DNA of 64,000 nt from Gracilibacillus sp. YIM 98692 (GTDB lineage: Bacteria > Bacillota > Bacilli > Bacillales > Amphibacillaceae). The DNA is taken from contig NZ_WIXM01000001.1 in assembly GCF_010993965.1 (NCBI RefSeq), positions 124,001-188,000 of the forward strand, given 5' to 3'. Below, piece by piece: positions 1 to 64,000 of the stretch. The position numbers were made by a program, and so were the translations under genes. A model generated the notes under the pieces. It had not been told where the DNA came from, did not search any database, and was given only the letters and a program-made list of their open reading frames with translations. Every line of letters begins with the position of its first letter. Positions within the stretch are counted from its first letter, which is position 1.

Positions 1-1
1 C

Positions 2-127
2 TTTTACTTAGACATAGCTGATCGTTGCGAAAACCCTAATATAAAGGAAGTTTTCCAACGTGCAGCCGCAGACGAACAAAATCACGCCGTTTGGTTCCTC
101 TACTTTTTTACCAAGCAGATGATGTGA
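2..127 (+). CDS. C-terminal end of a ferritin-like (rubrerythrin-family) protein, partial
   Basis: An open frame runs in from the left edge and ends at TGA 125-127. The 41 visible residues include AAADEQNHAVWFLYFF, a helix with the E-x-x-H pattern of the last iron-binding helix in ferritin-like proteins. Bacillaceae have small rubrerythrin-type proteins of this sort with poorly known roles in iron or peroxide handling. The start and most of the gene lie outside the window, so the family call rests on this helix alone. A strong terminator follows. Confidence 0.6.
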   Translation, partial: FYLDIADRCENPNIKEVFQRAAADEQNHAVWFLYFFTKQMM

Positions 128-170
128 CAACTCCCACAGCTAAATCAGTGGGGTTCTAGGGTACTAAAGT

Positions 171-214
171 AAAGAAGGTGTCCCATAAAGTTACTTATGA
201 GACACCTTCTTTCT
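171..214 (+). terminator. Rho-independent terminator after the ferritin-like gene
   Basis: The arms AAAGAAGGTGTC and GACACCTTCTTT form a 12-bp stem around a loop of about 20 nt that can itself pair in part (ATAA/TTAT). The right arm ends in a T-rich tail. Confidence 0.8.
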
Positions 215-347
215 TAACGTATAGGAATGTATAAATTGTCAGCAAGGTAGTTATTACGGCGTAGCGGGCAATTTTAGGAATATAGATAAGCGTAACTAGG
301 CTATCGCACTGCGCCTAAAGGCTTGGCTAAGCCCAAGTTTTCTTTAT

Positions 348-1310
348 TTATTGTCCAACATGCTGCTGTAAAAATTCGGTCAATTTCTTTTCATATGGTT
401 CTGGATTAATCGCATAGGCTTCTCCATGCCCAGCTTGATCAAATAGCAACATATCTGTTTCCGTTTCTGTATGATTTTTTAATTCCATTGCCATATCTGT
501 TGGGACAAACGTATCTTCTTTCCCATGAAAATATAAAACTGGTACTCGTGCATTTTTCACTTGATTCAATGCGGATGCCTCTTTAAGAGAGTACCCCGCC
601 CGCACCTTCGTTATAAGGTTCGTTGTTGGCAAAATGGGAAAAGATGGCATGTTATACATGCGATTCATTTGGTATTGAAACATGTCATAAACGCTAGTAT
701 AAGCACTATCTGCCACAATTGCTTTCACATTTTCTGGATGATCTTCTCCACTCGTCATTAAAACTGTTGCCGCTCCCATGGACAAGCCATGCAGCACAAC
801 CTCTGCATTCTCTCCAACCTTATCTATCACTTTATCAGTCCAATCTAAATAATCGAACCTGTCATGCCAGCCAAAGCCAATATACTCTCCTTCACTATCA
901 CCATGGCCGCGCATGTCTGCCATAAAGATGTGATAGCCTAATTCTTCATAATAATAGCGTGCATACAATCCCATATCCTTTGCTTTGCCTAGATAACCAT
1001 GGGCAAAAATTACTGCTTTATTTGTCGGTTCTTCTGCTTCAAGAAAATACCCAGTAAGGTTTAGGTCATCATATGACTGCATTTCCCATGTTTCAAATTC
1101 TTGTTTGGACATCCAGTCACGCCAGCTTCCTTCTATAAAAACATCCATCGCTGAAGCAGAAACCGTTAAATCCTCATTCCCCTGTAAAAAATCTTTTTGT
1201 TCACGTTTTATCGCTAAATTATAAAAATAATTTCCTGCTATCATATCTGATATTAAAAGAAGACTCAAAACAATTGCAGCACCTATTTGTAATCGCTTTC
1301 TCCACTTCAT
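348..1310 (-). CDS. Membrane-anchored alpha/beta hydrolase (YqkD-like)
   Basis: This is a 320-residue serine hydrolase of unknown substrate. Residues 7-25 form one hydrophobic segment, so the enzyme is probably anchored with its catalytic domain outside the membrane. The fold markers are all present: oxyanion HG at 104-105, nucleophile Ser177 in GLSMG, Asp266 in HGKED and His295 in AGHGEAY. The layout matches the B. subtilis YqkD group of uncharacterised hydrolases. The gene is alone, between a plus-strand terminator and the minus-strand terminator of the DUF421 gene. Family assignment is secure; esterase versus peptidase activity cannot be told. Confidence 0.85.
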   Translation of the reverse strand: MKWRKRLQIGAAIVLSLLLISDMIAGNYFYNLAIKREQKDFLQGNEDLTVSASAMDVFIEGSWRDWMSKQEFETWEMQSYDDLNLTGYFLEAEEPTNKAVIFAHGYLGKAKDMGLYARYYYEELGYHIFMADMRGHGDSEGEYIGFGWHDRFDYLDWTDKVIDKVGENAEVVLHGLSMGAATVLMTSGEDHPENVKAIVADSAYTSVYDMFQYQMNRMYNMPSFPILPTTNLITKVRAGYSLKEASALNQVKNARVPVLYFHGKEDTFVPTDMAMELKNHTETETDMLLFDQAGHGEAYAINPEPYEKKLTEFLQQHVGQ

Positions 1311-1476
1311 ATTATTGACCCCTTCTCTCTTTATCTCTTACTTCCATTATAACAGGAAGTTGGGGCTATGACGTTGGTAATTGTTGTATGTTGTCGAATA
1401 ATAATGCCTAATTTAGAATACTTGCACTCCTCGTGTTAAAGTGGCGCGAAACTGCTTAAAAGTAACGCATTAAAAA

Positions 1477-1505
1477 ATAGCAGACTCTCGCGAAGAGTCT
1501 GCTAT
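1477..1505 (-). terminator. Terminator downstream of the DUF421 gene
   Basis: ATAGCAGACTCT and its exact complement form a 12-bp stem with a CGCG loop, followed on the minus strand by TTTTTT. It lies 140 bp beyond the DUF421 stop, so the 21-bp repeat array in between should be part of that mRNA's 3' end. Confidence 0.85.
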
Positions 1506-1529
1506 CCTTACTATCATTATATTGGAAAG

Positions 1530-1634
1530 TGGCCCGTTTATGTATTATAGTGACCTGTTTTATGTAAAAAATGACCCGTTCATAAGAAATACTGGCCCAT
1601 TTCTCCCAAATAGTGACCCGTTTATCGAAACTGC
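1530..1634 (-). repeat. Five 21-bp tandem repeats (TGRCCYGTT core)
   Basis: The core TGRCCYRTT begins at 1530, 1551, 1572, 1593 and 1614, an exact 21-bp period. On the plus strand the units read xDPFIxN heptads, on the minus strand xxKRVTI heptads. The array lies between the DUF421 stop and its terminator. It fills most of the 335-bp gene-free stretch from 1311 to 1645. A minus-strand frame through it continues across the terminator stem, which argues against translation. Confidence 0.85.
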
Positions 1635-1645
1635 AACACACTTCC

Positions 1646-2248
1646 CTAATGAAGTTGCTTCGGATTATGTACTTCATCACTTTTTTGCTTTAATTCTTCA
1701 AATAAGTGACCAGTTTGTTGCTGACTAGATGCCTGCTGCTGTTGCGGAAAGGTGTATCCCAGCTGTGCCATTAATTTTTTAAATTCTCCTACCGTTAATG
1801 GTTCGGCATCTGGTTTTAACTCATAGCCTAACTGACCGTTTGCTTCCATTGTTGCAACTTTGACATCGGATATTTGTTTGACTCCTTTTTGACGCAAGTG
1901 CATTTCCAGTTTATCTGAGGTTAGGCGCATCTTCTTTAATGTATTGATATCAATTTCACCATTTTTAATTACTACTTTGGACTTCCCTGTAATCAACTTT
2001 TCTAATACATTAAACTTCATCGTAAGGTATTCTGTTACAATTAAAAAAGCAATAAAAACACCAGTTGCAATGACTGTGTTCCAAACGCTTTGATTCACCA
2101 CTGGTTGAATAATGATGGACCCGACAGAGATAAGAACTACAGTTGTGGCAATGGTCATTTGTGAGACAGATTTTCTCCCAACAAATCTTAAAAATAAAAA
2201 GCCAATGAAGACCATTAGCATTGCTTTCCAAATGACATTGATATCCAT
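1646..2248 (-). CDS. DUF421 (YetF-domain) membrane protein
   Basis: A 200-residue protein of the DUF421/YetF family. Three hydrophobic segments lie at about residues 5-22, 33-50 and 58-77. They precede a cytoplasmic region with the typical VVIKNGEIDI and MRLTSDKLEMHLRQKGV stretches, and a Gln-rich tail (QQQQASSQQQ). Family members occur in multiple copies in spore formers, some linked to spore germination or envelope functions, but the biochemical role is unknown. The start follows AGGAGG with good spacing. It is monocistronic and ends in the repeat array and terminator at 1477-1505. Confidence 0.85.
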   Translation of the reverse strand: MDINVIWKAMLMVFIGFLFLRFVGRKSVSQMTIATTVVLISVGSIIIQPVVNQSVWNTVIATGVFIAFLIVTEYLTMKFNVLEKLITGKSKVVIKNGEIDINTLKKMRLTSDKLEMHLRQKGVKQISDVKVATMEANGQLGYELKPDAEPLTVGEFKKLMAQLGYTFPQQQQASSQQQTGHLFEELKQKSDEVHNPKQLH

Positions 2249-2379
2249 GATAACCTCCTATGACATACGTAATGTACTTTTATTTTTGGAGATATCCTTC
2301 GTTTTATACATATAGATACAATTAATCTTACGTGGTAAGCTAATCATAATCATGTATCGAACATAAGGAGGCATTTCCA

Positions 2380-2952
2380 TTGAATAACAAACTTATTTTA
2401 GCTTCTTCCTCACCGAGGCGGCAGGAGTTACTGAAGCAAGTGCGAATTTCATATACGCTTCGCAAGCAAGATTTTGATGAATCGCAAATCTCCACAGCTA
2501 ATCCGGAAGACAAAGTGAGGCAATTAGCGATACACAAAGGACTAGGTGTCCCGATCCACGATAATGAGATAATCTTATCAGCAGATACCGTAGTGTCTTA
2601 TAATCAGCAAATTTTTGAAAAGCCCCAAAACAAAGAAGAAGCTTATCAGATGATATCGGCTTTGAGCGGAGGTATTCATGAGGTTTTCACTGGAGTGATG
2701 CTTCGTTCCGAAAAACAAGAAAAGGTATTCGTGGAACGAACAAAGGTAGAGTTTTGGACTTTATCAGATGAAGAAATCCAGTGGTACCTCTTAACAGATG
2801 AACCCTATGATAAGGCTGGAGCTTATGGCATTCAAAATACTGGTGCTATGTTTGTCAAACAGATTATCGGAGATTACTATAATGTGGTTGGGCTGCCGAT
2901 TTCGCGTGTGATAAGAGAGCTTAAACATTTTTCAGTTTTCCCACGAAATTAA
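2380..2952 (+). CDS. maf: Maf-family nucleoside triphosphate pyrophosphatase
   Basis: Maf proteins hydrolyse non-canonical or modified NTPs (dTTP/UTP or methylated nucleotides) to the monophosphate, and in Bacillus are linked to septum control. The 190-residue protein opens with the signature LILASSSPRRQELL and has the catalytic Asp in ILSADTVV near residue 69, then EVFTGVML and the YDKAGAYGIQ motif. The start is TTG at 2380, supported by AAGGAGG at 2365-2371, eight bases upstream. It stands alone rather than beside mreBCD as in B. subtilis. The exact substrate class is not certain. Confidence 0.9.
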   Translation: MNNKLILASSSPRRQELLKQVRISYTLRKQDFDESQISTANPEDKVRQLAIHKGLGVPIHDNEIILSADTVVSYNQQIFEKPQNKEEAYQMISALSGGIHEVFTGVMLRSEKQEKVFVERTKVEFWTLSDEEIQWYLLTDEPYDKAGAYGIQNTGAMFVKQIIGDYYNVVGLPISRVIRELKHFSVFPRN

Positions 2953-3014
2953 CAGGATTCCAACAAGCTCTAATAGAATTAGGTAATAGATCTATATCCC
3001 AAAGGAGTGGCACA

Positions 3015-3857
3015 ATGACAAAACAGATCCCTGAAATCACTTTAAATGATGGAGTAAACATCCCTGTTATCGGCTTCGGTACCGCTAAGCTGAAAGGAAG
3101 TGCGGGTGTTCAAGCAATCACAAGCGCCATCAATCAAGGCTATCGACTGATCGATTCTGCTTATAACTATGAAAACGAAGGAACAGTAGGTGAAGCAGTT
3201 CGCCGCACCTCTGTACCGCGAGAGGATCTATTGATTACATCCAAACTTCCAGGACGCCATCACACATACGATGACGCTATCCAGACAGTTCAAGAATCCT
3301 TATATCGCGCCAACATCGATTACTATGATTTCTATTTGATACATTGGCCAAATCCGAAACAAGATCAATATGTAGAAGCTTGGCAAGCCCTTATCGATGC
3401 AAAAAAATGGGGCTTAATACGTTCAATAGGGGTTTGTAACTTCCTACCAGAGCATCTGGAACGATTAGAGAAGGAAACCGGTGTGAAGCCTAGCATGAAT
3501 CAAATCGAATTACACCCCTTTTTTAATCAAGAAGAACAACGAGCATTTCATGAAGAACAGCAAATTGCCACAGAATCATGGAGCCCGCTGTACCGCGCCC
3601 GTGAAGTATTTCAAAATAAGACGATGAAGAAAATTGCGGATGCTCATGGCAAATCTGTTACACAGATTATCTTACGCTGGCATTATCAGCTTGGAGCGAT
3701 TGCGATTCCGAAATCTTCTTCTCCGGAACGCCAGCTAGAAAACATCTCGATCTTTGACTTTGCTTTAACAGATGAAGAAATGAGCACCTTAGCAGCCCTT
3801 ACACAGCCAGACGGCAGATTAAACGGCCAAGACCCTGCTGTTTATGAGGAATTTTAA
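3015..3857 (+). CDS. Aldo/keto reductase
   Basis: An NADPH-dependent oxidoreductase of the AKR superfamily, 280 residues. The catalytic tetrad is visible as Asp47, Tyr52 (in IDSAYNYENE), Lys77 (ITSKLPG) and His110 (YLIHWPNP). The cofactor loop AIPKSSSPERQLENI lies near the C-terminus. It resembles the B. subtilis YvgN/YtbE glyoxal and methylglyoxal reductases, but substrate range cannot be read from sequence. The start has an AAAGGAG site. It is followed immediately by a strong terminator, so it is probably monocistronic or cotranscribed with maf, which ends 62 bp upstream. Confidence 0.9.
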   Translation: MTKQIPEITLNDGVNIPVIGFGTAKLKGSAGVQAITSAINQGYRLIDSAYNYENEGTVGEAVRRTSVPREDLLITSKLPGRHHTYDDAIQTVQESLYRANIDYYDFYLIHWPNPKQDQYVEAWQALIDAKKWGLIRSIGVCNFLPEHLERLEKETGVKPSMNQIELHPFFNQEEQRAFHEEQQIATESWSPLYRAREVFQNKTMKKIADAHGKSVTQIILRWHYQLGAIAIPKSSSPERQLENISIFDFALTDEEMSTLAALTQPDGRLNGQDPAVYEEF

Positions 3858-3864
3858 AGCAGGA

Positions 3865-3903
3865 AAGCCCCGGGAATGTCAGCAGACATTTCGGGGCCCT
3901 TTC
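3865..3903 (+). terminator. Terminator after the aldo/keto reductase gene
   Basis: AAAGCCCCGGGAATGTC pairs with GACATTTCGGGGCCCTTT around a four-base loop (one mismatch or bulge). It is GC-rich and followed by TTTCTTTT. Confidence 0.9.
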
Positions 3904-3907
3904 TTTT

Positions 3908-3960
3908 ATCCATAAGTTTTGGTCTTTTATCCGTAAGTATTTTATTTATCCTAAGTTTCC
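3908..3960 (-). repeat. Short array of 21-bp LTDK-type repeats
   Basis: TTTATCC followed by ATAAG, GTAAG and TAAG begins at 3910, 3931 and about 3950, so the first two units are exactly 21 bp apart. Read on the minus strand, the stretch gives KILTDKRPKLMDKRK, the same heptad as the arrays at 14.7 and 44.1 kb. It sits between the aldo/keto reductase terminator and the convergent DHFR-like gene. Confidence 0.65.
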
Positions 3961-3961
3961 T

Positions 3962-4591
3962 CTAAGATTCTTCTCTTCTAATTTGGTAGGTAATATGGGT
4001 AACAGTCGGAGAGGCCTTAACGTCAACTGGCTTCCAATTCGATTCAAATTCATCAATGCCTTCAAATAATCGAACACCATCTCCAAGAAAAACAGGAGCA
4101 ATATGAAGCTGACATTCATCTAACAATTTTTCTTTAATCGCTTGTTGAATCACATCTGCTCCACCTGCAATTGCAACATCTAAGGTTCCTGCTTCAATTC
4201 GAGCCTTTTCAATGGCTGTTTGTAATCCATCTGTGACAAAGTGATAACTCGTTCCGCCTTCTTTTCGTTCACTCTCTCTAAAATAATGAGTCACAACAAA
4301 AACCGGCACATGAAATGGCGGGTGCTCTCCCCAAAATTTTTCCCCATGTTGAAACATACGATGTCCCATCACAACAGCGCCTGTTCGTTTCGCTTGTTCT
4401 TCAATAATTTTCGAATCCAGATTTCGATCTCCACCTTGTAAATGGTGCTGCTTGCGCCAGCTTTCTAGTTGATACACCCATTGATGCAGCATATCTCCAC
4501 GGTCACCAAGCGGATTGTCCGGACTATCATTTACTCCAGCAACGAAACCATCCAATGAAACGGATATATGAGTCGTTACCATCCCTACCAT
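3962..4591 (-). CDS. Dihydrofolate reductase-like (RibD C-terminal domain) protein
   Basis: A 209-residue protein of the large DHFR/RibD-C superfamily of small NAD(P)H-binding reductases. Markers are the opening THISVSLDGFVAG, then GAVVMGHRMF, VPVFVVTHY and the late IAGGADVIQQAIKEKLLDECQLHIAPVFLGDGVRLFEG, which matches the nucleotide-binding GG and the P-V-F/L-L-G strand. These proteins are common in Bacillaceae, and most have no assigned substrate. It is unlikely to be the true folate enzyme, which usually sits beside thyA. AAGGAGGAG precedes the ATG. It is a single gene convergent with the aldo/keto reductase. Confidence 0.8.
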   Translation of the reverse strand: MVGMVTTHISVSLDGFVAGVNDSPDNPLGDRGDMLHQWVYQLESWRKQHHLQGGDRNLDSKIIEEQAKRTGAVVMGHRMFQHGEKFWGEHPPFHVPVFVVTHYFRESERKEGGTSYHFVTDGLQTAIEKARIEAGTLDVAIAGGADVIQQAIKEKLLDECQLHIAPVFLGDGVRLFEGIDEFESNWKPVDVKASPTVTHITYQIRREES

Positions 4592-4718
4592 TGATTTCTC
4601 CTCCTTTTTGAATTAGATCCTCTAACGACATGCGAACGACTCTCTGATAAAGAGAGACTTCCATCAGTGGGGGGTGCGGACGATTGTTCACCATGATAAA
4701 CATGATAGTGCTAACTTT

Positions 4719-4734
4719 TTGTTATCGTTTTCAT
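4719..4734 (-). promoter_or_regulatory. CcpA binding site (cre) upstream of the mannitol operon
   Basis: The minus-strand sequence ATGAAAACGATAACAA matches the WTGNAANCGNWNNCWW cre consensus at every position. It lies about 160 bp upstream of the predicted mtlA -35 box. A weaker cre-like element overlaps the -10 box. The gene-free stretch 4592-4995 holds this site, the mtlA promoter and AT-rich sequence where MtlR would be expected to bind. Confidence 0.75.
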
Positions 4735-4897
4735 TTTTTTATAAAACTCTTTATATGTTTATTGTACTAAAGTTTTTGGTGAAATACTAGCTTGCATTTT
4801 TTTACAAATAGTTTACCTCAACGGGGTTCTATACTAAAATTATAGTTTTATTTAATCATGTCAACATCCCTCTTGCCAAAAGGACTTTTTGATTAGA

Positions 4898-4926
4898 TTG
4901 TATCTCAATGGGAAACGCTATATTCT
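4898..4926 (+). promoter_or_regulatory. Predicted sigma-A promoter of mtlA
   Basis: TTGTAT (4898-4903) and TATTCT (4921-4926) are separated by exactly 17 bp. The spacer and -10 region contain TGGGAAACGCTATATT, a cre-like sequence with two mismatches, which would put CcpA repression directly over the promoter. The weak -35 and -10 boxes suit a promoter that needs the MtlR activator. Confidence 0.55.
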
Positions 4927-4995
4927 AAAAGTATGACATTCATGTTACAAATTTCTACAATATTTTTAAAAAATATAAGAAAGGGTTGAGTACAA

Positions 4996-6426
4996 ATGGA
5001 ACAAAAAGGAATTCGTGCAAAGATTCAACGTTTTGGCAGTTACTTGAGTGGAATGATTATGCCAAACATCGCCGCATTTATTGCATGGGGACTTATTACT
5101 GCTTTATTTATTCCAACAGGTTGGATTCCTAATGAAAGTTTAGCCTCGCTTGTTGATCCAATGATTATCTATTTACTGCCGCTGTTAATTGGTTTTACTG
5201 GTGGTAAAATGATCCATGACATTCGTGGTGGTGTTGTTGGTGCTACCGCTACAATGGGTGTTATTGTCGGTGCAGATATTCCAATGTTTTTAGGTGCCAT
5301 GTTAATGGGTCCAATTGGTGGTTTTTTAACCAAAGTAATGGACAAGGCGTTTCAACATAGAATTCGTTCTGGATTTGAAATGCTTTATAACAACTTCTCT
5401 GCAGGTATTCTGGGTGCCTTATTGGCAGGGATTGCGTTAAAAATTATTGGCCCGATTGTGTATGGATTGAATCAAGTATTAGCAGCTGGTGTTGAAGCGA
5501 TGATCAATGCAGGATTGCTGCCTTTAGCTAGTATTCTCATTGAACCAGCAAAAGTTTTATTCTTAAACAATGCGATTAACCATGGAATTTTAAGTCCAAT
5601 AGGTGTGGAACAAGCTTCAGAAGCAGGAAAATCGATTCTATTTTTATTAGAGACAAATCCTGGACCAGGCTTTGGTATTCTATTAGCATTCATCGTTTTT
5701 GGAAAAGGTACAGCAAGAAGCTCAGCGTCTGGTGCATCGATTATTCATTTCTTAGGTGGTATTCATGAAATTTATTTCCCATATATTTTAATGAAACCAG
5801 CGCTATTATTAGCTGCGATTGGCGGTGGCATTAGCGGGGTGTTCACATTCAGTCTCTTTAATGCCGGTTTATCCGCTACACCCTCACCAGGAAGTATTTT
5901 TGCATTAATGGCCATGACAGCAAGAGGCGATCACTTTGCCGTATTATTAGGTGTCATAGTGGCTACGATCGTTTCTTTCATTATTGCATCGATCATTCTA
6001 AAATCAAGTAAGTCTGATAATGAAGATATTTCTGAAGCTACCGGTAAAATGGAAGCAATGAAAGGAAAGAAAAGCTCTGTCTCAGATAAATTAGCACAAG
6101 AGGATGAAAACGACGAAACAGAGGAAGCTACTAAGGTATCTGACGATGTCAACAAAGTCGTATTTGCATGTGATGCTGGTATGGGCTCTAGTGCGATGGG
6201 AGCTTCGTTACTAAAAGATAAATTCAAAAAAGCTGGTCTTGAAGATATAGAGGTAACAAATAAGGCGATTAATGACTTACAAGACGATGCAGATATTATC
6301 ATTACACACAAAGATTTAACAGAACGAGCAAAAGCAAAAATCCCTAGTGCACAGCATATTTCCGTGGACAACTTCTTAAACAGTCCAAAATATGAAGAAC
6401 TAGTAGAAGAATTAAAGAATAAGTAA
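4996..6426 (+). CDS. mtlA: Mannitol-specific PTS transporter, EIICB component
   Basis: MtlA imports mannitol and phosphorylates it to mannitol 1-phosphate. Residues 1-335 form the membrane EIIC domain, with the conserved GGIHEIYFPYILMKP segment near 250. An acidic linker follows at about 350-385. The cytoplasmic EIIB domain carries the phosphorylated Cys392 in VVFACDAGMGSSAMGA. The length of 476 matches the Bacillus IICB form; the EIIA domain is encoded separately by mtlF in this operon. RBS AGAAAGGG precedes the ATG. A hairpin after the stop may reduce read-through into mtlR. Confidence 0.97.
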   Translation: MEQKGIRAKIQRFGSYLSGMIMPNIAAFIAWGLITALFIPTGWIPNESLASLVDPMIIYLLPLLIGFTGGKMIHDIRGGVVGATATMGVIVGADIPMFLGAMLMGPIGGFLTKVMDKAFQHRIRSGFEMLYNNFSAGILGALLAGIALKIIGPIVYGLNQVLAAGVEAMINAGLLPLASILIEPAKVLFLNNAINHGILSPIGVEQASEAGKSILFLLETNPGPGFGILLAFIVFGKGTARSSASGASIIHFLGGIHEIYFPYILMKPALLLAAIGGGISGVFTFSLFNAGLSATPSPGSIFALMAMTARGDHFAVLLGVIVATIVSFIIASIILKSSKSDNEDISEATGKMEAMKGKKSSVSDKLAQEDENDETEEATKVSDDVNKVVFACDAGMGSSAMGASLLKDKFKKAGLEDIEVTNKAINDLQDDADIIITHKDLTERAKAKIPSAQHISVDNFLNSPKYEELVEELKNK

Positions 6427-6435
6427 TTCAAAGAA

Positions 6436-6470
6436 GAAGGTTTCTCTACTTTAGTAGAGGAGCCTTTTTT
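6436..6470 (+). terminator. Terminator or attenuating hairpin between mtlA and mtlR
   Basis: AGGTTTCTCTAC pairs with GTAGAGGAGCCT around TTTA and is followed by six T. Being inside the operon, it probably gives excess mtlA transcript over mtlRFD rather than full stop. Confidence 0.8.
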
Positions 6471-6621
6471 ATACCAGTTATTTAAAAAATGGCAACAACA
6501 CTGTTGACGAAATACTAACAAGATTACATTGAATAGCAAACTCCGTCGTGTGTACAATAAAAGTGTGAAGGGGCTTATTTAAAATCATGTCAACAAGCTA
6601 ACGGAATAGGGAGTGTGATAC

Positions 6622-8727
6622 ATGTATATTTCCGGTAGAGAACGTAAGTTGATCGAGTTGCTGTTATCACATAAAGAAGCCGTTACAATTCGTCAATTAG
6701 CACAAGAGCTTGACGTTAGTGAAAGAACGGTGCATCGAGATTTAAAAAATGCAGAAGAAATTTTACAACAATATGAACTGACTATTCACAAAAAATCTGG
6801 TGTTGGTATCTCGATTGTGGGAGATGAAGAAAGCAAAGATCGACTCATTTTGGCAACATTACAATTAGAACAGACAGATTACACCCCTGAAGAAAGACAA
6901 GCCATGATTTTGACTACTTTGCTGGAAGCAAAAGAACCAATCAAGCTCTATACACTAGCAAGTGAATTGCAAGTAACCATTGCAACCATTAGCAATGATT
7001 TAGACGCACTGCAGCCATTACTGGATAAATACGAATTGCATTTAATTCGAAAACGAGGGTATGGTGTGAAAGTAGAAGGGGAAGAAGCCAATAAACGTTC
7101 CGCGATCAGCTATCTTATTTCTCAACATGTCGATGAATCAGAAGTGATTACGCTATTGCGTAGAAACATTGAAAAACAGTCACAGGAACAAATCGATACC
7201 ATTTCGAATCGATTACTTGGATTAGTCGATCAGGCGAAACTAACGATTATCGAGCAAACAGTTGATCGAGTAAGAAAAAAGCTGCCATATGAACTTGCAG
7301 ATAGTGCATACGTCGGATTAGTCGTCCATTTAGCGTTAGCGATGGAACGATTACAAAAAGGAGAAAATATTCAATTTGACTCCAACTACCTGAATGAATT
7401 AAAAGATACGCCCGAATTTGCCATAGCAAATGATATCTTAAGAGAACTAGAAAAAGTGTTTCAAATGGATATCCCAAGCGACGAAACCGGGTATATAACG
7501 ATGCACTTATTAGGTGCAAAACTTCGCTATGATCATGAATATTTACTAGAAGAGGCTTCCTTAGATATCGCCTTTAAAGCGCAGGAGTTAATCGATTTTG
7601 TCAGCAAACGATTAGATAAGCAATTATTCAATCCAGAGCACATTTTGAATGATTTAGTAGCTCATTTAAAGCCAACGGTTTACCGATTACAGCAAGGAAT
7701 GAATATTAAAAATCCATTAGTAAAAGAAATAGAACAAGATTACCAAACCCTTTTTTCGATTATAGAAGAAGGCGTCGATCATGTTTTTTCTAATTTAACA
7801 TTTCCTAAAGAAGAAACTGCCTATCTCGTTTTACACTTTGCATCAGCCTTATTGAAATCAGAAGATGATTTAGCTATAAAGGCATTAGTCGTATGTTCAA
7901 GCGGTATTGGTACTTCCAAAATGTTAGCAACCAAAATCAGTCAACAAATAACGGAAGTAGAATCCGTTGATAGCTACTCCTTGTTAGAATTAGACCAAAT
8001 TCGTACAGAAGATTATGACCTTATTATTTCTACCGTACCCATAAAAAATATCGAGGAAGAATATGTTCTGGCTTCCCCTATTTTGACACATGCGGATATA
8101 CAACACATTAAAAGCATTATTCGCAAACGAAAAATGAACCGCAGCATGGTACAAACAACCGATCAACCAATCAAAAAGGAAATCACTCTAAAAGAAAACG
8201 TGCTTCGTCGATTACATGGAATGCAACATTATTCTAATGAGATACTATCTATATTAGACCGTTTCTATCTTCAAACGGTTGAGGAAGAACCTTTATTAGA
8301 AAAGGTATTGCCATCTATCTGTGAGCCATTAAAGCAGCAAGGTGTTATCCAAGATTGGGAGGACGTAGTAGAAAAACTGTTAAAACGATCAAAGACTGGC
8401 GGACTCGGTATCCCCGATACGTCTTTAGCACTATTTCATACAAGAAGTGATACGATAACAAAAGCTTCCTTTACTATTTATCCGCTAAAAAACCCGATAG
8501 AAGTAGATGGAATGGATGGAAAACCAGTTACCATGAAAAATTTACTGCTTATGTTATCACCTAAGGATTTTAATGATGCTGGTCTAGAAGTTTTAAGTTA
8601 TATCAGCGGGTTGTTAATTAAAGATGAAGAGAGCAAAAAGGTTTTTCAGTCACAAGATGAGGAAAGAATACACACGTATCTAACGTGCCAATTAAATGAG
8701 TTTATCACAGAAAAAATAGATCAATAA
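6622..8727 (+). CDS. mtlR: Mannitol operon transcriptional activator with PRD domains
   Basis: MtlR activates the mannitol operon and is controlled by PTS phosphorylation. The 701-residue protein has a DeoR/HTH_11 helix-turn-helix at residues 5-60, a second Mga-like HTH at about 90-150, and two PRDs (about 190-290 and 300-410). An EIIB-Gat-like domain carries Cys425 (VVCSSGIGTS), and a C-terminal EIIA-like domain carries His606 (ALFHTRSD). By position, His348 corresponds to the PRD2 activating histidine known from B. subtilis and Geobacillus; that match is inferred. It lies between mtlA and mtlF, as in Geobacillus stearothermophilus, whereas B. subtilis keeps mtlR elsewhere. Confidence 0.95.
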   Translation: MYISGRERKLIELLLSHKEAVTIRQLAQELDVSERTVHRDLKNAEEILQQYELTIHKKSGVGISIVGDEESKDRLILATLQLEQTDYTPEERQAMILTTLLEAKEPIKLYTLASELQVTIATISNDLDALQPLLDKYELHLIRKRGYGVKVEGEEANKRSAISYLISQHVDESEVITLLRRNIEKQSQEQIDTISNRLLGLVDQAKLTIIEQTVDRVRKKLPYELADSAYVGLVVHLALAMERLQKGENIQFDSNYLNELKDTPEFAIANDILRELEKVFQMDIPSDETGYITMHLLGAKLRYDHEYLLEEASLDIAFKAQELIDFVSKRLDKQLFNPEHILNDLVAHLKPTVYRLQQGMNIKNPLVKEIEQDYQTLFSIIEEGVDHVFSNLTFPKEETAYLVLHFASALLKSEDDLAIKALVVCSSGIGTSKMLATKISQQITEVESVDSYSLLELDQIRTEDYDLIISTVPIKNIEEEYVLASPILTHADIQHIKSIIRKRKMNRSMVQTTDQPIKKEITLKENVLRRLHGMQHYSNEILSILDRFYLQTVEEEPLLEKVLPSICEPLKQQGVIQDWEDVVEKLLKRSKTGGLGIPDTSLALFHTRSDTITKASFTIYPLKNPIEVDGMDGKPVTMKNLLLMLSPKDFNDAGLEVLSYISGLLIKDEESKKVFQSQDEERIHTYLTCQLNEFITEKIDQ

Positions 8728-8746
8728 TTTAAAGGAGTGCATCATC

Positions 8747-9181
8747 ATGACAAAAGAAATTTTAACAAAGGACAATATTGTACTAGGGACAACAGTTAGC
8801 AACAAGGAAGAAGCTATTCGTTTTACAGGAAACATCTTAAAGGAAAACGGTTATGTCGAAGCAGCATATATCGACAAAATGCTAGAACGTGAGCAAGTGA
8901 CTTCTACTTATATCGGAAATCATGTTGCTATCCCTCATGGAACAGAAGATGCGAAAAAATCAGTGGAAGCTACTGGAATTTCTGTCGTGATCGTTCCAGA
9001 TGGGGTTGATTTTGATGGTAATACAGTAAACATTCTGATTGGCATTGCAGGTAAAGGTGATGAACATTTAGATATTTTATCCAAAATTGCATTAGTCTGT
9101 GCTGAAGAAGACAATATTCAAAAGCTTATTCATGCCGAAACAAAAGAAGATATTATCGACATCTTAGGAGGCGTAAACTAA
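8747..9181 (+). CDS. mtlF: Mannitol-specific PTS EIIA component
   Basis: A 144-residue cytoplasmic phosphocarrier that passes phosphate from HPr to the EIIB domain of MtlA. The active-site His64 lies in YIGNHVAIPHGTEDAK, the canonical EIIA-Mtl motif. The start is preceded by AAAGGAG, 19 bp after the mtlR stop. The stop codon abuts the mtlD ATG without a gap, indicating translational coupling. Confidence 0.96.
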   Translation: MTKEILTKDNIVLGTTVSNKEEAIRFTGNILKENGYVEAAYIDKMLEREQVTSTYIGNHVAIPHGTEDAKKSVEATGISVVIVPDGVDFDGNTVNILIGIAGKGDEHLDILSKIALVCAEEDNIQKLIHAETKEDIIDILGGVN

Positions 9182-10318
9182 ATGTTAGCTGTTCATTTTG
9201 GAGCAGGAAATATCGGGAGAGGTTTTATTGGGGCATTGCTTCATGATGCAGGATACCACACTACTTTTATTGATGTGAATAAAGAAGTGATTGATGCGAT
9301 TAACCAAGAAAAACAGTATCGCGTGATATTATCCGATCAAGCTCAGCAAGAACAAATGGTGGACCATATCTCGGGCATTGTTAGTACAGATAATCCAGAT
9401 CAAGTAGTTGATGCTATTGCACAAGCAGATATTATCACTACAGCAGTCGGGCCAAATGTATTACCGATTATCTCCAAAAATATTGCTGATGGGTTATTAA
9501 ATAGAATCGAGCAAACCGATACTCCCATTAATATCATTGCTTGTGAAAATATGATTGGCGGCAGTACGCTATTAAAAGAAAAAGTAATGGAGCAGCTACC
9601 AGAGGATAAAAAACAAACAGCAGATCAAATCGCTGGCTTTCCTGATTCAGCAGTCGATCGAATTGTGCCGAATCAATCGAATGAAGATTTATTAACGGTT
9701 TCCGTTGAACCTTATTATGAATGGGTAGTGGAACAACCGAACATAAAAGGAGAAGTTCCAGCTATTGAAGGTATCACATATGTTAAGGACTTAAAGCCTT
9801 ATATTGAAAGAAAACTGTTTACTGTTAATACAGGGCATGCTGCAACAGCTTACGTTGGGAAAAAATATGGCTATCAAAATATTGAAGAAGCGATTCAGGA
9901 TGAGAAAGTCCGCTCTGTTGTCGAAAATGCTTTAAAGGAAACGGGAGACGTCTTAATCAAGTTGTATGATTTTGATAAAGACGAGCATAATCAATATCGA
10001 AATAAGATATTAGAACGATTTACCAATCCTTACCTTTCGGATGAAGTAACAAGAGTTGGGCGAGGGCCATTGCGTAAACTTGGAACAACAGATCGACTAA
10101 TCCGTCCGGCAAGTCTGTTTGTAGAATTATTTGATAACCCTCCAGAACATTTAGCAAAAGTGATCGCGGCGGCTTTAACGTACGAAAATGCGGAAGATCC
10201 AGAAGCGGTCGAGCTACATCAAATGACACAAGAAAAAGGTTATAAAGAAACCTTGAAACAAGTATCTGATTTACCGGAAGATCATCCTTTAATGGATACA
10301 GTTTTACAATACGTGTGA
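9182..10318 (+). CDS. mtlD: Mannitol-1-phosphate 5-dehydrogenase
   Basis: Oxidises mannitol 1-phosphate to fructose 6-phosphate with NAD, feeding glycolysis. The 378-residue protein begins with the Rossmann motif VHFGAGNIGRGFIG. The catalytic-region helix near residue 210 contains KLFTVNTGHAATAYVGK, typical of the polyol long-chain dehydrogenases. Its RBS, GGAGG, lies inside the end of mtlF. It is the last gene of the operon and is followed by a hairpin. Confidence 0.97.
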   Translation: MLAVHFGAGNIGRGFIGALLHDAGYHTTFIDVNKEVIDAINQEKQYRVILSDQAQQEQMVDHISGIVSTDNPDQVVDAIAQADIITTAVGPNVLPIISKNIADGLLNRIEQTDTPINIIACENMIGGSTLLKEKVMEQLPEDKKQTADQIAGFPDSAVDRIVPNQSNEDLLTVSVEPYYEWVVEQPNIKGEVPAIEGITYVKDLKPYIERKLFTVNTGHAATAYVGKKYGYQNIEEAIQDEKVRSVVENALKETGDVLIKLYDFDKDEHNQYRNKILERFTNPYLSDEVTRVGRGPLRKLGTTDRLIRPASLFVELFDNPPEHLAKVIAAALTYENAEDPEAVELHQMTQEKGYKETLKQVSDLPEDHPLMDTVLQYV

Positions 10319-10329
10319 AATGGAAGGAT

Positions 10330-10358
10330 TGTCTCCAAAGCGTAACTTGGAGACATTT
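10330..10358. terminator. Terminator after mtlD
   Basis: TGTCTCCAA and TTGGAGACA form a 9-bp stem with an eight-base loop followed by TTTCCTTT. It lies in the 43-bp gap between the convergent mtlD and 10362 genes and could serve both strands. Confidence 0.75.
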
Positions 10359-10361
10359 CCT

Positions 10362-11486
10362 TTATGAATTACCTTCCCCTTCCTCTCTATCATTCCAAAC
10401 AAAGACGACACCTGCTCTTGGTAAGATCCAGTCATGGATATCGATTTTGATCGTGTCATTCGGTAATCTGGTGATCGATTCTGTCTCATTTAAAAAAGGA
10501 ATTGCTTCGACAGCCATTTTATCTTCTACATGCATAAACATGATTTCCACATCTTCTGTTGGCTCTGAGATCATCACAATAAATTTCTTCTGGCTTTTCA
10601 ATTGCGGCATTTGAAAACGCAAATGTACTTTCGACAGTTCACCAGTTGGGATTTCTTCTGGAAAATCTAGCAGCAAATTAAAGCCTTCATGCCCTTCATT
10701 GTTGACCACTCGATATGGCAGAACTTGGCCATTAATTTCTATCGATAATTGTAGAATCTCCTTAACGAATTGCTCTAGTTCTGGCACAGACAAGCTCTTT
10801 AATAAATGATTATGCTCATCGTTTATCCATAAATTTTCCCGAAACAAAAATTCGGCTCGTTGATAAAGTCCGTCCAAGGTGCTTTCTTTGTAAGAAAAGC
10901 CGATGCGGACATCGTTGCTTTTCTTGTAATTGGTTAAGTCGCGCTCAAAGGACAGGTCTTGGCGGACGAAGTGATAGATGGCTGGATCGAATCGGAATGT
11001 TTTATCTCCTATCAGATAAGGCTTAAGGTTTTTTGCTTCTAAATAAGAGATATAGTATTTGAAGCGGTGCCTATATTGATAGGATCTCGTCAGATAGGAT
11101 TTGATTAAGCTTTCATAGAGCATTCTTCCGACGGTTTTTCCTAAAATCGATTCGGTCGCTTTTTGGACGAACTTTTTCTTGGATTCTGTTGAAAAACGAT
11201 CCATAATCCGTTCATCTAATAGCATCGTTTCGGTCATTCTTTCGGTGAGTTCAAGGTCTTTTTGTTTTTGGGTAAAGTGATCGTATAAAAAGTTAAAGAG
11301 AACCAGCGGGATCATGACACTTACTAAAGCGTTAATTACGTCAAAATATAATTGGTCCCATGAATAAATGCCTAACAATACATTAATCAGAATCACAATG
11401 AATAATAGTAATACGACTAATGAGAAAAATAATATACTAATATTTTTAAAAGATCGATGGAGTAATGATCTTTCTTCTTTTCGCAA
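10362..11486 (-). CDS. Unknown protein with two N-terminal membrane segments
   Basis: A 374-residue protein I do not recognise. Two strongly hydrophobic helices lie at about residues 15-38 and 48-68. A charged region follows (ERMTETMLLDERIMDRFS), then a long soluble domain rich in beta-type sequence with no known catalytic motif. The topology suggests a cytoplasmic domain anchored by a hairpin. It starts 4 bp after the stop of the D-Ala-D-Ala dipeptidase and is certainly cotranscribed with it, so a role in envelope remodelling or stress is possible but only inferred. Confidence 0.75.
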   Translation of the reverse strand: MRKEERSLLHRSFKNISILFFSLVVLLLFIVILINVLLGIYSWDQLYFDVINALVSVMIPLVLFNFLYDHFTQKQKDLELTERMTETMLLDERIMDRFSTESKKKFVQKATESILGKTVGRMLYESLIKSYLTRSYQYRHRFKYYISYLEAKNLKPYLIGDKTFRFDPAIYHFVRQDLSFERDLTNYKKSNDVRIGFSYKESTLDGLYQRAEFLFRENLWINDEHNHLLKSLSVPELEQFVKEILQLSIEINGQVLPYRVVNNEGHEGFNLLLDFPEEIPTGELSKVHLRFQMPQLKSQKKFIVMISEPTEDVEIMFMHVEDKMAVEAIPFLNETESITRLPNDTIKIDIHDWILPRAGVVFVWNDREEGEGNS

Positions 11487-11490
11487 TGCT

Positions 11491-12219
11491 TTACTCTCCC
11501 CTGTCTGCTACCCCGTATATAGCGGTGTTTTTTTCTTTGTTTTGCGCCCACCATTGATTGCCATAATCAAAGTGCCACCATTCTTGATGATAATTGCTAA
11601 AGCCAACATCTGTTAATGCGTGATAAAGTAATCGCCGGTTTTCTAAAATGCGAGTTTCTTGTTTGGTGAACGGGCGTTGTTCTTTCAAAATTTCATAATA
11701 GGCAGTATTAGCTTTTTCTGTAAAGTCATCAAAAGCAGTTCCGAAGGGCAATAAGTTTTTTTGATCATCGATGATGGCAAGGTCAATGGCTCCTCCGGTG
11801 ATATGCGGTGCTGGATGATCTGGATCAACCGATGGATGCGAAACAAAGTTGGTTGTTCTTCTCTCCCATGTTTGCTCGTTTTCGTTCGGAAATTCTCTCG
11901 TTATTTTTTGATAATACTGATCGTAAATCGCCTTTTGTACTGGATAAGGGCGATATCCATCCCATATGATAAATTGAAAACCTGTTGGTAAATGTATTGC
12001 TGCTTTTTCTAAAAGGTCGACTAGCGATTCTCTTACATAGCAGTGGTTTAGCGCACCTGGTATACCCTGTTTGTTGTATTGAGCCATTTCTGAGATCTTG
12101 TCGGATTGGATATGGTGGATATTGACAAGCTTTTCTCCATTATCGTGTATGGGGATGTATTTCTGTTTAAAATCGGGATGAACCTTTGTTGGAATCCTGT
12201 GCTCGTAGTATGTAGACAT
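11491..12219 (-). CDS. D-alanyl-D-alanine dipeptidase (VanX/DdpX family, M15D)
   Basis: A zinc metallopeptidase that cleaves free D-Ala-D-Ala. The 242 residues contain the complete M15D set: Arg90 in IIWDGYRPYPVQ, zinc ligands His139 and Asp146 (HITGGAID), catalytic Glu213 and zinc ligand His216 (EWWHFDYG). No vanA, vanH or two-component genes are nearby, so this is more likely peptidoglycan dipeptide recycling than glycopeptide resistance. It has no obvious signal peptide. GGGAG lies upstream of the ATG. It is the first gene of an operon with the two-TM protein. Confidence 0.9.
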   Translation of the reverse strand: MSTYYEHRIPTKVHPDFKQKYIPIHDNGEKLVNIHHIQSDKISEMAQYNKQGIPGALNHCYVRESLVDLLEKAAIHLPTGFQFIIWDGYRPYPVQKAIYDQYYQKITREFPNENEQTWERRTTNFVSHPSVDPDHPAPHITGGAIDLAIIDDQKNLLPFGTAFDDFTEKANTAYYEILKEQRPFTKQETRILENRRLLYHALTDVGFSNYHQEWWHFDYGNQWWAQNKEKNTAIYGVADRGE

Positions 12220-12306
12220 AGTAAACGCTCCCTTTTAATTGGAAGATGGTATATACTTTATCTTATCAAAAATAGAGAGGATTGTGTTATGATTTTAAGG
12301 CAAACA

Positions 12307-12353
12307 AAAGGAAGCATGCAATTGCCAAATACGGCAAAGTGATGCTTCCCTTT
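12307..12353 (-). terminator. Hairpin upstream of the dipeptidase operon, downstream edge of mqo
   Basis: AAAGGAAGCAT pairs with ATGCTTCCCTTT, with an inner TTGCC/GGCAA stem. Read on the minus strand it is followed by TTTTGTTT, so it terminates the mqo transcript. Confidence 0.8.
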
Positions 12354-12365
12354 CAAATACGAATT

Positions 12366-13895
12366 TTAGTTATGTTGTTGGTTGGCTACTTGTTCATCCA
12401 CTTCATCAACTTCATCCACGAAACCGAGGGCTTGATCTGTTGAATCATGAATTTCATGGATAAGCTTTGGGTTCTCTACTAACTTCATGCCATAAGAAGG
12501 AATCATTTCTTTAATTTTTGGTTCCCACTCTTTTATTTCTTGCGGGAAGCATCTTTCTAACACTTCTAACATGACAGAAACAGCTGTAGATGCCCCAGGA
12601 GAAGCGCCAAGCAATGCTGCTATCGAACCATCTGCAGCACTGACAACTTCCGTACCAAATTGAAGGGTTCCTCTCCCTCCGCCTTCCGTATCTTTAATCA
12701 CTTGCACACGTTGACCCGCTACTACGATATCCCAATCCTCGCTTTTGGCATCCGGGATAAACTCACGTAACTCTTCCATGCGCTGTTCTTTTGATAACAT
12801 CACTTGCTGAATGAGATATTTTGTCAATGGCATATTTTTAGCACCTGCCGATAACAGGGTCAAGAGATTATCCGGTTTCACGGAAGTTACCAAATCAAAT
12901 ATAGAACCAGTTTTTAAGAACTTAGGTGAGAAGCCAGCGTACGGTCCAAATAATAGCGATTTTTTATTGTCGATAAATCGCGTGTCAAGATGCGGAACAG
13001 ACATTGGCGGAGCACCAACCTTCGCTTTTCCGTAAACCTTTGCATGATGCTTCGCTACAACTTCCGGATTATTGCACGCCATAAATAATCCGCTAACCGG
13101 GAATCCTCCCATATTTTTTCCTTCAGAGATACCGGATTTTTGCAGTAAATGCAGACTGCCTCCTCCAGCGCCGATAAATACAAATTTTGCAGTATGTGTT
13201 TCCACGATACCGCTATCAATATTTCTCACTTTTAGTTCCCATGAGCCGTCGCTAGTTTGTGTCATATCCTCCACACTATGCTTGTACTTTACATCAACGT
13301 TTTGACTATCTAAGTGGTCAAACAGTTTTCGAGTTAAAGCACCAAAGTTTACATCCGTTCCAGATTCGATTCTTGTTGCTGCTATTGGTTCATCCACTGT
13401 CCGATCTTGCATCATAAGTGGAATCCATTCTTTCAGTTTTTCCGGCTCATCGGAAAATTCCATCCCTTCAAACAATGGATTGTTTGACATCGCTTCAAAA
13501 CGTTTTTTTAAAAACGATACATTTTGTTCTCCTTGTACAAAACTTATATGAGGCAATGGCTCGATAAAGTCTCTCGGATTACTGATCAAATTGCTGTTTA
13601 CTAGATGAGACCAAAACTGCTTGGAAACCTGAAACTGTTCATTTACTTTTATCGCTTTCTTCATGTCTATCGACCCATCTGGTTTTTCAGATGTGTAGTT
13701 AAGCTCACACAGTGCTGCATGTCCTGTACCCGCATTATTCCATTCGTTAGAGCTTTCTTCTCCTGACTTTTCAAGCTTCTCAAAAACTGTAATTTCCCAG
13801 TCCGGTGCTAATTCTTTCAACAGTGATCCCAAAGTCGCACTCATGATGCCAGCACCGATTAAGATAACGTCTGTTTTATTATGTCTGCTGCTCAT
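12366..13895 (-). CDS. mqo: Malate:quinone oxidoreductase
   Basis: A membrane-associated FAD enzyme that oxidises malate to oxaloacetate and passes electrons to quinone. The frame is open for 48 more codons upstream. I place the start at 13895 because AAGGAAGG precedes that ATG and the protein then opens with the expected [15 protein letters not shown] dinucleotide-binding motif, giving 509 residues, normal for Mqo. Family markers include [18 protein letters not shown] and [18 protein letters not shown] near the C-terminus. It is monocistronic, with the hairpin at 12307-12353 downstream. Confidence in function is high. Confidence 0.95.
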
Positions 13896-14106
13896 TTTTA
13901 CCTTCCTTATACGATAAGATTTACAGAAAGGATGCAGGCGTTCTTGCTTAGACGTCATTGCAAGCAAGGACGCGATTTCGTCACACATCTTTTCTGGAAC
14001 AATGATAATCTGATCATAGTGTACCACTATAATCAATAGATTAAAATATTTATGTACTATTATATAATAGTTATGAGCTATTTAAAAGTTGGCAACTCTC
14101 CGCCCT

Positions 14107-14556
14107 CTACTCCAACTTCGATAATACTCTATTGACTATACTAAAGGCTCCCTTTAATTCCTGTTTATCTTCATCGCTTAAAGTCTCAAATCTTTTTTGT
14201 ACTACTTCATATAAAATCTGTTTTTTCTTCTTAGAAAACACCATTCCCTCTTCTGTCATTTGAATATAAGATACACGTCGATCTTGTTCGTCTTTGACCC
14301 GAGAAATAAGTTGTTTTTCTAATAACTTGTGAACCAATGGACTTAGATTCGATTTATTTATTCCTAACTTTTTGGATATATCCGACATTTTGATTGGACC
14401 CTCATGCTCGACGATGTGCAAAATATGAAAATGAGAAGGATGAAGATCCTCATTCTGCAGAAACGGAATATTGCCGAAGACTTTTTTAGGTAAAAGCGGC
14501 AACACCGTTAGCACCTGCTCAACTAGTTCATTTGTAAGTAAATCCTTTTCTTTCAT
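14107..14556 (-). CDS. MarR-family transcriptional regulator
   Basis: A 149-residue winged-helix repressor-type protein. The HTH reads IKMSDISKKLGINKSNLSPLVHKLLEKQLI (about residues 55-85). The wing follows with RVKDEQDRRVSYIQMTEEG, and long helices lie at both ends for dimerisation. No target operator could be identified. It starts about 210 bp upstream of mqo in the same direction, so mqo is a candidate target only by position. The upstream region carries a three-unit 21-bp repeat array. Confidence 0.88.
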   Translation of the reverse strand: MKEKDLLTNELVEQVLTVLPLLPKKVFGNIPFLQNEDLHPSHFHILHIVEHEGPIKMSDISKKLGINKSNLSPLVHKLLEKQLISRVKDEQDRRVSYIQMTEEGMVFSKKKKQILYEVVQKRFETLSDEDKQELKGAFSIVNRVLSKLE

Positions 14557-14694
14557 GCAAGTCTCTCCTTAAATGCAAGTGTTGATTTTTTATAGTTATC
14601 ATAACACAACTTTTTCCGAGTGGTCTTATATGTATTCTATCATTTCCGTTAAAAGTTTGAAAAAGACCTACCCTTTTTAGGGGGCACTTTTTCT

Positions 14695-14765
14695 CGTTTA
14701 CCGGTCAGTCTTGCGCGTTTGTCCGTCACTTTCACTGCTTTATCGGTCAGTTGCTCTTGTCAGAC
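14695..14765 (-). repeat. Three 21-bp LTDK-type tandem repeats
   Basis: The core CSGTCA starts at 14702, 14723 and 14744, an exact 21-bp period. On the minus strand the units read EQLTDKAVKVTDKRARLTGK, matching the heptads at 44.1 kb and 3.9 kb. The array lies between the divergent MarR and carbonic anhydrase genes. No start codon of good quality precedes the frame. Confidence 0.75.
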
Positions 14766-14836
14766 ATAGAAATACGGCACCACTCATATGAATGAAAATA
14801 GTGCAGTCGATAAACTGAACAAAAGGGGATGAAAAT

Positions 14837-15586
14837 ATGTACGGTGAATCAAGGAATTGCTCCAACCCTCACTGCTTCAATCCATATTGTCAATGTGGAG
14901 AAAATTGCAGGTGTGGCCCCTACTATCAATGTGGAGAGCATGTAGGGCAGATGCCTGCTTTTAAACAGCCAGGTATATATCCTCAGCATCAAATCATTTG
15001 CTACAATCCACCAGTTGAAGAGGTACCTTATGCGGAATATCCAAAAATTCGAACCACAGTAGTTATGGGGCCCAATTCGTATGTGTTCGGAGATGTGTAT
15101 GTCGATGATGATGTAATGATTGGTTGGAATAACCTGATTCGAGCAGACTCTTCTTCTCCTTATTACATTGGTAAGAAAACGAATGTGCAGGACTTTGTCT
15201 TAATTCACTGTCATCCTGGTGAACAAATTGAAGTGGATGGGAAAAACTACGGCGTTTATATTAGTGATGAGGTCAGTATTCTTCACCACGCACAGCCACA
15301 TGGGCCATTATTTGTTGGAAGAAACACCTTTATTGGAGAGAATGTTTCCATTTATGGGGCAAAAATTGGGAAGGATTGTGTGATTATGCACGGTGCCACT
15401 GTTGCAGATTATGTCACGATTCAAGACGGACGTTTTATTGCACCAGGGCAATCTGTTTGGAAGCAACAACAAGCAGATCAATTACCAGCCGTGCCATCAA
15501 AATTCAAAAATCTAAATCAAGAAATTGTAGATCATTATTACAGATTAGGAAAGTCCTATCAGCGAAATACGCAGTTATTCATTTAG
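14837..15586 (+). CDS. Gamma-class carbonic anhydrase with a Cys-rich N-terminal extension
   Basis: The 249-residue protein has a left-handed beta-helix domain (about 70-215) closely similar to archaeal Cam, including EVDGKNYGVYIS and HHAQPHGP. The three zinc ligands are predicted as His124, His150 and His155, and Arg102, Asp104 and Gln118 of the active site are kept. The Cam proton-shuttle Glu62 is replaced by Ser105, and the acidic loop carrying Glu84 is absent. The first 35 residues hold seven cysteines (8, 13, 18, 20, 24, 26, 32), many in CxC pairs, and probably bind metal or crosslink. RBS AAAAGGGG. No signal peptide. The fusion is unusual. Confidence 0.85.
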   Translation: MYGESRNCSNPHCFNPYCQCGENCRCGPYYQCGEHVGQMPAFKQPGIYPQHQIICYNPPVEEVPYAEYPKIRTTVVMGPNSYVFGDVYVDDDVMIGWNNLIRADSSSPYYIGKKTNVQDFVLIHCHPGEQIEVDGKNYGVYISDEVSILHHAQPHGPLFVGRNTFIGENVSIYGAKIGKDCVIMHGATVADYVTIQDGRFIAPGQSVWKQQQADQLPAVPSKFKNLNQEIVDHYYRLGKSYQRNTQLFI

Positions 15587-15592
15587 TGTGTC

Positions 15593-15626
15593 GGGAGAAA
15601 TGGCTTCCTTTATTCTCCCTTCCTCT
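15593..15626 (+). terminator. Terminator after the carbonic anhydrase gene
   Basis: GGGAGAA pairs with TTCTCCC around a 13-base loop, followed by TTCCTCTTCTTTTT. Confidence 0.6.
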
Positions 15627-15815
15627 TCTTTTTAAAAATCAATCTCTAACATTTGTTTCCATTCATTCAGCATATGCCTATGCATCTCCACTGTCTTCAA
15701 GGTAGAATCCTTTTTACCGATCTTACTGGATTGAAAAAGAATCGTACCATAAGCTAAAATAGTAAGGGCAAATGCCACTTTTTGCGTTTCTACTGCCTCT
15801 CCTTCTAAAGAAAAA

Positions 15816-15862
15816 CTAAGGCTTATCTCCATGTATGAATGGCGAAAGCCTTAGCTTTTCTT
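15816..15862 (-). terminator. Hairpin terminator for the lipoprotein remnant
   Basis: CTAAGGCTT and AAGCCTTAG form a 9-bp stem with a 21-base loop. The minus strand continues with TTTTTCTTT, the plus strand with CTTTTCTT, so it could work in both directions. Confidence 0.55.
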
Positions 15863-15888
15863 ATATTATCATCCTAAAAACTGATAGT

Positions 15889-16137
15889 CTAAAAAACAAA
15901 TGAATAAGCTTGTTGTGCTTGCGATTCACGAATGTACTGTTTTGAGCTAATCTCCTCTTCCTTTAATCCTTCTATCATGGATAATACCTTATCAATTTTT
16001 TCTTCGACAATTTTCGCGCACTCTCCCGATGAGCTCCTATCTTCCACCTTTTGAATAAAATCAAGAGCAAAATCCTTATCCTTAAAACGTATCGTCTCTT
16101 CATTAGAGCATGCACTTAACCCAAAAATTTTGTTCTT
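15889..16137 (-). pseudogene. Remnant of a small lipoprotein gene lacking its signal-peptide start
   Basis: An 82-codon frame reads KNKIFGLSACSNEE at its beginning, which looks like the end of a lipoprotein signal peptide with lipobox LSAC. It ends ESQAQQAYSFVF. The frame is interrupted by TAG at 16138-16140, only four codons after an in-frame ATG, so no usable signal peptide or start remains. The body is charged and helical. I read it as a decayed lipoprotein gene. The hairpin at 15816-15862 would have been its terminator. Confidence 0.55.
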
Positions 16138-16217
16138 CTATAATTCATTCATGTATAAAATTGCATCAGCTTTAACAATTAACTGCAACGGATGTGCATT
16201 GAAAAAGAGTGAAGAAT

Positions 16218-16267
16218 TCAAATATTAAGTACCACAAACCTTCGGGGGAGTGGTACTTAGTATTTGA
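16218..16267. repeat. Long stem-loop with UUCG-type loop
   Basis: Eighteen bases from TCAAATATT to ACCAC pair with the mirror arm ending TATTTGA with a single G-T mismatch. The loop contains CCTTCGG. A second, shorter inverted repeat, CCCACG (16280-16285) with CGTGGG (16308-16313), follows. No open frame is attached. It may be the end of a decayed IS200/IS605-type element or a free palindromic element. The remaining sequence 16324-16618 shows nothing I can name. Confidence 0.6.
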
Positions 16268-16618
16268 CCTCACTCTTATCCCACGTCTAAAGACAGGTTA
16301 CACCCTGCGTGGGGTTTCCCGTTCGGAAAGTCTGTAATATATCTCAAAACACCCTCCTATAACATACAGCATTTTGTCTTTTTCTTATATCCATATTTTA
16401 ACAGAATCAATTTATGATACTTTAAACAGTGCGAACTTGCTTCTTGGCTATGGATGCTTGTAATTTCTTTTATTTCCCAGGAAATATGTCAGGCTTTATC
16501 CTTTTTTCGACACCAAGTCTGTTTGTTCTACAAACTGATGTATTACCTTTTAACTGGAATATTTAGTATGCAGTTATACCTTAGTGTTTTGCAAAAGGAA
16601 CTCCAACCAACAGCTGTT

Positions 16619-16823
16619 CTAAAAATTCCATAGTTCCTTTCCCCATTTCACCGTAAATTTGATGACAAACCAAGAACCGATGACGAAAACAATAAAGCCG
16701 ACAAAATCTAGTAATATAGCAATATAATAATTAGGCTGATAATAATGTAAAATAGTCCAGCCTAAAGAACAAAATCATAAAACTAACTAGGTAAGCTATA
16801 AATAATGTTATATATCTTTCCAT
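16619..16823 (-). pseudogene. Small membrane protein gene broken by a one-base frameshift
   Basis: An ATG at 16823 with AAAGGA upstream opens MERYITLFIAYLVSFMILFF. After about 20 codons the reading continues one frame over as GWTILHYYQPNYYIAILLDF, followed by a second hydrophobic helix, ending KFTVKWGKELWNF-stop. Total length is 205 bp, that is 68 codons plus one base. Both halves are membrane-like and meet without a gap, so this is one two-helix protein of about 67 residues disrupted by an indel near 16757-16765. Function unknown. Confidence 0.6.
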
Positions 16824-16917
16824 TTTCAAATCCTTTCGTTCTCTTGATCTTAGAGGTAGCCATAAAGCGAATAATATTACACAATAGTAGTTTTTAAATT
16901 TCCAATACTGGTAATAC

Positions 16918-16964
16918 TTGCTAAAACTAATACCATTAGTTATAATGAAACTAACGGCATTAGT
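16918..16964 (+). promoter_or_regulatory. Promoter with two palindromic TetR-type operators
   Basis: TTGCTA (16918-16923) and TATAAT (16941-16946) are 17 bp apart. The palindromes ACTAATACCATTAGT (16926-16940) and ACTAACGGCATTAGT (16950-16964) lie on either side of the -10 box, 24 bp centre to centre. The operon downstream encodes a TetR regulator, so these are its probable autoregulatory operators. Confidence 0.85.
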
Positions 16965-16984
16965 TTGCAGAGGAGGTTGTTCGA

Positions 16985-17671
16985 TTGGACTATATCCATC
17001 CAGTGAAATTTTTCAGAAGATTTTTCCCGGTTAACTGTTATTTAGTAGAGGAAAGAAATGAATTAACACTTATTGATGCTGCATTACCTTTTAGCACCAA
17101 CAAAATTATGAGCACAGCTGAAAAAATTGGTAAACCTATTACACGGATTGTATTGACTCATGCCCATGCTGACCATGTTGGTGCGCTCGACCATTTAAAA
17201 CATTTACTGCCTAATGCTAGCGTCTATATATCCAAACGTGATGCAAAACTTTTAAAAGGAGATCGCTCTTTATATCCAAATGAAAAAAAGACTCCCATTC
17301 GTGGTGGGATTCCTAAAAACATTCAAACAAAACCAGCCCACTTTCTTAAGGAAAATGACCAAATAGGATCCTTAATTGCTATCTCTACACCAGGACATAC
17401 TCCCGGATCAATGTCATTTCTAGATTCTAGAACAAATGCGATCATAGCAGGAGATTCTTTTCAAACAAGAGGAGGAATCGCAGTCTCAGGACAATTAAAA
17501 TGGACATTTCCTTTTCCAGCACTTGCTACTTGGAACAAGGATATGGCAATCGAGAGCGCTAAAAAAATAGAATCATACCAACCGACATTACTTGCTGTTG
17601 GACATGGAGAAGACTTAAAGAATCCAACTCAACATATTCGTAAAGCAATTGAAGAGGCGACTAAAAAGTAA
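16985..17671 (+). CDS. MBL-fold metallo-hydrolase
   Basis: A 228-residue metallo-beta-lactamase-fold hydrolase. The metal motif THAHADHVG (His59, His61, Asp63, His64) is intact, with further ligands in TPGHTPGS and the Asp of IIAGDSFQTRGG, and a final His in AVGHGED. The start is TTG at 16985, chosen for the GAGGAGG site. It is cotranscribed with a TetR regulator and a YrdB-like protein behind two operators, which suggests an inducible detoxification role, for example against a thioester, lactone or similar ligand. The substrate is unknown. Confidence 0.88.
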   Translation: MDYIHPVKFFRRFFPVNCYLVEERNELTLIDAALPFSTNKIMSTAEKIGKPITRIVLTHAHADHVGALDHLKHLLPNASVYISKRDAKLLKGDRSLYPNEKKTPIRGGIPKNIQTKPAHFLKENDQIGSLIAISTPGHTPGSMSFLDSRTNAIIAGDSFQTRGGIAVSGQLKWTFPFPALATWNKDMAIESAKKIESYQPTLLAVGHGEDLKNPTQHIRKAIEEATKK

Positions 17672-17690
17672 AAATTGGAGGGGGTTTATC

Positions 17691-18254
17691 ATGTCACCCA
17701 GATCAGGGCTTAATCAGCAAACTGTTATCAAAGCAGCGATAGAAATCGCAAATCAAGAAAATCTTCAAGCTGTCACTATAGCTAGCTTAGCTAAAAAATT
17801 AAATGTTCGTTCACCATCGCTTTATAACCATATCGATAGTTTAAATTCTGTCTTTCATCACATGGCTATTTACGGACTTGAGGAATTATATGACACAATG
17901 ATTAGTAGTACACAAGATCAATTAGGAGATGAGGCTATTCATTCGCTTTCAAAAGCTTATATTTACTTTGTACGTCAACACCCTGGTTTATATGAAGCAA
18001 CATTTATTGCACTAAAGCAAGGTGATTCTAACATAAAATATGCAGCAGATAAAATTGTTCGGTTTGTGTTAAAGAAATTGGAGAGTTATAACTTTACCTA
18101 TCAGGAAGGAATACATATTGTCAGAGGTCTACGAAGCATCTTACATGGTTTTGCAACCATTGAACAAAAAGAAGGTTTTGGGATCGATATCCCTACCGAT
18201 GAAAGCTTGACATATATATTGGATACTTTTTTGTTAGGGCTGAAAAAAGGATAA
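17691..18254 (+). CDS. TetR-family regulator with WHG-type C-terminal domain
   Basis: I place the start at 17691, after GGAGGGGG, giving 187 residues. The N-terminal HTH covers about residues 5-55 (VTIASLAKKLNVRSPSLYNH). The ligand-binding half, with the FVRQHPGLYEATF and HIVRGLRSILHGFATIEQKEGFG stretches, fits the TetR_C_33/WHG subfamily. It most likely represses its own operon through the paired palindromes at 16926-16964. The inducer is unknown. Confidence 0.9.
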   Translation: MSPRSGLNQQTVIKAAIEIANQENLQAVTIASLAKKLNVRSPSLYNHIDSLNSVFHHMAIYGLEELYDTMISSTQDQLGDEAIHSLSKAYIYFVRQHPGLYEATFIALKQGDSNIKYAADKIVRFVLKKLESYNFTYQEGIHIVRGLRSILHGFATIEQKEGFGIDIPTDESLTYILDTFLLGLKKG

Positions 18255-18265
18255 ATAAGGAGTCG

Positions 18266-18598
18266 ATGAAAATTTTCACGTCATTCATCCTATCAATGCG
18301 GTTCTTATTAGAAATCATCACCATAGCATCATTCAGTTATTATGGTTTTAAATTAGATGCTTCTCTTTTTATAAAAGGATTAGCAGGTATTGGTATCCCT
18401 TTACTAATCATGATTATATGGGGATTTTTTGGATCACCAGCTGCTCCGTTTCTTTTAAAAGGAAAAGCACATGTATTATTAGAAATAGTCATTTATAGCT
18501 TTGCTGCACTTGTACTGATCCGAACTGGTCATCCTATTCTTGGAACATCGCTTTGGGTGATTGCCATCATAAATCGAATCATGCTTAGCTTAACTTAA
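18266..18598 (+). CDS. YrdB-like (DUF2568) membrane protein
   Basis: A 110-residue integral membrane protein with four hydrophobic segments and the FFGSPAAPFLLKGKAHVLLEI loop typical of the YrdB/DUF2568 family. The family has no known function. It begins 11 bp after the TetR stop and closes the MBL-TetR-YrdB operon. AAGGAG lies upstream of the ATG. Confidence 0.82.
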   Translation: MKIFTSFILSMRFLLEIITIASFSYYGFKLDASLFIKGLAGIGIPLLIMIIWGFFGSPAAPFLLKGKAHVLLEIVIYSFAALVLIRTGHPILGTSLWVIAIINRIMLSLT

Positions 18599-18666
18599 TA
18601 GACAGTTAATAATGGTTGTGATTCATTCCGTTTCTTGTCTTGTAGTTACAATCAGCGATGAAAATA

Positions 18667-18701
18667 ATAAGGAACCAATCTAAGTCTGATTGACTCCTTA
18701 T
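18667..18701. terminator. Hairpin between the convergent YrdB and DoxX genes
   Basis: ATAAGGA and TCCTTAT enclose an inner CAATC/GATTG stem. It lies between two 3' ends and probably terminates the YrdB operon or both. Confidence 0.5.
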
Positions 18702-18729
18702 CATAGACAACATTTTTGTTATTTCTATT

Positions 18730-19122
18730 TTAAGCTGCTTTTCCTTTAAACAGCATATGACCAAGAGAATATAGCTTACTGCCATTTAAAATCATATGAA
18801 TAGCTATAACTAATAAAACAAGATCATAAACGTATCCATTTAGGAATCCATCTGGCAATTTCACAGTGAATATCGCCCCTAGCATAATGATGCCAAATAA
18901 TACAGAAACGATACGAGTTCCAATCCCTAAAATAATGGCAATACCTCCAACAAGTTCAATAAACGCCACAACATAAGCAAGGAATCCTGGAATTCCGATG
19001 CTATCAAACCAACCAACTGTATTTTCAATTCCTCCTTGAAATTTAGCAGCCCCATTTGCTAAAAAGACAAGCCCTAATATAATACGAAGTAGTAGATTTC
19101 CCAATTCCTGATTCTTGAACAT
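18730..19122 (-). CDS. DoxX-family membrane protein, MhqP-like
   Basis: A 130-residue DoxX protein with four membrane helices and the family stretches NGAAKFQGGIENTVGWFDSIG and VAFIELVGGIAIILGIGTR. Length and sequence resemble B. subtilis MhqP (YdfP), a membrane partner in quinone and catechol resistance controlled by MhqR. Two MhqR-box-like palindromes lie just upstream, which supports this reading. The start follows AGGAGGGG. The usual partners MhqN and MhqO are not adjacent. Confidence 0.82.
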   Translation of the reverse strand: MFKNQELGNLLLRIILGLVFLANGAAKFQGGIENTVGWFDSIGIPGFLAYVVAFIELVGGIAIILGIGTRIVSVLFGIIMLGAIFTVKLPDGFLNGYVYDLVLLVIAIHMILNGSKLYSLGHMLFKGKAA

Positions 19123-19158
19123 AAAATGTCCCCTCCTATAATAAGTATTTGTTGAAAA

Positions 19159-19211
19159 TATTACGAATTCGAGATATTTACTTTAAACTATTTTATCTTG
19201 AATTCGAGGTA
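19159..19211 (-). promoter_or_regulatory. Two MhqR-like operator palindromes upstream of the DoxX gene
   Basis: TATTACGAATTCGAGATA (19159-19176) and TATCTTGAATTCGAGGTA (19194-19211) each differ by two bases from the perfect palindrome TATCTCGAATTCGAGATA, which resembles the B. subtilis MhqR box as I remember it. They lie 35 bp apart centre to centre, 37-90 bp upstream of the ATG. Confidence 0.7.
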
Positions 19212-19263
19212 ATTATAAACAGTTTTAGCTTAACATGTCAACAGTATTTTTTTTTAACAAAAA

Positions 19264-19824
19264 TTATATTTCTATTTCTTTTAAAACCTTAGCTGGATTC
19301 CCTCCCACTACTACATTATCTGGTACATCTTTTGTTACGACGGCACCTGATGCAATCACAGCATTATCGCCTATCAATACTCCAGGATTAATAATCGCAC
19401 TTCCTCCAATCCAGACATTATTTCCAATAGTAATCGGTTTTCCGTATTCTTTTCCTGTATTTCGTTCCGTTGGATGCAGTGGATGTGTGGCGGTATAGAT
19501 CTGCACACCAGGTCCTAAAATGCAATAGTCGCCAAACCTTACTTCACATACATCTAAAATGGTACAATCGAAATTTGCAAAAAAGTTTTCCCCTACATAT
19601 GTATTGCATCCATAATCAAACCGAATATTGGGCTCCATATAGATACTCTCTCCTGTTGAGCCAAGTAGCTCCTTTAGTAACTCCGTCCTCTTTTCTTATT
19701 CCGTTTCCAACGTTTGATTATATATTCTAACCTTCCGCCTTGCTTCTTCTCTGTCCTTCAACAACTTCGGATCATCAGGGTTGTACATTTCTCCAGCTAA
19801 CATTCGTTGTTTTTCTGTTTTCAT
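19264..19824 (-). pseudogene. Maltose O-acetyltransferase gene with a premature stop
   Basis: From an ATG at 19824 behind AAGGGGAG, the frame encodes the standard Maa opening (KTEKQRMLAGEMYNPDDPKL) but meets TAA at 19696-19698, codon 43. It then continues in the same frame to 19264 with the complete hexapeptide-repeat acyltransferase domain, for example [30 protein letters not shown] and VVGGNPAKV. The full 187 codons match the normal family length. One G-to-T change in GAA would create the stop. Restart at the ATG at 19638 would give a 124-residue protein without the N-terminal Mac domain. Confidence 0.85.
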
Positions 19825-19980
19825 GACCAAATCTCCCCTTCTTGCGTTATGATTCTATCATTATAAGGCATTGCTATTATTTATTAAAAAAACAATACCC
19901 GCCTATTTTATATAAGACATTCACCCAATCAACACTAGGTGGAATACACTGGTAATAAGTGTTGTGGAGGTGATGTCCAT

Positions 19981-20721
19981 ATGAATTTATATAAAGACAG
20001 TCACAGCAATAGGCATAAACTGATTGATTGGGAGAGAACTGCACTAGAGCAATTCGAAACAAAAATGACAGATAAAAAGAAGCCATTTCCTTGTATACCT
20101 GCAACAATTGGGTTTTCCACCAATCAATTGAGATATGGCTTTGTTGGCGACCCGAGAAAGCATTCGTCAGTAATAGAAACTGCTGAGTTATTGCGAGATT
20201 TCACAAATGTTTCCAAGAAAATCGGAACATATACTTCACTGATTGTTTTTTACAAACTACCACAGGACATAAAGGATACTTTTGTGGTGGAAGACTATGA
20301 ACAGTTATTTTGGCAGCATCTTAGTGAATTAACTGCTATGGATCACATAGATTGGCCAGAACATATTCCAAAAGATCCTCATCATCCTATTTGGGAATTT
20401 TGCTTTCATGGGGAAAGATACTTTATGTTTTGCGGTACACCTGCACATACCAAACGTATTAGCAGACATTTTCCTACAATGATGCTCGCCATTACTCCTA
20501 GATGGGTATTACAAGAATTCAATAAGCCAAAGAATCGTGCTAAAAAAATAAAAGATCATATAAGGAAGCGATTAAGGAAGTATGATGCTGCCGATATACA
20601 TTCCGATTTAAATAGTTATGGTGCAAAGGACAATTATGAGTGGAAGCAATATTTTCTCCGCGATAATCATACCACTTTATCGAAGTGCCCTTATCATCGA
20701 TTTCTTCGGTTGTTTAAGTAG
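19981..20721 (+). CDS. YqcI/YcgG-family protein
   Basis: The start at 19981 has a perfect GGAGGTGATG site and gives 246 residues. The family pattern is visible in FPCIPATIGFSTNQLRYGF, the repeated LLRDFTNVSK and WEFCFHGERYFMFCGTPAHTKR. The family includes the heme-dependent N-hydroxylase GntA of guanitoxin synthesis, and other members are uncharacterised. The conserved Cys-rich FCFHGERYFMFC block would be near the heme or substrate in that model. It is a single gene, not in a biosynthetic cluster, so its substrate is unknown. Confidence 0.85.
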   Translation: MNLYKDSHSNRHKLIDWERTALEQFETKMTDKKKPFPCIPATIGFSTNQLRYGFVGDPRKHSSVIETAELLRDFTNVSKKIGTYTSLIVFYKLPQDIKDTFVVEDYEQLFWQHLSELTAMDHIDWPEHIPKDPHHPIWEFCFHGERYFMFCGTPAHTKRISRHFPTMMLAITPRWVLQEFNKPKNRAKKIKDHIRKRLRKYDAADIHSDLNSYGAKDNYEWKQYFLRDNHTTLSKCPYHRFLRLFK

Positions 20722-20804
20722 TGATCGATTAGGAAACCTATATGGAAATACAGTGACTGCGACATAGGCATATGATAATATAAAATTAAATATATCCTGA
20801 TTGG

Positions 20805-21234
20805 ATGCCCATTCCGGACGATAAAGGAAAATATACCTATGCCGATTATCTTACATGGGATGAAGAAGAAAGGCTTGAGTTAAGATCGGGAAATATTTAA
20901 TATGTCTCCTGCACCTTCGCGTAAGTATCAACAGATTCTAAGGGAGATAACCACATCATTTTCTGTTTTTCTACGAAATAAAGAATGTGAATTGTATTTT
21001 GCCCCTTTCGATGTACGACTACTAGTGGACAATAAGCAAGACAATCAAATAGATAATGTGGTTCAACCAGATTTAACTATAGTATATGACCAAAATAAAC
21101 TTGACGACAAAGGTTGTAATGGAACGCCAGACATGATCATTGAAATCTTATCCCCATCGTTTGCCTATTTTTTTGAACGTACTACATCTAAGTCCCATCG
21201 ATTGTTTAAGTTCGTGATGGGGCTGATTCTATAA
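20805..21234 (+). pseudogene. Uma2-family endonuclease gene, frameshifted and truncated
   Basis: The first part reads MPIPDDKGKYTYADYLTWDE, the usual Uma2 (DUF820) opening, and stops after EERLELRSGNI. One frame over, the protein continues as DREIFNMSPAPSRKYQQILR and then VDNKQDNQIDNVVQPDLTIV. The junction near 20880 fits a two-base loss in an ELIDREIFNMSPAPS stretch. At the C-terminus the match ends after MIIEILSPS, and the remaining 25 residues are unrelated, so the last third of the PD-(D/E)XK domain is missing. The gene is non-functional. Confidence 0.8.
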
Positions 21235-21348
21235 ATGACTCCCACAAATACCAACTTAAAAATAGTGGCAGGCATGAACTAATTGTATTAACAATGTAAA
21301 AGACTCCACTTAGGTGAATAATTTTGAAAAAATATCGAAGTGAATCGA

Positions 21349-22251
21349 TTATTCATAATACGCCCATTTTCTCTTACCTTTTTGTGCAAAGCATTTATTT
21401 AATACTCGACGAATACGCCAATTTGACTCTACTATTTTACACCATTCACGGATTCTCGTTGTTGTCATTTTTTGATCGGGAAATAATAGCTGATGTTCTT
21501 GTATATTTCGTATAATCGCTTTTTCTAGCGGTTCTTTATAATCGCATTTTTGGCAAATACAGGATTGTTTTTCTACAAAAGTGGTAAGTGTATGACATTG
21601 GTGACAAGGAATGCCTTTTTTTATTTGTTTGAAATCATAACTTGGTAACAGCTGGTAAGGTGACTCCGAAATGTGGAGGGATTGCAATGTTTCGGTAAGG
21701 TCTTTGTGAGCAGCGCCTATCGGGGTTTGTCCAGTAAAATTCTGAAAGAAACGATTTAGTTGAGTTGGTAAAAGAAACTCTTTTTTTCTTGGTGCGTAAA
21801 AAAGGGTGAATTCAGGATTAGTAAAAATAACGGTTGATTGAATCGAATTTTGAAATCCATACTGTTGTAACAATTGCCTAAGCAAGGATTCTGTTCTTAT
21901 GAGTTGTATGACAGGATTACTAATTTCCGTTTGAGGCACTCTAAAGAATCGATCACTGTCGAAATAAAATTCGCCATGATAATTTTTTACTTCAAACAAA
22001 TGAAGAGTACCATCGATCACTAAAAGAAAGTCTACTTGAAAAGTTTGATTATTGGATGATAACAAAAGATCATGCAGAGCAAGGTAGTCGCCTGATAAAC
22101 TGTTGATCAACTCATAAATTCTTTTTTCACCTTCAAATCCTTTTTTTAACTGAAAATATTGACGCATTTCTTTTTGGGTTAGTGCATTGCGTTTATGGAG
22201 TAATTCGTAGAGGGTTAACACTCGAGGCTTTTGTAGAGGTTTTACAAACAT
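21349..22251 (-). CDS. NERD-domain protein with C-terminal zinc fingers
   Basis: A 300-residue protein. The nuclease-related NERD domain covers about residues 40-180, with the PD-(D/E)XK-like residues visible in FQVDFLLVIDGTLHLFEVKN (Asp, Glu and Lys spaced as in the fold). A zinc-ribbon with two CxxC pairs (CHQCHTLTTF and CICQKCDY) follows at about 222-250, then a helical tail. I place the start at the ATG at 22251 because AAAGG is nine bases upstream. Bacillaceae carry such proteins, with suspected DNA-processing or defence roles, but the function is not known. Confidence 0.85.
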   Translation of the reverse strand: MFVKPLQKPRVLTLYELLHKRNALTQKEMRQYFQLKKGFEGEKRIYELINSLSGDYLALHDLLLSSNNQTFQVDFLLVIDGTLHLFEVKNYHGEFYFDSDRFFRVPQTEISNPVIQLIRTESLLRQLLQQYGFQNSIQSTVIFTNPEFTLFYAPRKKEFLLPTQLNRFFQNFTGQTPIGAAHKDLTETLQSLHISESPYQLLPSYDFKQIKKGIPCHQCHTLTTFVEKQSCICQKCDYKEPLEKAIIRNIQEHQLLFPDQKMTTTRIREWCKIVESNWRIRRVLNKCFAQKGKRKWAYYE

Positions 22252-22331
22252 TCCATACAACCTTTCTATATTTTTCCTTAATTTTACACTTATTATGTCT
22301 AGTTTGTCTACTACTTTATTTTTTGATTTTA

Positions 22332-22636
22332 TTAGGACGTTTCTATCTGCAGTTTTTATCTTTTTTTCCTTTCATACTGCTTTTAGAGCATTCTTATCTG
22401 TAGTTTTATGCTTTTTTTCCTTTCATACTGCTTTTAGAGCATTCTTATCTGTAGTTTTATGCTTTTTTTCCTTCCAATAATGCTTATAGAGCACTCCTAT
22501 CTGCAGTTTTATGCTTTTTTCCTTCCCATAATGCTTTTAAAACGATTCTATCTGTAGTTTTAAGCTTATTTTTCTCCCATAATACTATTAGAACGTTCCT
22601 ATCCGCAGTTTTGAGCAATATACAGTCCTAAGGCGC
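22332..22636 (-). repeat. About six 51-bp tandem repeats
   Basis: Units contain TTCTTATCTGTAGTTTTATG, a T-tract, then CATACTGCTTTTAGAGCA; the two best copies are identical over about 45 bp, and the outer copies have diverged. The period is 51 bp. On the minus strand the outermost unit reads ERSNSIMGEK with stops, matching the array at 51.4 kb. It fills most of the stretch 22252-22762, upstream of the NERD gene and downstream of the AraC terminator. There are no spacers. Confidence 0.9.
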
Positions 22637-22653
22637 TTATAAAATTTTTCATC

Positions 22654-22682
22654 AAAAAAGCTCCGTTAGTAAATAACGGAGC
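22654..22682 (-). terminator. Terminator of the AraC sensor-regulator gene
   Basis: GCTCCGTTA and TAACGGAGC form a 9-bp stem with a five-base loop. On the minus strand TTTTTTG follows. Confidence 0.85.
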
Positions 22683-22762
22683 ACCGATGGTCGTAATAGT
22701 ATGAGATGACAAGAGTATATTAGCTCCCAAATCCTGCAACCCGAAGCTTTCTTATCTAACTA

Positions 22763-25111
22763 TTACACAATATCTTTCCTATTCATTTCTCGATACTGAC
22801 TAGGGGTTACTCCTTCAAACTTCTTAAAAATTCGATTAAAATAACTATGCTTATACCCAATACCCTCTGCGATATCCTTAATTTTCGTGTCTGTTTCGAT
22901 CAGCAGCTCCTTCGCTTTCCCTACTCGAATACTTGTTAGATAGTCAATAAAATTCCATCCCGTAAATTCTTTAAATACCTTGCTTAAAATGGAAGGATTT
23001 AGATTCACTTCATCTGCACAATAATCAAGGGAAATTTCCTCCATATACCTGGTATCTAACATATCTGTCACCTTTTGCACAATTAAGCGCAACCGTTGAT
23101 CCTGTTTATAAGAGAGCTCTTCAATAATAGGCAATAGTACCTTATGTTCAAACCAATCCGTGATTTCTTCTGGATCTTTCAATTTATATAACTCTTCATA
23201 CAACTTCGCGCCGTCTCTCACGAAGTCTTCAATTAAATTGGATTGTAATACAATGTGAAAAATACTGCCTAAAAGCTTTAAAGCCCCTTGCTTCATGACT
23301 GCTTCACTAACATTTTGTTCGGCATGACTGGAAAAGAATTCATGTAATAACTTGTTTGCTTCATCTGTATTGCGGAGTCTGATCGCATGGGTGATTTCTT
23401 TTTCTAGATCAAAAGGATATTCAAAATGACAATGATGGTTGATCAGGTGATCCATTTTCTTCATCTCGATTATTTGATTGTTTTCCTGTAAATTTCGGAA
23501 GCTAAGGGAACTTTTCGTTTCTTCAAAGATACTGTGAATAGCTTTTAACGAATCAGTAGTTCGACTGATACCGACGGACACATTCATTTGACAAATGCGG
23601 TTAATATATGCAATAAATTCTTCACTAAATGCGATGATTTTTTCATCCATTTCTTCGGTAGGCTGGTCCATTGGAAAGGCAAATAAAATTCCTAATGAGA
23701 GGTCATGAAAATTGACCACATCTGCTTCCAATTCAAATGACTGGACTAACTCTTCCGCTATATTAACAGCAAGAAACGTGACAAGTCCTTCATCTCCTTC
23801 TGAGAATCTTCCTTTCAATTTAGCAAAGCCAAACAATTGAATAAAAGTGACCATATATTTCTTTTCTTGTGGATGGGAGCCAAATTGCTGTATTCGTTCT
23901 TTTAGGTCGTCTTCTCTATACGAATATAAATATCCTTGCAACAATTGTAAGATATACCCTTCTCGTAAATAGGGCATTTGCTGCTTTAAACGATTTTCTA
24001 ATTCCTTACTTTCCGTAGATAAATGTTGAAGTCTTGTCTCAATTAATTCAAATTCATTGCTGGTAGGAGTCTCCTGATTCCCATATATCTTTTGTGTCAA
24101 TTTTTCAATCGGCGCATAAAGCTTCTTGGAGGCAAACAAAGAGAGTAAAATTGCAAAGATAAAAACAAATAAGCTTAAATAAATCGACATTTTAGAGATA
24201 AATACAACGGGTGCGGTGATGTTTGTCATTGGAGCGATCGATACATAATACCATTGTTCCCCGAGTCTTGAGAAATGGTCATAGGTGACGGTATATTTTA
24301 TGTTGTCCCAATGGAACACAAAAGGTTCTGTACTATTTGGACGTTTCTCAACTTCCTCCATAATGGCTTTTTGAAGCGGTTTAGGTTGTGTTTGATTTTC
24401 TTCGCTGAACAGCCACTTATCATTTCCACTTAATAAAAAAACCGATCCATCTTCATATGGTGAGTTCAGAATATTAGCAAGTTGTTCTGGATGAATAAAC
24501 ACAATCAGAGAACCGAATGGATCAAACAAATGGTTATCGAGATTATGTACTAACACTAATGGAGCATATAAATTTTGATAGCCTGATTCAATACTAGTAT
24601 GGGAATGATTCCAAAAAAGCTTTTGTTTATTCGATAAAAACTGGCTATATTTCTGTATCTGCTCTTTATCCTCCAATAAAGTGTATCCATTCTTGGTATA
24701 AACCATCGGATCTGGTCGATTTAGGAATAATTCTACTCGTCCAATTAGTGGGTTGTACCCTTCCATTGCGATAAGTGTTTTAAAAATGTCTCTAATATTC
24801 CGGTAATCTTGCACCACATTCAAGTCACTGTAATCCTTCGTATTCGCATCTGATGCCCAGTTTGCCATAAAAAGTTCTAACTCCGAGAATTGCCCCTTAA
24901 TCGATTCAATCGTATTATACATATGGTTTTGATGAACAGCTTGTAATTCTTCTTCCATCTGTGATTTACTGACATAAAATAATAAGAAACTAAAAATAAT
25001 TCCTGGAAAACTAGCAAGCAATAAAAAAACAACTAGATTTTTTCGATAATTGCCGTTCATATCCAGAATACGCAATATTCTCTTTTTCCACATCCCCTTC
25101 AAACCCACCAC
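22763..25111 (-). CDS. Membrane-bound AraC-family sensor-regulator (YesS-like)
   Basis: The 782-residue protein has a first membrane helix at about 27-47 and an extracellular sensor-like region to about 295. A second helix at about 300-325 leads to a cytoplasmic region and a C-terminal AraC HTH (about 680-780: DYCADEVNLNPSILSKVFKEF and IAEGIGYKHSYFNRIFKKFEGVTPSQYREM). This layout is typical of the Bacillus YesS/YtdP group, which control nearby ABC sugar-uptake operons. The start is GTG after AGAGGTG. It lies directly after the solute-binding protein gene on the same strand, and is separated from it by a terminator and a cre-like site. Confidence 0.9.
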   Translation of the reverse strand: MVGLKGMWKKRILRILDMNGNYRKNLVVFLLLASFPGIIFSFLLFYVSKSQMEEELQAVHQNHMYNTIESIKGQFSELELFMANWASDANTKDYSDLNVVQDYRNIRDIFKTLIAMEGYNPLIGRVELFLNRPDPMVYTKNGYTLLEDKEQIQKYSQFLSNKQKLFWNHSHTSIESGYQNLYAPLVLVHNLDNHLFDPFGSLIVFIHPEQLANILNSPYEDGSVFLLSGNDKWLFSEENQTQPKPLQKAIMEEVEKRPNSTEPFVFHWDNIKYTVTYDHFSRLGEQWYYVSIAPMTNITAPVVFISKMSIYLSLFVFIFAILLSLFASKKLYAPIEKLTQKIYGNQETPTSNEFELIETRLQHLSTESKELENRLKQQMPYLREGYILQLLQGYLYSYREDDLKERIQQFGSHPQEKKYMVTFIQLFGFAKLKGRFSEGDEGLVTFLAVNIAEELVQSFELEADVVNFHDLSLGILFAFPMDQPTEEMDEKIIAFSEEFIAYINRICQMNVSVGISRTTDSLKAIHSIFEETKSSLSFRNLQENNQIIEMKKMDHLINHHCHFEYPFDLEKEITHAIRLRNTDEANKLLHEFFSSHAEQNVSEAVMKQGALKLLGSIFHIVLQSNLIEDFVRDGAKLYEELYKLKDPEEITDWFEHKVLLPIIEELSYKQDQRLRLIVQKVTDMLDTRYMEEISLDYCADEVNLNPSILSKVFKEFTGWNFIDYLTSIRVGKAKELLIETDTKIKDIAEGIGYKHSYFNRIFKKFEGVTPSQYREMNRKDIV

Positions 25112-25131
25112 CTCTGTTCATATGTAAGCGC

Positions 25132-25147
25132 TTAACAAATATATTAT
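25132..25147 (-). promoter_or_regulatory. cre-like site upstream of the AraC sensor-regulator
   Basis: ATGTAAGCGCTTAACA on the plus strand fits the cre consensus with one mismatch (A for C at position 14), 20-35 bp ahead of the GTG start. It would place the regulator under carbon catabolite control. Confidence 0.5.
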
Positions 25148-25206
25148 CATATTTAAAGCTGCTTTAAAAGATAACTTTGGCCATTTTACATACATGCCTT
25201 CCCTAG

Positions 25207-25239
25207 CAAAAAAAAGAACACCCTCCACATAGAGGGTGC
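25207..25239 (-). terminator. Terminator of the sugar ABC transporter operon
   Basis: CACCCTC and GAGGGTG close a seven-base loop, with TTCTTTTTTTT following on the minus strand. It separates the transporter operon from the regulator gene. Confidence 0.85.
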
Positions 25240-25256
25240 TTCATAGACATATTAAA

Positions 25257-26816
25257 TTATCTATTCTGATAGGATTCATTAATTTCTTCTGTTAATGTTT
25301 GCATATCTGGGTCATTTTTCAAGTCCTCAACAAAATCATCCCATGCCGTGATTGGCTCACTGCCAAGAATAATTTTCGTTTTTAAGTCTTGCGCATCTTT
25401 TCTAAGCTCTGGTAAATAAGTGACGCCAATGTCGGAGTGAAGACCAACGGCAACGTTACCGACACTTGTCTTTTCTCGCTCATCTTGAATGTTTGCATAC
25501 ATTTCTTGTACTTCTTCAGGGAAGGTTGGTTTTACTGTACTTGCATATGGATCGGATACATACACAATTTGGTTATGATCTGCAATTCCATCCGCTAGTA
25601 TTTTTTCTGTGTCTATTACAATTTCCCCATCTTCAACAGTATGATGCACTCCTTCAATCCCATGTTTATGCAACATAAACACATCTTCTTCCATCCATCG
25701 ATCAATCATTCCTAAAATTTTCTTCATCTTTTCTTCCGGAACAGATTTTGGAATGACATTTGCTCCAGCAAAACCAGGACCTTTTGGATTAAAGCCATTA
25801 ACATTCGTCAAAGGTAATAAGTTCTTAAACTCAAATTCTGGATTAATTTGCACTAGTGAATCATATACATCTTGCAGCGCACCGGATTTGTTTACGTTAA
25901 CCCCTGCTTCTCCAGCTTTAAACATATCTCGTGCTTGACTTACTTGTAATGAAGCAAAATCTGCTGCGATCAATCCATCTTCATAAGCTTTGGCTAAATA
26001 TTCAATCATATCACGTGTTCCTGGAAGAAAAGCTCGATGAACTAGCTCTCCATCTTGTAATCCCCATTCACCATTCACTCCATTAAACACGCCTTCAAAA
26101 GCTCCGAAACCACCCATATTTTCATCGTTAATATAGCCGACAAAACCAACTGTGTCATCTTCGCCATTTCCATCTGGATCATCATGGGTAAACGCTCTCA
26201 TTACTTCGTATAATTCCTCAGTGGTAGTTGGTTCTTCTAATCCTACATTGTCTAACCAATCTTTACGAACAATAAAGAAACTATCTCCTTCTGATGGTCT
26301 AGGACGTGGAATGGCAAACTGTTTTCCATCCATTGTTGTTAGATCCCATGCGATGTCCGCTATGTGCTCTTTTAAGTTTGGATAATCATCAATATATGGC
26401 CCGACATCCCAAAATGCTCCCTGCTCAGCTGCTTGGCGGAATACTGGACTGAATGGATCTGGCACTAACATTAAGTCAGGTAAATCACCTGAGGCTAATA
26501 CAACATTAAAACGGTCTGGATAATTATTAGCAGAAACCCATTCAATGTCTAATTCTGTATTGGTTGCTTCCTCAATTCTTTGTTCTACTTCATTGTCATC
26601 ACTTGGTGGTGTTGGACTAAAGAAATGACTCATTATTCGTACATCTGTTACTTCTTCATCTTCTGTAGACGTAGATTCTGACTCATTATTTTCTGTCTCT
26701 GTATTCTCTGTAGAATCCGAATCATCATTGGATGCCGTTTCCTCCTCATCACCGCCACAAGCTGCTAACATCAACACTAATAGTAACCCCATCAAACATA
26801 ATAACGTTTTTTTCAT
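25257..26816 (-). CDS. Extracellular solute-binding lipoprotein of a sugar ABC transporter (LplA-like)
   Basis: The start at 26816 is chosen because GGAGG lies six bases upstream; longer frames have no site. The 519-residue protein begins KKTLLCLMGLLLVLMLAACGG, a lipoprotein signal with lipobox LAAC. An acidic, Ser/Thr/Glu-rich linker of about 45 residues follows, then the binding domain with DLPDLMLVPDPFSP and GKQFAIPRPRPSEGDSFF. This belongs to the large family 1 binders of the B. subtilis LplA/YtcQ type, which take oligosaccharides. The two permeases are encoded just upstream. No ATPase is encoded here; such systems usually use a shared MsmX-type ATPase. Confidence 0.92.
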   Translation of the reverse strand: MKKTLLCLMGLLLVLMLAACGGDEEETASNDDSDSTENTETENNESESTSTEDEEVTDVRIMSHFFSPTPPSDDNEVEQRIEEATNTELDIEWVSANNYPDRFNVVLASGDLPDLMLVPDPFSPVFRQAAEQGAFWDVGPYIDDYPNLKEHIADIAWDLTTMDGKQFAIPRPRPSEGDSFFIVRKDWLDNVGLEEPTTTEELYEVMRAFTHDDPDGNGEDDTVGFVGYINDENMGGFGAFEGVFNGVNGEWGLQDGELVHRAFLPGTRDMIEYLAKAYEDGLIAADFASLQVSQARDMFKAGEAGVNVNKSGALQDVYDSLVQINPEFEFKNLLPLTNVNGFNPKGPGFAGANVIPKSVPEEKMKKILGMIDRWMEEDVFMLHKHGIEGVHHTVEDGEIVIDTEKILADGIADHNQIVYVSDPYASTVKPTFPEEVQEMYANIQDEREKTSVGNVAVGLHSDIGVTYLPELRKDAQDLKTKIILGSEPITAWDDFVEDLKNDPDMQTLTEEINESYQNR

Positions 26817-26885
26817 TGCCATCCTCCCTTTAATATAAAACATAAAATTAAATAATGAAGATAAATGCAAAGGTGATTGAAAAAC

Positions 26886-27755
26886 TTACTCCTTGATCGA
26901 TCCAATCATCACCCCCTTAGCAAAGTGCTTTTGTAAGAATGGATATACCATGATGATTGGTACAATCGCGATAACTACTGCCGCCATTTTTAATGTCTCA
27001 CTCGGTGGCGGCTTAATCAGTGGATCTACTTCTCCTAAACTACTGCCAGATGAATCTATTAACATATTTTGCAGCAATACTTGAATCGGCCATTTACTTG
27101 CATCATTTAAATATAATAATGCATTAAAGTATTGGTTCCAATATTGCACCGCAAAAAATAGACCAAATGCAGCGATAGAAGGTAAAGATAGAGGCAAAAT
27201 AATTTTGATCCATGCCATTATATCATTACAGCCATCAATGGTAGCTGCTTCTACTAAAGTATCTGGAATACTATCATAGAACCCTTTCATTAAAATCACA
27301 AACCAACCATTTGATAAGGAGACCAAAATAACTGACCATAAACTATTAATTAATCCTAATTCTTTTACTAATAAATAGTTTGGAATAATACCAGGATTAA
27401 ATAATATCGTAAATAACACTAGCAGCAAAATGACTCTTCTACCTTTAAACTTTCTGCGTGATAAGGCATATGCGAAGGATGAAGTAATAATCAGACTGCA
27501 AATCGTACCAACTACAGCTAGAAAAGTACTAACCCCAATCGCTTGAATAAAGGTAGGCGCTGATAATAAATACTTGTAAGATGCTAAGGACCAATTTTCA
27601 GGCCATAAGACAAATGTTTTCTGCAAATACTCTGCAGGAGCTGTAAAGGAAACAACAAAAACATAATAAATCGGAAACATGGTCACAAGTGCTATTAACC
27701 CAAGCACAATTACGTTGGTAATATTAAATACCTTATCTCCTAAACTAAGCTTCAC
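26886..27755 (-). CDS. Sugar ABC transporter permease (LplC/YtcP-like)
   Basis: A 289-residue inner-membrane permease with six predicted helices. The EAA-loop reads LVEAATIDGCNDIMAWIKIILPLSLPS (about 185-210), which contacts the ATPase. The C-terminus ends FLQKHFAKGVMIGSIKE, the standard ending for this carbohydrate permease group. The start is probably GTG at 27755 with AGGAG upstream. It pairs with the next permease and the binding protein to form one importer. Confidence 0.93.
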   Translation of the reverse strand: MKLSLGDKVFNITNVIVLGLIALVTMFPIYYVFVVSFTAPAEYLQKTFVLWPENWSLASYKYLLSAPTFIQAIGVSTFLAVVGTICSLIITSSFAYALSRRKFKGRRVILLLVLFTILFNPGIIPNYLLVKELGLINSLWSVILVSLSNGWFVILMKGFYDSIPDTLVEAATIDGCNDIMAWIKIILPLSLPSIAAFGLFFAVQYWNQYFNALLYLNDASKWPIQVLLQNMLIDSSGSSLGEVDPLIKPPPSETLKMAAVVIAIVPIIMVYPFLQKHFAKGVMIGSIKE

Positions 27756-27772
27756 TTCTCCTCACTCCTTTC

Positions 27773-28765
27773 TTAATAGATTCCTTCTTCTCCAAATTTC
27801 TTGGCCATTCTATTGGCCATCACCACTAATACAAGTCCTACAAATGATTTAAATAACCCAACAGCGGTACTATAACTAAATTGTCCCTGCTGGATACCCA
27901 CTCGATACACATAGGTATCAAATACTTCGGCAACCTCTGAAACAGCCCCGTTATACATGAGGAATACCTGTTCAAAACCTACTTCCATGACATCTCCTAA
28001 TCGTAAAATCAATAGAATGATAATCACATTTCGAATCGCAGGCAATGTCACATGCCAGATTTGTCTAAAACGATTGGCACCATCTATCTTGGCAGCTTCA
28101 TATAATTCTGTGTTCACACCAGCTATCGCGGCCAAGAAGATGATTGTTCCCCAACCAGCCTCTTTCCAGACCGACTGACCGGTTAATAAGAACCAGAAAA
28201 TATCCGGATTTGTTAAGAAATCAAAGGCTTCAAACCCCATTGATTGAATAAAATGGTTGATAATACCACTTGACTTACCCAATAACATAAAGGTTAAGCT
28301 TGCGATAATCACCCATGATAAAAAGTGCGGCAAGTAAACGAGTGACTGCACGGTTCGTTTATAAAATTGATTTCTTAGCTCATTGAGTAAAATCGATAAA
28401 ATAATAGGTAATGGAAAGAAGAACAATAAATTTAAGAAACTAATCGCTAACGTATTCCGTAAAAGCATCAAAAAATCAGAACCAGTAAACAATCTAGTAA
28501 AATGCTTTAAGCCAACCCATGGACTCTCGGTAAAACCAACAAAAGGAGAAAAATCTTTAAAAGCAATCGTAATTCCATACATTGGCACATATTTAAAGAT
28601 AAAGAAATAAATAATCCCAGGTAATGCCAATAAATAAAGATATCGATCCCTCTTGATTTCCTTAAAAAATTTTATTAATTTACCAGGTTTTCTTTTTTGT
28701 TTTGTGTATACGCTTACATCTGTGCCATCTTGTTTTATTTCATTATCAATCATTTGAACAATCAC
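27773..28765 (-). CDS. Sugar ABC transporter permease (LplB/YteP-like)
   Basis: A 330-residue permease, the first-position partner. It has a charged N-terminus of about 45 residues, then LYLLALPGIIYFFIFKYVPMYGITIAFKDF, typical of the LplB/YteP family, and the EAA loop ELYEAAKIDGANRFRQIWHVTLP. The start may be GTG at 28765, close to GGAAAGG, or the ATG four codons in. A 207-bp gap separates it from the DUF624 gene. A TTGTCA-like element there could be part of its own promoter, but the boxes are weak. Confidence 0.92.
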   Translation of the reverse strand: MIVQMIDNEIKQDGTDVSVYTKQKRKPGKLIKFFKEIKRDRYLYLLALPGIIYFFIFKYVPMYGITIAFKDFSPFVGFTESPWVGLKHFTRLFTGSDFLMLLRNTLAISFLNLLFFFPLPIILSILLNELRNQFYKRTVQSLVYLPHFLSWVIIASLTFMLLGKSSGIINHFIQSMGFEAFDFLTNPDIFWFLLTGQSVWKEAGWGTIIFLAAIAGVNTELYEAAKIDGANRFRQIWHVTLPAIRNVIIILLILRLGDVMEVGFEQVFLMYNGAVSEVAEVFDTYVYRVGIQQGQFSYSTAVGLFKSFVGLVLVVMANRMAKKFGEEGIY

Positions 28766-28972
28766 ACCCTTTCCTTTTCATTATCCATTACACATTTGGA
28801 TTGCTGCTCCTCCTTTTTCGTCTTTGGTATATCCAACGTTATAAAAAGAAGGGGTTTCTGACAATAAAACTTTTTTGAATTCCGCGAAATCGATGTTTGC
28901 ACTTTTTTTAAAAAATAGGATTTTCTTTAGTTACCTCCATCAAAACCCCTTTATAACAGCATTTTGAATCTT

Positions 28973-29659
28973 TCACTGTTTGTCTTGGATCTTCGAATAA
29001 TACCGATAAAAAGCAGCAAACGATACAAAAGCAATTAACGCGCCCATAAAAAATGGAATTAGAAAAGCAAAAACATGGAAGCTAAGATAAAGAATTAATC
29101 CGCTAATCACTCCAATTTCTAATGTCAGTAACGGACTTCCTAATGTTATCAACATCGCATTTTTAAACGCAGGCCATAACTTTGTCTTGGCATGAACGAT
29201 GATCGAAAAGAAATGCAAGGTGATCACAGCTAACAGAAAAGCAGCCAAGATAAAAAAGGCTTGAAATAGATCGCTCTGACTTGTATGGATATAAAAATAG
29301 TAATCCACCGCTAAAAGAATACTGATCAAGCTAATCGCTATCCCGCCACATACACTCAATTTATATTCTTCCTTATAGTATCTCCAGAAAGAAGCAATTA
29401 AGGCGATATCATCTCCCATCACCCACTTTCTGATAACCGCAAAAAGCGCGGTTGTAGCAGGAAAAAAGATAAACGGTGCAAGAATACCCACGATCATTCC
29501 CGTCACTACAAGATCCTGAATCGTTTCGACTAACAACAGATTGTATATAAAAAAGAGAAAAGGAATATTAAAGACAAACCAAAGCAAATTAACAGCAGAA
29601 AACCTAGTAATCCAAACCGAAATTTTATAAAAACCGCCAAATATTCCGTTAAGCTCCAT
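28973..29659 (-). CDS. DUF624 (YesL-type) membrane protein
   Basis: A 228-residue membrane protein with five to six helices, opening MELNGIFGGFYKISVWITRF, the common start of the YesL/DUF624 family. These proteins accompany oligosaccharide ABC transporters in Bacillus loci for rhamnogalacturonan and related glycans, but their role is unknown. AAGGGGTG precedes the ATG. It lies between the sulfatase and the permease genes. Confidence 0.85.
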   Translation of the reverse strand: MELNGIFGGFYKISVWITRFSAVNLLWFVFNIPFLFFIYNLLLVETIQDLVVTGMIVGILAPFIFFPATTALFAVIRKWVMGDDIALIASFWRYYKEEYKLSVCGGIAISLISILLAVDYYFYIHTSQSDLFQAFFILAAFLLAVITLHFFSIIVHAKTKLWPAFKNAMLITLGSPLLTLEIGVISGLILYLSFHVFAFLIPFFMGALIAFVSFAAFYRYYSKIQDKQ

Positions 29660-29701
29660 GTAATCACCCCTTCATGTCAAAAAGTTAGATTAACGAACCC
29701 G

Positions 29702-31051
29702 CTAACGCTTGATCTCTGCTTTTGTAACCTTTCGTTGGCCGCTCTCTTTTAGTTCAGCAGGTGTAATCGTTGGTGTTTCCTTTTCCACCTCGCTAATTTT
29801 ACGAATCAGGCGCTCTCTCAGTTGATTCGCTACCTCTTGATGAGACTTAAACCCAATTAAATTAGTTAACTCATAAGGGTCTGATTCTAGGTCGTAGAGA
29901 AATTCTTCTATATAATGATCCGATTTAGAATCATAAATTCTGTCTTTCGTCGGGTCAGAGACACTATATTTCCATTTTTTCGTCCGAAGCGCTCTTCCTA
30001 CTTGAGATTCACTGATTTGGATAAACACTTCATCAGGCCAATCTGCTGGCTCAGACTTCATTAACGAAAGAACCGAATTTCCTGGCATATCATCTGGGAC
30101 TTCTAAACCTGCCGCATCTAATAAAGTTGGAGGAAAATCAATTAAACTCACAAGCTCTTTCTTTCTTCCTCCTTGCTTGAAACCTGGTCCTGTAATAGCT
30201 GCAGGGATTCGTATTGAACTTTCATGGCAGGACCTTTTATATTCCCCATTCCTTGTTTTAAAATGACAGCCGTGATCTGAAGTAAAAAGTACAATCGTAT
30301 TCTCCGATAACTGCAGACTTTTTAAGGCATCCAACACTCTTCCTAATGCCTCATCCAATCTCTTTACCATGCCATAATAACCACCTAAATGCTGATGGCT
30401 CGTTCCGCCCAATGCCGCTAAATCCGGTGGTGTGAACTGTGAAGTAAATTGTTCTTGATAGCCAACAGGGGCCGGATAATCATCTGACCGGTTTTGATGA
30501 TGAGGTTCTAAAAAAGATAAGAATAGGAAAAAAGGGTTGTCCTTCTCACGATCTATGAAACGTATCGCCGCATCGGTTAAAGCATCCACCCGATATCCAG
30601 GCAGTTCAACAGGCTGCCCTTCCTTATCATAAACTGTTGTTTGATAAGGCTCTGAAGTATGCTCCAGCCCATTTGCCGCTAACCAATAATCATATCCGCC
30701 TTGCCGTTCTTTGCTGACAGGTTCCTCTGCAGCTAAATGCCACTTGCCAATATAGCCGGTTTGATACCCTCCCTCCTTAAAGTGATCCGCTAATGTTTTA
30801 AAGTCAGGATTTAACGGAACACCATTACGATAATTTCCTGTTTCCGTTGCATATCGGCCCGTTTGCATTGAAGCACGGGCCGGAGCACAAACAGGCTGAC
30901 AGGTAAACGTATGATAGAGATGGGTTCCTTCTTGTGCCATTCGATCAAAATTTGGTGTTAAGGCTAACGGATTGCCATGGACACCAGTCGTATCCCATCT
31001 TTGTTGGTCGGTAAAAAACACAATCACATTTGGTTGGTCCTTTCGGTTCAT
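29702..31051 (-). CDS. Type I sulfatase
   Basis: A 449-residue arylsulfatase-type enzyme that removes sulfate esters. The N-terminal metal site FFTDQQRWDT and the maturation motif C55-A-P-A-R59 are intact, so Cys55 should be converted to formylglycine. Downstream are GKWHLAAEE and FTSDHGCHFKTRNGEYKRS, with metal and sulfate-binding residues. There is no signal peptide, so the enzyme acts inside on imported fragments. No formylglycine-generating enzyme is encoded in the window. The ATG directly follows the stop of the GH106-like gene, with GGGGAG inside that gene, so the two are translationally coupled. Confidence 0.9.
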   Translation of the reverse strand: MNRKDQPNVIVFFTDQQRWDTTGVHGNPLALTPNFDRMAQEGTHLYHTFTCQPVCAPARASMQTGRYATETGNYRNGVPLNPDFKTLADHFKEGGYQTGYIGKWHLAAEEPVSKERQGGYDYWLAANGLEHTSEPYQTTVYDKEGQPVELPGYRVDALTDAAIRFIDREKDNPFFLFLSFLEPHHQNRSDDYPAPVGYQEQFTSQFTPPDLAALGGTSHQHLGGYYGMVKRLDEALGRVLDALKSLQLSENTIVLFTSDHGCHFKTRNGEYKRSCHESSIRIPAAITGPGFKQGGRKKELVSLIDFPPTLLDAAGLEVPDDMPGNSVLSLMKSEPADWPDEVFIQISESQVGRALRTKKWKYSVSDPTKDRIYDSKSDHYIEEFLYDLESDPYELTNLIGFKSHQEVANQLRERLIRKISEVEKETPTITPAELKESGQRKVTKAEIKR

Positions 31052-34000
31052 TTAAAGATCTCCCCTTAATACGGATACTTGTTTTGCCGGTACTCGAACA
31101 TCTTTTAATGAATGGGTTTCTTCGTCAAAATATTTTCCTTCTAATAAACCAGCCAGTGTATTGGTAATGAGCACTTGTACAACATTTTCGTGTTCCTGAA
31201 GCATAGGTGTCTGTCCCTTCCACCTATAAGGCGACCAAGCTTTTACTCCAAGCGACTGCCCATTAATGAACACTTCTGCACACTCATGAAAATCTTCCAG
31301 TTCTTGCAACTGAAGCAAAAACTCCTCTGTATCAGGCAAGCTGGATAAATTTATTTTTCGTTTAAACGATATCGATCCTGCATAATATGGAAGTCCTGGA
31401 TAAGGTCCCGCTAAAGTATCTGCATGCTTAGGGGAAACGGTCACAATCGGATCCCGTTCATGATCAAATACGACACCGAAATCTCCCATGAGATATATGG
31501 AATCGACCACGCCATCCCAATCATGATACACCTTTCCTTTGATTTGTAACGTATTTTTGCCTGCCTTGATGTTAGAACAAACATCTGCCACTACGTTGTT
31601 ATGGTCATAGACAAAGGCTTGTTTCCATGTATCTGGATGGATTCGTTGCCCGTTTAATAAAAGATCAAACTCTCCTGTTATCGCATGACGATCCATCACA
31701 AGGGAGCTATTAGCCGGTAACTTTTCTACATAAAAGCTGGTTTGATAATTGACATCAATAGGATAAGCTAAATTCGCTTTCATTGGTGTCCCAAACGTTT
31801 GCGTAAAGGAAACTGGCAGCGACTGTTCCTTGGCAAGGTCCTCACACTGATCCACAAATGTTTTCGCCTGCACCTTTACACTCTCTTGATTTGGATCTAG
31901 TTGCAGATCAAAGGTATTAAAGCGCAGCATGTTTTCTTGTAATGGCTTCATTTCCCACTGTTCTTGATCATCAATTACAAGTTGAAATGACTGCTCTTTC
32001 AGAGTGCTTGGCTTTGTTCCGCTTTTCGCTTTTTCTACTTGAATGACATGAGATTGATATGGCGCAAAGTGTAAGTCGATCTCCCAACCCTCTTCTTTCT
32101 GTGTTGCAGATAACGTTTCAGACTTGCCTGTTTCCAAATCTAAGGCCGTAAGCTCTAGTCCTTTATTTGCGTTTTCAAAAGTAAGCGATGCTTGATGTTG
32201 TTCACCTTCTTGATTACTAATAAAAATAATGTCAGTTCCTTCGTCAAGTGTGCGACGCTGCATCAAAAAGCATTTCGCATCGTTTTCTGTCTCTAGTGTG
32301 ATGTCTTCTTTGATATGTTGATCGATGACGTTAAATAATGCTTCCGTTCTTTCCGTCACTGGTTGATTGGCTGTCGCTGGAATAAAATAGACATTGGCAT
32401 GTTTGCTGGATGCTTTTGCTGACATCTCGCCTTCTCGAGCATCTTCCCAAAATGCCTTCACAGATCGATCCGTTTGAAATGTTTGTTGGATATCCGTTAA
32501 TAAGAAAGCATCATCCTCCAGATCTTGATAAGGGATGAGCCCGTTCGCGATCACTACTCCCCCGTCATTGATAAACTGTTGGATTACCTTCCAAGCGTCT
32601 GCTTCGATATTCGACATAGGAGGTAAAACAAGGACCTCATAGATCATCTTGCCAATCTCGATTTTGCCATCCTGAACAGTGGCATTTTGTAACAGCTCTG
32701 GATCCAAATGGTCGTAATCTTTATGATGTAACGTTAGCTGTTTACAAATATCTGCCCAATGCTGCTTCAAAATCTCTAACCTTTGTTCTTCCTTTTCATC
32801 TGTTCCGGTATAAGCAAACTTCGTATACGGATTCCCCATATGTGCCCAAAGACTGGTGGTTGGATCCAGTACCGCGATGCGCCGAACCGGTGTCCCTTCA
32901 CTCATCAAATAACTGATACGTGATGTGTAATCCCCTAGCTTTCGATAATGTTTCCAATAAGGGTTTTGCAAAAATTGAGACGGCGGTGCATCATGTTTCA
33001 CCATCGCATCCAACGTATAGAAAAAGGCGTGAAAGTTGAAAAAGTTAATCCCAAATGCGGCCATTCGATCAATCATCCATTTCGCATCCTGTAACGTCAT
33101 CGACCAGCCGACACTATGAAAACACTCAATTAACGCCCGATCTCTGCCAAGCTGATAACTTAACCCACTAATCATTTTCGGATTGGCTCGGAAACTGTGA
33201 AAATAACGATCCAAAATCCACTCTAAACTACGCCCCAGCTTTTCATGTGCACTATCCCCGCCAGGAACATGGCTGTAAACCTGGGCTGACATTCGAGCGG
33301 ACGGCACTTCTGCTACATACTCTAATCCATTCTTTTCACACCAATCATGGACTTGTTTATGATAAGACTTTCGTGTTAAAAGATGAACTGCTTGGTAATA
33401 GTGATAGCGAACTTGAGCTGATAAACGATCATCTTGATGAATGAGCAAATGAAGATATTCGCGAATGTCATAGCCATATGTTTCTTGAATATAGGAAACA
33501 ATTCGCGGTGACCATGGAAATCTGCCCAGTAAATGAATCTCATCGGTGAACATCCCTTTTACCGTCTTGCCGAAATGATGTCCTATTTTTTTAGCATATT
33601 TCTCATGAGTGGACTCAATAAAAGTAGCCATCGCTTCTTCATGACAAGGATCCACGAAAGTCCCATAATATTTAAAATCCTCGATCTCTTGTTCCAAAAA
33701 GCAATGAATTTCCCACTTTCCTTCTGGTGCCATCCATTGCAATACCCTTTTCGGTTGATAGGTAAAAAAACGTTTTTGATTATAGGCCGTAAGCCCAGTC
33801 TTTTGATAAACTGGTTCTACTTGAATACTTCCAATAGCATCTCTTACGTCAATGGCTTCTTCCCATAACAGCTGGTTAGTATCTGATGTGACCGGAACTG
33901 CCATCGCGGAGAGGACGCGTGACCACGGCATTTCCAAGCACACATTTTGGCCGCCCTCTGTCTTTTCCACTTGGTGAACTAAGGAAAATTGTTTCGCATC

Positions 34001-34309
34001 AGTATGTTCTAAGGTTACTTCGCCTCCTGCCATTCCGCTTGGGTATGGGTATTCGTCGTATAGCCAGACATGCATTCCGAATTTTTCTGCTGTTTCGATG
34101 GCATGATTGACTTTTTCAAACCATTGATCAGATAAATAAGGCACGGTCATACCTTGGCGGGCACATAAAAAGAATCCGGTAACCTTTTTGTTGGCCATTT
34201 CTGCGATTTGATGTTCTATTTCGATTTTATCCATTTCTCCATTCCAAAACCAAAATGGATGAATGCCATATTGAGCATCTGGATTTTGGAATTTTTTTAT
34301 CTCCAACAT
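31052..34309 (-). CDS. Large glycoside hydrolase, GH106-like (probable alpha-L-rhamnosidase)
   Basis: At 1085 residues this is the longest protein here. The N-terminal barrel opens YGIHPFWFWNGEMDKIEIEHQI and contains MHVWLYDEYPYPSGMAGGEV and VKGMFTDEIHLLGRFPWSPR, features of GH106 and related families of glycosyl hydrolases. The last 250 residues look like a beta-sandwich sugar-binding domain (ECAEVFINGQSLGVKAWSPYRW). There is no signal peptide, so it works on imported oligosaccharides. The GH106 assignment comes from memory of the PFWFWNG and DEYPYPSG patterns; related uncharacterised families are possible. It is the first gene of the sulfatase-transporter cluster. Confidence 0.7.
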   Translation of the reverse strand: MLEIKKFQNPDAQYGIHPFWFWNGEMDKIEIEHQIAEMANKKVTGFFLCARQGMTVPYLSDQWFEKVNHAIETAEKFGMHVWLYDEYPYPSGMAGGEVTLEHTDAKQFSLVHQVEKTEGGQNVCLEMPWSRVLSAMAVPVTSDTNQLLWEEAIDVRDAIGSIQVEPVYQKTGLTAYNQKRFFTYQPKRVLQWMAPEGKWEIHCFLEQEIEDFKYYGTFVDPCHEEAMATFIESTHEKYAKKIGHHFGKTVKGMFTDEIHLLGRFPWSPRIVSYIQETYGYDIREYLHLLIHQDDRLSAQVRYHYYQAVHLLTRKSYHKQVHDWCEKNGLEYVAEVPSARMSAQVYSHVPGGDSAHEKLGRSLEWILDRYFHSFRANPKMISGLSYQLGRDRALIECFHSVGWSMTLQDAKWMIDRMAAFGINFFNFHAFFYTLDAMVKHDAPPSQFLQNPYWKHYRKLGDYTSRISYLMSEGTPVRRIAVLDPTTSLWAHMGNPYTKFAYTGTDEKEEQRLEILKQHWADICKQLTLHHKDYDHLDPELLQNATVQDGKIEIGKMIYEVLVLPPMSNIEADAWKVIQQFINDGGVVIANGLIPYQDLEDDAFLLTDIQQTFQTDRSVKAFWEDAREGEMSAKASSKHANVYFIPATANQPVTERTEALFNVIDQHIKEDITLETENDAKCFLMQRRTLDEGTDIIFISNQEGEQHQASLTFENANKGLELTALDLETGKSETLSATQKEEGWEIDLHFAPYQSHVIQVEKAKSGTKPSTLKEQSFQLVIDDQEQWEMKPLQENMLRFNTFDLQLDPNQESVKVQAKTFVDQCEDLAKEQSLPVSFTQTFGTPMKANLAYPIDVNYQTSFYVEKLPANSSLVMDRHAITGEFDLLLNGQRIHPDTWKQAFVYDHNNVVADVCSNIKAGKNTLQIKGKVYHDWDGVVDSIYLMGDFGVVFDHERDPIVTVSPKHADTLAGPYPGLPYYAGSISFKRKINLSSLPDTEEFLLQLQELEDFHECAEVFINGQSLGVKAWSPYRWKGQTPMLQEHENVVQVLITNTLAGLLEGKYFDEETHSLKDVRVPAKQVSVLRGDL

Positions 34310-34431
34310 GAAACCACCTCTTCGTCATTAACTTGTACTTCTACCTTAAGTGGAGGAGGACTTTCCAGCAATCAGACATTTTTGTTTTGGGGTAGTATTT
34401 TTTTGCATTTCTTCTACTTTCTTGACGATGC

Positions 34432-34457
34432 AGCTTGTCAGCGGGACATGACAAGCT
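34432..34457. repeat. Inverted repeat in the gap upstream of the GH106-like gene
   Basis: AGCTTGTC and GACAAGCT are separated by ten bases, about 130 bp upstream of the GH106-like ATG. It could be a regulator-binding palindrome for this operon. The rest of the gene-free stretch 34310-34606 holds this palindrome and the hairpin at 34537-34568, with no convincing gene. Confidence 0.45.
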
Positions 34458-34536
34458 TGAAGCACTTACATGCTGATCGTTTGAACTTGATTAAGTATTT
34501 GCTTCCTTTACGGGCGGAGGATCTTTCTACAAAACA

Positions 34537-34568
34537 ACAAACCGTTCTATGAAAAAAGAACGGTTTGT
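34537..34568. terminator. Strong hairpin downstream of the His/Cys-rich gene
   Basis: ACAAACCGTTCT and AGAACGGTTTGT form a 12-bp perfect stem with an eight-base A-rich loop. It is 40 bp beyond the stop of the minus-strand His/Cys-rich protein and is its probable terminator. Confidence 0.65.
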
Positions 34569-34606
34569 TCAAATGAAAGATTAACTTTGATAATGGTTTA
34601 GTCTAC

Positions 34607-35083
34607 TCAATCCCAGCCATAATGTTTTTTGCAGGAACAGTGATCATGATGATAGGATTCATGTGTACCATCCCAGCCATGATGTTTTTGGCAAGAACAG
34701 TGATCATGATGATGGGGGTCATGTGTACCATCCCAGCCATGATGTTTTTGGCAAGAACAGTGATCATGATGATGGGGGTCATGTGTACCATCCCAGCCAT
34801 GATGGGTGAACAGCTTACCGCAATTACAATGTTCCTGATGGTGATGATGGCATTTATCACATTTTGTAAAGCAAGAAATATGGATGCAGCATGGAAAACA
34901 ATGACAACGGTGTTGGTGATGATGATCGTGTTTACAGGTACATGGTTTATGTCGTTTATGTCGTTTATGTGGTTTATGTGACTTAAATTTGTGGCATTCA
35001 CAGTGAACTATTAAATCCAGAAGATGGTTATCCGTAAATGATTTGCTGCACTTTTTGCACTTCTTATATTCAGACATTATCAT
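34607..35083 (-). CDS. His/Cys-rich repeat protein, probable metal binder
   Basis: A 158-residue protein with about 40 His and 21 Cys and no known domain. After a short CKKCSKSF zinc-finger-like start comes a basic HKPHKRHKRHKPCTC tract and a Cys/His core. The C-terminus has three and a half 20-residue repeats of HHGWDGTHDPHHHDHCSCQK, encoded by 60-bp DNA repeats at 34621-34800, two of them identical. CxC and HHxH clusters imply binding of several zinc, copper or nickel ions. It has no signal peptide. AAAGGTGG precedes the ATG. It lies on the same strand as a coiled-coil protein and an Hsp20-like protein, so a spore-coat or metal-storage role is possible but inferred. Confidence 0.8.
   Translation of the reverse strand: MIMSEYKKCKKCSKSFTDNHLLDLIVHCECHKFKSHKPHKRHKRHKPCTCKHDHHHQHRCHCFPCCIHISCFTKCDKCHHHHQEHCNCGKLFTHHGWDGTHDPHHHDHCSCQKHHGWDGTHDPHHHDHCSCQKHHGWDGTHESYHHDHCSCKKHYGWD
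34621..34800 (-). repeat. Three 60-bp tandem repeats inside the His/Cys-rich gene
   Basis: Units 34681-34740 and 34741-34800 are identical, and unit 34621-34680 differs at a handful of bases. Each encodes 20 residues. Identical copies point to recent duplication by slippage or unequal recombination, so the copy number is likely to vary between strains. Confidence 0.95.
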
Positions 35084-35214
35084 TCACCACCTTTCCCAAT
35101 TAAGATAGTATAGCTTATGCTATTTTGGTACAATGGAAAGGTACACGCATCCTGAACGGCTTGGAAATATGCTGATATAACCTGGAAAAAGCGCATCGAA
35201 AACTTAGAGATAAA

Positions 35215-35250
35215 AAATCCAATGCTTCTACTATGTAAAGCATTGGATTT
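35215..35250. terminator. Strong hairpin between the coiled-coil and His/Cys-rich genes
   Basis: AAATCCAATGCTT pairs perfectly with AAGCATTGGATTT around a nine-base loop; T-rich sequence follows on the minus strand (TTTTTTATC). It ends the coiled-coil protein transcript. The rest of 35084-35366 shows no gene I can support. Confidence 0.75.
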
Positions 35251-35366
35251 CATCACAATCATATTTACTGTAAAATAGCATGCATCTTTTAGATAACGGC
35301 CTTTTTTAAAAAAGAGCAACACCTGAATCACCGGCATTACTCTTATTGAAGCTATCATTCTATCCA

Positions 35367-35660
35367 TTATGGTGATACGTTATCTTGCTGGGCGTTGATG
35401 TTCACGAGTGCTCTTTTTAGTTCGTGCTGACATTCCTCTACTCGAAGTTGAGCATCAAATAATGGCTCGGTTGAAGTGCCGCTTCCATTAATCGCCTTCC
35501 CACGAGCATCTTGAATCTGTTCTTGCACCTCCCTTAACCGTTGTTGCACTTCTTGAATTTCTTGAGAATCAGCTGAATTTCTTGCTTGCCGAGCTGCTTC
35601 TTCTAATTCTTGAGAAATGGCGGATAATTGTTCGATTTCGTTACCATTTTGAATCGGCAT
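35367..35660 (-). CDS. Small coiled-coil protein of unknown function
   Basis: Start at 35660, chosen for GGGAGG about nine bases upstream. The 97 residues form two predicted helices: LSAISQELEEAARQARNSAD and EIQEVQQRLREVQEQIQDAR (about 11-55), then a Gly/Ser linker and a second helix with VEECQHELKRALVNINAQQ. It has no membrane segment or signal. It follows the Hsp20-like gene after about 95 bp on the same strand and may share its transcript. I do not recognise the family. Confidence 0.65.
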   Translation of the reverse strand: MPIQNGNEIEQLSAISQELEEAARQARNSADSQEIQEVQQRLREVQEQIQDARGKAINGSGTSTEPLFDAQLRVEECQHELKRALVNINAQQDNVSP

Positions 35661-35755
35661 GAAGATATTCCTCCCTAAGTTTTTTATCATACCTATCTTT
35701 TACTGAAATCCTCTAAGCTACTCATGACTCATAAAGAAAGAGATCAATGAGTGTT

Positions 35756-36133
35756 TTATGAATGATTTGATTTAGGCATTCTTATTTCCAGAACCCCATT
35801 CTGATAAGAAGTTTCGACATTTCTCTGAGACACGGGACTAGGTAGAGATAACGACTGCTGAAAACTACTTGCATAGCTGGAGGTTTGATGCATATTATCT
35901 TCCTTCAACTCGTTCGTTTTGTGAATAGATCCGCTAATAGTCAACATATTATTTTGAATATCAATCTGAACGTCTTCCTTTGACTCCAAACCAGGTAAAT
36001 TACAAATAGCAAGTATTTCATTTTCTGTTTCGTTTATATCGATGCTCATTTGGCCGAAGTCAGACGTGGATGTTGCTACAGAACGATTAACTATTCCCTG
36101 CTGATTAGACCGATTATTTGGTACGAACGCCAC
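35756..36133 (-). CDS. Hsp20/alpha-crystallin family small heat-shock-like protein
   Basis: A 125-residue protein with an alpha-crystallin-type core (about 28-122): MSIDINETENEILAICNLPGL, then VQIDIQNNMLTISGSI and the closing GVLEIRMPK, in which the usual GxLxIxxPK is clear. The Met/Gln-rich N-terminus is short. Bacillus has Hsp20 relatives in the spore coat (CotM, CotP) and in the cytoplasm (YocM), and this length suits the coat group. The neighbouring His/Cys-rich and coiled-coil proteins fit a coat role, but that is inferred. Confidence 0.85.
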   Translation of the reverse strand: MAFVPNNRSNQQGIVNRSVATSTSDFGQMSIDINETENEILAICNLPGLESKEDVQIDIQNNMLTISGSIHKTNELKEDNMHQTSSYASSFQQSLSLPSPVSQRNVETSYQNGVLEIRMPKSNHS

Positions 36134-36223
36134 AATTTTACCTCCTTCGCCTTTTTTTATATTTTGGCTTATCTACATCGCAATATACTTTCTGATAAGG
36201 AAATAAAGCTCTTCCATATTTGG

Positions 36224-36229
36224 TATAAT
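36224..36229 (+). promoter_or_regulatory. Extended -10 promoter element before the AraC gene
   Basis: TGGTATAAT contains TATAAT with an upstream TG, an extended -10 box, 25 bp ahead of the ATG. No good -35 box is visible, which fits extended -10 promoters. Confidence 0.55.
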
Positions 36230-36253
36230 AGAAATTATGGAAGGAGGCTTTTC

Positions 36254-37471
36254 ATGGACAAGCAAGACCTTATCCAACTCATCAATGAACTATCCAGCGG
36301 GCTGTTTTCAGTAAATGTAGAAATGATCGACAATCAACTTGCTAGCTTGCAATCCTATTATAAAGATCAATTGCCGCCATTTTTATCAGCTAATCAACAA
36401 GATCATATGTCCAAAAAACTGGAAATGCTGCCTAAACAACGCGAAATTGTATATTATAAAGATTCCTTGTTTATGCACTATATGGCATTTCCTTTTGATG
36501 AGAATCAATTAGTAGTTCTTGGCCCGTACATTGTGCAAGAAATGACAGAAGATTTGTCGGAGCAAATTTTACAGGAAAACGATTTACCTATATCTTACGC
36601 TGCCGCTTTTTATACGTACTATATGGAGACACTTCCTATTTGTCCGAATACCAATATACTATTTTTTACTAAAACCATGGTTAAGCATTTGCTAAAAGCG
36701 GAAACAGACCCTTTAGTACATTATCATCACTTGGAGAATATGGATGAAAAATTCACAGAGGATAATGAACAAAAGGATTACGCCGCTTCTATCATGCCTT
36801 TACTAGAGAAAAGATATGAGTTATCTAACCAACTTTTTTTAGAAGTTAGTTTTGGCAATACCGCAAAAGCAACGCAACTTTATTTTACTCTAAAAGAACA
36901 CCTGAAAGTAATTAAGCGTATTCAGAATCCATTGCGTAACCAGAAAAACTTATCATTTGTTCATAATACACATTTAAGAATTGCTGCCGAAAAAGCTAGT
37001 GTTCATCCAATTTATTTGGATTCGATTTCAAATCACTATGCGATTCAGATTGAATCATCCACCAGTGTATCCGAACTTGATCAATTAGGGGTGGAGATGA
37101 TTGAAAAGTACTGTCAACTAGTCAAAAAGTATAGTTTAAAATATTTTTCACCTACTATTAGAAAAACGATCAATTATATTCATGTCCATTTAAGCGATGA
37201 ACTAACGCTTGATGAATTGGCTCAGTACTCCAATGTCAGCACATCCTATTTATCACGGGTATTTAATAAAGAAGTTGGAGAGTCTATCCCTAATTATATT
37301 AATCGCATACGTGCCGATAAAGCTGCAGAAATGCTGCAATTCAGTAAACTTACTGTACAAGAAATCGGGGAATATGTAGGATTCTACGATTTGAACTATT
37401 TTACCAAAGTGTTTAAAAAATATTATCAAATGCCGCCCATACAATATCAAAAAGAGCATTCTTATCTTTAA
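36254..37471 (+). CDS. AraC-family transcriptional regulator
   Basis: The start at 36254 follows AAGGAGG and gives 405 residues. The N-terminal 290 residues are a sensor-type region without membrane helices. The last 100 hold the double HTH: LSDELTLDELAQYSNVSTSY and LTVQEIGEYVGFYDLNYFTK, ending with YYQMPPIQYQKEHSYL. It is divergent from the Hsp20-like gene and convergent with the GH3-GPH operon, which is its most likely target because no other sugar operon adjoins it. Inducer unknown. Confidence 0.9.
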   Translation: MDKQDLIQLINELSSGLFSVNVEMIDNQLASLQSYYKDQLPPFLSANQQDHMSKKLEMLPKQREIVYYKDSLFMHYMAFPFDENQLVVLGPYIVQEMTEDLSEQILQENDLPISYAAAFYTYYMETLPICPNTNILFFTKTMVKHLLKAETDPLVHYHHLENMDEKFTEDNEQKDYAASIMPLLEKRYELSNQLFLEVSFGNTAKATQLYFTLKEHLKVIKRIQNPLRNQKNLSFVHNTHLRIAAEKASVHPIYLDSISNHYAIQIESSTSVSELDQLGVEMIEKYCQLVKKYSLKYFSPTIRKTINYIHVHLSDELTLDELAQYSNVSTSYLSRVFNKEVGESIPNYINRIRADKAAEMLQFSKLTVQEIGEYVGFYDLNYFTKVFKKYYQMPPIQYQKEHSYL

Positions 37472-37490
37472 TGTGAATTTATACAAAAGA

Positions 37491-37527
37491 AAGAGAAGGG
37501 TTTGCTTAAAAGCAAACCCTTCTCTTT
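37491..37527. terminator. Bidirectional terminator between AraC and GH3 genes
   Basis: AAGAGAAGGGTTTGCTT is followed by its complement AAGCAAACCCTTCTCTT, with A-rich sequence on the left and T-rich on the right, serving two convergent genes. Confidence 0.9.
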
Positions 37528-37530
37528 TAT

Positions 37531-39564
37531 CTAATAAGTTATTCCATACCCGAATTGATAAGCATTTCCTGTTGTGTCGCGATAGGCGTATTTACTGTCT
37601 TTTGCATGACCTGGAATATCCCCAGGGCTTTTATCTAGTACTTCTTGATTTGCCGGGAGCGTAAACGGTAACTTTCCTGTTGGCTGGAATCTGCCACGCA
37701 GCACATCGATTAACGGCTCATATTTGATGCCAAATGTACTGATGACGGCTGCAGCTTGTGGCTCAATCTCCCCAATTAACCATGGATTCGTCATATTAAT
37801 TCCTAAAATCGTCGGTACTTTCTTTTCGATTTCTTTGATTCGCTTTACATCTATCCCTGTTTCTAACCCTAATGTCACGGATAACGGCTCATCAGGGCGA
37901 TCTGGAACAGGAGTTGGAACCGCATGTATGAACGCGTGTGTCGCTTCCTCAAGGTTATCGGTTAAAACAATAGAGGAGTCGTAATTTTTGATCGTTTTTT
38001 TCAATTTAGTTGTTTCTTGCTCGGCACCATCCTTTTGAAATACCTCTACATAAAGTTTGGTATCTTGAAGCTTATCGTCCTTTAATGGTAAAAGCAAATC
38101 ATCATTTCGCATTAACACAACCGATTTACGATGCGCTTCATCTGCTTTTTCTTGTGAAACGGGACTTTTCGCGATTTCTTGCGCCCGTTCCTTCTCCACA
38201 TAAGGATTTTCAAACAATCCTAGTTCCATCATTTCGGTAAGCAAATAAGTGACAGATTGATCCAGTTTTTCTTCACTTACTAATCCTTCTTGTACTGCTT
38301 TAATCAGTGTTGATGGATCAGCTTCATCGGAAAACATATTCACACCTGTGTCCAAGGCCTTGGCATATCTTTCTTCCGCAGATAAATGTTCCACGCCCCA
38401 AGGCATCATATTAATAATACCTGTATCCGAATTGATATATCCTTTAAATCCTAGTTCTTTTCGCAAAATATCATGTACGATCGCTTTATTATAAGCAAAT
38501 CCAATCTCTTCAAATAATGCTCCGTCTCGGAGCTGAGAAACACTGTGCTCGTTGCTCGGATAAGAATAATAAGGCATCATGGAAGTCGTTCCTGCTTCAA
38601 TCGCCGCTTTAAATGGCGGAATGTGATATTGATACAAACTTCCTGGAGTTGGGTATGGATTAAAACTTCCCCACGGATAATGCGGATCATGCCCCTTATG
38701 TCTGGCACCCCCGCCTGGAAAGTGTTTGGTTGTCATTGAAACACTATGCTGCCCCAATTTTTTTCCTTGAAACCCTTCAACCATTGCTTTAATCATTTTT
38801 GCAGCTAAGTGTGGATCTTCACCAAATGTCCCATTATAGCGCATCCATAATGGATCTGTTGCAATATCAGCCATATAGCCATACATTTTATGAAGACCAG
38901 CAGCTCGCCACTCTTTTGCAGCGATTTCGGCATACTCTTTCACCAATTCCTCATCGTCTGTTGCAGCTAACCCAAGTTCACCAGGCCAAATCGAAAATTG
39001 ACCTGATGCTTCCATTAATCCATGATATAAATACCCAATATGATTTCGCGGATTAGATACCATCACAGCTGGAATTCCTAACCTTGAATTTTCCGCTACT
39101 TCCTGAATTTTATTAGTCCATTCTGCCAAATCAGCTGCTTTAGGATTATCTCGAACAATGAAATATCTTAGATTTAAATCTAGAATCCCTTTCGTGGTTC
39201 CCGCATTATAAAGCAAAGGGCTTGGCAGTTCATAATTATCATCACCTGGTTTAGAGAAAGGATGTGTTTTCAACACCACGTCTGTTTCATTCAACAAGCC
39301 GCTTTCATCCGTTTCTGTTGCTTCTCTATCACCAGGTATCTTGCTGGACCCGGGCATATATTGAGAAGATATCGTCATTAAACCTGCCTTTTCTTCTAGT
39401 GTCATTTTAGATAACAAATCTTGTACTCTTTCTTTAATGGGAAGTTCCCAATTTTCATATGGGTCTAATACACCGTTTCCATTTAAATCCCTGAATTGTT
39501 TCCCATTTACGGTAATAATATCTTTCACTCGAGTGTCAACGTTTTGTTTCATTTTTGTCTGCAT
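37531..39564 (-). CDS. Glycoside hydrolase family 3 protein (beta-glucosidase/beta-xylosidase type)
   Basis: The start at 39564 is used because GAGGGGG lies eight bases upstream, giving 677 residues. The GH3 N-terminal barrel contains MTLEEKAGLM, the substrate motif TTKHFPGGGARHKGHD and the nucleophile Asp in GYINSDTG. The second domain follows with SVVLMRNDDLLLPLK. Sequence such as DLNGNGVLDPYENWELPIKERV at the start is typical of bacterial intracellular GH3 enzymes. It has no signal peptide, so it acts on sugars delivered by the adjacent GPH transporter, with which it forms an operon. The bond cleaved is not certain. Confidence 0.9.
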   Translation of the reverse strand: MQTKMKQNVDTRVKDIITVNGKQFRDLNGNGVLDPYENWELPIKERVQDLLSKMTLEEKAGLMTISSQYMPGSSKIPGDREATETDESGLLNETDVVLKTHPFSKPGDDNYELPSPLLYNAGTTKGILDLNLRYFIVRDNPKAADLAEWTNKIQEVAENSRLGIPAVMVSNPRNHIGYLYHGLMEASGQFSIWPGELGLAATDDEELVKEYAEIAAKEWRAAGLHKMYGYMADIATDPLWMRYNGTFGEDPHLAAKMIKAMVEGFQGKKLGQHSVSMTTKHFPGGGARHKGHDPHYPWGSFNPYPTPGSLYQYHIPPFKAAIEAGTTSMMPYYSYPSNEHSVSQLRDGALFEEIGFAYNKAIVHDILRKELGFKGYINSDTGIINMMPWGVEHLSAEERYAKALDTGVNMFSDEADPSTLIKAVQEGLVSEEKLDQSVTYLLTEMMELGLFENPYVEKERAQEIAKSPVSQEKADEAHRKSVVLMRNDDLLLPLKDDKLQDTKLYVEVFQKDGAEQETTKLKKTIKNYDSSIVLTDNLEEATHAFIHAVPTPVPDRPDEPLSVTLGLETGIDVKRIKEIEKKVPTILGINMTNPWLIGEIEPQAAAVISTFGIKYEPLIDVLRGRFQPTGKLPFTLPANQEVLDKSPGDIPGHAKDSKYAYRDTTGNAYQFGYGITY

Positions 39565-39652
39565 TTTTTGTCCCCCTCTTAAAGTAATGATTGAATTCTT
39601 GGTCTGCATATGGCACAAACTCTTTTTGTATATAGCTCTATCTTTTTTTCAA

Positions 39653-41128
39653 CTATAAAGCTTGATGTTTTTCATCAGATTCTGTTTCTTTCATATCGGC
39701 AATCGCTTTTTGAATTTCCTCCATTTTTTGACGATCTAGGTTGTAAAATTTCATGGAAATGAGTGATATCGTCCACCCTACAATCGGAACACCAAACATT
39801 AAGATTAAGGTTGCAATTAATAATGGTGTCGTTAAGGCCTCTCCTACTTGCGGAAATTCATCTTTATAACCAATCATACCGGCCATTAGCCCGACAAGTG
39901 CTGGTGCTAAGGAAGACATGATCTTATCAATAAAGGAAAATATTGTTCCAATCATACCTGGTACATATCTACCTGTTTTGTATGTTTCATAGTCGGCAAC
40001 ATCGGCAATCATTGGCATTACAAGCGGTGTAGTTAATTTCTCAATCCCTTGCAATACACAATAAGCCACTAAGAAAATAACTGTCGTTAATCCAATATTA
40101 TCTAATGTCACGGTACTTGGATCTATCACTAAGAAAAAGATAAATAGAAATACGGCGGAAACAATGCCAATCCAAGTTGCTTTGATTAAGGCATTTTTTA
40201 AATCTGTTTTCCTTGCTAAATGCACACCTAGAACTGTAATCAGTACCGCTGGTATAATGGTAATCGCTGACATTGTTCCGCTTAGTGCATAATCTCCAAT
40301 CACAATGCCAAAGAACATGACAAAGACGGCTGGCTGTCGTAAAACCATCACGGTAATCTTATCTGTTGACGCGGCAAGCACCAACATCTGCAACGGCCTG
40401 TTTCCTTTCAACACCGGCCAATAATCGCGAAATTTTGTTTTGACTGTATTTTTTGCTAAGCCGAAAAATTCTTTGCGGTCTTTTTGCCAAATAGCCACAA
40501 CAGCTAAAATAGTGAATAGACCGGACAGCAGCATACCGTACATATTTAATTCGATAAACAGCGGCATCGTAAAATCGCCATGCTTTTCCATCAAATAATT
40601 CGCCACAAAAATCTGACCACCGGTAAATACCCCGATATTGTAAATAGCATCATATATCGTAAACAAAGGACGCTGCTTTGGATGATTCGTTAAAACCGTT
40701 TGCGCTGCTTTTGTACAAGCGGTTTGCAGCGTATAGCCAATAATATAAACCCCATACATAAGAGCAAAGAATAAAAATTGCATAGACTCCGGTAATAAAT
40801 GCGTCACACTGTAAATAAGCAGCACCGAACTTGCCAATATCAAATTTCCCACAATCATCAGTGGTCTAAATTTTCCAAACTTTCCTTCCGTTTTATCTAT
40901 GAAAAAACCAATAATAGGGTCTGTGATCGCATCAAAAACCCGACTTCCTCCAATAATCGCACTTGCTACTACGACTGCTAAACCAGCAATTCCTGTAACA
41001 TAATAAGAGACAAAACCAATAATGAATAAATATAAGTTGGTTGCTGTGTTATTTAATGCAAAAAAGCCAATTTGCCACCATTTTGCTGTGTTATACTGTG
41101 TTTCTTGCTTTACTGATATGCTTGACAT
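39653..41128 (-). CDS. GPH-family (MFS) sugar symporter
   Basis: A 491-residue cation symporter of the glycoside-pentoside-hexuronide family with 12 predicted helices. The family-specific loop reads DAITDPIIGFFIDKTEGKFGKFRPLMIVG (about 85-115), and VADVADYETYKTGRYVPGMIGTIFSFIDKI near 385-410 matches the melibiose/GPH signature. It probably imports an oligosaccharide for the GH3 enzyme downstream. Two cre-like sites lie 50-125 bp upstream of its start. The substrate is unknown. Confidence 0.92.
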   Translation of the reverse strand: MSSISVKQETQYNTAKWWQIGFFALNNTATNLYLFIIGFVSYYVTGIAGLAVVVASAIIGGSRVFDAITDPIIGFFIDKTEGKFGKFRPLMIVGNLILASSVLLIYSVTHLLPESMQFLFFALMYGVYIIGYTLQTACTKAAQTVLTNHPKQRPLFTIYDAIYNIGVFTGGQIFVANYLMEKHGDFTMPLFIELNMYGMLLSGLFTILAVVAIWQKDRKEFFGLAKNTVKTKFRDYWPVLKGNRPLQMLVLAASTDKITVMVLRQPAVFVMFFGIVIGDYALSGTMSAITIIPAVLITVLGVHLARKTDLKNALIKATWIGIVSAVFLFIFFLVIDPSTVTLDNIGLTTVIFLVAYCVLQGIEKLTTPLVMPMIADVADYETYKTGRYVPGMIGTIFSFIDKIMSSLAPALVGLMAGMIGYKDEFPQVGEALTTPLLIATLILMFGVPIVGWTISLISMKFYNLDRQKMEEIQKAIADMKETESDEKHQAL

Positions 41129-41180
41129 AAACCTTCCCCTCTCAATTCAGACTTAATTTTGAGTCTGTTCTTACAGATGA

Positions 41181-41253
41181 TTTAAAACGCTTCCATTAAC
41201 TTAATAAAAAAATATTTAAGCGGGAAGATCCGGATCTTTGATAGCGTTTTCTA
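41181..41253 (-). promoter_or_regulatory. Two cre-like sites upstream of the GPH-GH3 operon
   Basis: On the minus strand, ATGGAAGCGTTTTAAA (41181-41196) and TAGAAAACGCTATCAA (41238-41253) each match the cre consensus with one mismatch. Their positions suggest CcpA control of the operon. Confidence 0.6.
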
Positions 41254-41377
41254 ATAAGAATCCCTTAGCTATCTGCCTATATTATAACAAGGTGATAGAT
41301 TTGGTATTAGAAATTTTTTGTTTGAATAAGTAATATGTTGTTCTATTTTGAAAAAGAGTTAATAGAAACAAAAAAAT

Positions 41378-41414
41378 GTCATCTGATTGTAAGCTGTACT
41401 CACAATCAGATGAC
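41378..41414 (-). terminator. Strong hairpin with T-tract in the GPH upstream region
   Basis: GTCATCTGATTGT pairs perfectly with ACAATCAGATGAC around an 11-base loop, and the minus strand continues ATTTTTTTG. It looks like an intrinsic terminator, yet no gene precedes it on that strand; see the findings. It is part of the gene-free stretch 41129-41536. Confidence 0.75.
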
Positions 41415-41442
41415 GTAGGAAATACCGTTAATTCCTCCTTCT

Positions 41443-41481
41443 AAAATTTTATATTTTCTTTAACAGAAAATATAGAATTTT
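41443..41481. repeat. AT-rich palindrome ahead of the EamA gene
   Basis: AAAATTTTATATTTTC and GAAAATATAGAATTTT form a 16-base near-perfect inverted repeat with a seven-base spacer, 55 bp upstream of the EamA start. It could be an operator or the stem of a small RNA. Confidence 0.6.
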
Positions 41482-41536
41482 CCGCCCTTCTCCATTAGAA
41501 TAAAGACTATTACGTCGAATTTAATAAAAGGATGAC

Positions 41537-42466
41537 TTGATACATATGGGAATACTTCTTCTTTTACTAAGCACATTAATGTGGAGTTTTGTAAGCATTT
41601 TAGTGAAAGCGGCTTCTTTTTCTTTAGATAGTTATACGATTACGTTTTTAAGATTTGCTCTAGGTGTGATTTTCCTCATTTTATTTGTTTGGATAAGTAA
41701 AAGGAAAATAAATATTTCGTGGAAATCGAAATGGATATGGTTCGGGGCGCTTGGGAAAATGATAAACTACCTTTTTGAGAACTATGGCGTTTCCGTTGGA
41801 TATGCCTATGAACAAATTTTAATTACGCCTTTCTTGACCATTTTCATGTTACTTTTTTCCATCTTTTTATTTAAGGAAAAAGGCACGGTCCTTTCCTGGA
41901 TTGCTGTAGCACTGTGTATCTCTGGTGTTTTTGTGATCAGTTGGAATGGACTTCCATTAAGTGAATTCTTAGAGTTTGATCTATTCTTAATGTGTATTTT
42001 TGCTTTTTCTGCTTTTGGAGCTAGCTTTCACTTTGTAAGTCAGAAGATATTAATTGATAAAATGAGTGCGATTGACTTGAATTTATCGATCTTCTTATGG
42101 TGCAGCATTATTACAACTCTGCCAGTTCCCTTTCAATTTGAACAGACGGGAGAGTTTAGCGGGATTTCCATTTTGGCAATCGCTATATTAGGTCTTATTA
42201 CAGGAATCAGCTTTATTATTTATGCCAAAGCATTACAGCGTGTATCCTTTTTACTTGCAGCAATCCTTGGCAATACAAGTGTTTTATTCACCCTATTTTG
42301 GTCATGGTTATTCTATGACGAACCCATTACCTTATATGTGATGAGCGGTTCTCTATTATTTTTAATCGGCATTAGCTTATTAAGTTTACCGGGGGCTAAG
42401 ATAGCAGATAAAAGCAGCAATGAGACGACCGATGAAAAAGACCTCTGTCACGAGTCAGACAAATAA
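41537..42466 (+). CDS. EamA/DMT-family transporter
   Basis: A 309-residue membrane protein with ten predicted helices in two EamA repeats. The first opens MGILLLLLSTLMWSFVSILVKAA, the second contains FGASFHFVSQKILIDK, and the C-terminal tail is hydrophilic. The start is TTG at 41537, chosen because AAAGG is at ideal distance; the ATG three codons on would be too far. Family members export metabolites or amino acids; no substrate can be proposed. Single gene with a terminator. Confidence 0.85.
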   Translation: MIHMGILLLLLSTLMWSFVSILVKAASFSLDSYTITFLRFALGVIFLILFVWISKRKINISWKSKWIWFGALGKMINYLFENYGVSVGYAYEQILITPFLTIFMLLFSIFLFKEKGTVLSWIAVALCISGVFVISWNGLPLSEFLEFDLFLMCIFAFSAFGASFHFVSQKILIDKMSAIDLNLSIFLWCSIITTLPVPFQFEQTGEFSGISILAIAILGLITGISFIIYAKALQRVSFLLAAILGNTSVLFTLFWSWLFYDEPITLYVMSGSLLFLIGISLLSLPGAKIADKSSNETTDEKDLCHESDK

Positions 42467-42538
42467 AAAATAGAGGTTCCTCTTTATCAGAACGCACCCA
42501 AAACCCATATTTTTTTGAACTAATCTACTTCTAATAGT

Positions 42539-42576
42539 AAAGAAGCGACTGCTTTGTTCAGCAATCGCCTCTTTAC
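42539..42576 (+). terminator. Terminator downstream of the EamA gene
   Basis: AAAGAAGCGACTGC and GCAATCGCCTCTTT pair with two mismatches around an eight-base loop, followed by ACTTTAGG. It is in the convergent gap and may act on both strands. Confidence 0.6.
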
Positions 42577-42629
42577 TTTAGGTATTTTTCACAACCGTAC
42601 GCGATACATATTGTTTTCAAATGATAATT

Positions 42630-42887
42630 TTATGAATTCAAGAAATGTGCAATCAATCCTAACACAAATAAAATTGGAAAAATAACTGCAACTAAATAAA
42701 AAGCTGCTTTTTTAAGTTTAGAGTTATATTCTCCCTTTTGAATTTGTTGCTTCCTTAGCTTTGCACGAAAAAAACTTCTACCTTCTTTAGTGAAAATAAT
42801 ATAAATTAATACAAGTACAATGGAAACCTCCACAACAAAAACTGCTAGAGCAAATATAAGTCCTTCAATTTGTCCTAACCACTTCAC
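42630..42887 (-). CDS. Small two-helix membrane protein, unknown function
   Basis: An 85-residue protein with hydrophobic helices at about 7-32 and 62-82, joined by a basic loop (GRSFFRAKLRKQQIQKGEY). I do not recognise it. It starts 43 bp after the stop of the 42931 gene and probably shares its transcript. No clear RBS stronger than AAGGT was seen upstream. Confidence 0.6.
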   Translation of the reverse strand: MKWLGQIEGLIFALAVFVVEVSIVLVLIYIIFTKEGRSFFRAKLRKQQIQKGEYNSKLKKAAFYLVAVIFPILFVLGLIAHFLNS

Positions 42888-42930
42888 TCTATATACACAA
42901 CCTTACCTTTTTATTAATTGTAAGCATAGA

Positions 42931-43431
42931 TTATTCAACCTCTATGTTCATGATTAAAGCAGCGATATTCTCTTTAATTTCATCCATATCCTGAATTGGA
43001 TAAATGATGTATTTTTCTCTTGACCCATCATTTATATAAAATTCGATAACCCCGCTGTTATTTACGAAACCTGTATGAAAGTTGCTCTTTCTTTTGATTT
43101 TGACACTTTCGATGGTTTCAGGTAGATAAGAAAAATTCGCTTTATCAACAGATAAAAATTTCCCATCCATAATATCAATTTTTTCATCATACCACTTCTC
43201 CGTTTTATAACGAAGTTTAACAAATTTATAAGCCCACCTCTCTAGAACTATACTTAAAGCAACACCCAAAAGTCCTCTGAAATTAAAATGTACCTCAACT
43301 GATTCTTCGTCCATTAATTGCCCAGCAATTTTTGCTCCACGAAAATCAGTCTCTGTAATAAAGATTTTATAATATGTGTCAAAATGGAACTTTCTTGGTT
43401 TTATAGCATAAAAAAACGGGTAGTCCGACAT
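42931..43431 (-). CDS. Hypothetical protein with one hydrophobic segment
   Basis: The start is placed at 43431 because AAGGGGGG lies upstream at proper spacing, giving 166 residues. A moderately hydrophobic stretch, FRGLLGVALSIVLERWAYKF, lies near residues 50-70. The rest looks like an alternating beta-strand domain (IESVKIKRKSNFHTGF, GVIEFYINDGSREKYIIYP), reminiscent of PH-like folds, but that is only an impression. No family recognised. Confidence 0.6.
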   Translation of the reverse strand: MSDYPFFYAIKPRKFHFDTYYKIFITETDFRGAKIAGQLMDEESVEVHFNFRGLLGVALSIVLERWAYKFVKLRYKTEKWYDEKIDIMDGKFLSVDKANFSYLPETIESVKIKRKSNFHTGFVNNSGVIEFYINDGSREKYIIYPIQDMDEIKENIAALIMNIEVE

Positions 43432-43680
43432 CTTTACCCCCCTTATCTCCATGTTCATATTAACAAAAATCATCCACCATTTATTCAAGTAAAATGTGCC
43501 ATACTTTCGTTTTTAGCATAATTAAAGTCTTTTTCCTACTTGGAACAAAGCTACTCTTAAAAAAAGAGCTGATTATTAGCTAGTTAAAATCCGCTCTTGG
43601 GTAAGTTTTGAGCAAGATGATAAGGAATAACTTTTAATATTTTCAACCATATTTTAATAAATATAATATGTAAATAAAAA

Positions 43681-43714
43681 AGGACAATCAGTCTCAAATA
43701 AGACTAACTATCCT
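43681..43714 (-). terminator. Terminator of the YggL-like gene
   Basis: On the minus strand AGGATAGTTAGTCT and AGACTGATTGTCCT pair, allowing G-U pairs, followed by TTTTTTATTT. The stretch 43432-43784 otherwise holds a weaker AAGAGC/GCTCTT inverted repeat (43563-43602) and no gene. Confidence 0.65.
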
Positions 43715-43784
43715 ATACATCATAACCTTTATTTAAATGTAAGGTTGATATTAGGCTATATTTAAACAGCCGTTATTTTCTACC

Positions 43785-44009
43785 CTAATCGATATCATCA
43801 ATAGCTTTGCCGTCTTCATTAATCTGCTGACTGCTTCCAGTGTAGCACCAGCCTTTCGATTCTAAGAAGTCAATAAATTCATCCATAAACTCATTATGTC
43901 CGACTTCTCCGCCATTTTCTAATGGTAATACGAAACCGTCCAGCTTCACACCTTTTTCCTCACTGTTATCTTTAAACCTTCGATAATTGATGAACATTTG
44001 TTTCTTCAT
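43785..44009 (-). CDS. YggL-like (DUF469) small protein
   Basis: Start ATG at 44009, with AGGGGG seven bases upstream. The 74 residues include GFVLPLENGGEVGHNEFMDEF and FLESKGWCYTGSS, a pattern like the DUF469/YggL family, where members in other bacteria bind the 50S ribosome. The match is partial, so the assignment is tentative. Its 5' leader is the 21-bp repeat array, and it may be read through from the aminotransferase gene. Confidence 0.5.
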   Translation of the reverse strand: MKKQMFINYRRFKDNSEEKGVKLDGFVLPLENGGEVGHNEFMDEFIDFLESKGWCYTGSSQQINEDGKAIDDID

Positions 44010-44036
44010 CACTGCACCCCCTGTAGAGTTCGTTCA

Positions 44037-44160
44037 TTTATCCGTCAGTTTTCGGCTTTTACCCGTCAGTTGGCGAGTTTTATCCGTCAGTTTTGGGCAT
44101 TTGACCGTCACTATTTTCATTTATCCGTCAGTTAACAGCATTTATCCGTCAGCAGCCCAT
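44037..44160 (-). repeat. Six-unit array of 21-bp LTDK-type repeats
   Basis: CCGTCA begins at 44042, 44063, 44084, 44105, 44125 and 44146: spacings 21, 21, 21, 20 and 21. Most units are TTTATCCGTCAGTT plus about seven variable bases. On the minus strand the units read KLTDKTRQLTGKSRKLTDK before a TGA. The array fills the gap between the aminotransferase stop and the YggL-like start. Confidence 0.9.
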
Positions 44161-44170
44161 TTAACTCAGG

Positions 44171-45370
44171 CTATAAACTCTCTTTCACCACTTTACTCAG
44201 CTTTCGCACGCCTTCGATCATATCTTCTTCACTCGCATAACTAAATGACAACCGGAGCCATTCGATACTTTCCTGATTCTCCAAGAAAAAATATTTTCCT
44301 GGAACATAAGAAACACCTGCATCAAGCGCCTGATCTAACATCAATGACGTATCCACACCAGACACCTTGATCCAAATAAAATAGCCACCTTCCGGCACAT
44401 ACCAAGAAACACCATCCGGCATCTGCTCTTTCAATGCAGATAATAATACATTTCTTCTTGCTTGATACGTATTCCGTAACATCTCCAGACGCTTTCCTAA
44501 ATCATTTTTTTCCAAAAAAGTGGCCATAATCGCTTGAGTAAAAGGATGATCTAAATCTTTTTTAAACCAATATAAAGCTTGTATGGTTTCCCTTGTTGTC
44601 GCAACCCAGCCAATGCGAAGCCCTGGTGCCACCACCTTTGATAAAGAGCCGACATACAGTACACGCTCTGCACGATCCAACGCCTTTAAAGGCACAGCCT
44701 GTTCGTCAAAATATAATTCCCCATACGCATCATCTTCTAAAATAAGAAAATCGTATGTTTCTGCAAGCTCGATCACATGCTTCCGACGCGCTTCTGTCAT
44801 CGTCGTCCCGGTCGGATTCTGAAACGTCGGGATCGTGTATAAAAGCTTCGGCAGCGACAATCCCTCCTGTTGTCGATCCTCTAGCATTTTTTCTAACACG
44901 TCCGTCTGCATGCCATATTCATCTACAGGTACATTTAAAAATTGACTCGTATAGTTTTGGAACACTTCTAATGCTTCCATATAAGTAGGCGATTCGATCG
45001 CAATAATCGTTTGTTCATCGATAAAAACACGCGCAATAAAATCAATCGCCTGGCACGCTCCAGCTGTCACTAGCAGTTCTTTATCCGAAACAGGCATGCC
45101 GCGTTCGGCCATCCGATCCTGCAGCATGCTCTTCAGCTGATCCATTTTGGGTGTGCCGAGATAATGCAACGGTAAGTCTTGCTCATCGTCCAGTAAATCC
45201 ACTACCGCATTTTTTATCCCTTCCACCGGGACGAGGTTCGGCGCTGGAAACCCGGAACTGAGACGAATACAGTCGTCCGGCATCGCAGGCATCCATTCCC
45301 CCGGCGGATCATTTTTTAATGCATCTGTAATATTTTTAGAAAAATAGGATTCCATCTTCACTCGTATCAT
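44171..45370 (-). CDS. PLP-dependent aminotransferase (class I/II, 2-aminoadipate type)
   Basis: A 399-residue fold-type I aminotransferase. The PLP lysine is in YVGSLSKVVAPGLRIGW, the cofactor Asp and Tyr in LILEDDAYGEL, and the substrate Arg in WLRLSFSYASEED. Without an N-terminal GntR domain, it belongs to the stand-alone group close to LysN/ARO8-type enzymes that act on branched, aromatic or aminoadipate substrates. AAAGGTGA precedes the ATG at 45370 closely; the GTG or ATG slightly downstream could also be used. It is downstream of the YjiH-type transporter, with a terminator between. Confidence 0.88.
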   Translation of the reverse strand: MIRVKMESYFSKNITDALKNDPPGEWMPAMPDDCIRLSSGFPAPNLVPVEGIKNAVVDLLDDEQDLPLHYLGTPKMDQLKSMLQDRMAERGMPVSDKELLVTAGACQAIDFIARVFIDEQTIIAIESPTYMEALEVFQNYTSQFLNVPVDEYGMQTDVLEKMLEDRQQEGLSLPKLLYTIPTFQNPTGTTMTEARRKHVIELAETYDFLILEDDAYGELYFDEQAVPLKALDRAERVLYVGSLSKVVAPGLRIGWVATTRETIQALYWFKKDLDHPFTQAIMATFLEKNDLGKRLEMLRNTYQARRNVLLSALKEQMPDGVSWYVPEGGYFIWIKVSGVDTSLMLDQALDAGVSYVPGKYFFLENQESIEWLRLSFSYASEEDMIEGVRKLSKVVKESL

Positions 45371-45400
45371 TCACCTTTCATCAAACCTTGAAACAAAATA

Positions 45401-45427
45401 GAAGCATTGGTCTATTACCAATGCTTC
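45401..45427 (-). terminator. Terminator of the YjiH-type transporter gene
   Basis: GAAGCATTGGT and ACCAATGCTTC form an 11-bp perfect stem with a five-base loop, followed on the minus strand by TATTTTGTTT. Confidence 0.85.
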
Positions 45428-45463
45428 CCCTTATTTTAAATCATCATGCTCTATTTTCACAAT

Positions 45464-46825
45464 TTAAAAGAAGAAAAGATGTGCGATTAACGCCGCAACC
45501 GGCAATGTCACAATCGTTCTTTGTAAAAAGATAATAAATAATTCTAAGAACGAAATCGGAATTTTTGATTTGATTAACAAAATACCAATCTCTGACATGT
45601 AAATAAGCTGAGATAAAGACATGACACCAATCACAAAACGTGTCAACTCTGACTCAATTCCACTACCAATCACAGCTGGTAAAAACATGTCCGCAAAACC
45701 AACAATCATCGCTGGCGCTGCCGCCTGTGCTTCCGGAATTTGCAATAATTGCAAGAACGGAATAAACGGATATGCTAAATAATCAAAGATAGGTGTCATT
45801 TCTGCAATCACAAGCGCGAGCGTCCCTAACGCCATTACTAATGGAATCAAGGCAAACCAAATATCTATGACATTCAGAACACCACTTTTTACAATACCGC
45901 GGAAGCTCTTCACCTGAGCTGCTTTTTCTACCGCTTTTTCGACACCCCACTTAAAGCTGGATACTCCTTCTGGTACTTCTTCGTTAATCTGTTTTCCAGC
46001 ACGCTCATAGTACTGATTTTTTTTCAAGGAAAGCGGCGGAATTCTTGGACAGACAATCGCAGCGACCACACCGGCTACAATAACAGTGAAATAAAATTGC
46101 ACAAACATATGGTCAATACTTAAAAATCTCGCAATAACTAAACTAAACGCAATCGATGCAATCGAAAAATTCGTCGCCACAACCGCTGCCTCACGCTTCG
46201 TATAATAACCAGACTCATACTGCTGTGTCGTTAATAGCACCCCAACAGTACCACTGCCCATCCATGATGCCAATGCATCAATCGATGAACGGCCTGGCAA
46301 GCGGAACAATGGAAACATAATCTTACGCACAATCGTCCCGATAAAATCCATCAAGCCAAACTGTAATAACAGCGGCATAAATAAACAAGCAAAGAAAAAC
46401 CAAACCATTAAAACAGGAATTAAATCATAAAAAACAACCGCTCCTGTAAACTCAGACCAAATAAACTCAGGGCCTATTTCAAAAAACGTAAAGACCGCAA
46501 ACACCGCTCCTATTAATCTTAAAACGATCCAAAGAGGCGGAATATTAAACAAACTATCTAAAAAAGGACTCTTCTCTGCAATAGATAGACTCGTAAACTT
46601 AACCGCTAGACTTCCAATCACAGACAATATTAAAATAATCGTCACAATCAACGGAATAGAATCAGCAAGCAGCGCCTGCAAGCCATCCGCTAAAATCCCT
46701 AAACCAATAGTCACTTTTCCATTTATCGAAATAGGGACTAAGAATAACAAAACCCCTATTAATGAAGGAAGCCAAAACTTAGCATATTGCGCTCCCGTAA
46801 ACTTTTTATCTTGATCAAACTTCAT
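45464..46825 (-). CDS. YjiH-family transporter-like membrane protein
   Basis: A 453-residue membrane protein with ten or more helices and two nucleoside-recognition (Gate) type domains: SSIDALASWMGSGTVGVLLT near 180 and AAAPAMIVGFADMFLPAVIG near 370. The family is YjiH, of unknown substrate, often near amino acid or peptidase genes. Here it precedes the aminotransferase, so a role in amino acid or dipeptide movement is possible but inferred. GGGGAG precedes the ATG. Confidence 0.85.
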   Translation of the reverse strand: MKFDQDKKFTGAQYAKFWLPSLIGVLLFLVPISINGKVTIGLGILADGLQALLADSIPLIVTIILILSVIGSLAVKFTSLSIAEKSPFLDSLFNIPPLWIVLRLIGAVFAVFTFFEIGPEFIWSEFTGAVVFYDLIPVLMVWFFFACLFMPLLLQFGLMDFIGTIVRKIMFPLFRLPGRSSIDALASWMGSGTVGVLLTTQQYESGYYTKREAAVVATNFSIASIAFSLVIARFLSIDHMFVQFYFTVIVAGVVAAIVCPRIPPLSLKKNQYYERAGKQINEEVPEGVSSFKWGVEKAVEKAAQVKSFRGIVKSGVLNVIDIWFALIPLVMALGTLALVIAEMTPIFDYLAYPFIPFLQLLQIPEAQAAAPAMIVGFADMFLPAVIGSGIESELTRFVIGVMSLSQLIYMSEIGILLIKSKIPISFLELFIIFLQRTIVTLPVAALIAHLFFF

Positions 46826-46995
46826 GTTGTTCTCCCCAATTTCTCTAAGATGATAAATCTATTTTTCACAGCAAATAATAATATATCATCTCACTGTATA
46901 AATATGCAATAGTCTTTTTAAAAAATGTATGATTTTGTCGAAAAAAGTGCATGTTTCTTGCGAGTTAAAGATGGAGAATCATGAGTCCAACACAT

Positions 46996-47034
46996 CATGC
47001 CGTTAGAGCGCCTTACTTCGAATCGCATATGAAT
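46996..47034 (-). repeat. Single degenerate copy of the 51-bp repeat
   Basis: GCCGTTAGAGCGCCTTACTTCGAA, followed by TGAAT, matches the core of the array at 51.4 kb (GCCGTTAGAACGCTCCTATTCG, then TGAAT) in the same orientation. It is an isolated unit in the gene-free stretch 46826-47143, which otherwise holds only the terminator at 47039. Confidence 0.5.
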
Positions 47035-47038
47035 AAAA

Positions 47039-47064
47039 TCCCCCACAGCAAATACTGTGGGGAT
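47039..47064 (-). terminator. Terminator of the phosphomannose isomerase-like gene
   Basis: CCCCACAG and CTGTGGGG form an 8-bp perfect stem with a six-base loop, flanked by AT and TTTTATTC on the minus strand. Confidence 0.75.
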
Positions 47065-47143
47065 AAATAAGCGATCTATCTACCGTTTTGAGCTCCAGCT
47101 TCCTAAGCGATTGAATATAGCATGAAAGAAATTGTATACCTCA

Positions 47144-48346
47144 TTAAAGCGCAGGTAATTCAGGGTTCTCTGCAAAATGCTTCAGCATCACAATTGGATC
47201 AGTCTGTGATTCATTGGTAATCGTAACCCCTTTTTTAGCCTTTGGCTCTGTTACAAAAAATTCATCATTGGTTAACTCATGATATCGAATCATCGATGGT
47301 GTTTCGATACTCCATTTATCCATCTTTCCATGGCCTTGCAGCATATATAGTCCATAGGCCGCTTGGTCATGTATGGTTACGGTTTGGCCAGGCTTGACGG
47401 TTAAACGTTTCGCACTGACAAGCTTGCTTTTATAACAAATCCATTCTTCTATATAACCTTTTTCTTCCATTTGATTAACAGGATCAACAGATTTAGGTTC
47501 CATAAAACGGTTCTCATAGAAATCAGGATCTATATTCTTTTCCCAATCCATTATACTCATTAAATAATCATAATCGCCAACGTACTCCTCTGGTGTGTCC
47601 TTCCATAACAGTTCTTTAGGTACAACATGCTCTCCATGTAGAACCGATTGGAACATGGCAAAAACATCAGATGCTACTTGTGGTTCATACGTACACAAGC
47701 TTCCTGGTGCATGTAATACTCCTGGTGGCACATCCCATCCTGTATCTAGCGACAGTTTATAGGCACGGGATAATTCGGTAATTTTATTATCCCCTTGTGT
47801 GAAATTTTTTAGGCATTCTTTTACTTGATCCTTATCTACCCCTTTATCAATCCCAAAAAAGGTGTAAGGGAATTCCCCTCCATGGTTATTCAACTGGGAA
47901 GGATAAAAATACATTTCAGGCTTTCCTTTTTGATTCACTCGAGCAGCAGCCTCATCATCATGATGGATATGATGCGGTAAAGGACCGAGGTTATCAAAAA
48001 GCTTCGAATAAATCGGCCACCCTCTATGTTTTTGCCAAAGCTCTTCCCCTATAGCTTCTTCTTGTAATGTATCAATCGCTTCTTTTAGCAATACTTTTTC
48101 CTCGCCATCTTCTGATACAATGTAGCTCATTCCCTCATCTTCTGGTGTACCCGGTCCATTTTTTGCAACCGTTGTGGAGGAGAACCAGCGTTCATTAATG
48201 CCTCCTCTTTCAAGTCCTAAAATATATAGGTCATCTGGATGTAACTTCATTCTTTTTCCCGGACGGCAAAATAAACGAGGAACCCATGCAGGTGCCAATC
48301 GAAAAATACCATTACCTTCCTTTAATAAATCTCTTGCCTTACTCAT
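47144..48346 (-). CDS. Phosphomannose isomerase-like cupin enzyme
   Basis: The start at 48346 fits AAAGGAG, giving 400 residues. The central cupin resembles type I mannose-6-phosphate isomerase: metal-site HHIHHDDEAA, then NQKGKPEMYFYP (the KPE of PMI) and TGWDVPPGVLHAPGS (PMI has VPxGTxHA). A second beta region ends the protein (VKPGQTVTIHDQAAYGLYMLQGHGK). The sequence is divergent and longer than MPI, so the substrate is probably another sugar. Two LacI-type operators lie just upstream, and the LacI gene is adjacent on the same strand. The pair looks like a small sugar-responsive unit. Confidence 0.75.
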   Translation of the reverse strand: MSKARDLLKEGNGIFRLAPAWVPRLFCRPGKRMKLHPDDLYILGLERGGINERWFSSTTVAKNGPGTPEDEGMSYIVSEDGEEKVLLKEAIDTLQEEAIGEELWQKHRGWPIYSKLFDNLGPLPHHIHHDDEAAARVNQKGKPEMYFYPSQLNNHGGEFPYTFFGIDKGVDKDQVKECLKNFTQGDNKITELSRAYKLSLDTGWDVPPGVLHAPGSLCTYEPQVASDVFAMFQSVLHGEHVVPKELLWKDTPEEYVGDYDYLMSIMDWEKNIDPDFYENRFMEPKSVDPVNQMEEKGYIEEWICYKSKLVSAKRLTVKPGQTVTIHDQAAYGLYMLQGHGKMDKWSIETPSMIRYHELTNDEFFVTEPKAKKGVTITNESQTDPIVMLKHFAENPELPAL

Positions 48347-48425
48347 TTCCCCCACTCCTTTTAGTTACTGTGTATTCCACGTTAACTTGTACGTCATCCA
48401 TGTCAACCAACATTACACTTATTCT

Positions 48426-48439
48426 GTAAAACGTTTTAC
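48426..48439 (-). promoter_or_regulatory. LacI-type operator 1 upstream of the isomerase gene
   Basis: GTAAAACGTTTTAC is a perfect 14-bp palindrome, 80 bp ahead of the start, with the central CG typical of LacI-family operators. It is identical to the core of the operator at 49656. Confidence 0.85.
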
Positions 48440-48538
48440 TACTCTCTATAAAAAAAGATTTTTAGCATCTATTTCAAAATTCGGTAACAGGAATCTTAGA
48501 TAGTCTAAAAATCTTCGTTATGTTACTATACTGATTAT

Positions 48539-48552
48539 GTAAAACGTTTTTC
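48539..48552 (-). promoter_or_regulatory. LacI-type operator 2 upstream of the isomerase gene
   Basis: GTAAAACGTTTTTC differs from the palindrome by one base. It lies 113 bp from operator 1, close to the lacI stop, and could support DNA looping with it. Confidence 0.7.
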
Positions 48553-48582
48553 TAATCGAACCATAAATAGGCAGTAGAAGAA

Positions 48583-49632
48583 CTACCACCCCTCTAATTC
48601 CCAAAAGTCCTCTGCTTGAGCATATGTTGATCTCCTAATTCTCAATTGCGTCGGTAAGACAATATCTTCCTTTTCCACCTTTTGAACCTTGATTTGCTCA
48701 TGAAGTTTTCTTACTGCTTCCCACCCCATTTGGTACTGTGGTACATCAATGGTTGTTAATGAGGGAGAAACAATAGAACTAACAAAAATATTATCAAATC
48801 CAATTACGGCCATATCCTCTGGAATTCTATAACCCTCTTCTAGTAAAGCTTTCATCGCACCAATTGCCATTTGATCATTAGCAGCAAAAATGGCTGTCAT
48901 CCCTTCGTCCTTAGCAAGTAGTGATTTGGTCACACGATAACCGCTCAATGGTCTGAAATCACCTGTACTCACTAATTCTTCGGTAAATAATCCTTTTTCC
49001 TCTAAAGCTACTTTAAAGCCTTGTAATCGTTGAGGAGTTGTTGGATATGTCATAGGTCCTGCAATATGAGCAATCCTTTCATGCCCCTGATCCATTAAAT
49101 GCTTTGTAGCTTTGTACGCACTTTTCTTGTTATCAATAGAAACAGAACTTATATAATGACTATCCACCTGCTTTTCAAGTGCTACTATTGGTACAAGCTT
49201 TCTATTATTATTTATAATAGACTCCAGTAATACTTTCGTTTTAGGATCAGAATTAATATCATGACAAAAATCGATGATAATGCCATCCACTAAACTATTT
49301 TGTAGCTCTTGAATATATTTGTTCTCTTTATCCAGTTCTTCATCAGTGTCATAATAAATTAAATTAAAGTTATTGGACCTTGCATTATCCTGTATTCCCT
49401 TTAATACTTGCGGAAAGAAGATACGACTTATGTTAGGTAAAACAACACCTAAAGTATTTGTTTTAGTACTCTTTAAACCACTTGCCATTGGGTTAACAGA
49501 ATAATTTAATCTTTCGATAGCAGCTTCTACACGTATTTGTAATGCTTTACTTACAGGTTTTTTCCCTGTTAATACGTTAGAAACAGTAGATATTGAAACT
49601 CCTGCTTCTCTTGCTACATCTTCCATCTTCAT
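48583..49632 (-). CDS. LacI-family transcriptional regulator
   Basis: The start at 49632 has AGGGG eight bases upstream and gives 349 residues. The HTH is MEDVAREAGVSISTVSNVLTGKKPVSKAL, with the hinge LNYSVNPMASGLKSTKTN. The sugar-binding core follows with TLGVVLPNISRIFFPQVLKGI, AYKATKHLMDQGHERIAHIAGP and MAVIGFDNIFVSSIVSPSLTTI. An operator lies over its own 5' region and two more precede the isomerase gene, so it should repress itself and that gene. The inducer is unknown. Confidence 0.93.
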   Translation of the reverse strand: MKMEDVAREAGVSISTVSNVLTGKKPVSKALQIRVEAAIERLNYSVNPMASGLKSTKTNTLGVVLPNISRIFFPQVLKGIQDNARSNNFNLIYYDTDEELDKENKYIQELQNSLVDGIIIDFCHDINSDPKTKVLLESIINNNRKLVPIVALEKQVDSHYISSVSIDNKKSAYKATKHLMDQGHERIAHIAGPMTYPTTPQRLQGFKVALEEKGLFTEELVSTGDFRPLSGYRVTKSLLAKDEGMTAIFAANDQMAIGAMKALLEEGYRIPEDMAVIGFDNIFVSSIVSPSLTTIDVPQYQMGWEAVRKLHEQIKVQKVEKEDIVLPTQLRIRRSTYAQAEDFWELEGW

Positions 49633-49655
49633 AAGACTAACCCCTATCAAAACTG

Positions 49656-49673
49656 CTGTAAAACGTTTTACAG
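49656..49673 (-). promoter_or_regulatory. Autoregulatory operator upstream of lacI
   Basis: CTGTAAAACGTTTTACAG is an 18-bp perfect palindrome 24 bp ahead of the lacI ATG. Confidence 0.88.
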
Positions 49674-49883
49674 TTTCATCATAGCATATTAATTAAGCGT
49701 TTTCAATATTTTAAAAATTATATGTAAACCATCACTCTAAGGAGAAAAGAATGGTTGAAAGTATTCAATCAACCATTTCCTTCTCGTGCTATCTTAGATA
49801 ACCTCGTGCGATTGCTTCTATCTAACGTTTTGGCTCCGTGTCACTATTATTTCGACTTGATTCTGCTTAAATAAATACTACCT

Positions 49884-50702
49884 TTACAGCGCTCCAACAG
49901 CACTAATTAACCAAACCTCATGCTTCTCATTAAATTGAAGCATTAGTTTAAAAACATAACTATTTTCTGTTACTACCATCACTGTCTTTTCGTCCATTCT
50001 TTCAACTATTTCGATTTTCTCGTTAAGCTTTTTCTGAACAAATTGCTCCACAGTGAAATGTTTATCGTTATATTTTGGTTCTTGAGCGATTTCTTCTACT
50101 TCATTCTCATCATACTCGATTCCAATATAATCATGAATCTTCTCTACTCTAGCTAATAATTCTCCCTTATTGCTAAGTAATTCACTATCCACCTTTTGTA
50201 AAGCACCTTTTGGATAAATACTTTCTTCTTCTGCTGCTTCGTTATTTTCTGAATCTACAGATGGGTATGTTTCTAATTTCTCTCCAATTATAACCTCAAA
50301 TAATAAAGATGAGTGTTCTTTGGTTAGTTGAGCATAACCATCAGGTTCCCGGACAATTTCTAACTTTTCCTGATTAGGGCTAATCCAAAGTTGATAGATT
50401 TCTTCTTTCTTTGTATTATTAAATTGAAAATCAGCAGGTCTTGCCATATCTACTACTGCCTTTTCCCAGTTTATTTGGTCCAAAATATCTGTTACCTTGT
50501 TCACATCTGAAGCATGCACGATTTCTTGCATATTTTCATAGGTATTGGAATCATCAACACGTTTCTGCACTAATATTGTTTGTTCAAGCTTTCCATTAGG
50601 GCCATTGTCTCCACTTGTTTCTTCTTTCAAATCATTAGAGCAACCTACTAGAACTAGCATAAGCGCAAATATAAATGTTAGTAAAGACTTTTTATCTATC
50701 AT
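49884..50702 (-). CDS. Lipoprotein of unknown function
   Basis: The start at 50702 fits GAAGGG upstream. The 272-residue protein has a signal LLTFIFALMLVLVGCS with lipobox LVGC, then an acidic linker and a mixed domain containing INWEKAVVDMARPADFQF and IYQLWISPNQEKLEIV, a stretch seen in several secreted Bacillus regulatory-type proteins. It is probably extracellular and membrane-anchored. Function unknown. A small membrane protein gene lies just upstream on the same strand. Confidence 0.75.
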   Translation of the reverse strand: MIDKKSLLTFIFALMLVLVGCSNDLKEETSGDNGPNGKLEQTILVQKRVDDSNTYENMQEIVHASDVNKVTDILDQINWEKAVVDMARPADFQFNNTKKEEIYQLWISPNQEKLEIVREPDGYAQLTKEHSSLLFEVIIGEKLETYPSVDSENNEAAEEESIYPKGALQKVDSELLSNKGELLARVEKIHDYIGIEYDENEVEEIAQEPKYNDKHFTVEQFVQKKLNEKIEIVERMDEKTVMVVTENSYVFKLMLQFNEKHEVWLISAVGAL

Positions 50703-50751
50703 TAAATTCACCCTTCCATTTCTCGTTATGGCTTAGTCATGAAAAACTCAT

Positions 50752-50922
50752 TTATTGCTTTTTCACAAATTGTATAAACCAAAATAATGCTATCCAAGGT
50801 AATATATAACGAGTGATCCATTCAAATAGATGAATCATTATGTCAAAACCATCATAGTTTAAAAAATTGAGAACAATGAATATGACAACCAATCCAATAG
50901 TGCCGTATAAGGAATACTTCAT
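50752..50922 (-). CDS. Small membrane protein, 56 residues
   Basis: ATG at 50922 behind AAGGAGTG with seven-base spacing opens KYSLYGTIGLVVIFIVLNFL, followed by a second hydrophobic helix (ITRYILPWIALFWFIQF) and KKQ-stop. Excellent RBS, two hydrophobic helices and natural length make this a likely real gene. Family not recognised. It lies 49 bp before the lipoprotein start and is on the same strand, so the two are probably cotranscribed. Confidence 0.7.
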   Translation of the reverse strand: MKYSLYGTIGLVVIFIVLNFLNYDGFDIMIHLFEWITRYILPWIALFWFIQFVKKQ

Positions 50923-50976
50923 AAAAAACACTCCTTTTTATTACAATCATTGTACTTACCCTGATTGTTCACTATT

Positions 50977-51309
50977 TTATTCCTTTATTTCGGATACTTC
51001 ACCACTGAACCAATGTATATAACCGCAGCGTTTACATATTAGAGTATGAACCGATTCATTTAGCCAATCTAAGCCCATAAAAGTCAAACCTCTTGTATTT
51101 AATTGAGCTTGACCTAACCCAAATTTCGCATGCTTACAATGAATGCATGTAACCTGAATATCATTCGATTTATACTCCCTGCCATTTTTGTCTAACATTT
51201 TGTCTAATGCCATTTCTTCAGCATCTTTTTCCCCTTGCTTTCTTAAACGATCTAACTCTTCTCTGCTATAATAGATTTTAAGCCACTCCCTTACCGTTTT
51301 CCAATTCAT
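50977..51309 (-). CDS. Zinc-ribbon protein of unknown function
   Basis: A 110-residue protein. The N-terminal helical part is basic (YYSREELDRLRKQGEKDAEE). The C-terminal half holds two CxxC pairs, VTCIHCKHAKF and LICKRCGYIHWF, separated by about 35 residues, a zinc-ribbon layout. No catalytic motif is visible. The RBS is weak. It lies downstream of the 51-bp repeat array on the same strand as the following small membrane protein. Confidence 0.65.
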   Translation of the reverse strand: MNWKTVREWLKIYYSREELDRLRKQGEKDAEEMALDKMLDKNGREYKSNDIQVTCIHCKHAKFGLGQAQLNTRGLTFMGLDWLNESVHTLICKRCGYIHWFSGEVSEIKE

Positions 51310-51382
51310 TCATTAGTATCATTACGATAATCACTTATGAAAAGTTTCAAAAAATTTTGCAACAATTCGTGATAATAAGTCT

Positions 51383-51693
51383 CATATATTCGTAGCTTTT
51401 CCTGAGATTTGATCTAATACTATCATTACAACGCTTTTATTCGTAGTTTCTTATGTATTTTGATTTATCACTGTCATTAGAACGCTTCTATTCGTAATTT
51501 CTCCTGAATTTTGGGTCTATACTGCCGTTACAGCGCTCCTATTCGTAATTTCTCCTGAATTTTGGGTCTATACTGCCGTTAGAACGCTCCCATTCGTAGT
51601 TTCTCCTGAATTTTGAGTCCATACTGCCGTTAAAACGCTCCTATTCGTAGTTTCTCCTGAATTTTGGGTCTATACTGCCGTTAGAACGCTCCT
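51383..51693 (-). repeat. About six 51-bp tandem repeats
   Basis: The unit is TATTCGTAGTTTCTCCTGAA, then TTTTGGGTCTATACTGCCGTTAGAACGCTCC. The four central units are nearly identical, and the outer ones are diverged. On the minus strand the unit encodes ERSNGSIDPKFRRNYE and then a stop (TGG in one unit). It fills the gap 51310-51754 between a zinc-ribbon gene and the terminator at 51712. No spacers separate the units. Confidence 0.92.
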
Positions 51694-51711
51694 CAAAGAA
51701 ATCAAAAGAAT

Positions 51712-51744
51712 AAATGCGTTCCTTCTTAATAGAAGAAACGCATC
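51712..51744 (-). terminator. Terminator of the 51755 lipoprotein gene
   Basis: GATGCGTTTCTTC pairs with GAAGGAACGCATT with a bulge, followed on the minus strand by TATTCTTTTG. Confidence 0.75.
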
Positions 51745-51754
51745 TTCATCCAAA

Positions 51755-52810
51755 TTAAATCGTCCATTGATCATGAACAATCGCTACCAACTTCCATTCA
51801 TTCGAATCCATTTTTTCAAAAACAAGGTTGAGACTAGCCCAATCCATCCCTCCGGACTCCTCTGGCGGAATATGAAATTCCACTACATCTGCATCAGGAA
51901 AAACTTCATCGATATTATTTACCATGTTTCCTCGCTGCTTCCTTTCATTGATGAGAACTTCATCTGCTTCTTCCAGATAATTTTTATCATAGATAAACTC
52001 TTCATAGTATTCACTTGGAGTAAATTCAATGACTTTGCCGCTTCCGTCATATATTCCCCAAGTATACACCTTGTTATTTTCAAAAAAGGATGCAACTTCC
52101 TCTTGTTCAAACACAACCGCGTCTTCAGTTACATGGACATACGGAGAAAACAGAACACCTTTTTCAGGATGAACATAGTTAGCTAAATTCTGAAAATCTT
52201 GTCTAGCAATAGCATCTAATACATTTTCTGCAGTACTCGTCAGTTGAGTATCCTTTTTATCTGTTTGCTCACTTACTTCCTCGTATTCGATCTCATCCAC
52301 TATCCATTTCTCATCTAGGTATTTCGCATGGTAAGTGAAAATGCCATGACCTACTAATTCATTGTTTCTTTCCTGTATAATCTTCACGTGTTTGTCTGAT
52401 ACCGTTTCAACCGTAAATGCTTTTTCTGTATCTAACCATGTCGGACCGTCCTTCGGTATGACATAAAGACCATCTTCCTTTTCTTCAAAGTAAGTGTCCG
52501 TCATCCACTCTGCTAGATCTGCGGACATGACTGTTTGAAAATGTTGAGTAACTTCTTCTTTCGATTGAAATGACTCTATTTTATGATCTTCCGCCGATTC
52601 CTTAAATAAAGATACGACTGTTTCTTTATAGCTTTCCATTAATGCAAGCGCGTCACTTTCTGTCATTTCAGGTATTTGATTGCCCGTTGGTGTGCTTTCC
52701 TCCTCATTCTCGTTCGTTCCGGATTGTTCATTTTCTTTTGGCTCTACATTTTCACCACAAGCCGAAACTAAGAAAAGAAAAACAAGACTTAATAAGGCTA
52801 ATTTCTTCAT
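51755..52810 (-). CDS. Lipoprotein of unknown function
   Basis: A 351-residue secreted lipoprotein: signal KKLALLSLVFLFLVSACGE with lipobox VSAC, then an acidic, low-complexity linker (about 25-50). The body contains two copies of a similar alpha/beta fold: ESYKETVVSLFKESAEDHKI and ENVLDAIARQDFQNLANYVHP, the second typical of NTF2-like or extracellular sensor domains. GGGGG precedes the ATG. Related lipoprotein genes lie on both sides. Function unknown. Confidence 0.78.
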   Translation of the reverse strand: MKKLALLSLVFLFLVSACGENVEPKENEQSGTNENEEESTPTGNQIPEMTESDALALMESYKETVVSLFKESAEDHKIESFQSKEEVTQHFQTVMSADLAEWMTDTYFEEKEDGLYVIPKDGPTWLDTEKAFTVETVSDKHVKIIQERNNELVGHGIFTYHAKYLDEKWIVDEIEYEEVSEQTDKKDTQLTSTAENVLDAIARQDFQNLANYVHPEKGVLFSPYVHVTEDAVVFEQEEVASFFENNKVYTWGIYDGSGKVIEFTPSEYYEEFIYDKNYLEEADEVLINERKQRGNMVNNIDEVFPDADVVEFHIPPEESGGMDWASLNLVFEKMDSNEWKLVAIVHDQWTI

Positions 52811-52908
52811 TAGAAATCCCCCTTTCTTTTATAACATTAGACGTTCCAAACATTTCTACGTTACACCCAATGAAACCATCCTGGAAAATCTTTTTTTATA
52901 GGCTCCTA

Positions 52909-53775
52909 TTATTTATCAAATTTTTGAACAGATAAAATGTCTGCACTTTTCGCATCTATCGTTATTTCGATTCTATGTGGAGAGGAACCAAGTTTTGATA
53001 CATAACGGATATGCCATTTTCCATCTTCAAATTGAACTTGTTTTTCTTCCTGATACACCCCGTTTTTCATGCTTTTATATTCCTCTTTATTTGTTTTGTG
53101 CCAGCCGTCATACCATTTTACAAAATATTCATTACTTTCTATTTTGGCAATGGATTCACCCGAATGATTTTGCATCCACTTTTGTACTTCTTTATGCTGG
53201 ATGGCAAGCTGCTCGGCTTTTTCGATAGAAATCATGTCATATTCAGTACCTTCTATTGTAATCTGTGTATGGACTTCCATTGCTTCTTCCCAACTACGCT
53301 CCTTTGGGCGAAACTGAATGACTACATCATAAGCTCCTGAAGAAGCAGGGATGAAAGAAGTTTGAACACGTTCTTTCGTTAAAAATATTCCTTCTTCTGA
53401 CACGGTTTCCTTTGGCATTAAGCTTTCTGTATGGATATCATCTGTGCATTCTTTCGGTTGATCGGATAACTTTTGTTTGATATGACGGCCTGTTTCCTTA
53501 GAAATGATCTGAATGTTGAAATGCGAAATACAAGTGGAACTCCCCGCATAGTACTCCATCGTTTCCTCCCCGATGTTTTGCACTTGTGCTTTTACGATGA
53601 TTTCATCTTTTAAATGAAAAGCTTTCTTGTTAACTTGAATTTGAAATTGGAGATCTGCTTTCGTTTCTTCGTAAATCAGTGTATTTGATTTATTTTCAGT
53701 AGTTGTGTCTGAAGTTTTTGTCCCACAGCTAAATAGTAAAATAATTAATAGGAAAATGAAGGGGTGAAATTTCAT
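52909..53775 (-). CDS. Secreted lipoprotein with an Ig-like/BsuPI-like domain
   Basis: A 288-residue protein with signal HPFIFLLIILLFSCG (lipobox LFSC). Residues about 40-170 form a beta-rich stretch (LKDEIIVKAQVQNIGEETMEYYAG; GAYDVVIQFRPKERSWEE), reminiscent of BsuPI-type intracellular protease inhibitor or Ig-like domains. The C-terminal part looks like a PepSY-type region (GKWHIRYVSKLGSSPHRIEITIDAKSADIL). These domain readings are suggestions. AAAGGAG precedes the ATG. It is upstream of the other lipoprotein gene on the same strand. Confidence 0.7.
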   Translation of the reverse strand: MKFHPFIFLLIILLFSCGTKTSDTTTENKSNTLIYEETKADLQFQIQVNKKAFHLKDEIIVKAQVQNIGEETMEYYAGSSTCISHFNIQIISKETGRHIKQKLSDQPKECTDDIHTESLMPKETVSEEGIFLTKERVQTSFIPASSGAYDVVIQFRPKERSWEEAMEVHTQITIEGTEYDMISIEKAEQLAIQHKEVQKWMQNHSGESIAKIESNEYFVKWYDGWHKTNKEEYKSMKNGVYQEEKQVQFEDGKWHIRYVSKLGSSPHRIEITIDAKSADILSVQKFDK

Positions 53776-53867
53776 TATGGCAATCTCCTTTTACTTTTTA
53801 TACATTAGTCGCTATTTCTATCTAAAAGTTTCACAGCGAAATCAAGCAATTATGTATAAGAAAGAAA

Positions 53868-53894
53868 AAAAGCTCGGCTTATGATCCGAGCTTT
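53868..53894 (-). terminator. Terminator of the 53896 gene
   Basis: AAAGCTCGG and CCGAGCTTT close an eight-base loop, flanked by T-tracts on both strands. Confidence 0.85.
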
Positions 53895-53895
53895 T

Positions 53896-54159
53896 CTAGT
53901 GATACAAAGACTTTATTTCATTAAGGTCTCCTATGAGTTCCATGACTTCTTCCTGGCTTAGATGAAATGGCAGTTGATCATATAACGTAATAATCTGTCC
54001 ATCATCTTGATGCTTATGTTTATCTAAATACTCATACAAACTGTCGATCTGGCTTTTTTTGAGTGTGGATTCCGTATAAAAGTGTTTCACTCTTTGTAAA
54101 GAAAACTCATTATTTGGCTGATCAAAATGCCCAGAAATAATCTTACCTGAAAGTTCCAT
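53896..54159 (-). CDS. Small protein of unknown function
   Basis: The frame extends 16 codons further upstream, but only the ATG at 54159 has a plausible RBS (GCGGGG, eight bases). This gives 87 residues: MELSGKIISGHFDQPNNEFS, then a helical HFYTESTLKKSQIDSLYEYLD and LSQEEVMELIGDLNEIKSLYH. No membrane segment, signal or known motif. It is monocistronic with its own terminator. The stretch 54208-54577 holds AT-rich promoter-like sequence of the next gene and nothing else recognisable. Confidence 0.6.
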   Translation of the reverse strand: MELSGKIISGHFDQPNNEFSLQRVKHFYTESTLKKSQIDSLYEYLDKHKHQDDGQIITLYDQLPFHLSQEEVMELIGDLNEIKSLYH

Positions 54160-54577
54160 ATGTCCAACCCCGCTTTGATCCATATTTTTAAAAAAGTGCT
54201 TATTCACTAACTGTGCTATTAGACACTATGTATGCTTAAAGTATGTACAACATCCAATCAATTGATGCATAGAGAGAACTGATTAGGAGTTATGAAACAT
54301 AATATTCTAAACTCCTTAAATGAATAAGACCTTCACATAATAATTTATTGGTATGTAAAGAATAACAAAGAAATTTTTTGGTATGATATGAAAAGCAACT
54401 TGCTAAGATAAGTTCTAAAATACAAATAAACTGTTCCTAAATTAGTTAGAGATATTCTGGGAATAAATGCAAGAGACCAAATTGCTAGATAAAATAATAA
54501 TAAGTATAACTAAATTAGAAAATTTTAAATCGTTACGATTAAAAATGAATAGAACTGGCATGAAAAGGATGATAACT

Positions 54578-55582
54578 TTGGAAACAGAACGTGATATAAA
54601 ACTTACATCAGCAGAATTATCAGGACTTTGGACAACCTATATGAATGATAGTATGGCAATACCAGTTATTGATTATTATTTAAAGCACACAACAGATGTG
54701 GAAATCAAAGGTGTTTTAGAATCTGCAAAAAGTGTATCAAAGGAGCATCTTATAGAAATCACGTCAATTTTTAATAACGAAAAATGCCCTATACCTCATG
54801 GTTTTAGTGAAGATGATGTCAATTTATCAGCACCACAATTATTTTCAGAAAGTTTCCATCTTGTATATATGTATTATATGGGGAAATCAGGTATGGAAGC
54901 ATATTCAATGGCTTTATCTTTTGCTGCTCGTCACGACATACTAGAACTGTTTAAGAAATATTGGATGCAATCAGAAAAAATTATGAAACATTCACTAGAA
55001 ATTTTGTTATCTAGAGGGCTTTTTACAAGACCTCCATATATGCCAATGCCTCAAGAAGTCGAATATGTAAAAAAGAAAAACTATTTAAATGGCTGGTTTG
55101 GTGGGAAACGACCACTTAATGCAGTTGAAGCTACCCATGTTTTTGGTAATATGAAAACTAATGAAATGGGTAAGACATTAATCACTGGTTTTGCCCAAGT
55201 AGCAAAATCATCACAAGTTCGTGAATTTTTTTTACGAGGGAAGAAAATATCAACAAAACATACTGGAATTTTTAGTTCTCTTCTTCAAGAAAGTGATTTG
55301 CCAGCTACGATGACGGCTGATGCCACAGTTTTACCTTCAAAGGAATCGCCATTTTCAGATAAATTAATGATGTATCATATTAATTCGATGATTTCAATTG
55401 GGATAGGAAAATATGGTCTAGCGATGTCCGTTAGTATGAGGCATGACTTAGCACTACAATATGGGAGGTTACTTGCTGAGATTGGTACTTATGCAGAAGA
55501 TGGTGCAGATATTATGATTGAAAACAGTTGGATGGAGCAACCACCACAAATTCCAAACTATGATGATGTAAATTCTAAATAA
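54578..55582 (+). CDS. DUF3231 protein
   Basis: The frame is open from 54467, but I place the start at TTG 54578, with AAAAGG about eight bases upstream, giving 334 residues that open ETERDIKLTSAELSGLW, the normal DUF3231 beginning. The protein has two ferritin-like four-helix repeats, each with YYLKHTTDVEIKGVLESA or GMEAYSMALSFAARHDI-type helices. The family is spore-former specific and uncharacterised. The gene is alone, and the following 371 bp (55583-55953) show no convincing gene, only a decayed-looking minus-strand frame of about 40 codons. Confidence 0.85.
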   Translation: METERDIKLTSAELSGLWTTYMNDSMAIPVIDYYLKHTTDVEIKGVLESAKSVSKEHLIEITSIFNNEKCPIPHGFSEDDVNLSAPQLFSESFHLVYMYYMGKSGMEAYSMALSFAARHDILELFKKYWMQSEKIMKHSLEILLSRGLFTRPPYMPMPQEVEYVKKKNYLNGWFGGKRPLNAVEATHVFGNMKTNEMGKTLITGFAQVAKSSQVREFFLRGKKISTKHTGIFSSLLQESDLPATMTADATVLPSKESPFSDKLMMYHINSMISIGIGKYGLAMSVSMRHDLALQYGRLLAEIGTYAEDGADIMIENSWMEQPPQIPNYDDVNSK

Positions 55583-55953
55583 ACTAAGGATACTAAAAAA
55601 GAGTTCAAGTCATTATTCAAAATAAGGTGAGTTCCTTACGGTTTTAATCTTATTACAAAATCCCATTTCTTTTACTTAAATAATATTCCAATCTCTTTCT
55701 TGAAGATAAGTACCTGTTAATACAAGATAAACTCCTTCTCGTAGCTTTTTTATATTTAAAAGTATAGAAAAAAGCAAGGGTTCTATCCATGTATTGATTA
55801 GCTGTCAAAAGATGCGGACTTAAAATCATGGAAAATATAGAAAAGGAAAAATCCATTTTATAAACACATATAAAATAGGAATAAGTATGATGCTTGCTAA
55901 AGAATAAAACTTATTATCACTTTGACTGCACATCCTCTTTCTTTAGAATTCCT

Positions 55954-56748
55954 TTAAAAGATAGATGTGAGCAATGGAAGTACAAAATGCAGCATCAAAT
56001 CTGCTGTCATGTGTGAGATTATGGCGTATTCAAGGCCTTTTTTCCAATATAAAAAGCCAAATCCAAGCCCGGCAAATCCATTTCCTAATACAATAAAGGT
56101 AACAACCCAAAACGTTAGTCCACCGTATATAGATTGAGCTAAAGGTAAATGCCCCAACGCAAAAGCAAATGCGGCAATGATAATCGATATATAGTAAATC
56201 CAAGCTGGTATTGAATCACTAGTTCGTGCAAAAATGCTGCTTAAAATCCATACTACCAGAGTCATGAGCCCAAACCTCATAATGAGTTCTTCCGATATAC
56301 CACCTTGAAATACGGTAGTAATGCCTACCCACCAAGTCATATCTGTGTTTTGATTGATTTCAATGAATTGAGGTATTTTTTGTGAAAATACGGTTGATAT
56401 CATGATTGAAATAACAATGGTCGAACCTATCCCCCACAGTATGGAAAACCATACATATCGTTTATCCCACTTAGTTTTTTTCGTCTTATCAAATAAGGAT
56501 TGGATCCAATCCCATTTTAGTCCAACCTTCGATGCTAATAACACCCCAATAAGAGAGAAAACAATGGCCATGACAATGATATTAATACCATTCCCTAAAA
56601 CATATTGAGCAGGGGTTATTGGTACCCCCATTTGATTTATGTTTTCGATGACAGGCTTTGACATTTGTAACATATAAGGAATAGAAATGAGATACGATAT
56701 GATAGCGACTAATGTAAAATAGACAACATATTTCAGTTTTCTTTTCAT
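55954..56748 (-). CDS. CPBP-family intramembrane metalloprotease (CAAX protease-like)
   Basis: A 264-residue membrane protein with about seven helices. The three CPBP motifs are present: GISEELIMRFG (paired Glu), FALGHLP (His) and ISHMTADLMLH (His). In Firmicutes these relate to bacteriocin self-immunity or regulated proteolysis, but no bacteriocin gene is near. The start follows GGAGAAG at normal spacing. Monocistronic or downstream of the 56913 gene. Confidence 0.88.
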   Translation of the reverse strand: MKRKLKYVVYFTLVAIISYLISIPYMLQMSKPVIENINQMGVPITPAQYVLGNGINIIVMAIVFSLIGVLLASKVGLKWDWIQSLFDKTKKTKWDKRYVWFSILWGIGSTIVISIMISTVFSQKIPQFIEINQNTDMTWWVGITTVFQGGISEELIMRFGLMTLVVWILSSIFARTSDSIPAWIYYISIIIAAFAFALGHLPLAQSIYGGLTFWVVTFIVLGNGFAGLGFGFLYWKKGLEYAIISHMTADLMLHFVLPLLTSIF

Positions 56749-56825
56749 GAAAACTTCTCCTTTCTCTTTATAGACATTTTATATTCTCTTATCTTTCATC
56801 ATAATGTAAATATTTTCTTTTTTAA

Positions 56826-56861
56826 ACAAAAAAACGTTCCTCTATTACTTAGAGAAACGCT
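56826..56861 (-). terminator. Terminator of the 56913 gene
   Basis: On the minus strand AGCGTTTCTCT and AGAGGAACGTT pair around an eight-base loop and are followed by TTTTTTTG. Confidence 0.75.
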
Positions 56862-56912
56862 ACTTTTTGAAAGTATAGGTTAAGTATCATAGAGCATGAA
56901 GAAAACTTTCTT

Positions 56913-57230
56913 TCATCCTTGTGTTTTATTGGAACGGTCACCTTTTTTACGAGAAGCTTGATGTGTTTTTCTCATTCTAATCAGATACATTGATTGTCCC
57001 AATGAAAAAAGGATGAGTACTCCAATAACGACCAATGACTCTAAAAAGGTTCCATTTGCCATAATACTGATCACAATGCCAATTGCTATCGCAAAAGCAA
57101 TACTAGGAATGATTAAGACGCTTTTGTGTTCAGCATAATCCATATTTTTAATATATTTGAACGCAAATAACGTGATAACGCCAAATATGATAATACAAGA
57201 TAAAACAAAAATAATAGCATCCATTCTCAA
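56913..57230 (-). CDS. Small membrane protein with three helices
   Basis: A roughly 105-residue protein with hydrophobic segments at about 5-25, 40-60 and 67-87 and a basic, hydrophilic tail ending HQASRKKGDRSNKTQG. The start is probably TTG at 57230, eight bases after GGAGG; the ATG two codons later is possible. No family recognised. Confidence 0.6.
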   Translation of the reverse strand: MRMDAIIFVLSCIIIFGVITLFAFKYIKNMDYAEHKSVLIIPSIAFAIAIGIVISIMANGTFLESLVVIGVLILFSLGQSMYLIRMRKTHQASRKKGDRSNKTQG

Positions 57231-57430
57231 CGTAAAATCCTCCAACGATAATGATTAGTACTGATATATAATTTTCGCACTTTCCATAAACTAATATACC
57301 CATCAGTACCATAACATAAGATTTTTAATCCAAAAACTTCTCACTTAAGATGCTTGATAAATTTTCCTCTTATTTTTTCAAGTATGTTACAAACAATAAA
57401 AAATAAAGAATAGATAAGGAAGTGATATGA

Positions 57431-57589
57431 GTGGCTGAGAATAATAATTCTGAAGAGATTCATCAAATTCTAGACAGAGCAAAAGACGAAGAGAAGAATA
57501 TGAAGAAAGCAAGAAGAGTAGTAGAAGATGCAAAGGGTGAAATGAATCCAGAGCGAAAGCAAGAAGATAAAGCGGAAGATAAGATCTAG
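57431..57589 (+). CDS. Small highly charged helical protein, 52 residues
   Basis: GTG at 57431 with AAGGAAG upstream opens AENNNSEEIHQILDRAKDEE and ends KQEDKAEDKI before TAG at 57587. More than half of the residues are charged, with a single predicted helix. A perfect terminator follows at once. The RBS, the codon pattern and the terminator support a real gene. It resembles small stress or spore proteins of Bacillus in composition only. Confidence 0.65.
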   Translation: MAENNNSEEIHQILDRAKDEEKNMKKARRVVEDAKGEMNPERKQEDKAEDKI

Positions 57590-57594
57590 AAATA

Positions 57595-57629
57595 AAAAGG
57601 TAAGAAGGTATGAAGCTTTCTTACCTTTT
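57595..57629 (+). terminator. Terminator of the small charged protein gene
   Basis: AAAAGGTAAGAA and TTCTTACCTTTT form a 12-bp stem around an 11-base loop. Confidence 0.85.
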
Positions 57630-57657
57630 AACTGCTCAAAGCATCTAAGAAAGCAAA

Positions 57658-57675
57658 AGGCCCCACATGGGACCT
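57658..57675 (-). terminator. Short hairpin downstream of the alpha-galactosidase gene
   Basis: On the minus strand AGGTCCCA and TGGGGCCT pair with a bulge, followed by TTTTGC. It is 117 bp beyond the stop. Confidence 0.5.
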
Positions 57676-57791
57676 ACTAACAACATTCGCTTCTACCTAA
57701 TAGTACTAAGCCTTCTCCTTCAGCTGCTTCTTGTTTATCCAATATCTTTAACAGTAGGGAATATTTATGCAATTTTCAACGCCATAGGTTT

Positions 57792-59279
57792 TTAAAAATC
57801 CCCTTTATCCGCTTCTCCTGCGTTCGCTTTAGACTGTTCTCGATTTTCGGCCATCTCCTCAACGGACTTCACTTTTAATCTAGCAGCACCTTGATAGTCT
57901 TTGGTAGGAATACGTTCCTCTGTTTGCAGCCTTACTTCTGCACTTGCAATGGCTTCTTGATATTGCGTTAGCCATTGTTTTTGCGCAACTAACATTTCAT
58001 CTACCATTTGCCAAATTTCTTTTGGATTGCATACAGCACCAACTAATGGATCCATCATCATCGCTTGTCTTAGCAAATAATCATCGCCATGTACCGCTGC
58101 TTCTACTGCTAATCGTTGAACCGAAATACTGACATTACAAACTGCCGCAGGTCCCATCGGTAAATCTCCAACATATGGCATGTTGATCCCATTCCGATCG
58201 ACATAACCAGGTGCTTCAATAATCGCGTCATCCGGCAGATTGGTGATAATGCCGTTATTTACTCGGTTAAAATGTCCTCGATAAATTTTTCCCGTTTCCA
58301 GACCTTCCAGAATATAAGAGCCATGTTCTTGACCTCTATTCTCTTCTTTATACTCAAACGCTGGCTCCTTTAACCAATTAGGAAAATCAGTTTCAAACCA
58401 ATTTCTTCCTTCTGTACAAACTCTTAAGTAACCACCTGTTTCCCCATTGATCCATCTGCTGAGGTCAATCCATTCATGAATCTCTTCAGGCCGTTTACGA
58501 TACCATGGCACATATTCACTTAAATGCCCATTTGATTCCGTACTGAAATACCCGAAGCGCCTCAACATATCGATACGCACTTTTTCTTCGTCTTTATAGG
58601 TTGGATGCTCTTCAAATGCTTCCAATAAATCTCCAGTTCGATCAACACCATTTGTCTTCGCTTCTACATACCAAGTTTGGTGGTTGATCCCTGCACAAAT
58701 AATATCGACTTCTTCCTTTTCTTTGCCTAATACATTAGCAATTTGCTTATGACCATTTTGCACCCCATGGCATAGTCCTACTGTATTGACACGACCATAT
58801 TTCTGACATGCCCAAGTCATCATCGCCATTGGATTGGCATAATTCAGCAGAAGCACATCTGGATCCGCTTCCTCGCGAATATCTTTACAAATTTCTAACA
58901 TTTCCGCAATTCCGCGCTGTCCATACATAATCCCGCCAGCACTTAATGTATCACCAACACATTGATCCACACCGTATTTCAACGGAATTTCAATATCATG
59001 CTTAAAAGCCTCCAATCCGCCAATACGAACAACATTAAAGACATATTTGGCATCGACTAAAGCTGCCCTTCGATCAGTGGTTGCATGTATTGTAATATCT
59101 AAGCCATTTTCTTTGATATCCCGCTGACATAGCTGTGTGACCATGTCTAAATTTTTTTGGCTAATGTCCGTAAACGCTACTTCAATATCTTGAAATGCTG
59201 GAACCGATAAGATATCTCTTAACAATCCCCTCGTAAAACCAATACTCCCTGCACCGATAAAAGCAATTTTAAACGTAAT
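57792..59279 (-). CDS. melA: GH4 alpha-galactosidase (MelA-type)
   Basis: An NAD- and metal-dependent GH4 hydrolase. The open frame extends to a GTG at 59327, but that has no RBS. A perfect AAGGAGGG lies seven bases before ATT at 59277-59279, and from there the protein opens ITFKIAFIGAGSIGF, the expected GH4 start. Length is 495 residues. Conserved sites include LLLNYANPMAMMTWA, the metal Cys/His region GLCHGVQNG and GINHQTWYV. The sequence is closest in type to MelA alpha-galactosidases. A cre site lies upstream and an AraC regulator precedes it on the same strand. The ATT start is unusual; no ATG, GTG or TTG fits. Confidence 0.9.
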   Translation of the reverse strand: MTFKIAFIGAGSIGFTRGLLRDILSVPAFQDIEVAFTDISQKNLDMVTQLCQRDIKENGLDITIHATTDRRAALVDAKYVFNVVRIGGLEAFKHDIEIPLKYGVDQCVGDTLSAGGIMYGQRGIAEMLEICKDIREEADPDVLLLNYANPMAMMTWACQKYGRVNTVGLCHGVQNGHKQIANVLGKEKEEVDIICAGINHQTWYVEAKTNGVDRTGDLLEAFEEHPTYKDEEKVRIDMLRRFGYFSTESNGHLSEYVPWYRKRPEEIHEWIDLSRWINGETGGYLRVCTEGRNWFETDFPNWLKEPAFEYKEENRGQEHGSYILEGLETGKIYRGHFNRVNNGIITNLPDDAIIEAPGYVDRNGINMPYVGDLPMGPAAVCNVSISVQRLAVEAAVHGDDYLLRQAMMMDPLVGAVCNPKEIWQMVDEMLVAQKQWLTQYQEAIASAEVRLQTEERIPTKDYQGAARLKVKSVEEMAENREQSKANAGEADKGDF

Positions 59280-59327
59280 GGCTATTCCCTCCTTGATTCT
59301 TCGTAACCTAAATATACCACCCCACAC

Positions 59328-59343
59328 GTGTTATCGCTTTCAA
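59328..59343 (-). promoter_or_regulatory. cre site upstream of melA
   Basis: On the minus strand TTGAAAGCGATAACAC matches the cre consensus at all but the last base. It lies about 50 bp ahead of the proposed ATT start, so CcpA would repress melA on glucose. Confidence 0.75.
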
Positions 59344-59378
59344 AATTCTAATCCACATTGAAAATCATGTATAAAATC

Positions 59379-60221
59379 CTAACCTCTCACATCCTGAAAA
59401 TGTTGGCGGTATTGCGAAGGAGTCAATCCCGAAATTCTTTTAAATACATTGCTAAAATATTGACTCGTATTCATGCCAACATAATTAGATATTTCCGTAA
59501 CAGGGATTTCCGTTTTCGCTAATAACATTTTCGCTTTTTCCATTCTCACCTTCGTGATATATGCTTGAATCGTTATCTTCATTGATTGCTTAAATATTCG
59601 ATGTAAATAACTCGGATGAAGATGGACAATCGCTGCTAATTCCTCTACTTTCAATTCATAGTCATAGTTCTCATGAATATAAGTCAGTACCTGATTAATA
59701 TAATACTCATTTTCGTCCGACGACTGATTCATTTGATCTTCTCTATTTTTAGCAACTAACGTCAATAGTTGAATAAACAAATTATCAATCATCAGCTCAT
59801 TCCCTGGCACTCTATGGTCCAACTCTAAGACAAGCGACCGCAAATGATAATAAACATGGTCTACATCTCGTAATACAAAATAGGTTTCCTTTGCTGAAAA
59901 CATCTCCTCTAGCCGCTTATCATACTTCATTAAAGTTTGCATATTAGTAAAATGATTCGTGTCTTCCTTCCACACAAATTCAATATTTAACATTCGACTA
60001 GGAGAATCCTTATCTACTATTAATCGATGCGGCACCTGGCTATGTATAAAAATATATTGACCTTTGCGCAATTCCACCATTTTATCCTCCATTTCAATCT
60101 TACATTTTCCTCTAATCACATACATAATTTCTAACGCAAGATGTTGATGTAAAAGCATATCATGAGACTTCCACTCTTTATAATAATACTTGACTGGCTC
60201 AGGAAAAGTCTTAGACTCCAT
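59379..60221 (-). CDS. AraC-family regulator with N-terminal cupin
   Basis: A 280-residue regulator. The cupin sensor covers about residues 10-100 (HLALEIMYVIRGKCKIEMED; GQYIFIHSQVPHRLI), and the AraC double HTH covers about 180-275 (VEELAAIVHLHPSYLHRIFKQ and VTEISNYVGMNTSQYFSNVFKRISGLTPSQYRQ). It sits upstream of melA on the same strand, with about 100 bp between, and is probably its activator, as MelR/MsmR/RafR proteins are. The upstream stretch 60222-60550 holds only the terminator at 60491-60527 and no gene. Confidence 0.9.
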   Translation of the reverse strand: MESKTFPEPVKYYYKEWKSHDMLLHQHLALEIMYVIRGKCKIEMEDKMVELRKGQYIFIHSQVPHRLIVDKDSPSRMLNIEFVWKEDTNHFTNMQTLMKYDKRLEEMFSAKETYFVLRDVDHVYYHLRSLVLELDHRVPGNELMIDNLFIQLLTLVAKNREDQMNQSSDENEYYINQVLTYIHENYDYELKVEELAAIVHLHPSYLHRIFKQSMKITIQAYITKVRMEKAKMLLAKTEIPVTEISNYVGMNTSQYFSNVFKRISGLTPSQYRQHFQDVRG

Positions 60222-60490
60222 TAGAACAACACCCCCTACTTATATAATATGAAAAATCAGGTGAATAAACTAGTTATGAGGACCGTTCTTTTTTTATTTT
60301 TATCTAGAGATAAGAAAAGGTGCTTTTCGAGCCACTATTTAGCTTTTTCTCGCCACTTCCAATTCTGGCAGTATATAATATGCTCCTTTGTCCGTGCCTG
60401 CTCGCTCAAATCCTTCTCGGGAATGACGTTAAATTACGTCGCAGTTTTATGGATGTTAGGAACAAATTTTATGCTTTCTTATCTAATTAT

Positions 60491-60527
60491 AAAAAACCGT
60501 TTCCTTTCTCTTAAAAGGAAACGGCTT
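60491..60527 (-). terminator. Terminator of the 60551 gene
   Basis: CCGTTTCCTT and AAGGAAACGG form a 10-bp stem with an eight-base loop; the minus strand continues with TTTTTTATAA. Confidence 0.85.
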
Positions 60528-60550
60528 TACTCCAAAATCGACATACTCTT

Positions 60551-61522
60551 TTATTCGTATATTCTATTATGAACATTTGACTTCCAAGAACGGTAGTCAT
60601 GGACAGCAATTCCTCCAAAACCTGGATGACCTGCAAAATGATTTTCCAGTTGATTCAATTCCTGCTTCATTACGCTAGGAGGAGTATCATAAAAAGTAGT
60701 ATGACTACCTTCATTTGTTTTGATAACATTCACACCAATAACAACCGATTTGTTATGGTTAGCGGCTTGTTCAATAAGAGGAGATGAAATAGATTTAATC
60801 CCATTCTTACCCTCTGCAAAATCTCGATAAGCCATAATCGTGATGGAATCTAGCTTTGAGATCATCCATTCACCAACATTCCTATCTTCCCCTGGTATTT
60901 GAACTTTGTAAATCCAAAACGGGAAATCTCCACTTATGTTCAGTTCTACATCAGATTTAACCTGTTTCGTAAGATGGTTCATATTATCCAGCCACTGGTT
61001 AATAACATCCTCCTGATCACTCTTCCACTTTGGTAATAGATAGGGCTCAATATCGACATGAATCCCCTGGAACCTCTCCTCTTCTGAAACCTGACGATTA
61101 TAATTCTTGACAATGGAAACAAATTCATCTAAACTATCCTGATTTTTCGTTAAGGCCCAGTATGGATCACCGCCAAGTGCATACACTTTAATTTCTTCCT
61201 CAGCAGCTTTTTCGATAAATGATTGAACCTTTTCTTTTTCAAATTCCTCTAAGCTGACATGTAAATAAACTAAATTTACGCCTTGTTTTTTGGCAAATGA
61301 AATAAGATCCTCATCACTTTCATTCAATTCCTCAAGATCCCAGATCCATGTCACTTTCTCATAACTTTTCTGGTTGAAATAAACTCCTATTGATAGCAGG
61401 ATGATCAACACAGTGATGATGGCTAAGCATCCTTTCATCGTAAAAAATAAAGAAAAGACACTCTTCTCAAACAAAGACCCTTCTTTTTTGAAAGGTCTTT
61501 GTTTCTTATCGTTATTTAACAT
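60551..61522 (-). CDS. Membrane-anchored TIM-barrel (glycosidase-like) protein
   Basis: The ATG at 61522 lies inside the 3' end of the GlmU-like gene (11-bp overlap), indicating coupling; an upstream ATG is possible. The 323 residues include one helix (about 27-50, CLAIITVLIILLSIGVYF) and an outside domain with barrel motifs: VTWIWDLEELNES, VNLVYLHVSLEEF, YALGGDPYWAL, GIHVDIEPYLLPKW (a D-x-E pair on a strand), DSITIMAYRDF and GFGGIAVHDYRSW. The strand pattern and paired acids recall GH18-like hydrolases, but no family is certain. Its operon with GlmU-like and GlmS suggests amino-sugar polymer work. Confidence 0.7.
   Translation of the reverse strand: MLNNDKKQRPFKKEGSLFEKSVFSLFFTMKGCLAIITVLIILLSIGVYFNQKSYEKVTWIWDLEELNESDEDLISFAKKQGVNLVYLHVSLEEFEKEKVQSFIEKAAEEEIKVYALGGDPYWALTKNQDSLDEFVSIVKNYNRQVSEEERFQGIHVDIEPYLLPKWKSDQEDVINQWLDNMNHLTKQVKSDVELNISGDFPFWIYKVQIPGEDRNVGEWMISKLDSITIMAYRDFAEGKNGIKSISSPLIEQAANHNKSVVIGVNVIKTNEGSHTTFYDTPPSVMKQELNQLENHFAGHPGFGGIAVHDYRSWKSNVHNRIYE
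61472..61502 (-). repeat. Inverted repeat at the start of the TIM-barrel gene
   Basis: CAAAGACC and GGTCTTTG, with inner TTTC/GAAG, form a hairpin around six A on the minus strand just after the glmU-like stop. It lies inside the coding sequence of the next gene and has no T-tract, so it is more likely an mRNA structure than a terminator. Confidence 0.4.
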
Positions 61523-62492
61523 AAGACATGACACTTTTGTCATCCGTTTTAGAGGAATCTTGCTGTTTTTGAATATTGATTGAAGTATAATTCCAAAGCC
61601 TTATATCAGGTCCGACAATGCAATTATCTCCTATTTTCGTGTTCCCTTTTAATTCAGTACGAGGTTCAATCACCGTGTTCTTGCCTATTTTAACCTCCGC
61701 TTCGATATAAGTAGAAGAAGGTTCCATAACGGTAACACCATTGCTCGTATGGTACTCGATAATCCGCTTTTGCAAAATGTCCTTTGCGTGTGCTAGTTGC
61801 TCTGGATTATTAATCCCTAATCCTTCTTCAATGTCATATACGCTCGTAGCAGATATTTTTTCACCTTGATGCTTTAAGATCTCAATGACGTCAGGTAAAT
61901 AATATTCCTGTTGCTGGTTGTTAGTAGATACTTGTTCGAGCGCCCTAAATAACAACTTATTATCAAAACAAAAGATACCAGAGTTCACTTCACGTACTTC
62001 TCGCTCTTTTTCAGACGCATCTTTATGCTCTACGATCCGTAATACTTGTCCCTTCTCATCTCGAATGATGCGGCCATATCCCGAAGGATCTTCCGGAAGC
62101 ATCGTTAAAATGGTAGCAGCTGCGTTCGTCGTTCTGTGATGTTCCAGACATTTTCTTAAGGTTTTTTCTGTGATTAATGGAGTATCTCCCGTAATAATCA
62201 GCGTTGATCCTTGTTGATCGGCAAGTTGTTCATGGCACATTTTTACTGCATGTGCAGTACCTAGCTGCTCCTCTTGGTATGCATATTCTAAAGATGGTCC
62301 TAAGTGTTGTTTGATCATTTCTGATTGATGACCTATAACGGTAATGATTCGATCCATCGAAATACGCTGCAATTGATCAATCACGTGCTGTACCATCGGT
62401 TTACCACAAACATCGTGAAGAACCTTTGGTAAATCTGATTTCATTCTTGTACCTTTTCCAGCGGCTAATACAACAGCAAATGTTTGATTCAT
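61512..62492 (-). CDS. GlmU-like UDP-GlcNAc pyrophosphorylase lacking the acetyltransferase domain
   Basis: The start at 62492 follows GGGGGA, giving 326 residues. The N-terminal uridylyltransferase is complete: VVLAAGKGTRMKSDLPKVLH, TGDTPLI, then VNSGIFCFDNKLLFRALEQV. After the GVTVMEPSSTYIEAEVKIGK segment only about three hexapeptide turns remain, and the protein ends SSKTDDKSVMSYVK. Full GlmU is about 450 residues, so the acetyltransferase half is missing. It may be a paralogue that makes UDP-GlcNAc from GlcNAc-1-P, or a truncated gene. It is cotranscribed with the barrel protein and follows glmS. Confidence 0.85.
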   Translation of the reverse strand: MNQTFAVVLAAGKGTRMKSDLPKVLHDVCGKPMVQHVIDQLQRISMDRIITVIGHQSEMIKQHLGPSLEYAYQEEQLGTAHAVKMCHEQLADQQGSTLIITGDTPLITEKTLRKCLEHHRTTNAAATILTMLPEDPSGYGRIIRDEKGQVLRIVEHKDASEKEREVREVNSGIFCFDNKLLFRALEQVSTNNQQQEYYLPDVIEILKHQGEKISATSVYDIEEGLGINNPEQLAHAKDILQKRIIEYHTSNGVTVMEPSSTYIEAEVKIGKNTVIEPRTELKGNTKIGDNCIVGPDIRLWNYTSINIQKQQDSSKTDDKSVMSYVK

Positions 62493-62651
62493 TTTTTTGT
62501 CCCCCATTCTTCATCATCGATAGATGGATGATGGAGGAAGGTCTTCATTCACCCGTCTCCACCATCATTTGTTCATCGAGTTCTAGGTTTGTTCCTCACT
62601 CTAACATCAATGATTCTATTCATCTAAAGTCTTTTTTCTAAGTGAAATAGT

Positions 62652-64000
62652 CTATTCAACGGTGACACTTTTGGCAAGGTTTCGCGGCTTATCCACATCG
62701 TTTCCAAGAGCTAGGGATGTATAATAAGAGATTAATTGTAACGGGATAACCGTCAACAATGGAGTCAAGATAGACAAGGAATTAGGAATGTAGCAGCATT
62801 CATCTACATATTCCCATATATCCATTTTTCCTTCACCAGCAACCCCGAGTACTTGAGCACCACGTGCTTTTACTTCTTTAATATTTCCTAACATCTTCTC
62901 ACTGACTTCATCCTGAGTAATAAGGGCTATGATTGGAGTTCCTTCTTCAATTAAAGCAAGGGTTCCGTGCTTCAGCTCTCCAGCTGCATAAGCTTCCGAA
63001 TGAATATAGGAAATTTCTTTCAGCTTTAAAGACCCTTCCAGAGAAACTGGATAATCCAAACCTCTTCCAATAAAGAATACACTATTAGCATCCTTGATGG
63101 ATTCACTATACCAACGAATGCTGTTCGAATGGGTTAGAATTTCTTCAATCTTATTTGGAATCTCAGCAATAGATTGAAGCAACTGTTCGTGATAGTCATT
63201 GGAAATAGTTTGTTTTCTATCAGCAAGGTAAATACCTAACAAATAAAAGGTCAGAACTTGTGTGGTATAAGCTTTCGTAGAAGCAACTGCAATTTCTGGT
63301 CCTGCCATTGTCAAGATTACTTCATCTGCTTCACGGGCAATCGAGCTTCCGACCACATTTGTAATAGCAAGAACATGGGCCCCTAGATGTTTACTTTGAC
63401 GTAGTGCTGCCAAAGTATCAGCAGTTTCTCCTGATTGACTAACGACAATGACTAGTGTCTTCTCATTAACAATTGGGCGACGATAACGAAACTCAGAAGC
63501 TACCTCTACATCTACCGGAATTCGAGTTAATTCCTCAATAACATGCTTCCCGATTAAACCAGCGTGGTAAGCTGTTCCACAAGCTACGATGGTGATTTTA
63601 TCCCATTGTTTCACTTGTTGATCGGACCACTGTAATTCGTCAAATTCTACCGATACCTTATCCTTATTGAATCTTCCTGCCATCGTTTTTTGTAATGCTG
63701 TTGGCTGTTCATGAATTTCTTTCAACATAAAATGATCATAACCATTTTTCTCCGCTTGCTCCATATCCCAGTCTGGACGGAATAGATCACGGTTTAATTC
63801 TATTCCTGTCTCGGTTTCCAGAAGTGTCACATCTTCTTTTGTTAAAATAGCCATTTCTCCATCTTCTAAAATGTAAATGTCACGTGTATGTTCAAGAACA
63901 GCTGGAATATCTGAGCTTATCAATGCTTCTCCTTCTCCTGCTCCGATAATGAGAGGACTTGCTTCTCTTACCGCATAAAGGCGGTCTGGTTCATGCTCAG
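62652..64000 (-). CDS. glmS: Glutamine:fructose-6-phosphate aminotransferase, C-terminal part
   Basis: The gene enters from the right edge and ends at 62652, so the visible part is about 449 residues of an expected 600. It starts in the N-terminal amidotransferase tail (EHEPDRLYAVREASPLIIG) and includes both SIS domains: VACGTAYHAGLIGKHVIEEL, VSQSGETADTLAALR, EIAVASTKAYTTQVLTFYLL and FFIGRGLDYPVSLEGSLKLKE. It ends with PRNLAKSVTVE, the conserved C-terminus. GlmS makes glucosamine 6-phosphate for cell wall and exopolymers. The 159 bp to the GlmU-like gene hold an inverted sequence around 62510-62560 but no clear terminator, so they may be cotranscribed. Confidence 0.95.
   Translation of the reverse strand, partial: EHEPDRLYAVREASPLIIGAGEGEALISSDIPAVLEHTRDIYILEDGEMAILTKEDVTLLETETGIELNRDLFRPDWDMEQAEKNGYDHFMLKEIHEQPTALQKTMAGRFNKDKVSVEFDELQWSDQQVKQWDKITIVACGTAYHAGLIGKHVIEELTRIPVDVEVASEFRYRRPIVNEKTLVIVVSQSGETADTLAALRQSKHLGAHVLAITNVVGSSIAREADEVILTMAGPEIAVASTKAYTTQVLTFYLLGIYLADRKQTISNDYHEQLLQSIAEIPNKIEEILTHSNSIRWYSESIKDANSVFFIGRGLDYPVSLEGSLKLKEISYIHSEAYAAGELKHGTLALIEEGTPIIALITQDEVSEKMLGNIKEVKARGAQVLGVAGEGKMDIWEYVDECCYIPNSLSILTPLLTVIPLQLISYYTSLALGNDVDKPRNLAKSVTVE

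Follow-up and report, generated by a model that had tools for sequence, protein, structure and literature searches.

Arrays of an asymmetric core repeated every two helical turns in Gracilibacillus and other Bacilli: a candidate cooperative protein-binding element

Downstream of an aminotransferase gene, Gracilibacillus sp. YIM 98692 carries a short run of near-identical units, and the question is whether this run encodes a peptide, acts in a transcript, works as DNA or is simply a repeat that has spread. The window referred to here is the whole stretch of 64,000 nucleotides that was analysed, and the features of the window on which the argument depends are as follows.

44038 to 44153, plus strand: tandem array of six units (exact search, TRF, mismatch search and autocorrelation).
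44101 to 44120, plus strand: the single 20-bp unit of this array (TTGACCGTCACTATTTTCAT), out of the 21-bp frame.
44034 to 44120, minus strand: LTDK-repeat frame of 28 codons with an ATG start, judged not to be a gene.
44171 to 45370, minus strand: aminotransferase gene (PF00155), its stop 17 bp from the last core of the array.
43785 to 44012, minus strand: downstream gene of 75 amino acids with a weak YggL-like match.
3906 to 3938, plus strand: second array, of two units, after an aldo/keto reductase gene and just beyond an inverted repeat with a T run (by eye).
14676 to 14754, plus strand: third array, of four units (the first degenerate), between divergent genes.

Each of the six units of the window array consists of TTATCCGTCAGT on the plus strand plus 8-9 bases, with cores that read TTATCNGTCA and start on that strand at 44038, 44059, 44080, 44101, 44121, and 44142. 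A sequence-only reading of the same DNA had reported CCGTCA at 44042, 44063, 44084, 44105, 44125, and 44146, and all six positions are exact. Its 21-bp period holds for four of the five steps, which measure 21, 21, 21, 20, and 21 bp, but not for the fourth. Autocorrelation peaks at lag 21 (0.56) and again at lags 41-42 (0.47 and 0.43), while every other lag between 5 and 44 gives 0.17-0.35, and TRF returns a period of 21, 5.7 copies, and a score of 110. With up to two mismatches, TTATCCGTCAGT occurs 13 times in the window, whereas 100 shuffles gave 4.2 occurrences on average and never more than 10. The further copies announced at 3.9 and 14.7 kb are present, likewise 21 bp apart, and the 21-bp period persists in a wider scan of the genome, as that reading had asked to be checked.

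The aminotransferase beside the array is confirmed (PF00155, E 3e-34), while the label "YggL-like" for the 75-amino-acid gene is weak: nothing matches at E 0.001, and PF04320 appears at E 0.023 with 16.1 bits, below its cut-off of 27. Around the aminotransferase of nine Gracilibacillus relatives (57-68% identity; 1.5 kb on each side), the array was found in none, and by tblastn over the same distance the 75-amino-acid gene stood beside the aminotransferase in none of the nine either. Because this gene is likewise missing there, the gap is not syntenic, and the comparison of orthologous gaps that the sequence-only reading had proposed is a weak test of the array.

That reading saw in the minus strand a series of LTDK heptads and a 25-codon frame opened by a GTG at about 44109. 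The frame exists, but it is longer, starting at an ATG and running for 28 codons with the GTG three codons within. A small gene for a repeat peptide of LTDKxxx heptads could point to this open frame and to the variable base of the core, which would be the third position of a Thr codon. The 20-bp units, however, break the frame at one step in the window and throughout lineages where most units have this length, and stops at the three spacer codons of 367 21-bp units number 10, 5, and 13, compared with 9.3, 9.1, and 12.8 in column shuffles; it is from these chance-level stops and frame-breaking units that the peptide reading fails. The Leu/Val codon shows the opposite of a coding pattern, because its third base (G) is nearly fixed, at 93-100% by lineage, while its first base is variable (the base-composition and coding statistics leave out the giant arrays L079, L194, and L214). 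A full-text literature search for LTDK gave, among the titles listed, none on the TDK-repeat annotations that the sequence-only reading had mentioned. We consider the heptad peptide scarcely credible, and the array is a non-coding DNA element; the description of it as intergenic, lacking a credible gene, and with a period of two helical turns is supported. Elsewhere in the window, at 34610-34804, there are 60-nt repeats of another kind, which are probably coding because they lie inside a His- and Cys-rich frame of 158 amino acids on the minus strand (HHGWDGTHDPHHHDHCSCQK).

The window array belongs to a family with the core TATCNGTCA. A sequence-only model built from 30 dimers of the host genome (a draft of 4.37 Mb) gave 34 matches there at E ≤1, of which the strong ones resolve to 11 arrays of this family, the window array among them; weak matches at two places, C3 and C19, showed no array in the fetched sequence (a third, C25, was left out). 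The core also occurs in scattered Bacilli, namely Cytobacillus, Sporosarcina, Lysinibacillus, Sporolactobacillus, and Gracilibacillus, genera that we place in the Bacillaceae, Planococcaceae, and Sporolactobacillaceae. An exact search with the 21-bp pattern in one genome per species, covering about 85,000 species, returned 55 stretches, of which 52 come from records that bear the names of Bacilli or their kin. The dimer model matched 4 of 159 genomes and 2 of 46 genera in the family-level search (E 1e-4) and 8 of 397 genomes and 6 of 135 genera in the order-level sample (E 1e-5), with the host counted in both; these counts are lower bounds because the filters are strict. Within Gracilibacillus, 3 of the 17 genomes searched are carriers. 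The family is patchy yet wide, and by these strict-threshold counts most relatives seem to live without it. In Cytobacillus oceanisediminis (G168; C21, C23, C28, and C31), several arrays lie within ~700 bases of contig ends, as if they adjoined longer repeats.

From the exact 21-bp matches and about 80 places found with the dimer model, at least 134 arrays with at least 791 units were collected, while the reversed sequence of the same loci gave no array (single loci named Mycobacterium, Prevotella, and Muribaculaceae are inside the 134 arrays and outside the gene-context counts). In this set the unit is the core TATCNGTCA with T on its flanks, followed by variable bases. The N of the core is C in Lysinibacillus, G in Cytobacillus and Sporosarcina, mostly A in Sporolactobacillus, and mixed in Gracilibacillus. 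The step from one unit to the next is 20 or 21 bp in 607 of 657 cases (450 steps of 21, 157 of 20, 11 of 19, 5 of 22, and 1 of 23, with 33 double or triple steps). Units of mostly 20 bp are found in Cytobacillus, Bacillus NTK034, and Sporosarcina globispora, and the other lineages have almost only 21. TRF rows with ≥2.8 copies on the collected loci number 47 at period 20, 117 at 21, and 35 at 40-42, with none at 18, 19, 22, or 23. These figures under-represent spacings other than 20-21 bp, because both the pattern and the model that supplied the arrays presuppose 20-21 bp and the array finder joins units only across steps of 19-23, 39-44, or 60-65 bp.

Five units (38 of 134 arrays) and six units (29 of 134) are the commonest copy numbers, and the longest array among those collected has 53 units. 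This array, L079 (~3514-4726) of Sporosarcina luteola S00266, also has a higher-order period near 103 bp. L194 (32 units) and L214 (25 units), from two Lysinibacillus genomes, are orthologous giants that adjoin a gene that by eye resembles a response regulator. In Sporosarcina the last unit is followed in 26 of 32 arrays by the tail TATCGTCNTT, the alignment continuing ...CGTGACCTTTGACCTAC, where controls gave a mean of 0.0 (the pattern was composed after the alignment had been viewed). A different tail, again a chosen pattern, follows 19 of 41 arrays of the Cytobacillus group against a control mean of 1.8, and neither end sequence is evident in the host lineage (0 of 20 and 1 of 20 arrays). 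Since a conserved sequence stands at one end, the element is polar in at least two lineages.

Several known repeat systems resemble these arrays. The BIME/REP sequences of enterobacteria are tandem extragenic palindromic repeats near the 3' ends of genes, for which protein binding has been proposed; our arrays are also tandem and extragenic, but their units are direct and asymmetric rather than palindromic and give no consistent fold signal, so that we reject membership. CRISPR arrays have near-identical repeats with unique, longer spacers, and this candidate was likewise rejected, the spacers here being 8-9 nt long and some of them recurring within arrays. Clusters of DnaA boxes (TTATNCACA) are alike in being clustered protein sites that start with TTATC. 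The window cores, however, are TTATCNGTCA and not TTATNCACA, and four dnaA loci contained 7-9 standard boxes each and the array core in none. The STAR elements of Staphylococcus are similar as intergenic direct repeats with locus-specific spacers that expand and contract (PMC3532100). Their consensus is a 14-bp G+C-rich sequence, T(G/A/T)TGTTG(G/T)GGCCC(C/A), interspersed with at least 40 bp (PMC3532100), from which TATCNGTCA differs by eye in sequence and also in spacing.

The closest precedent is in Bacillus itself, where two classes of non-coding repeats of constant size, 20-21 nt and 52 nt, have been described (Subirana and Messeguer, 2021; PMC8161180). The authors noted that 21 nt corresponds to two turns of DNA and proposed nucleoid proteins or small RNAs (PMC8161180). 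The TATCNGTCA family is a member of the 20-21-nt class, with which it has in common a constant period, a non-coding nature, the presence of several arrays in a genome, units that share a short sequence, a patchy distribution among species, and the company of 52-nt arrays in some genomes, the host included. That class is delimited by a length of 20-21 nt (±1), which the steps and TRF periods given above show; by at least four repeats within 800 nt, where the window array has six and 111 of the 134 arrays have at least four units; by a place outside protein-coding genes, in line with the 20-bp steps and chance-level stops; and by a short characteristic sequence common to every repeat in the majority of a species' arrays, where TATCNGTCA is seen in 11 host arrays but in only three of the seven 21-nt TRF rows of 1.26 Mb of host sequence, the other four having different cores. 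Published 20-21-nt repeats have species-specific sequences, such as the TCGCGG signal of B. weihaiensis, except in B. simplex and B. muralis (PMC8161180), unlike the single core TATCNGTCA that spans several genera. Polarity, the end sequence, gene position, and core conservation are not in the main text of PMC8161180, and this core across families, with its polarity, gene position, and conservation, was not found in the open-licence literature, supplements aside.

Many arrays have orthologs in other species whose flanks align on one or both sides, and 18 of 21 orthologous sets were used to compare core and spacer. Mismatches amount to 114 of 1384 core positions in register (8.2%; 0-10% at the inner nine positions), or to 158 of 1488 (10.6%) when 104 out-of-register positions, 44 of them mismatched, are included, as opposed to 214 of 732 spacer positions (29%) and 21-35% in the flanks. 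Two core positions are invariant in 107 of 107 comparisons, and the number of units differs freely between orthologs (e.g., 8, 6, and 5). Because core mismatch is below that of spacers and flanks, the comparison argues for purifying selection on the core, for which a partial alternative is that units in the first sequence of each pair were detected by their likeness to the core; exchange between units of one array could also account for part of the conservation. These sets bear directly on the view of the arrays as a selfish or neutral dispersed repeat that spreads into tolerant gaps, expands by slippage, and is useless to the host. Such a repeat would be expected to be patchy, as the family is, to survive in gaps distant from promoters, and to vary in copy number as the orthologs do and as the largest array, with its 53 units, suggests. 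The core, however, is kept relative to the spacers at orthologous loci. In mobile DNA, one contig of the viral collection (locus L243) matched the array pattern, and three plasmid queries returned nothing or a single weak, unrelated hit. We consider the selfish repeat quite unlikely.

The arrays show a bias in their position among genes. Genes were called with a home-made codon-usage caller, and each orthologous set was counted once, which leaves 98 independent arrays. Convergent gaps hold 32 of 98 arrays (33%) compared with 29 of 223 background gaps (13%; p 8.5e-5), divergent gaps 11 of 98 (11%) compared with 68 of 223 (30.5%; p 1.4e-4), and tandem gaps 56% compared with 56.5%. Of the arrays in tandem gaps, 39 have their TTATC strand antisense to the genes and 16 have it sense (p 0.0027). 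The antisense-to-sense ratio is 12:0 in Lysinibacillus, 8:2 in Gracilibacillus, and 8:3 in Sporosarcina, with no bias in the Cytobacillus group (9:10) and too few cases in Sporolactobacillus (2:1); the preference is thus complete in Lysinibacillus only and absent from the Cytobacillus group. Terminator-like hairpins stand between gene and array for 43 of 85 right-hand genes on the opposite strand and 40 of 57 left-hand genes on the same strand (gaps <600 bp; raw rates from array-bearing gaps only).

Replication polarity was considered as a general rule and rejected. On scaffold 1 of L. sphaericus OT4b.31 it is obeyed at 20 of 21 places if the terminus lies at 2.36-2.92 Mb, and at 17 of 21 if it lies at the midpoint, but at 8 of 14 in S. 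thermotolerans and 7 of 14 in S. globispora (places were grouped and counted by hand, with the terminus assumed opposite dnaA). Gene-specific regulation was rejected as well: the 487 array-flanking proteins form small clusters, of which the largest has nine proteins from six genomes (by eye). A gene near arrays L159, L071, and L235, in Cytobacillus, Sporolactobacillus, and Sporosarcina, respectively, is presumably secA.

Convergent enrichment, divergent depletion, the orientation bias, and nearness to terminator-like sites would also suit a roadblock or backup terminator, in which a protein-bound array or a Rho-loading RNA stops read-through and antisense transcription between genes. Few arrays are present per genome, however (11 in the host), and Rho loading would not need a strict 9-base core. 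A roadblock seems to us distinctly improbable.

The same terminator-like sites bear on whether the arrays work as RNA, lying in a 3' extension or a small RNA and serving as a sponge or platform for an RNA-binding protein or another RNA. The sequence-only reading held that the window array is probably on a transcript, and this may be so there, as the gap between the aminotransferase and the array showed no terminator-like site; elsewhere hairpins often separate gene and array, and many arrays lie beyond such sites. Transcription has been reported for 52-nt arrays in B. coagulans (Subirana and Messeguer, 2021; PMC8161180). Some arrays also outfold their dinucleotide shuffles, with z-scores of -3.4 on one strand of L230 and of -2.8 and -2.1 at L178, but the two window strands give -0.9 and -0.7 (16 strands of eight loci were folded; two slices cover the array partly and one holds a terminator hairpin). 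When spacers of the same lineage were swapped in and the cores kept, in arrays of 4-9 units with every step 20 or 21, mean fold z-scores ranged from -0.61 to +0.30 on both strands in five lineages and 85 arrays, so that neither these arrays nor the 16 strands show a consistent RNA-structure signal. Rfam at gathering scores has no match in the window and one match among 15 loci, 1.3 kb from the array. This match, a Bacillaceae-1 RNA at L178 5863-5929 in Cytobacillus oceanisediminis, may be a neighbor by chance. We regard an RNA element as unlikely.

The explanation toward which we lean, with moderate confidence, is a cooperative binding array for a putative asymmetric DNA-binding protein, with one site per two helical turns. 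About five asymmetric sites with the core TATCNGTCA in a T-rich setting would stand 20-21 bp, or two turns, apart, and because of this spacing all of them would lie on one face of the DNA, where the putative sequence-specific protein could bind head to tail and cooperatively. Binding on one face fits the strict asymmetric 9-base core, the two-turn steps, and the free spacers; it fits equally the lack of coding and of consistent RNA structure and the tolerance of 20 and 21 bp but rarely of 19 or 22, among the steps that the finder allows. The resulting nucleoprotein patch would mark, insulate, or anchor the space between transcription units. We infer that the use of the arrays is most likely architectural because they are intergenic, prefer convergent gaps, often lie beyond terminators, and have a preferred direction in most lineages.

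The second published size class raises the question of whether the helical rule extends further. TRF on 1.26 Mb of the host, comprising the window plus 60 stretches, gave at ≥2.8 copies seven 21-nt rows and seven 51-52-nt rows, and a pattern for the 51-52-nt arrays matched the whole host genome 33 times forward and three times in reverse, with no match for the pattern read backwards. Ten host arrays of this kind carry CTATNNGYAGTTTT in their units (loose scoring; C16 and C29 left out). The best-scoring inverted core lies at an offset of 30 or 31 in 9 of these 10, although it falls below threshold in two (L249 and L318) and several of the best scores are modest, at 6-7 of 12. While the published 52-nt repeats (PMC8161180) are also represented in the host, their units, of 51-52 nt here, tend to have two inverted cores and not one, and successive cores tend to be three and two turns apart in alternation. 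The window itself contains two 51-nt arrays (22343-22612 and 51387-51693), which differ in sequence, both lie between minus-strand genes, have CTAT-NNG-YAGTTT-like cores, and are members of the 52-nt class by size. By eye, the commonest unit of B. coagulans has a CGCTCTAT stretch in common with host units, and the consensus repeats listed in Table 1 of that paper do not show the 51-52-nt host core (PMC8161180).

On this basis the 21-nt and 52-nt repeats of Bacillus relatives might be two layouts of one code, a tentative idea that we rate as doubtful. In the 21-nt arrays the core TATCNGTCAGTTTT would recur as direct copies at two-turn intervals; in the 51-52-nt arrays a similar core one base shorter, CTATYNGYAGTTTT, would form inverted pairs 30-31 bp apart with ~21 bp to the next pair, so that three and two turns would make five turns, or 52 bp. 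Both layouts would be read by a single protein or by two related ones, and the DNA helix would fix the repeat size. The match of the 51-52-nt arrays to the 21-nt core has p 0.002-0.08 per array against mononucleotide shuffles. With such values, and with arrays that are related and not independent, a relationship between the two cores is no more than suggested and is to be taken as a lead. At odds with the two-layout idea, four of the seven 21-nt rows have other cores. Host arrays of this last sort are found at L279 (1326-1397 and 8918-9017), L295 (517-576), and L250 (7642-7700), with sequences such as GGGCCACTTTT and CGAGCCACTTTT, and three of the four have only a CACTTTT-like half in common with the TATCNGTCA family.

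Some Bacillus genomes are full of tandem repeats of two constant sizes, 21 and 52 nt. A core common to distant genera, its two-turn spacing, a polar end, and the conservation of core over spacer turn the description of such repeats into something testable, with the prediction that a protein retrievable with the TATCNGTCA core sequence should exist. If it is true that the 52-nt layout obeys the same helical rule, the constant repeat sizes would be simply explained.
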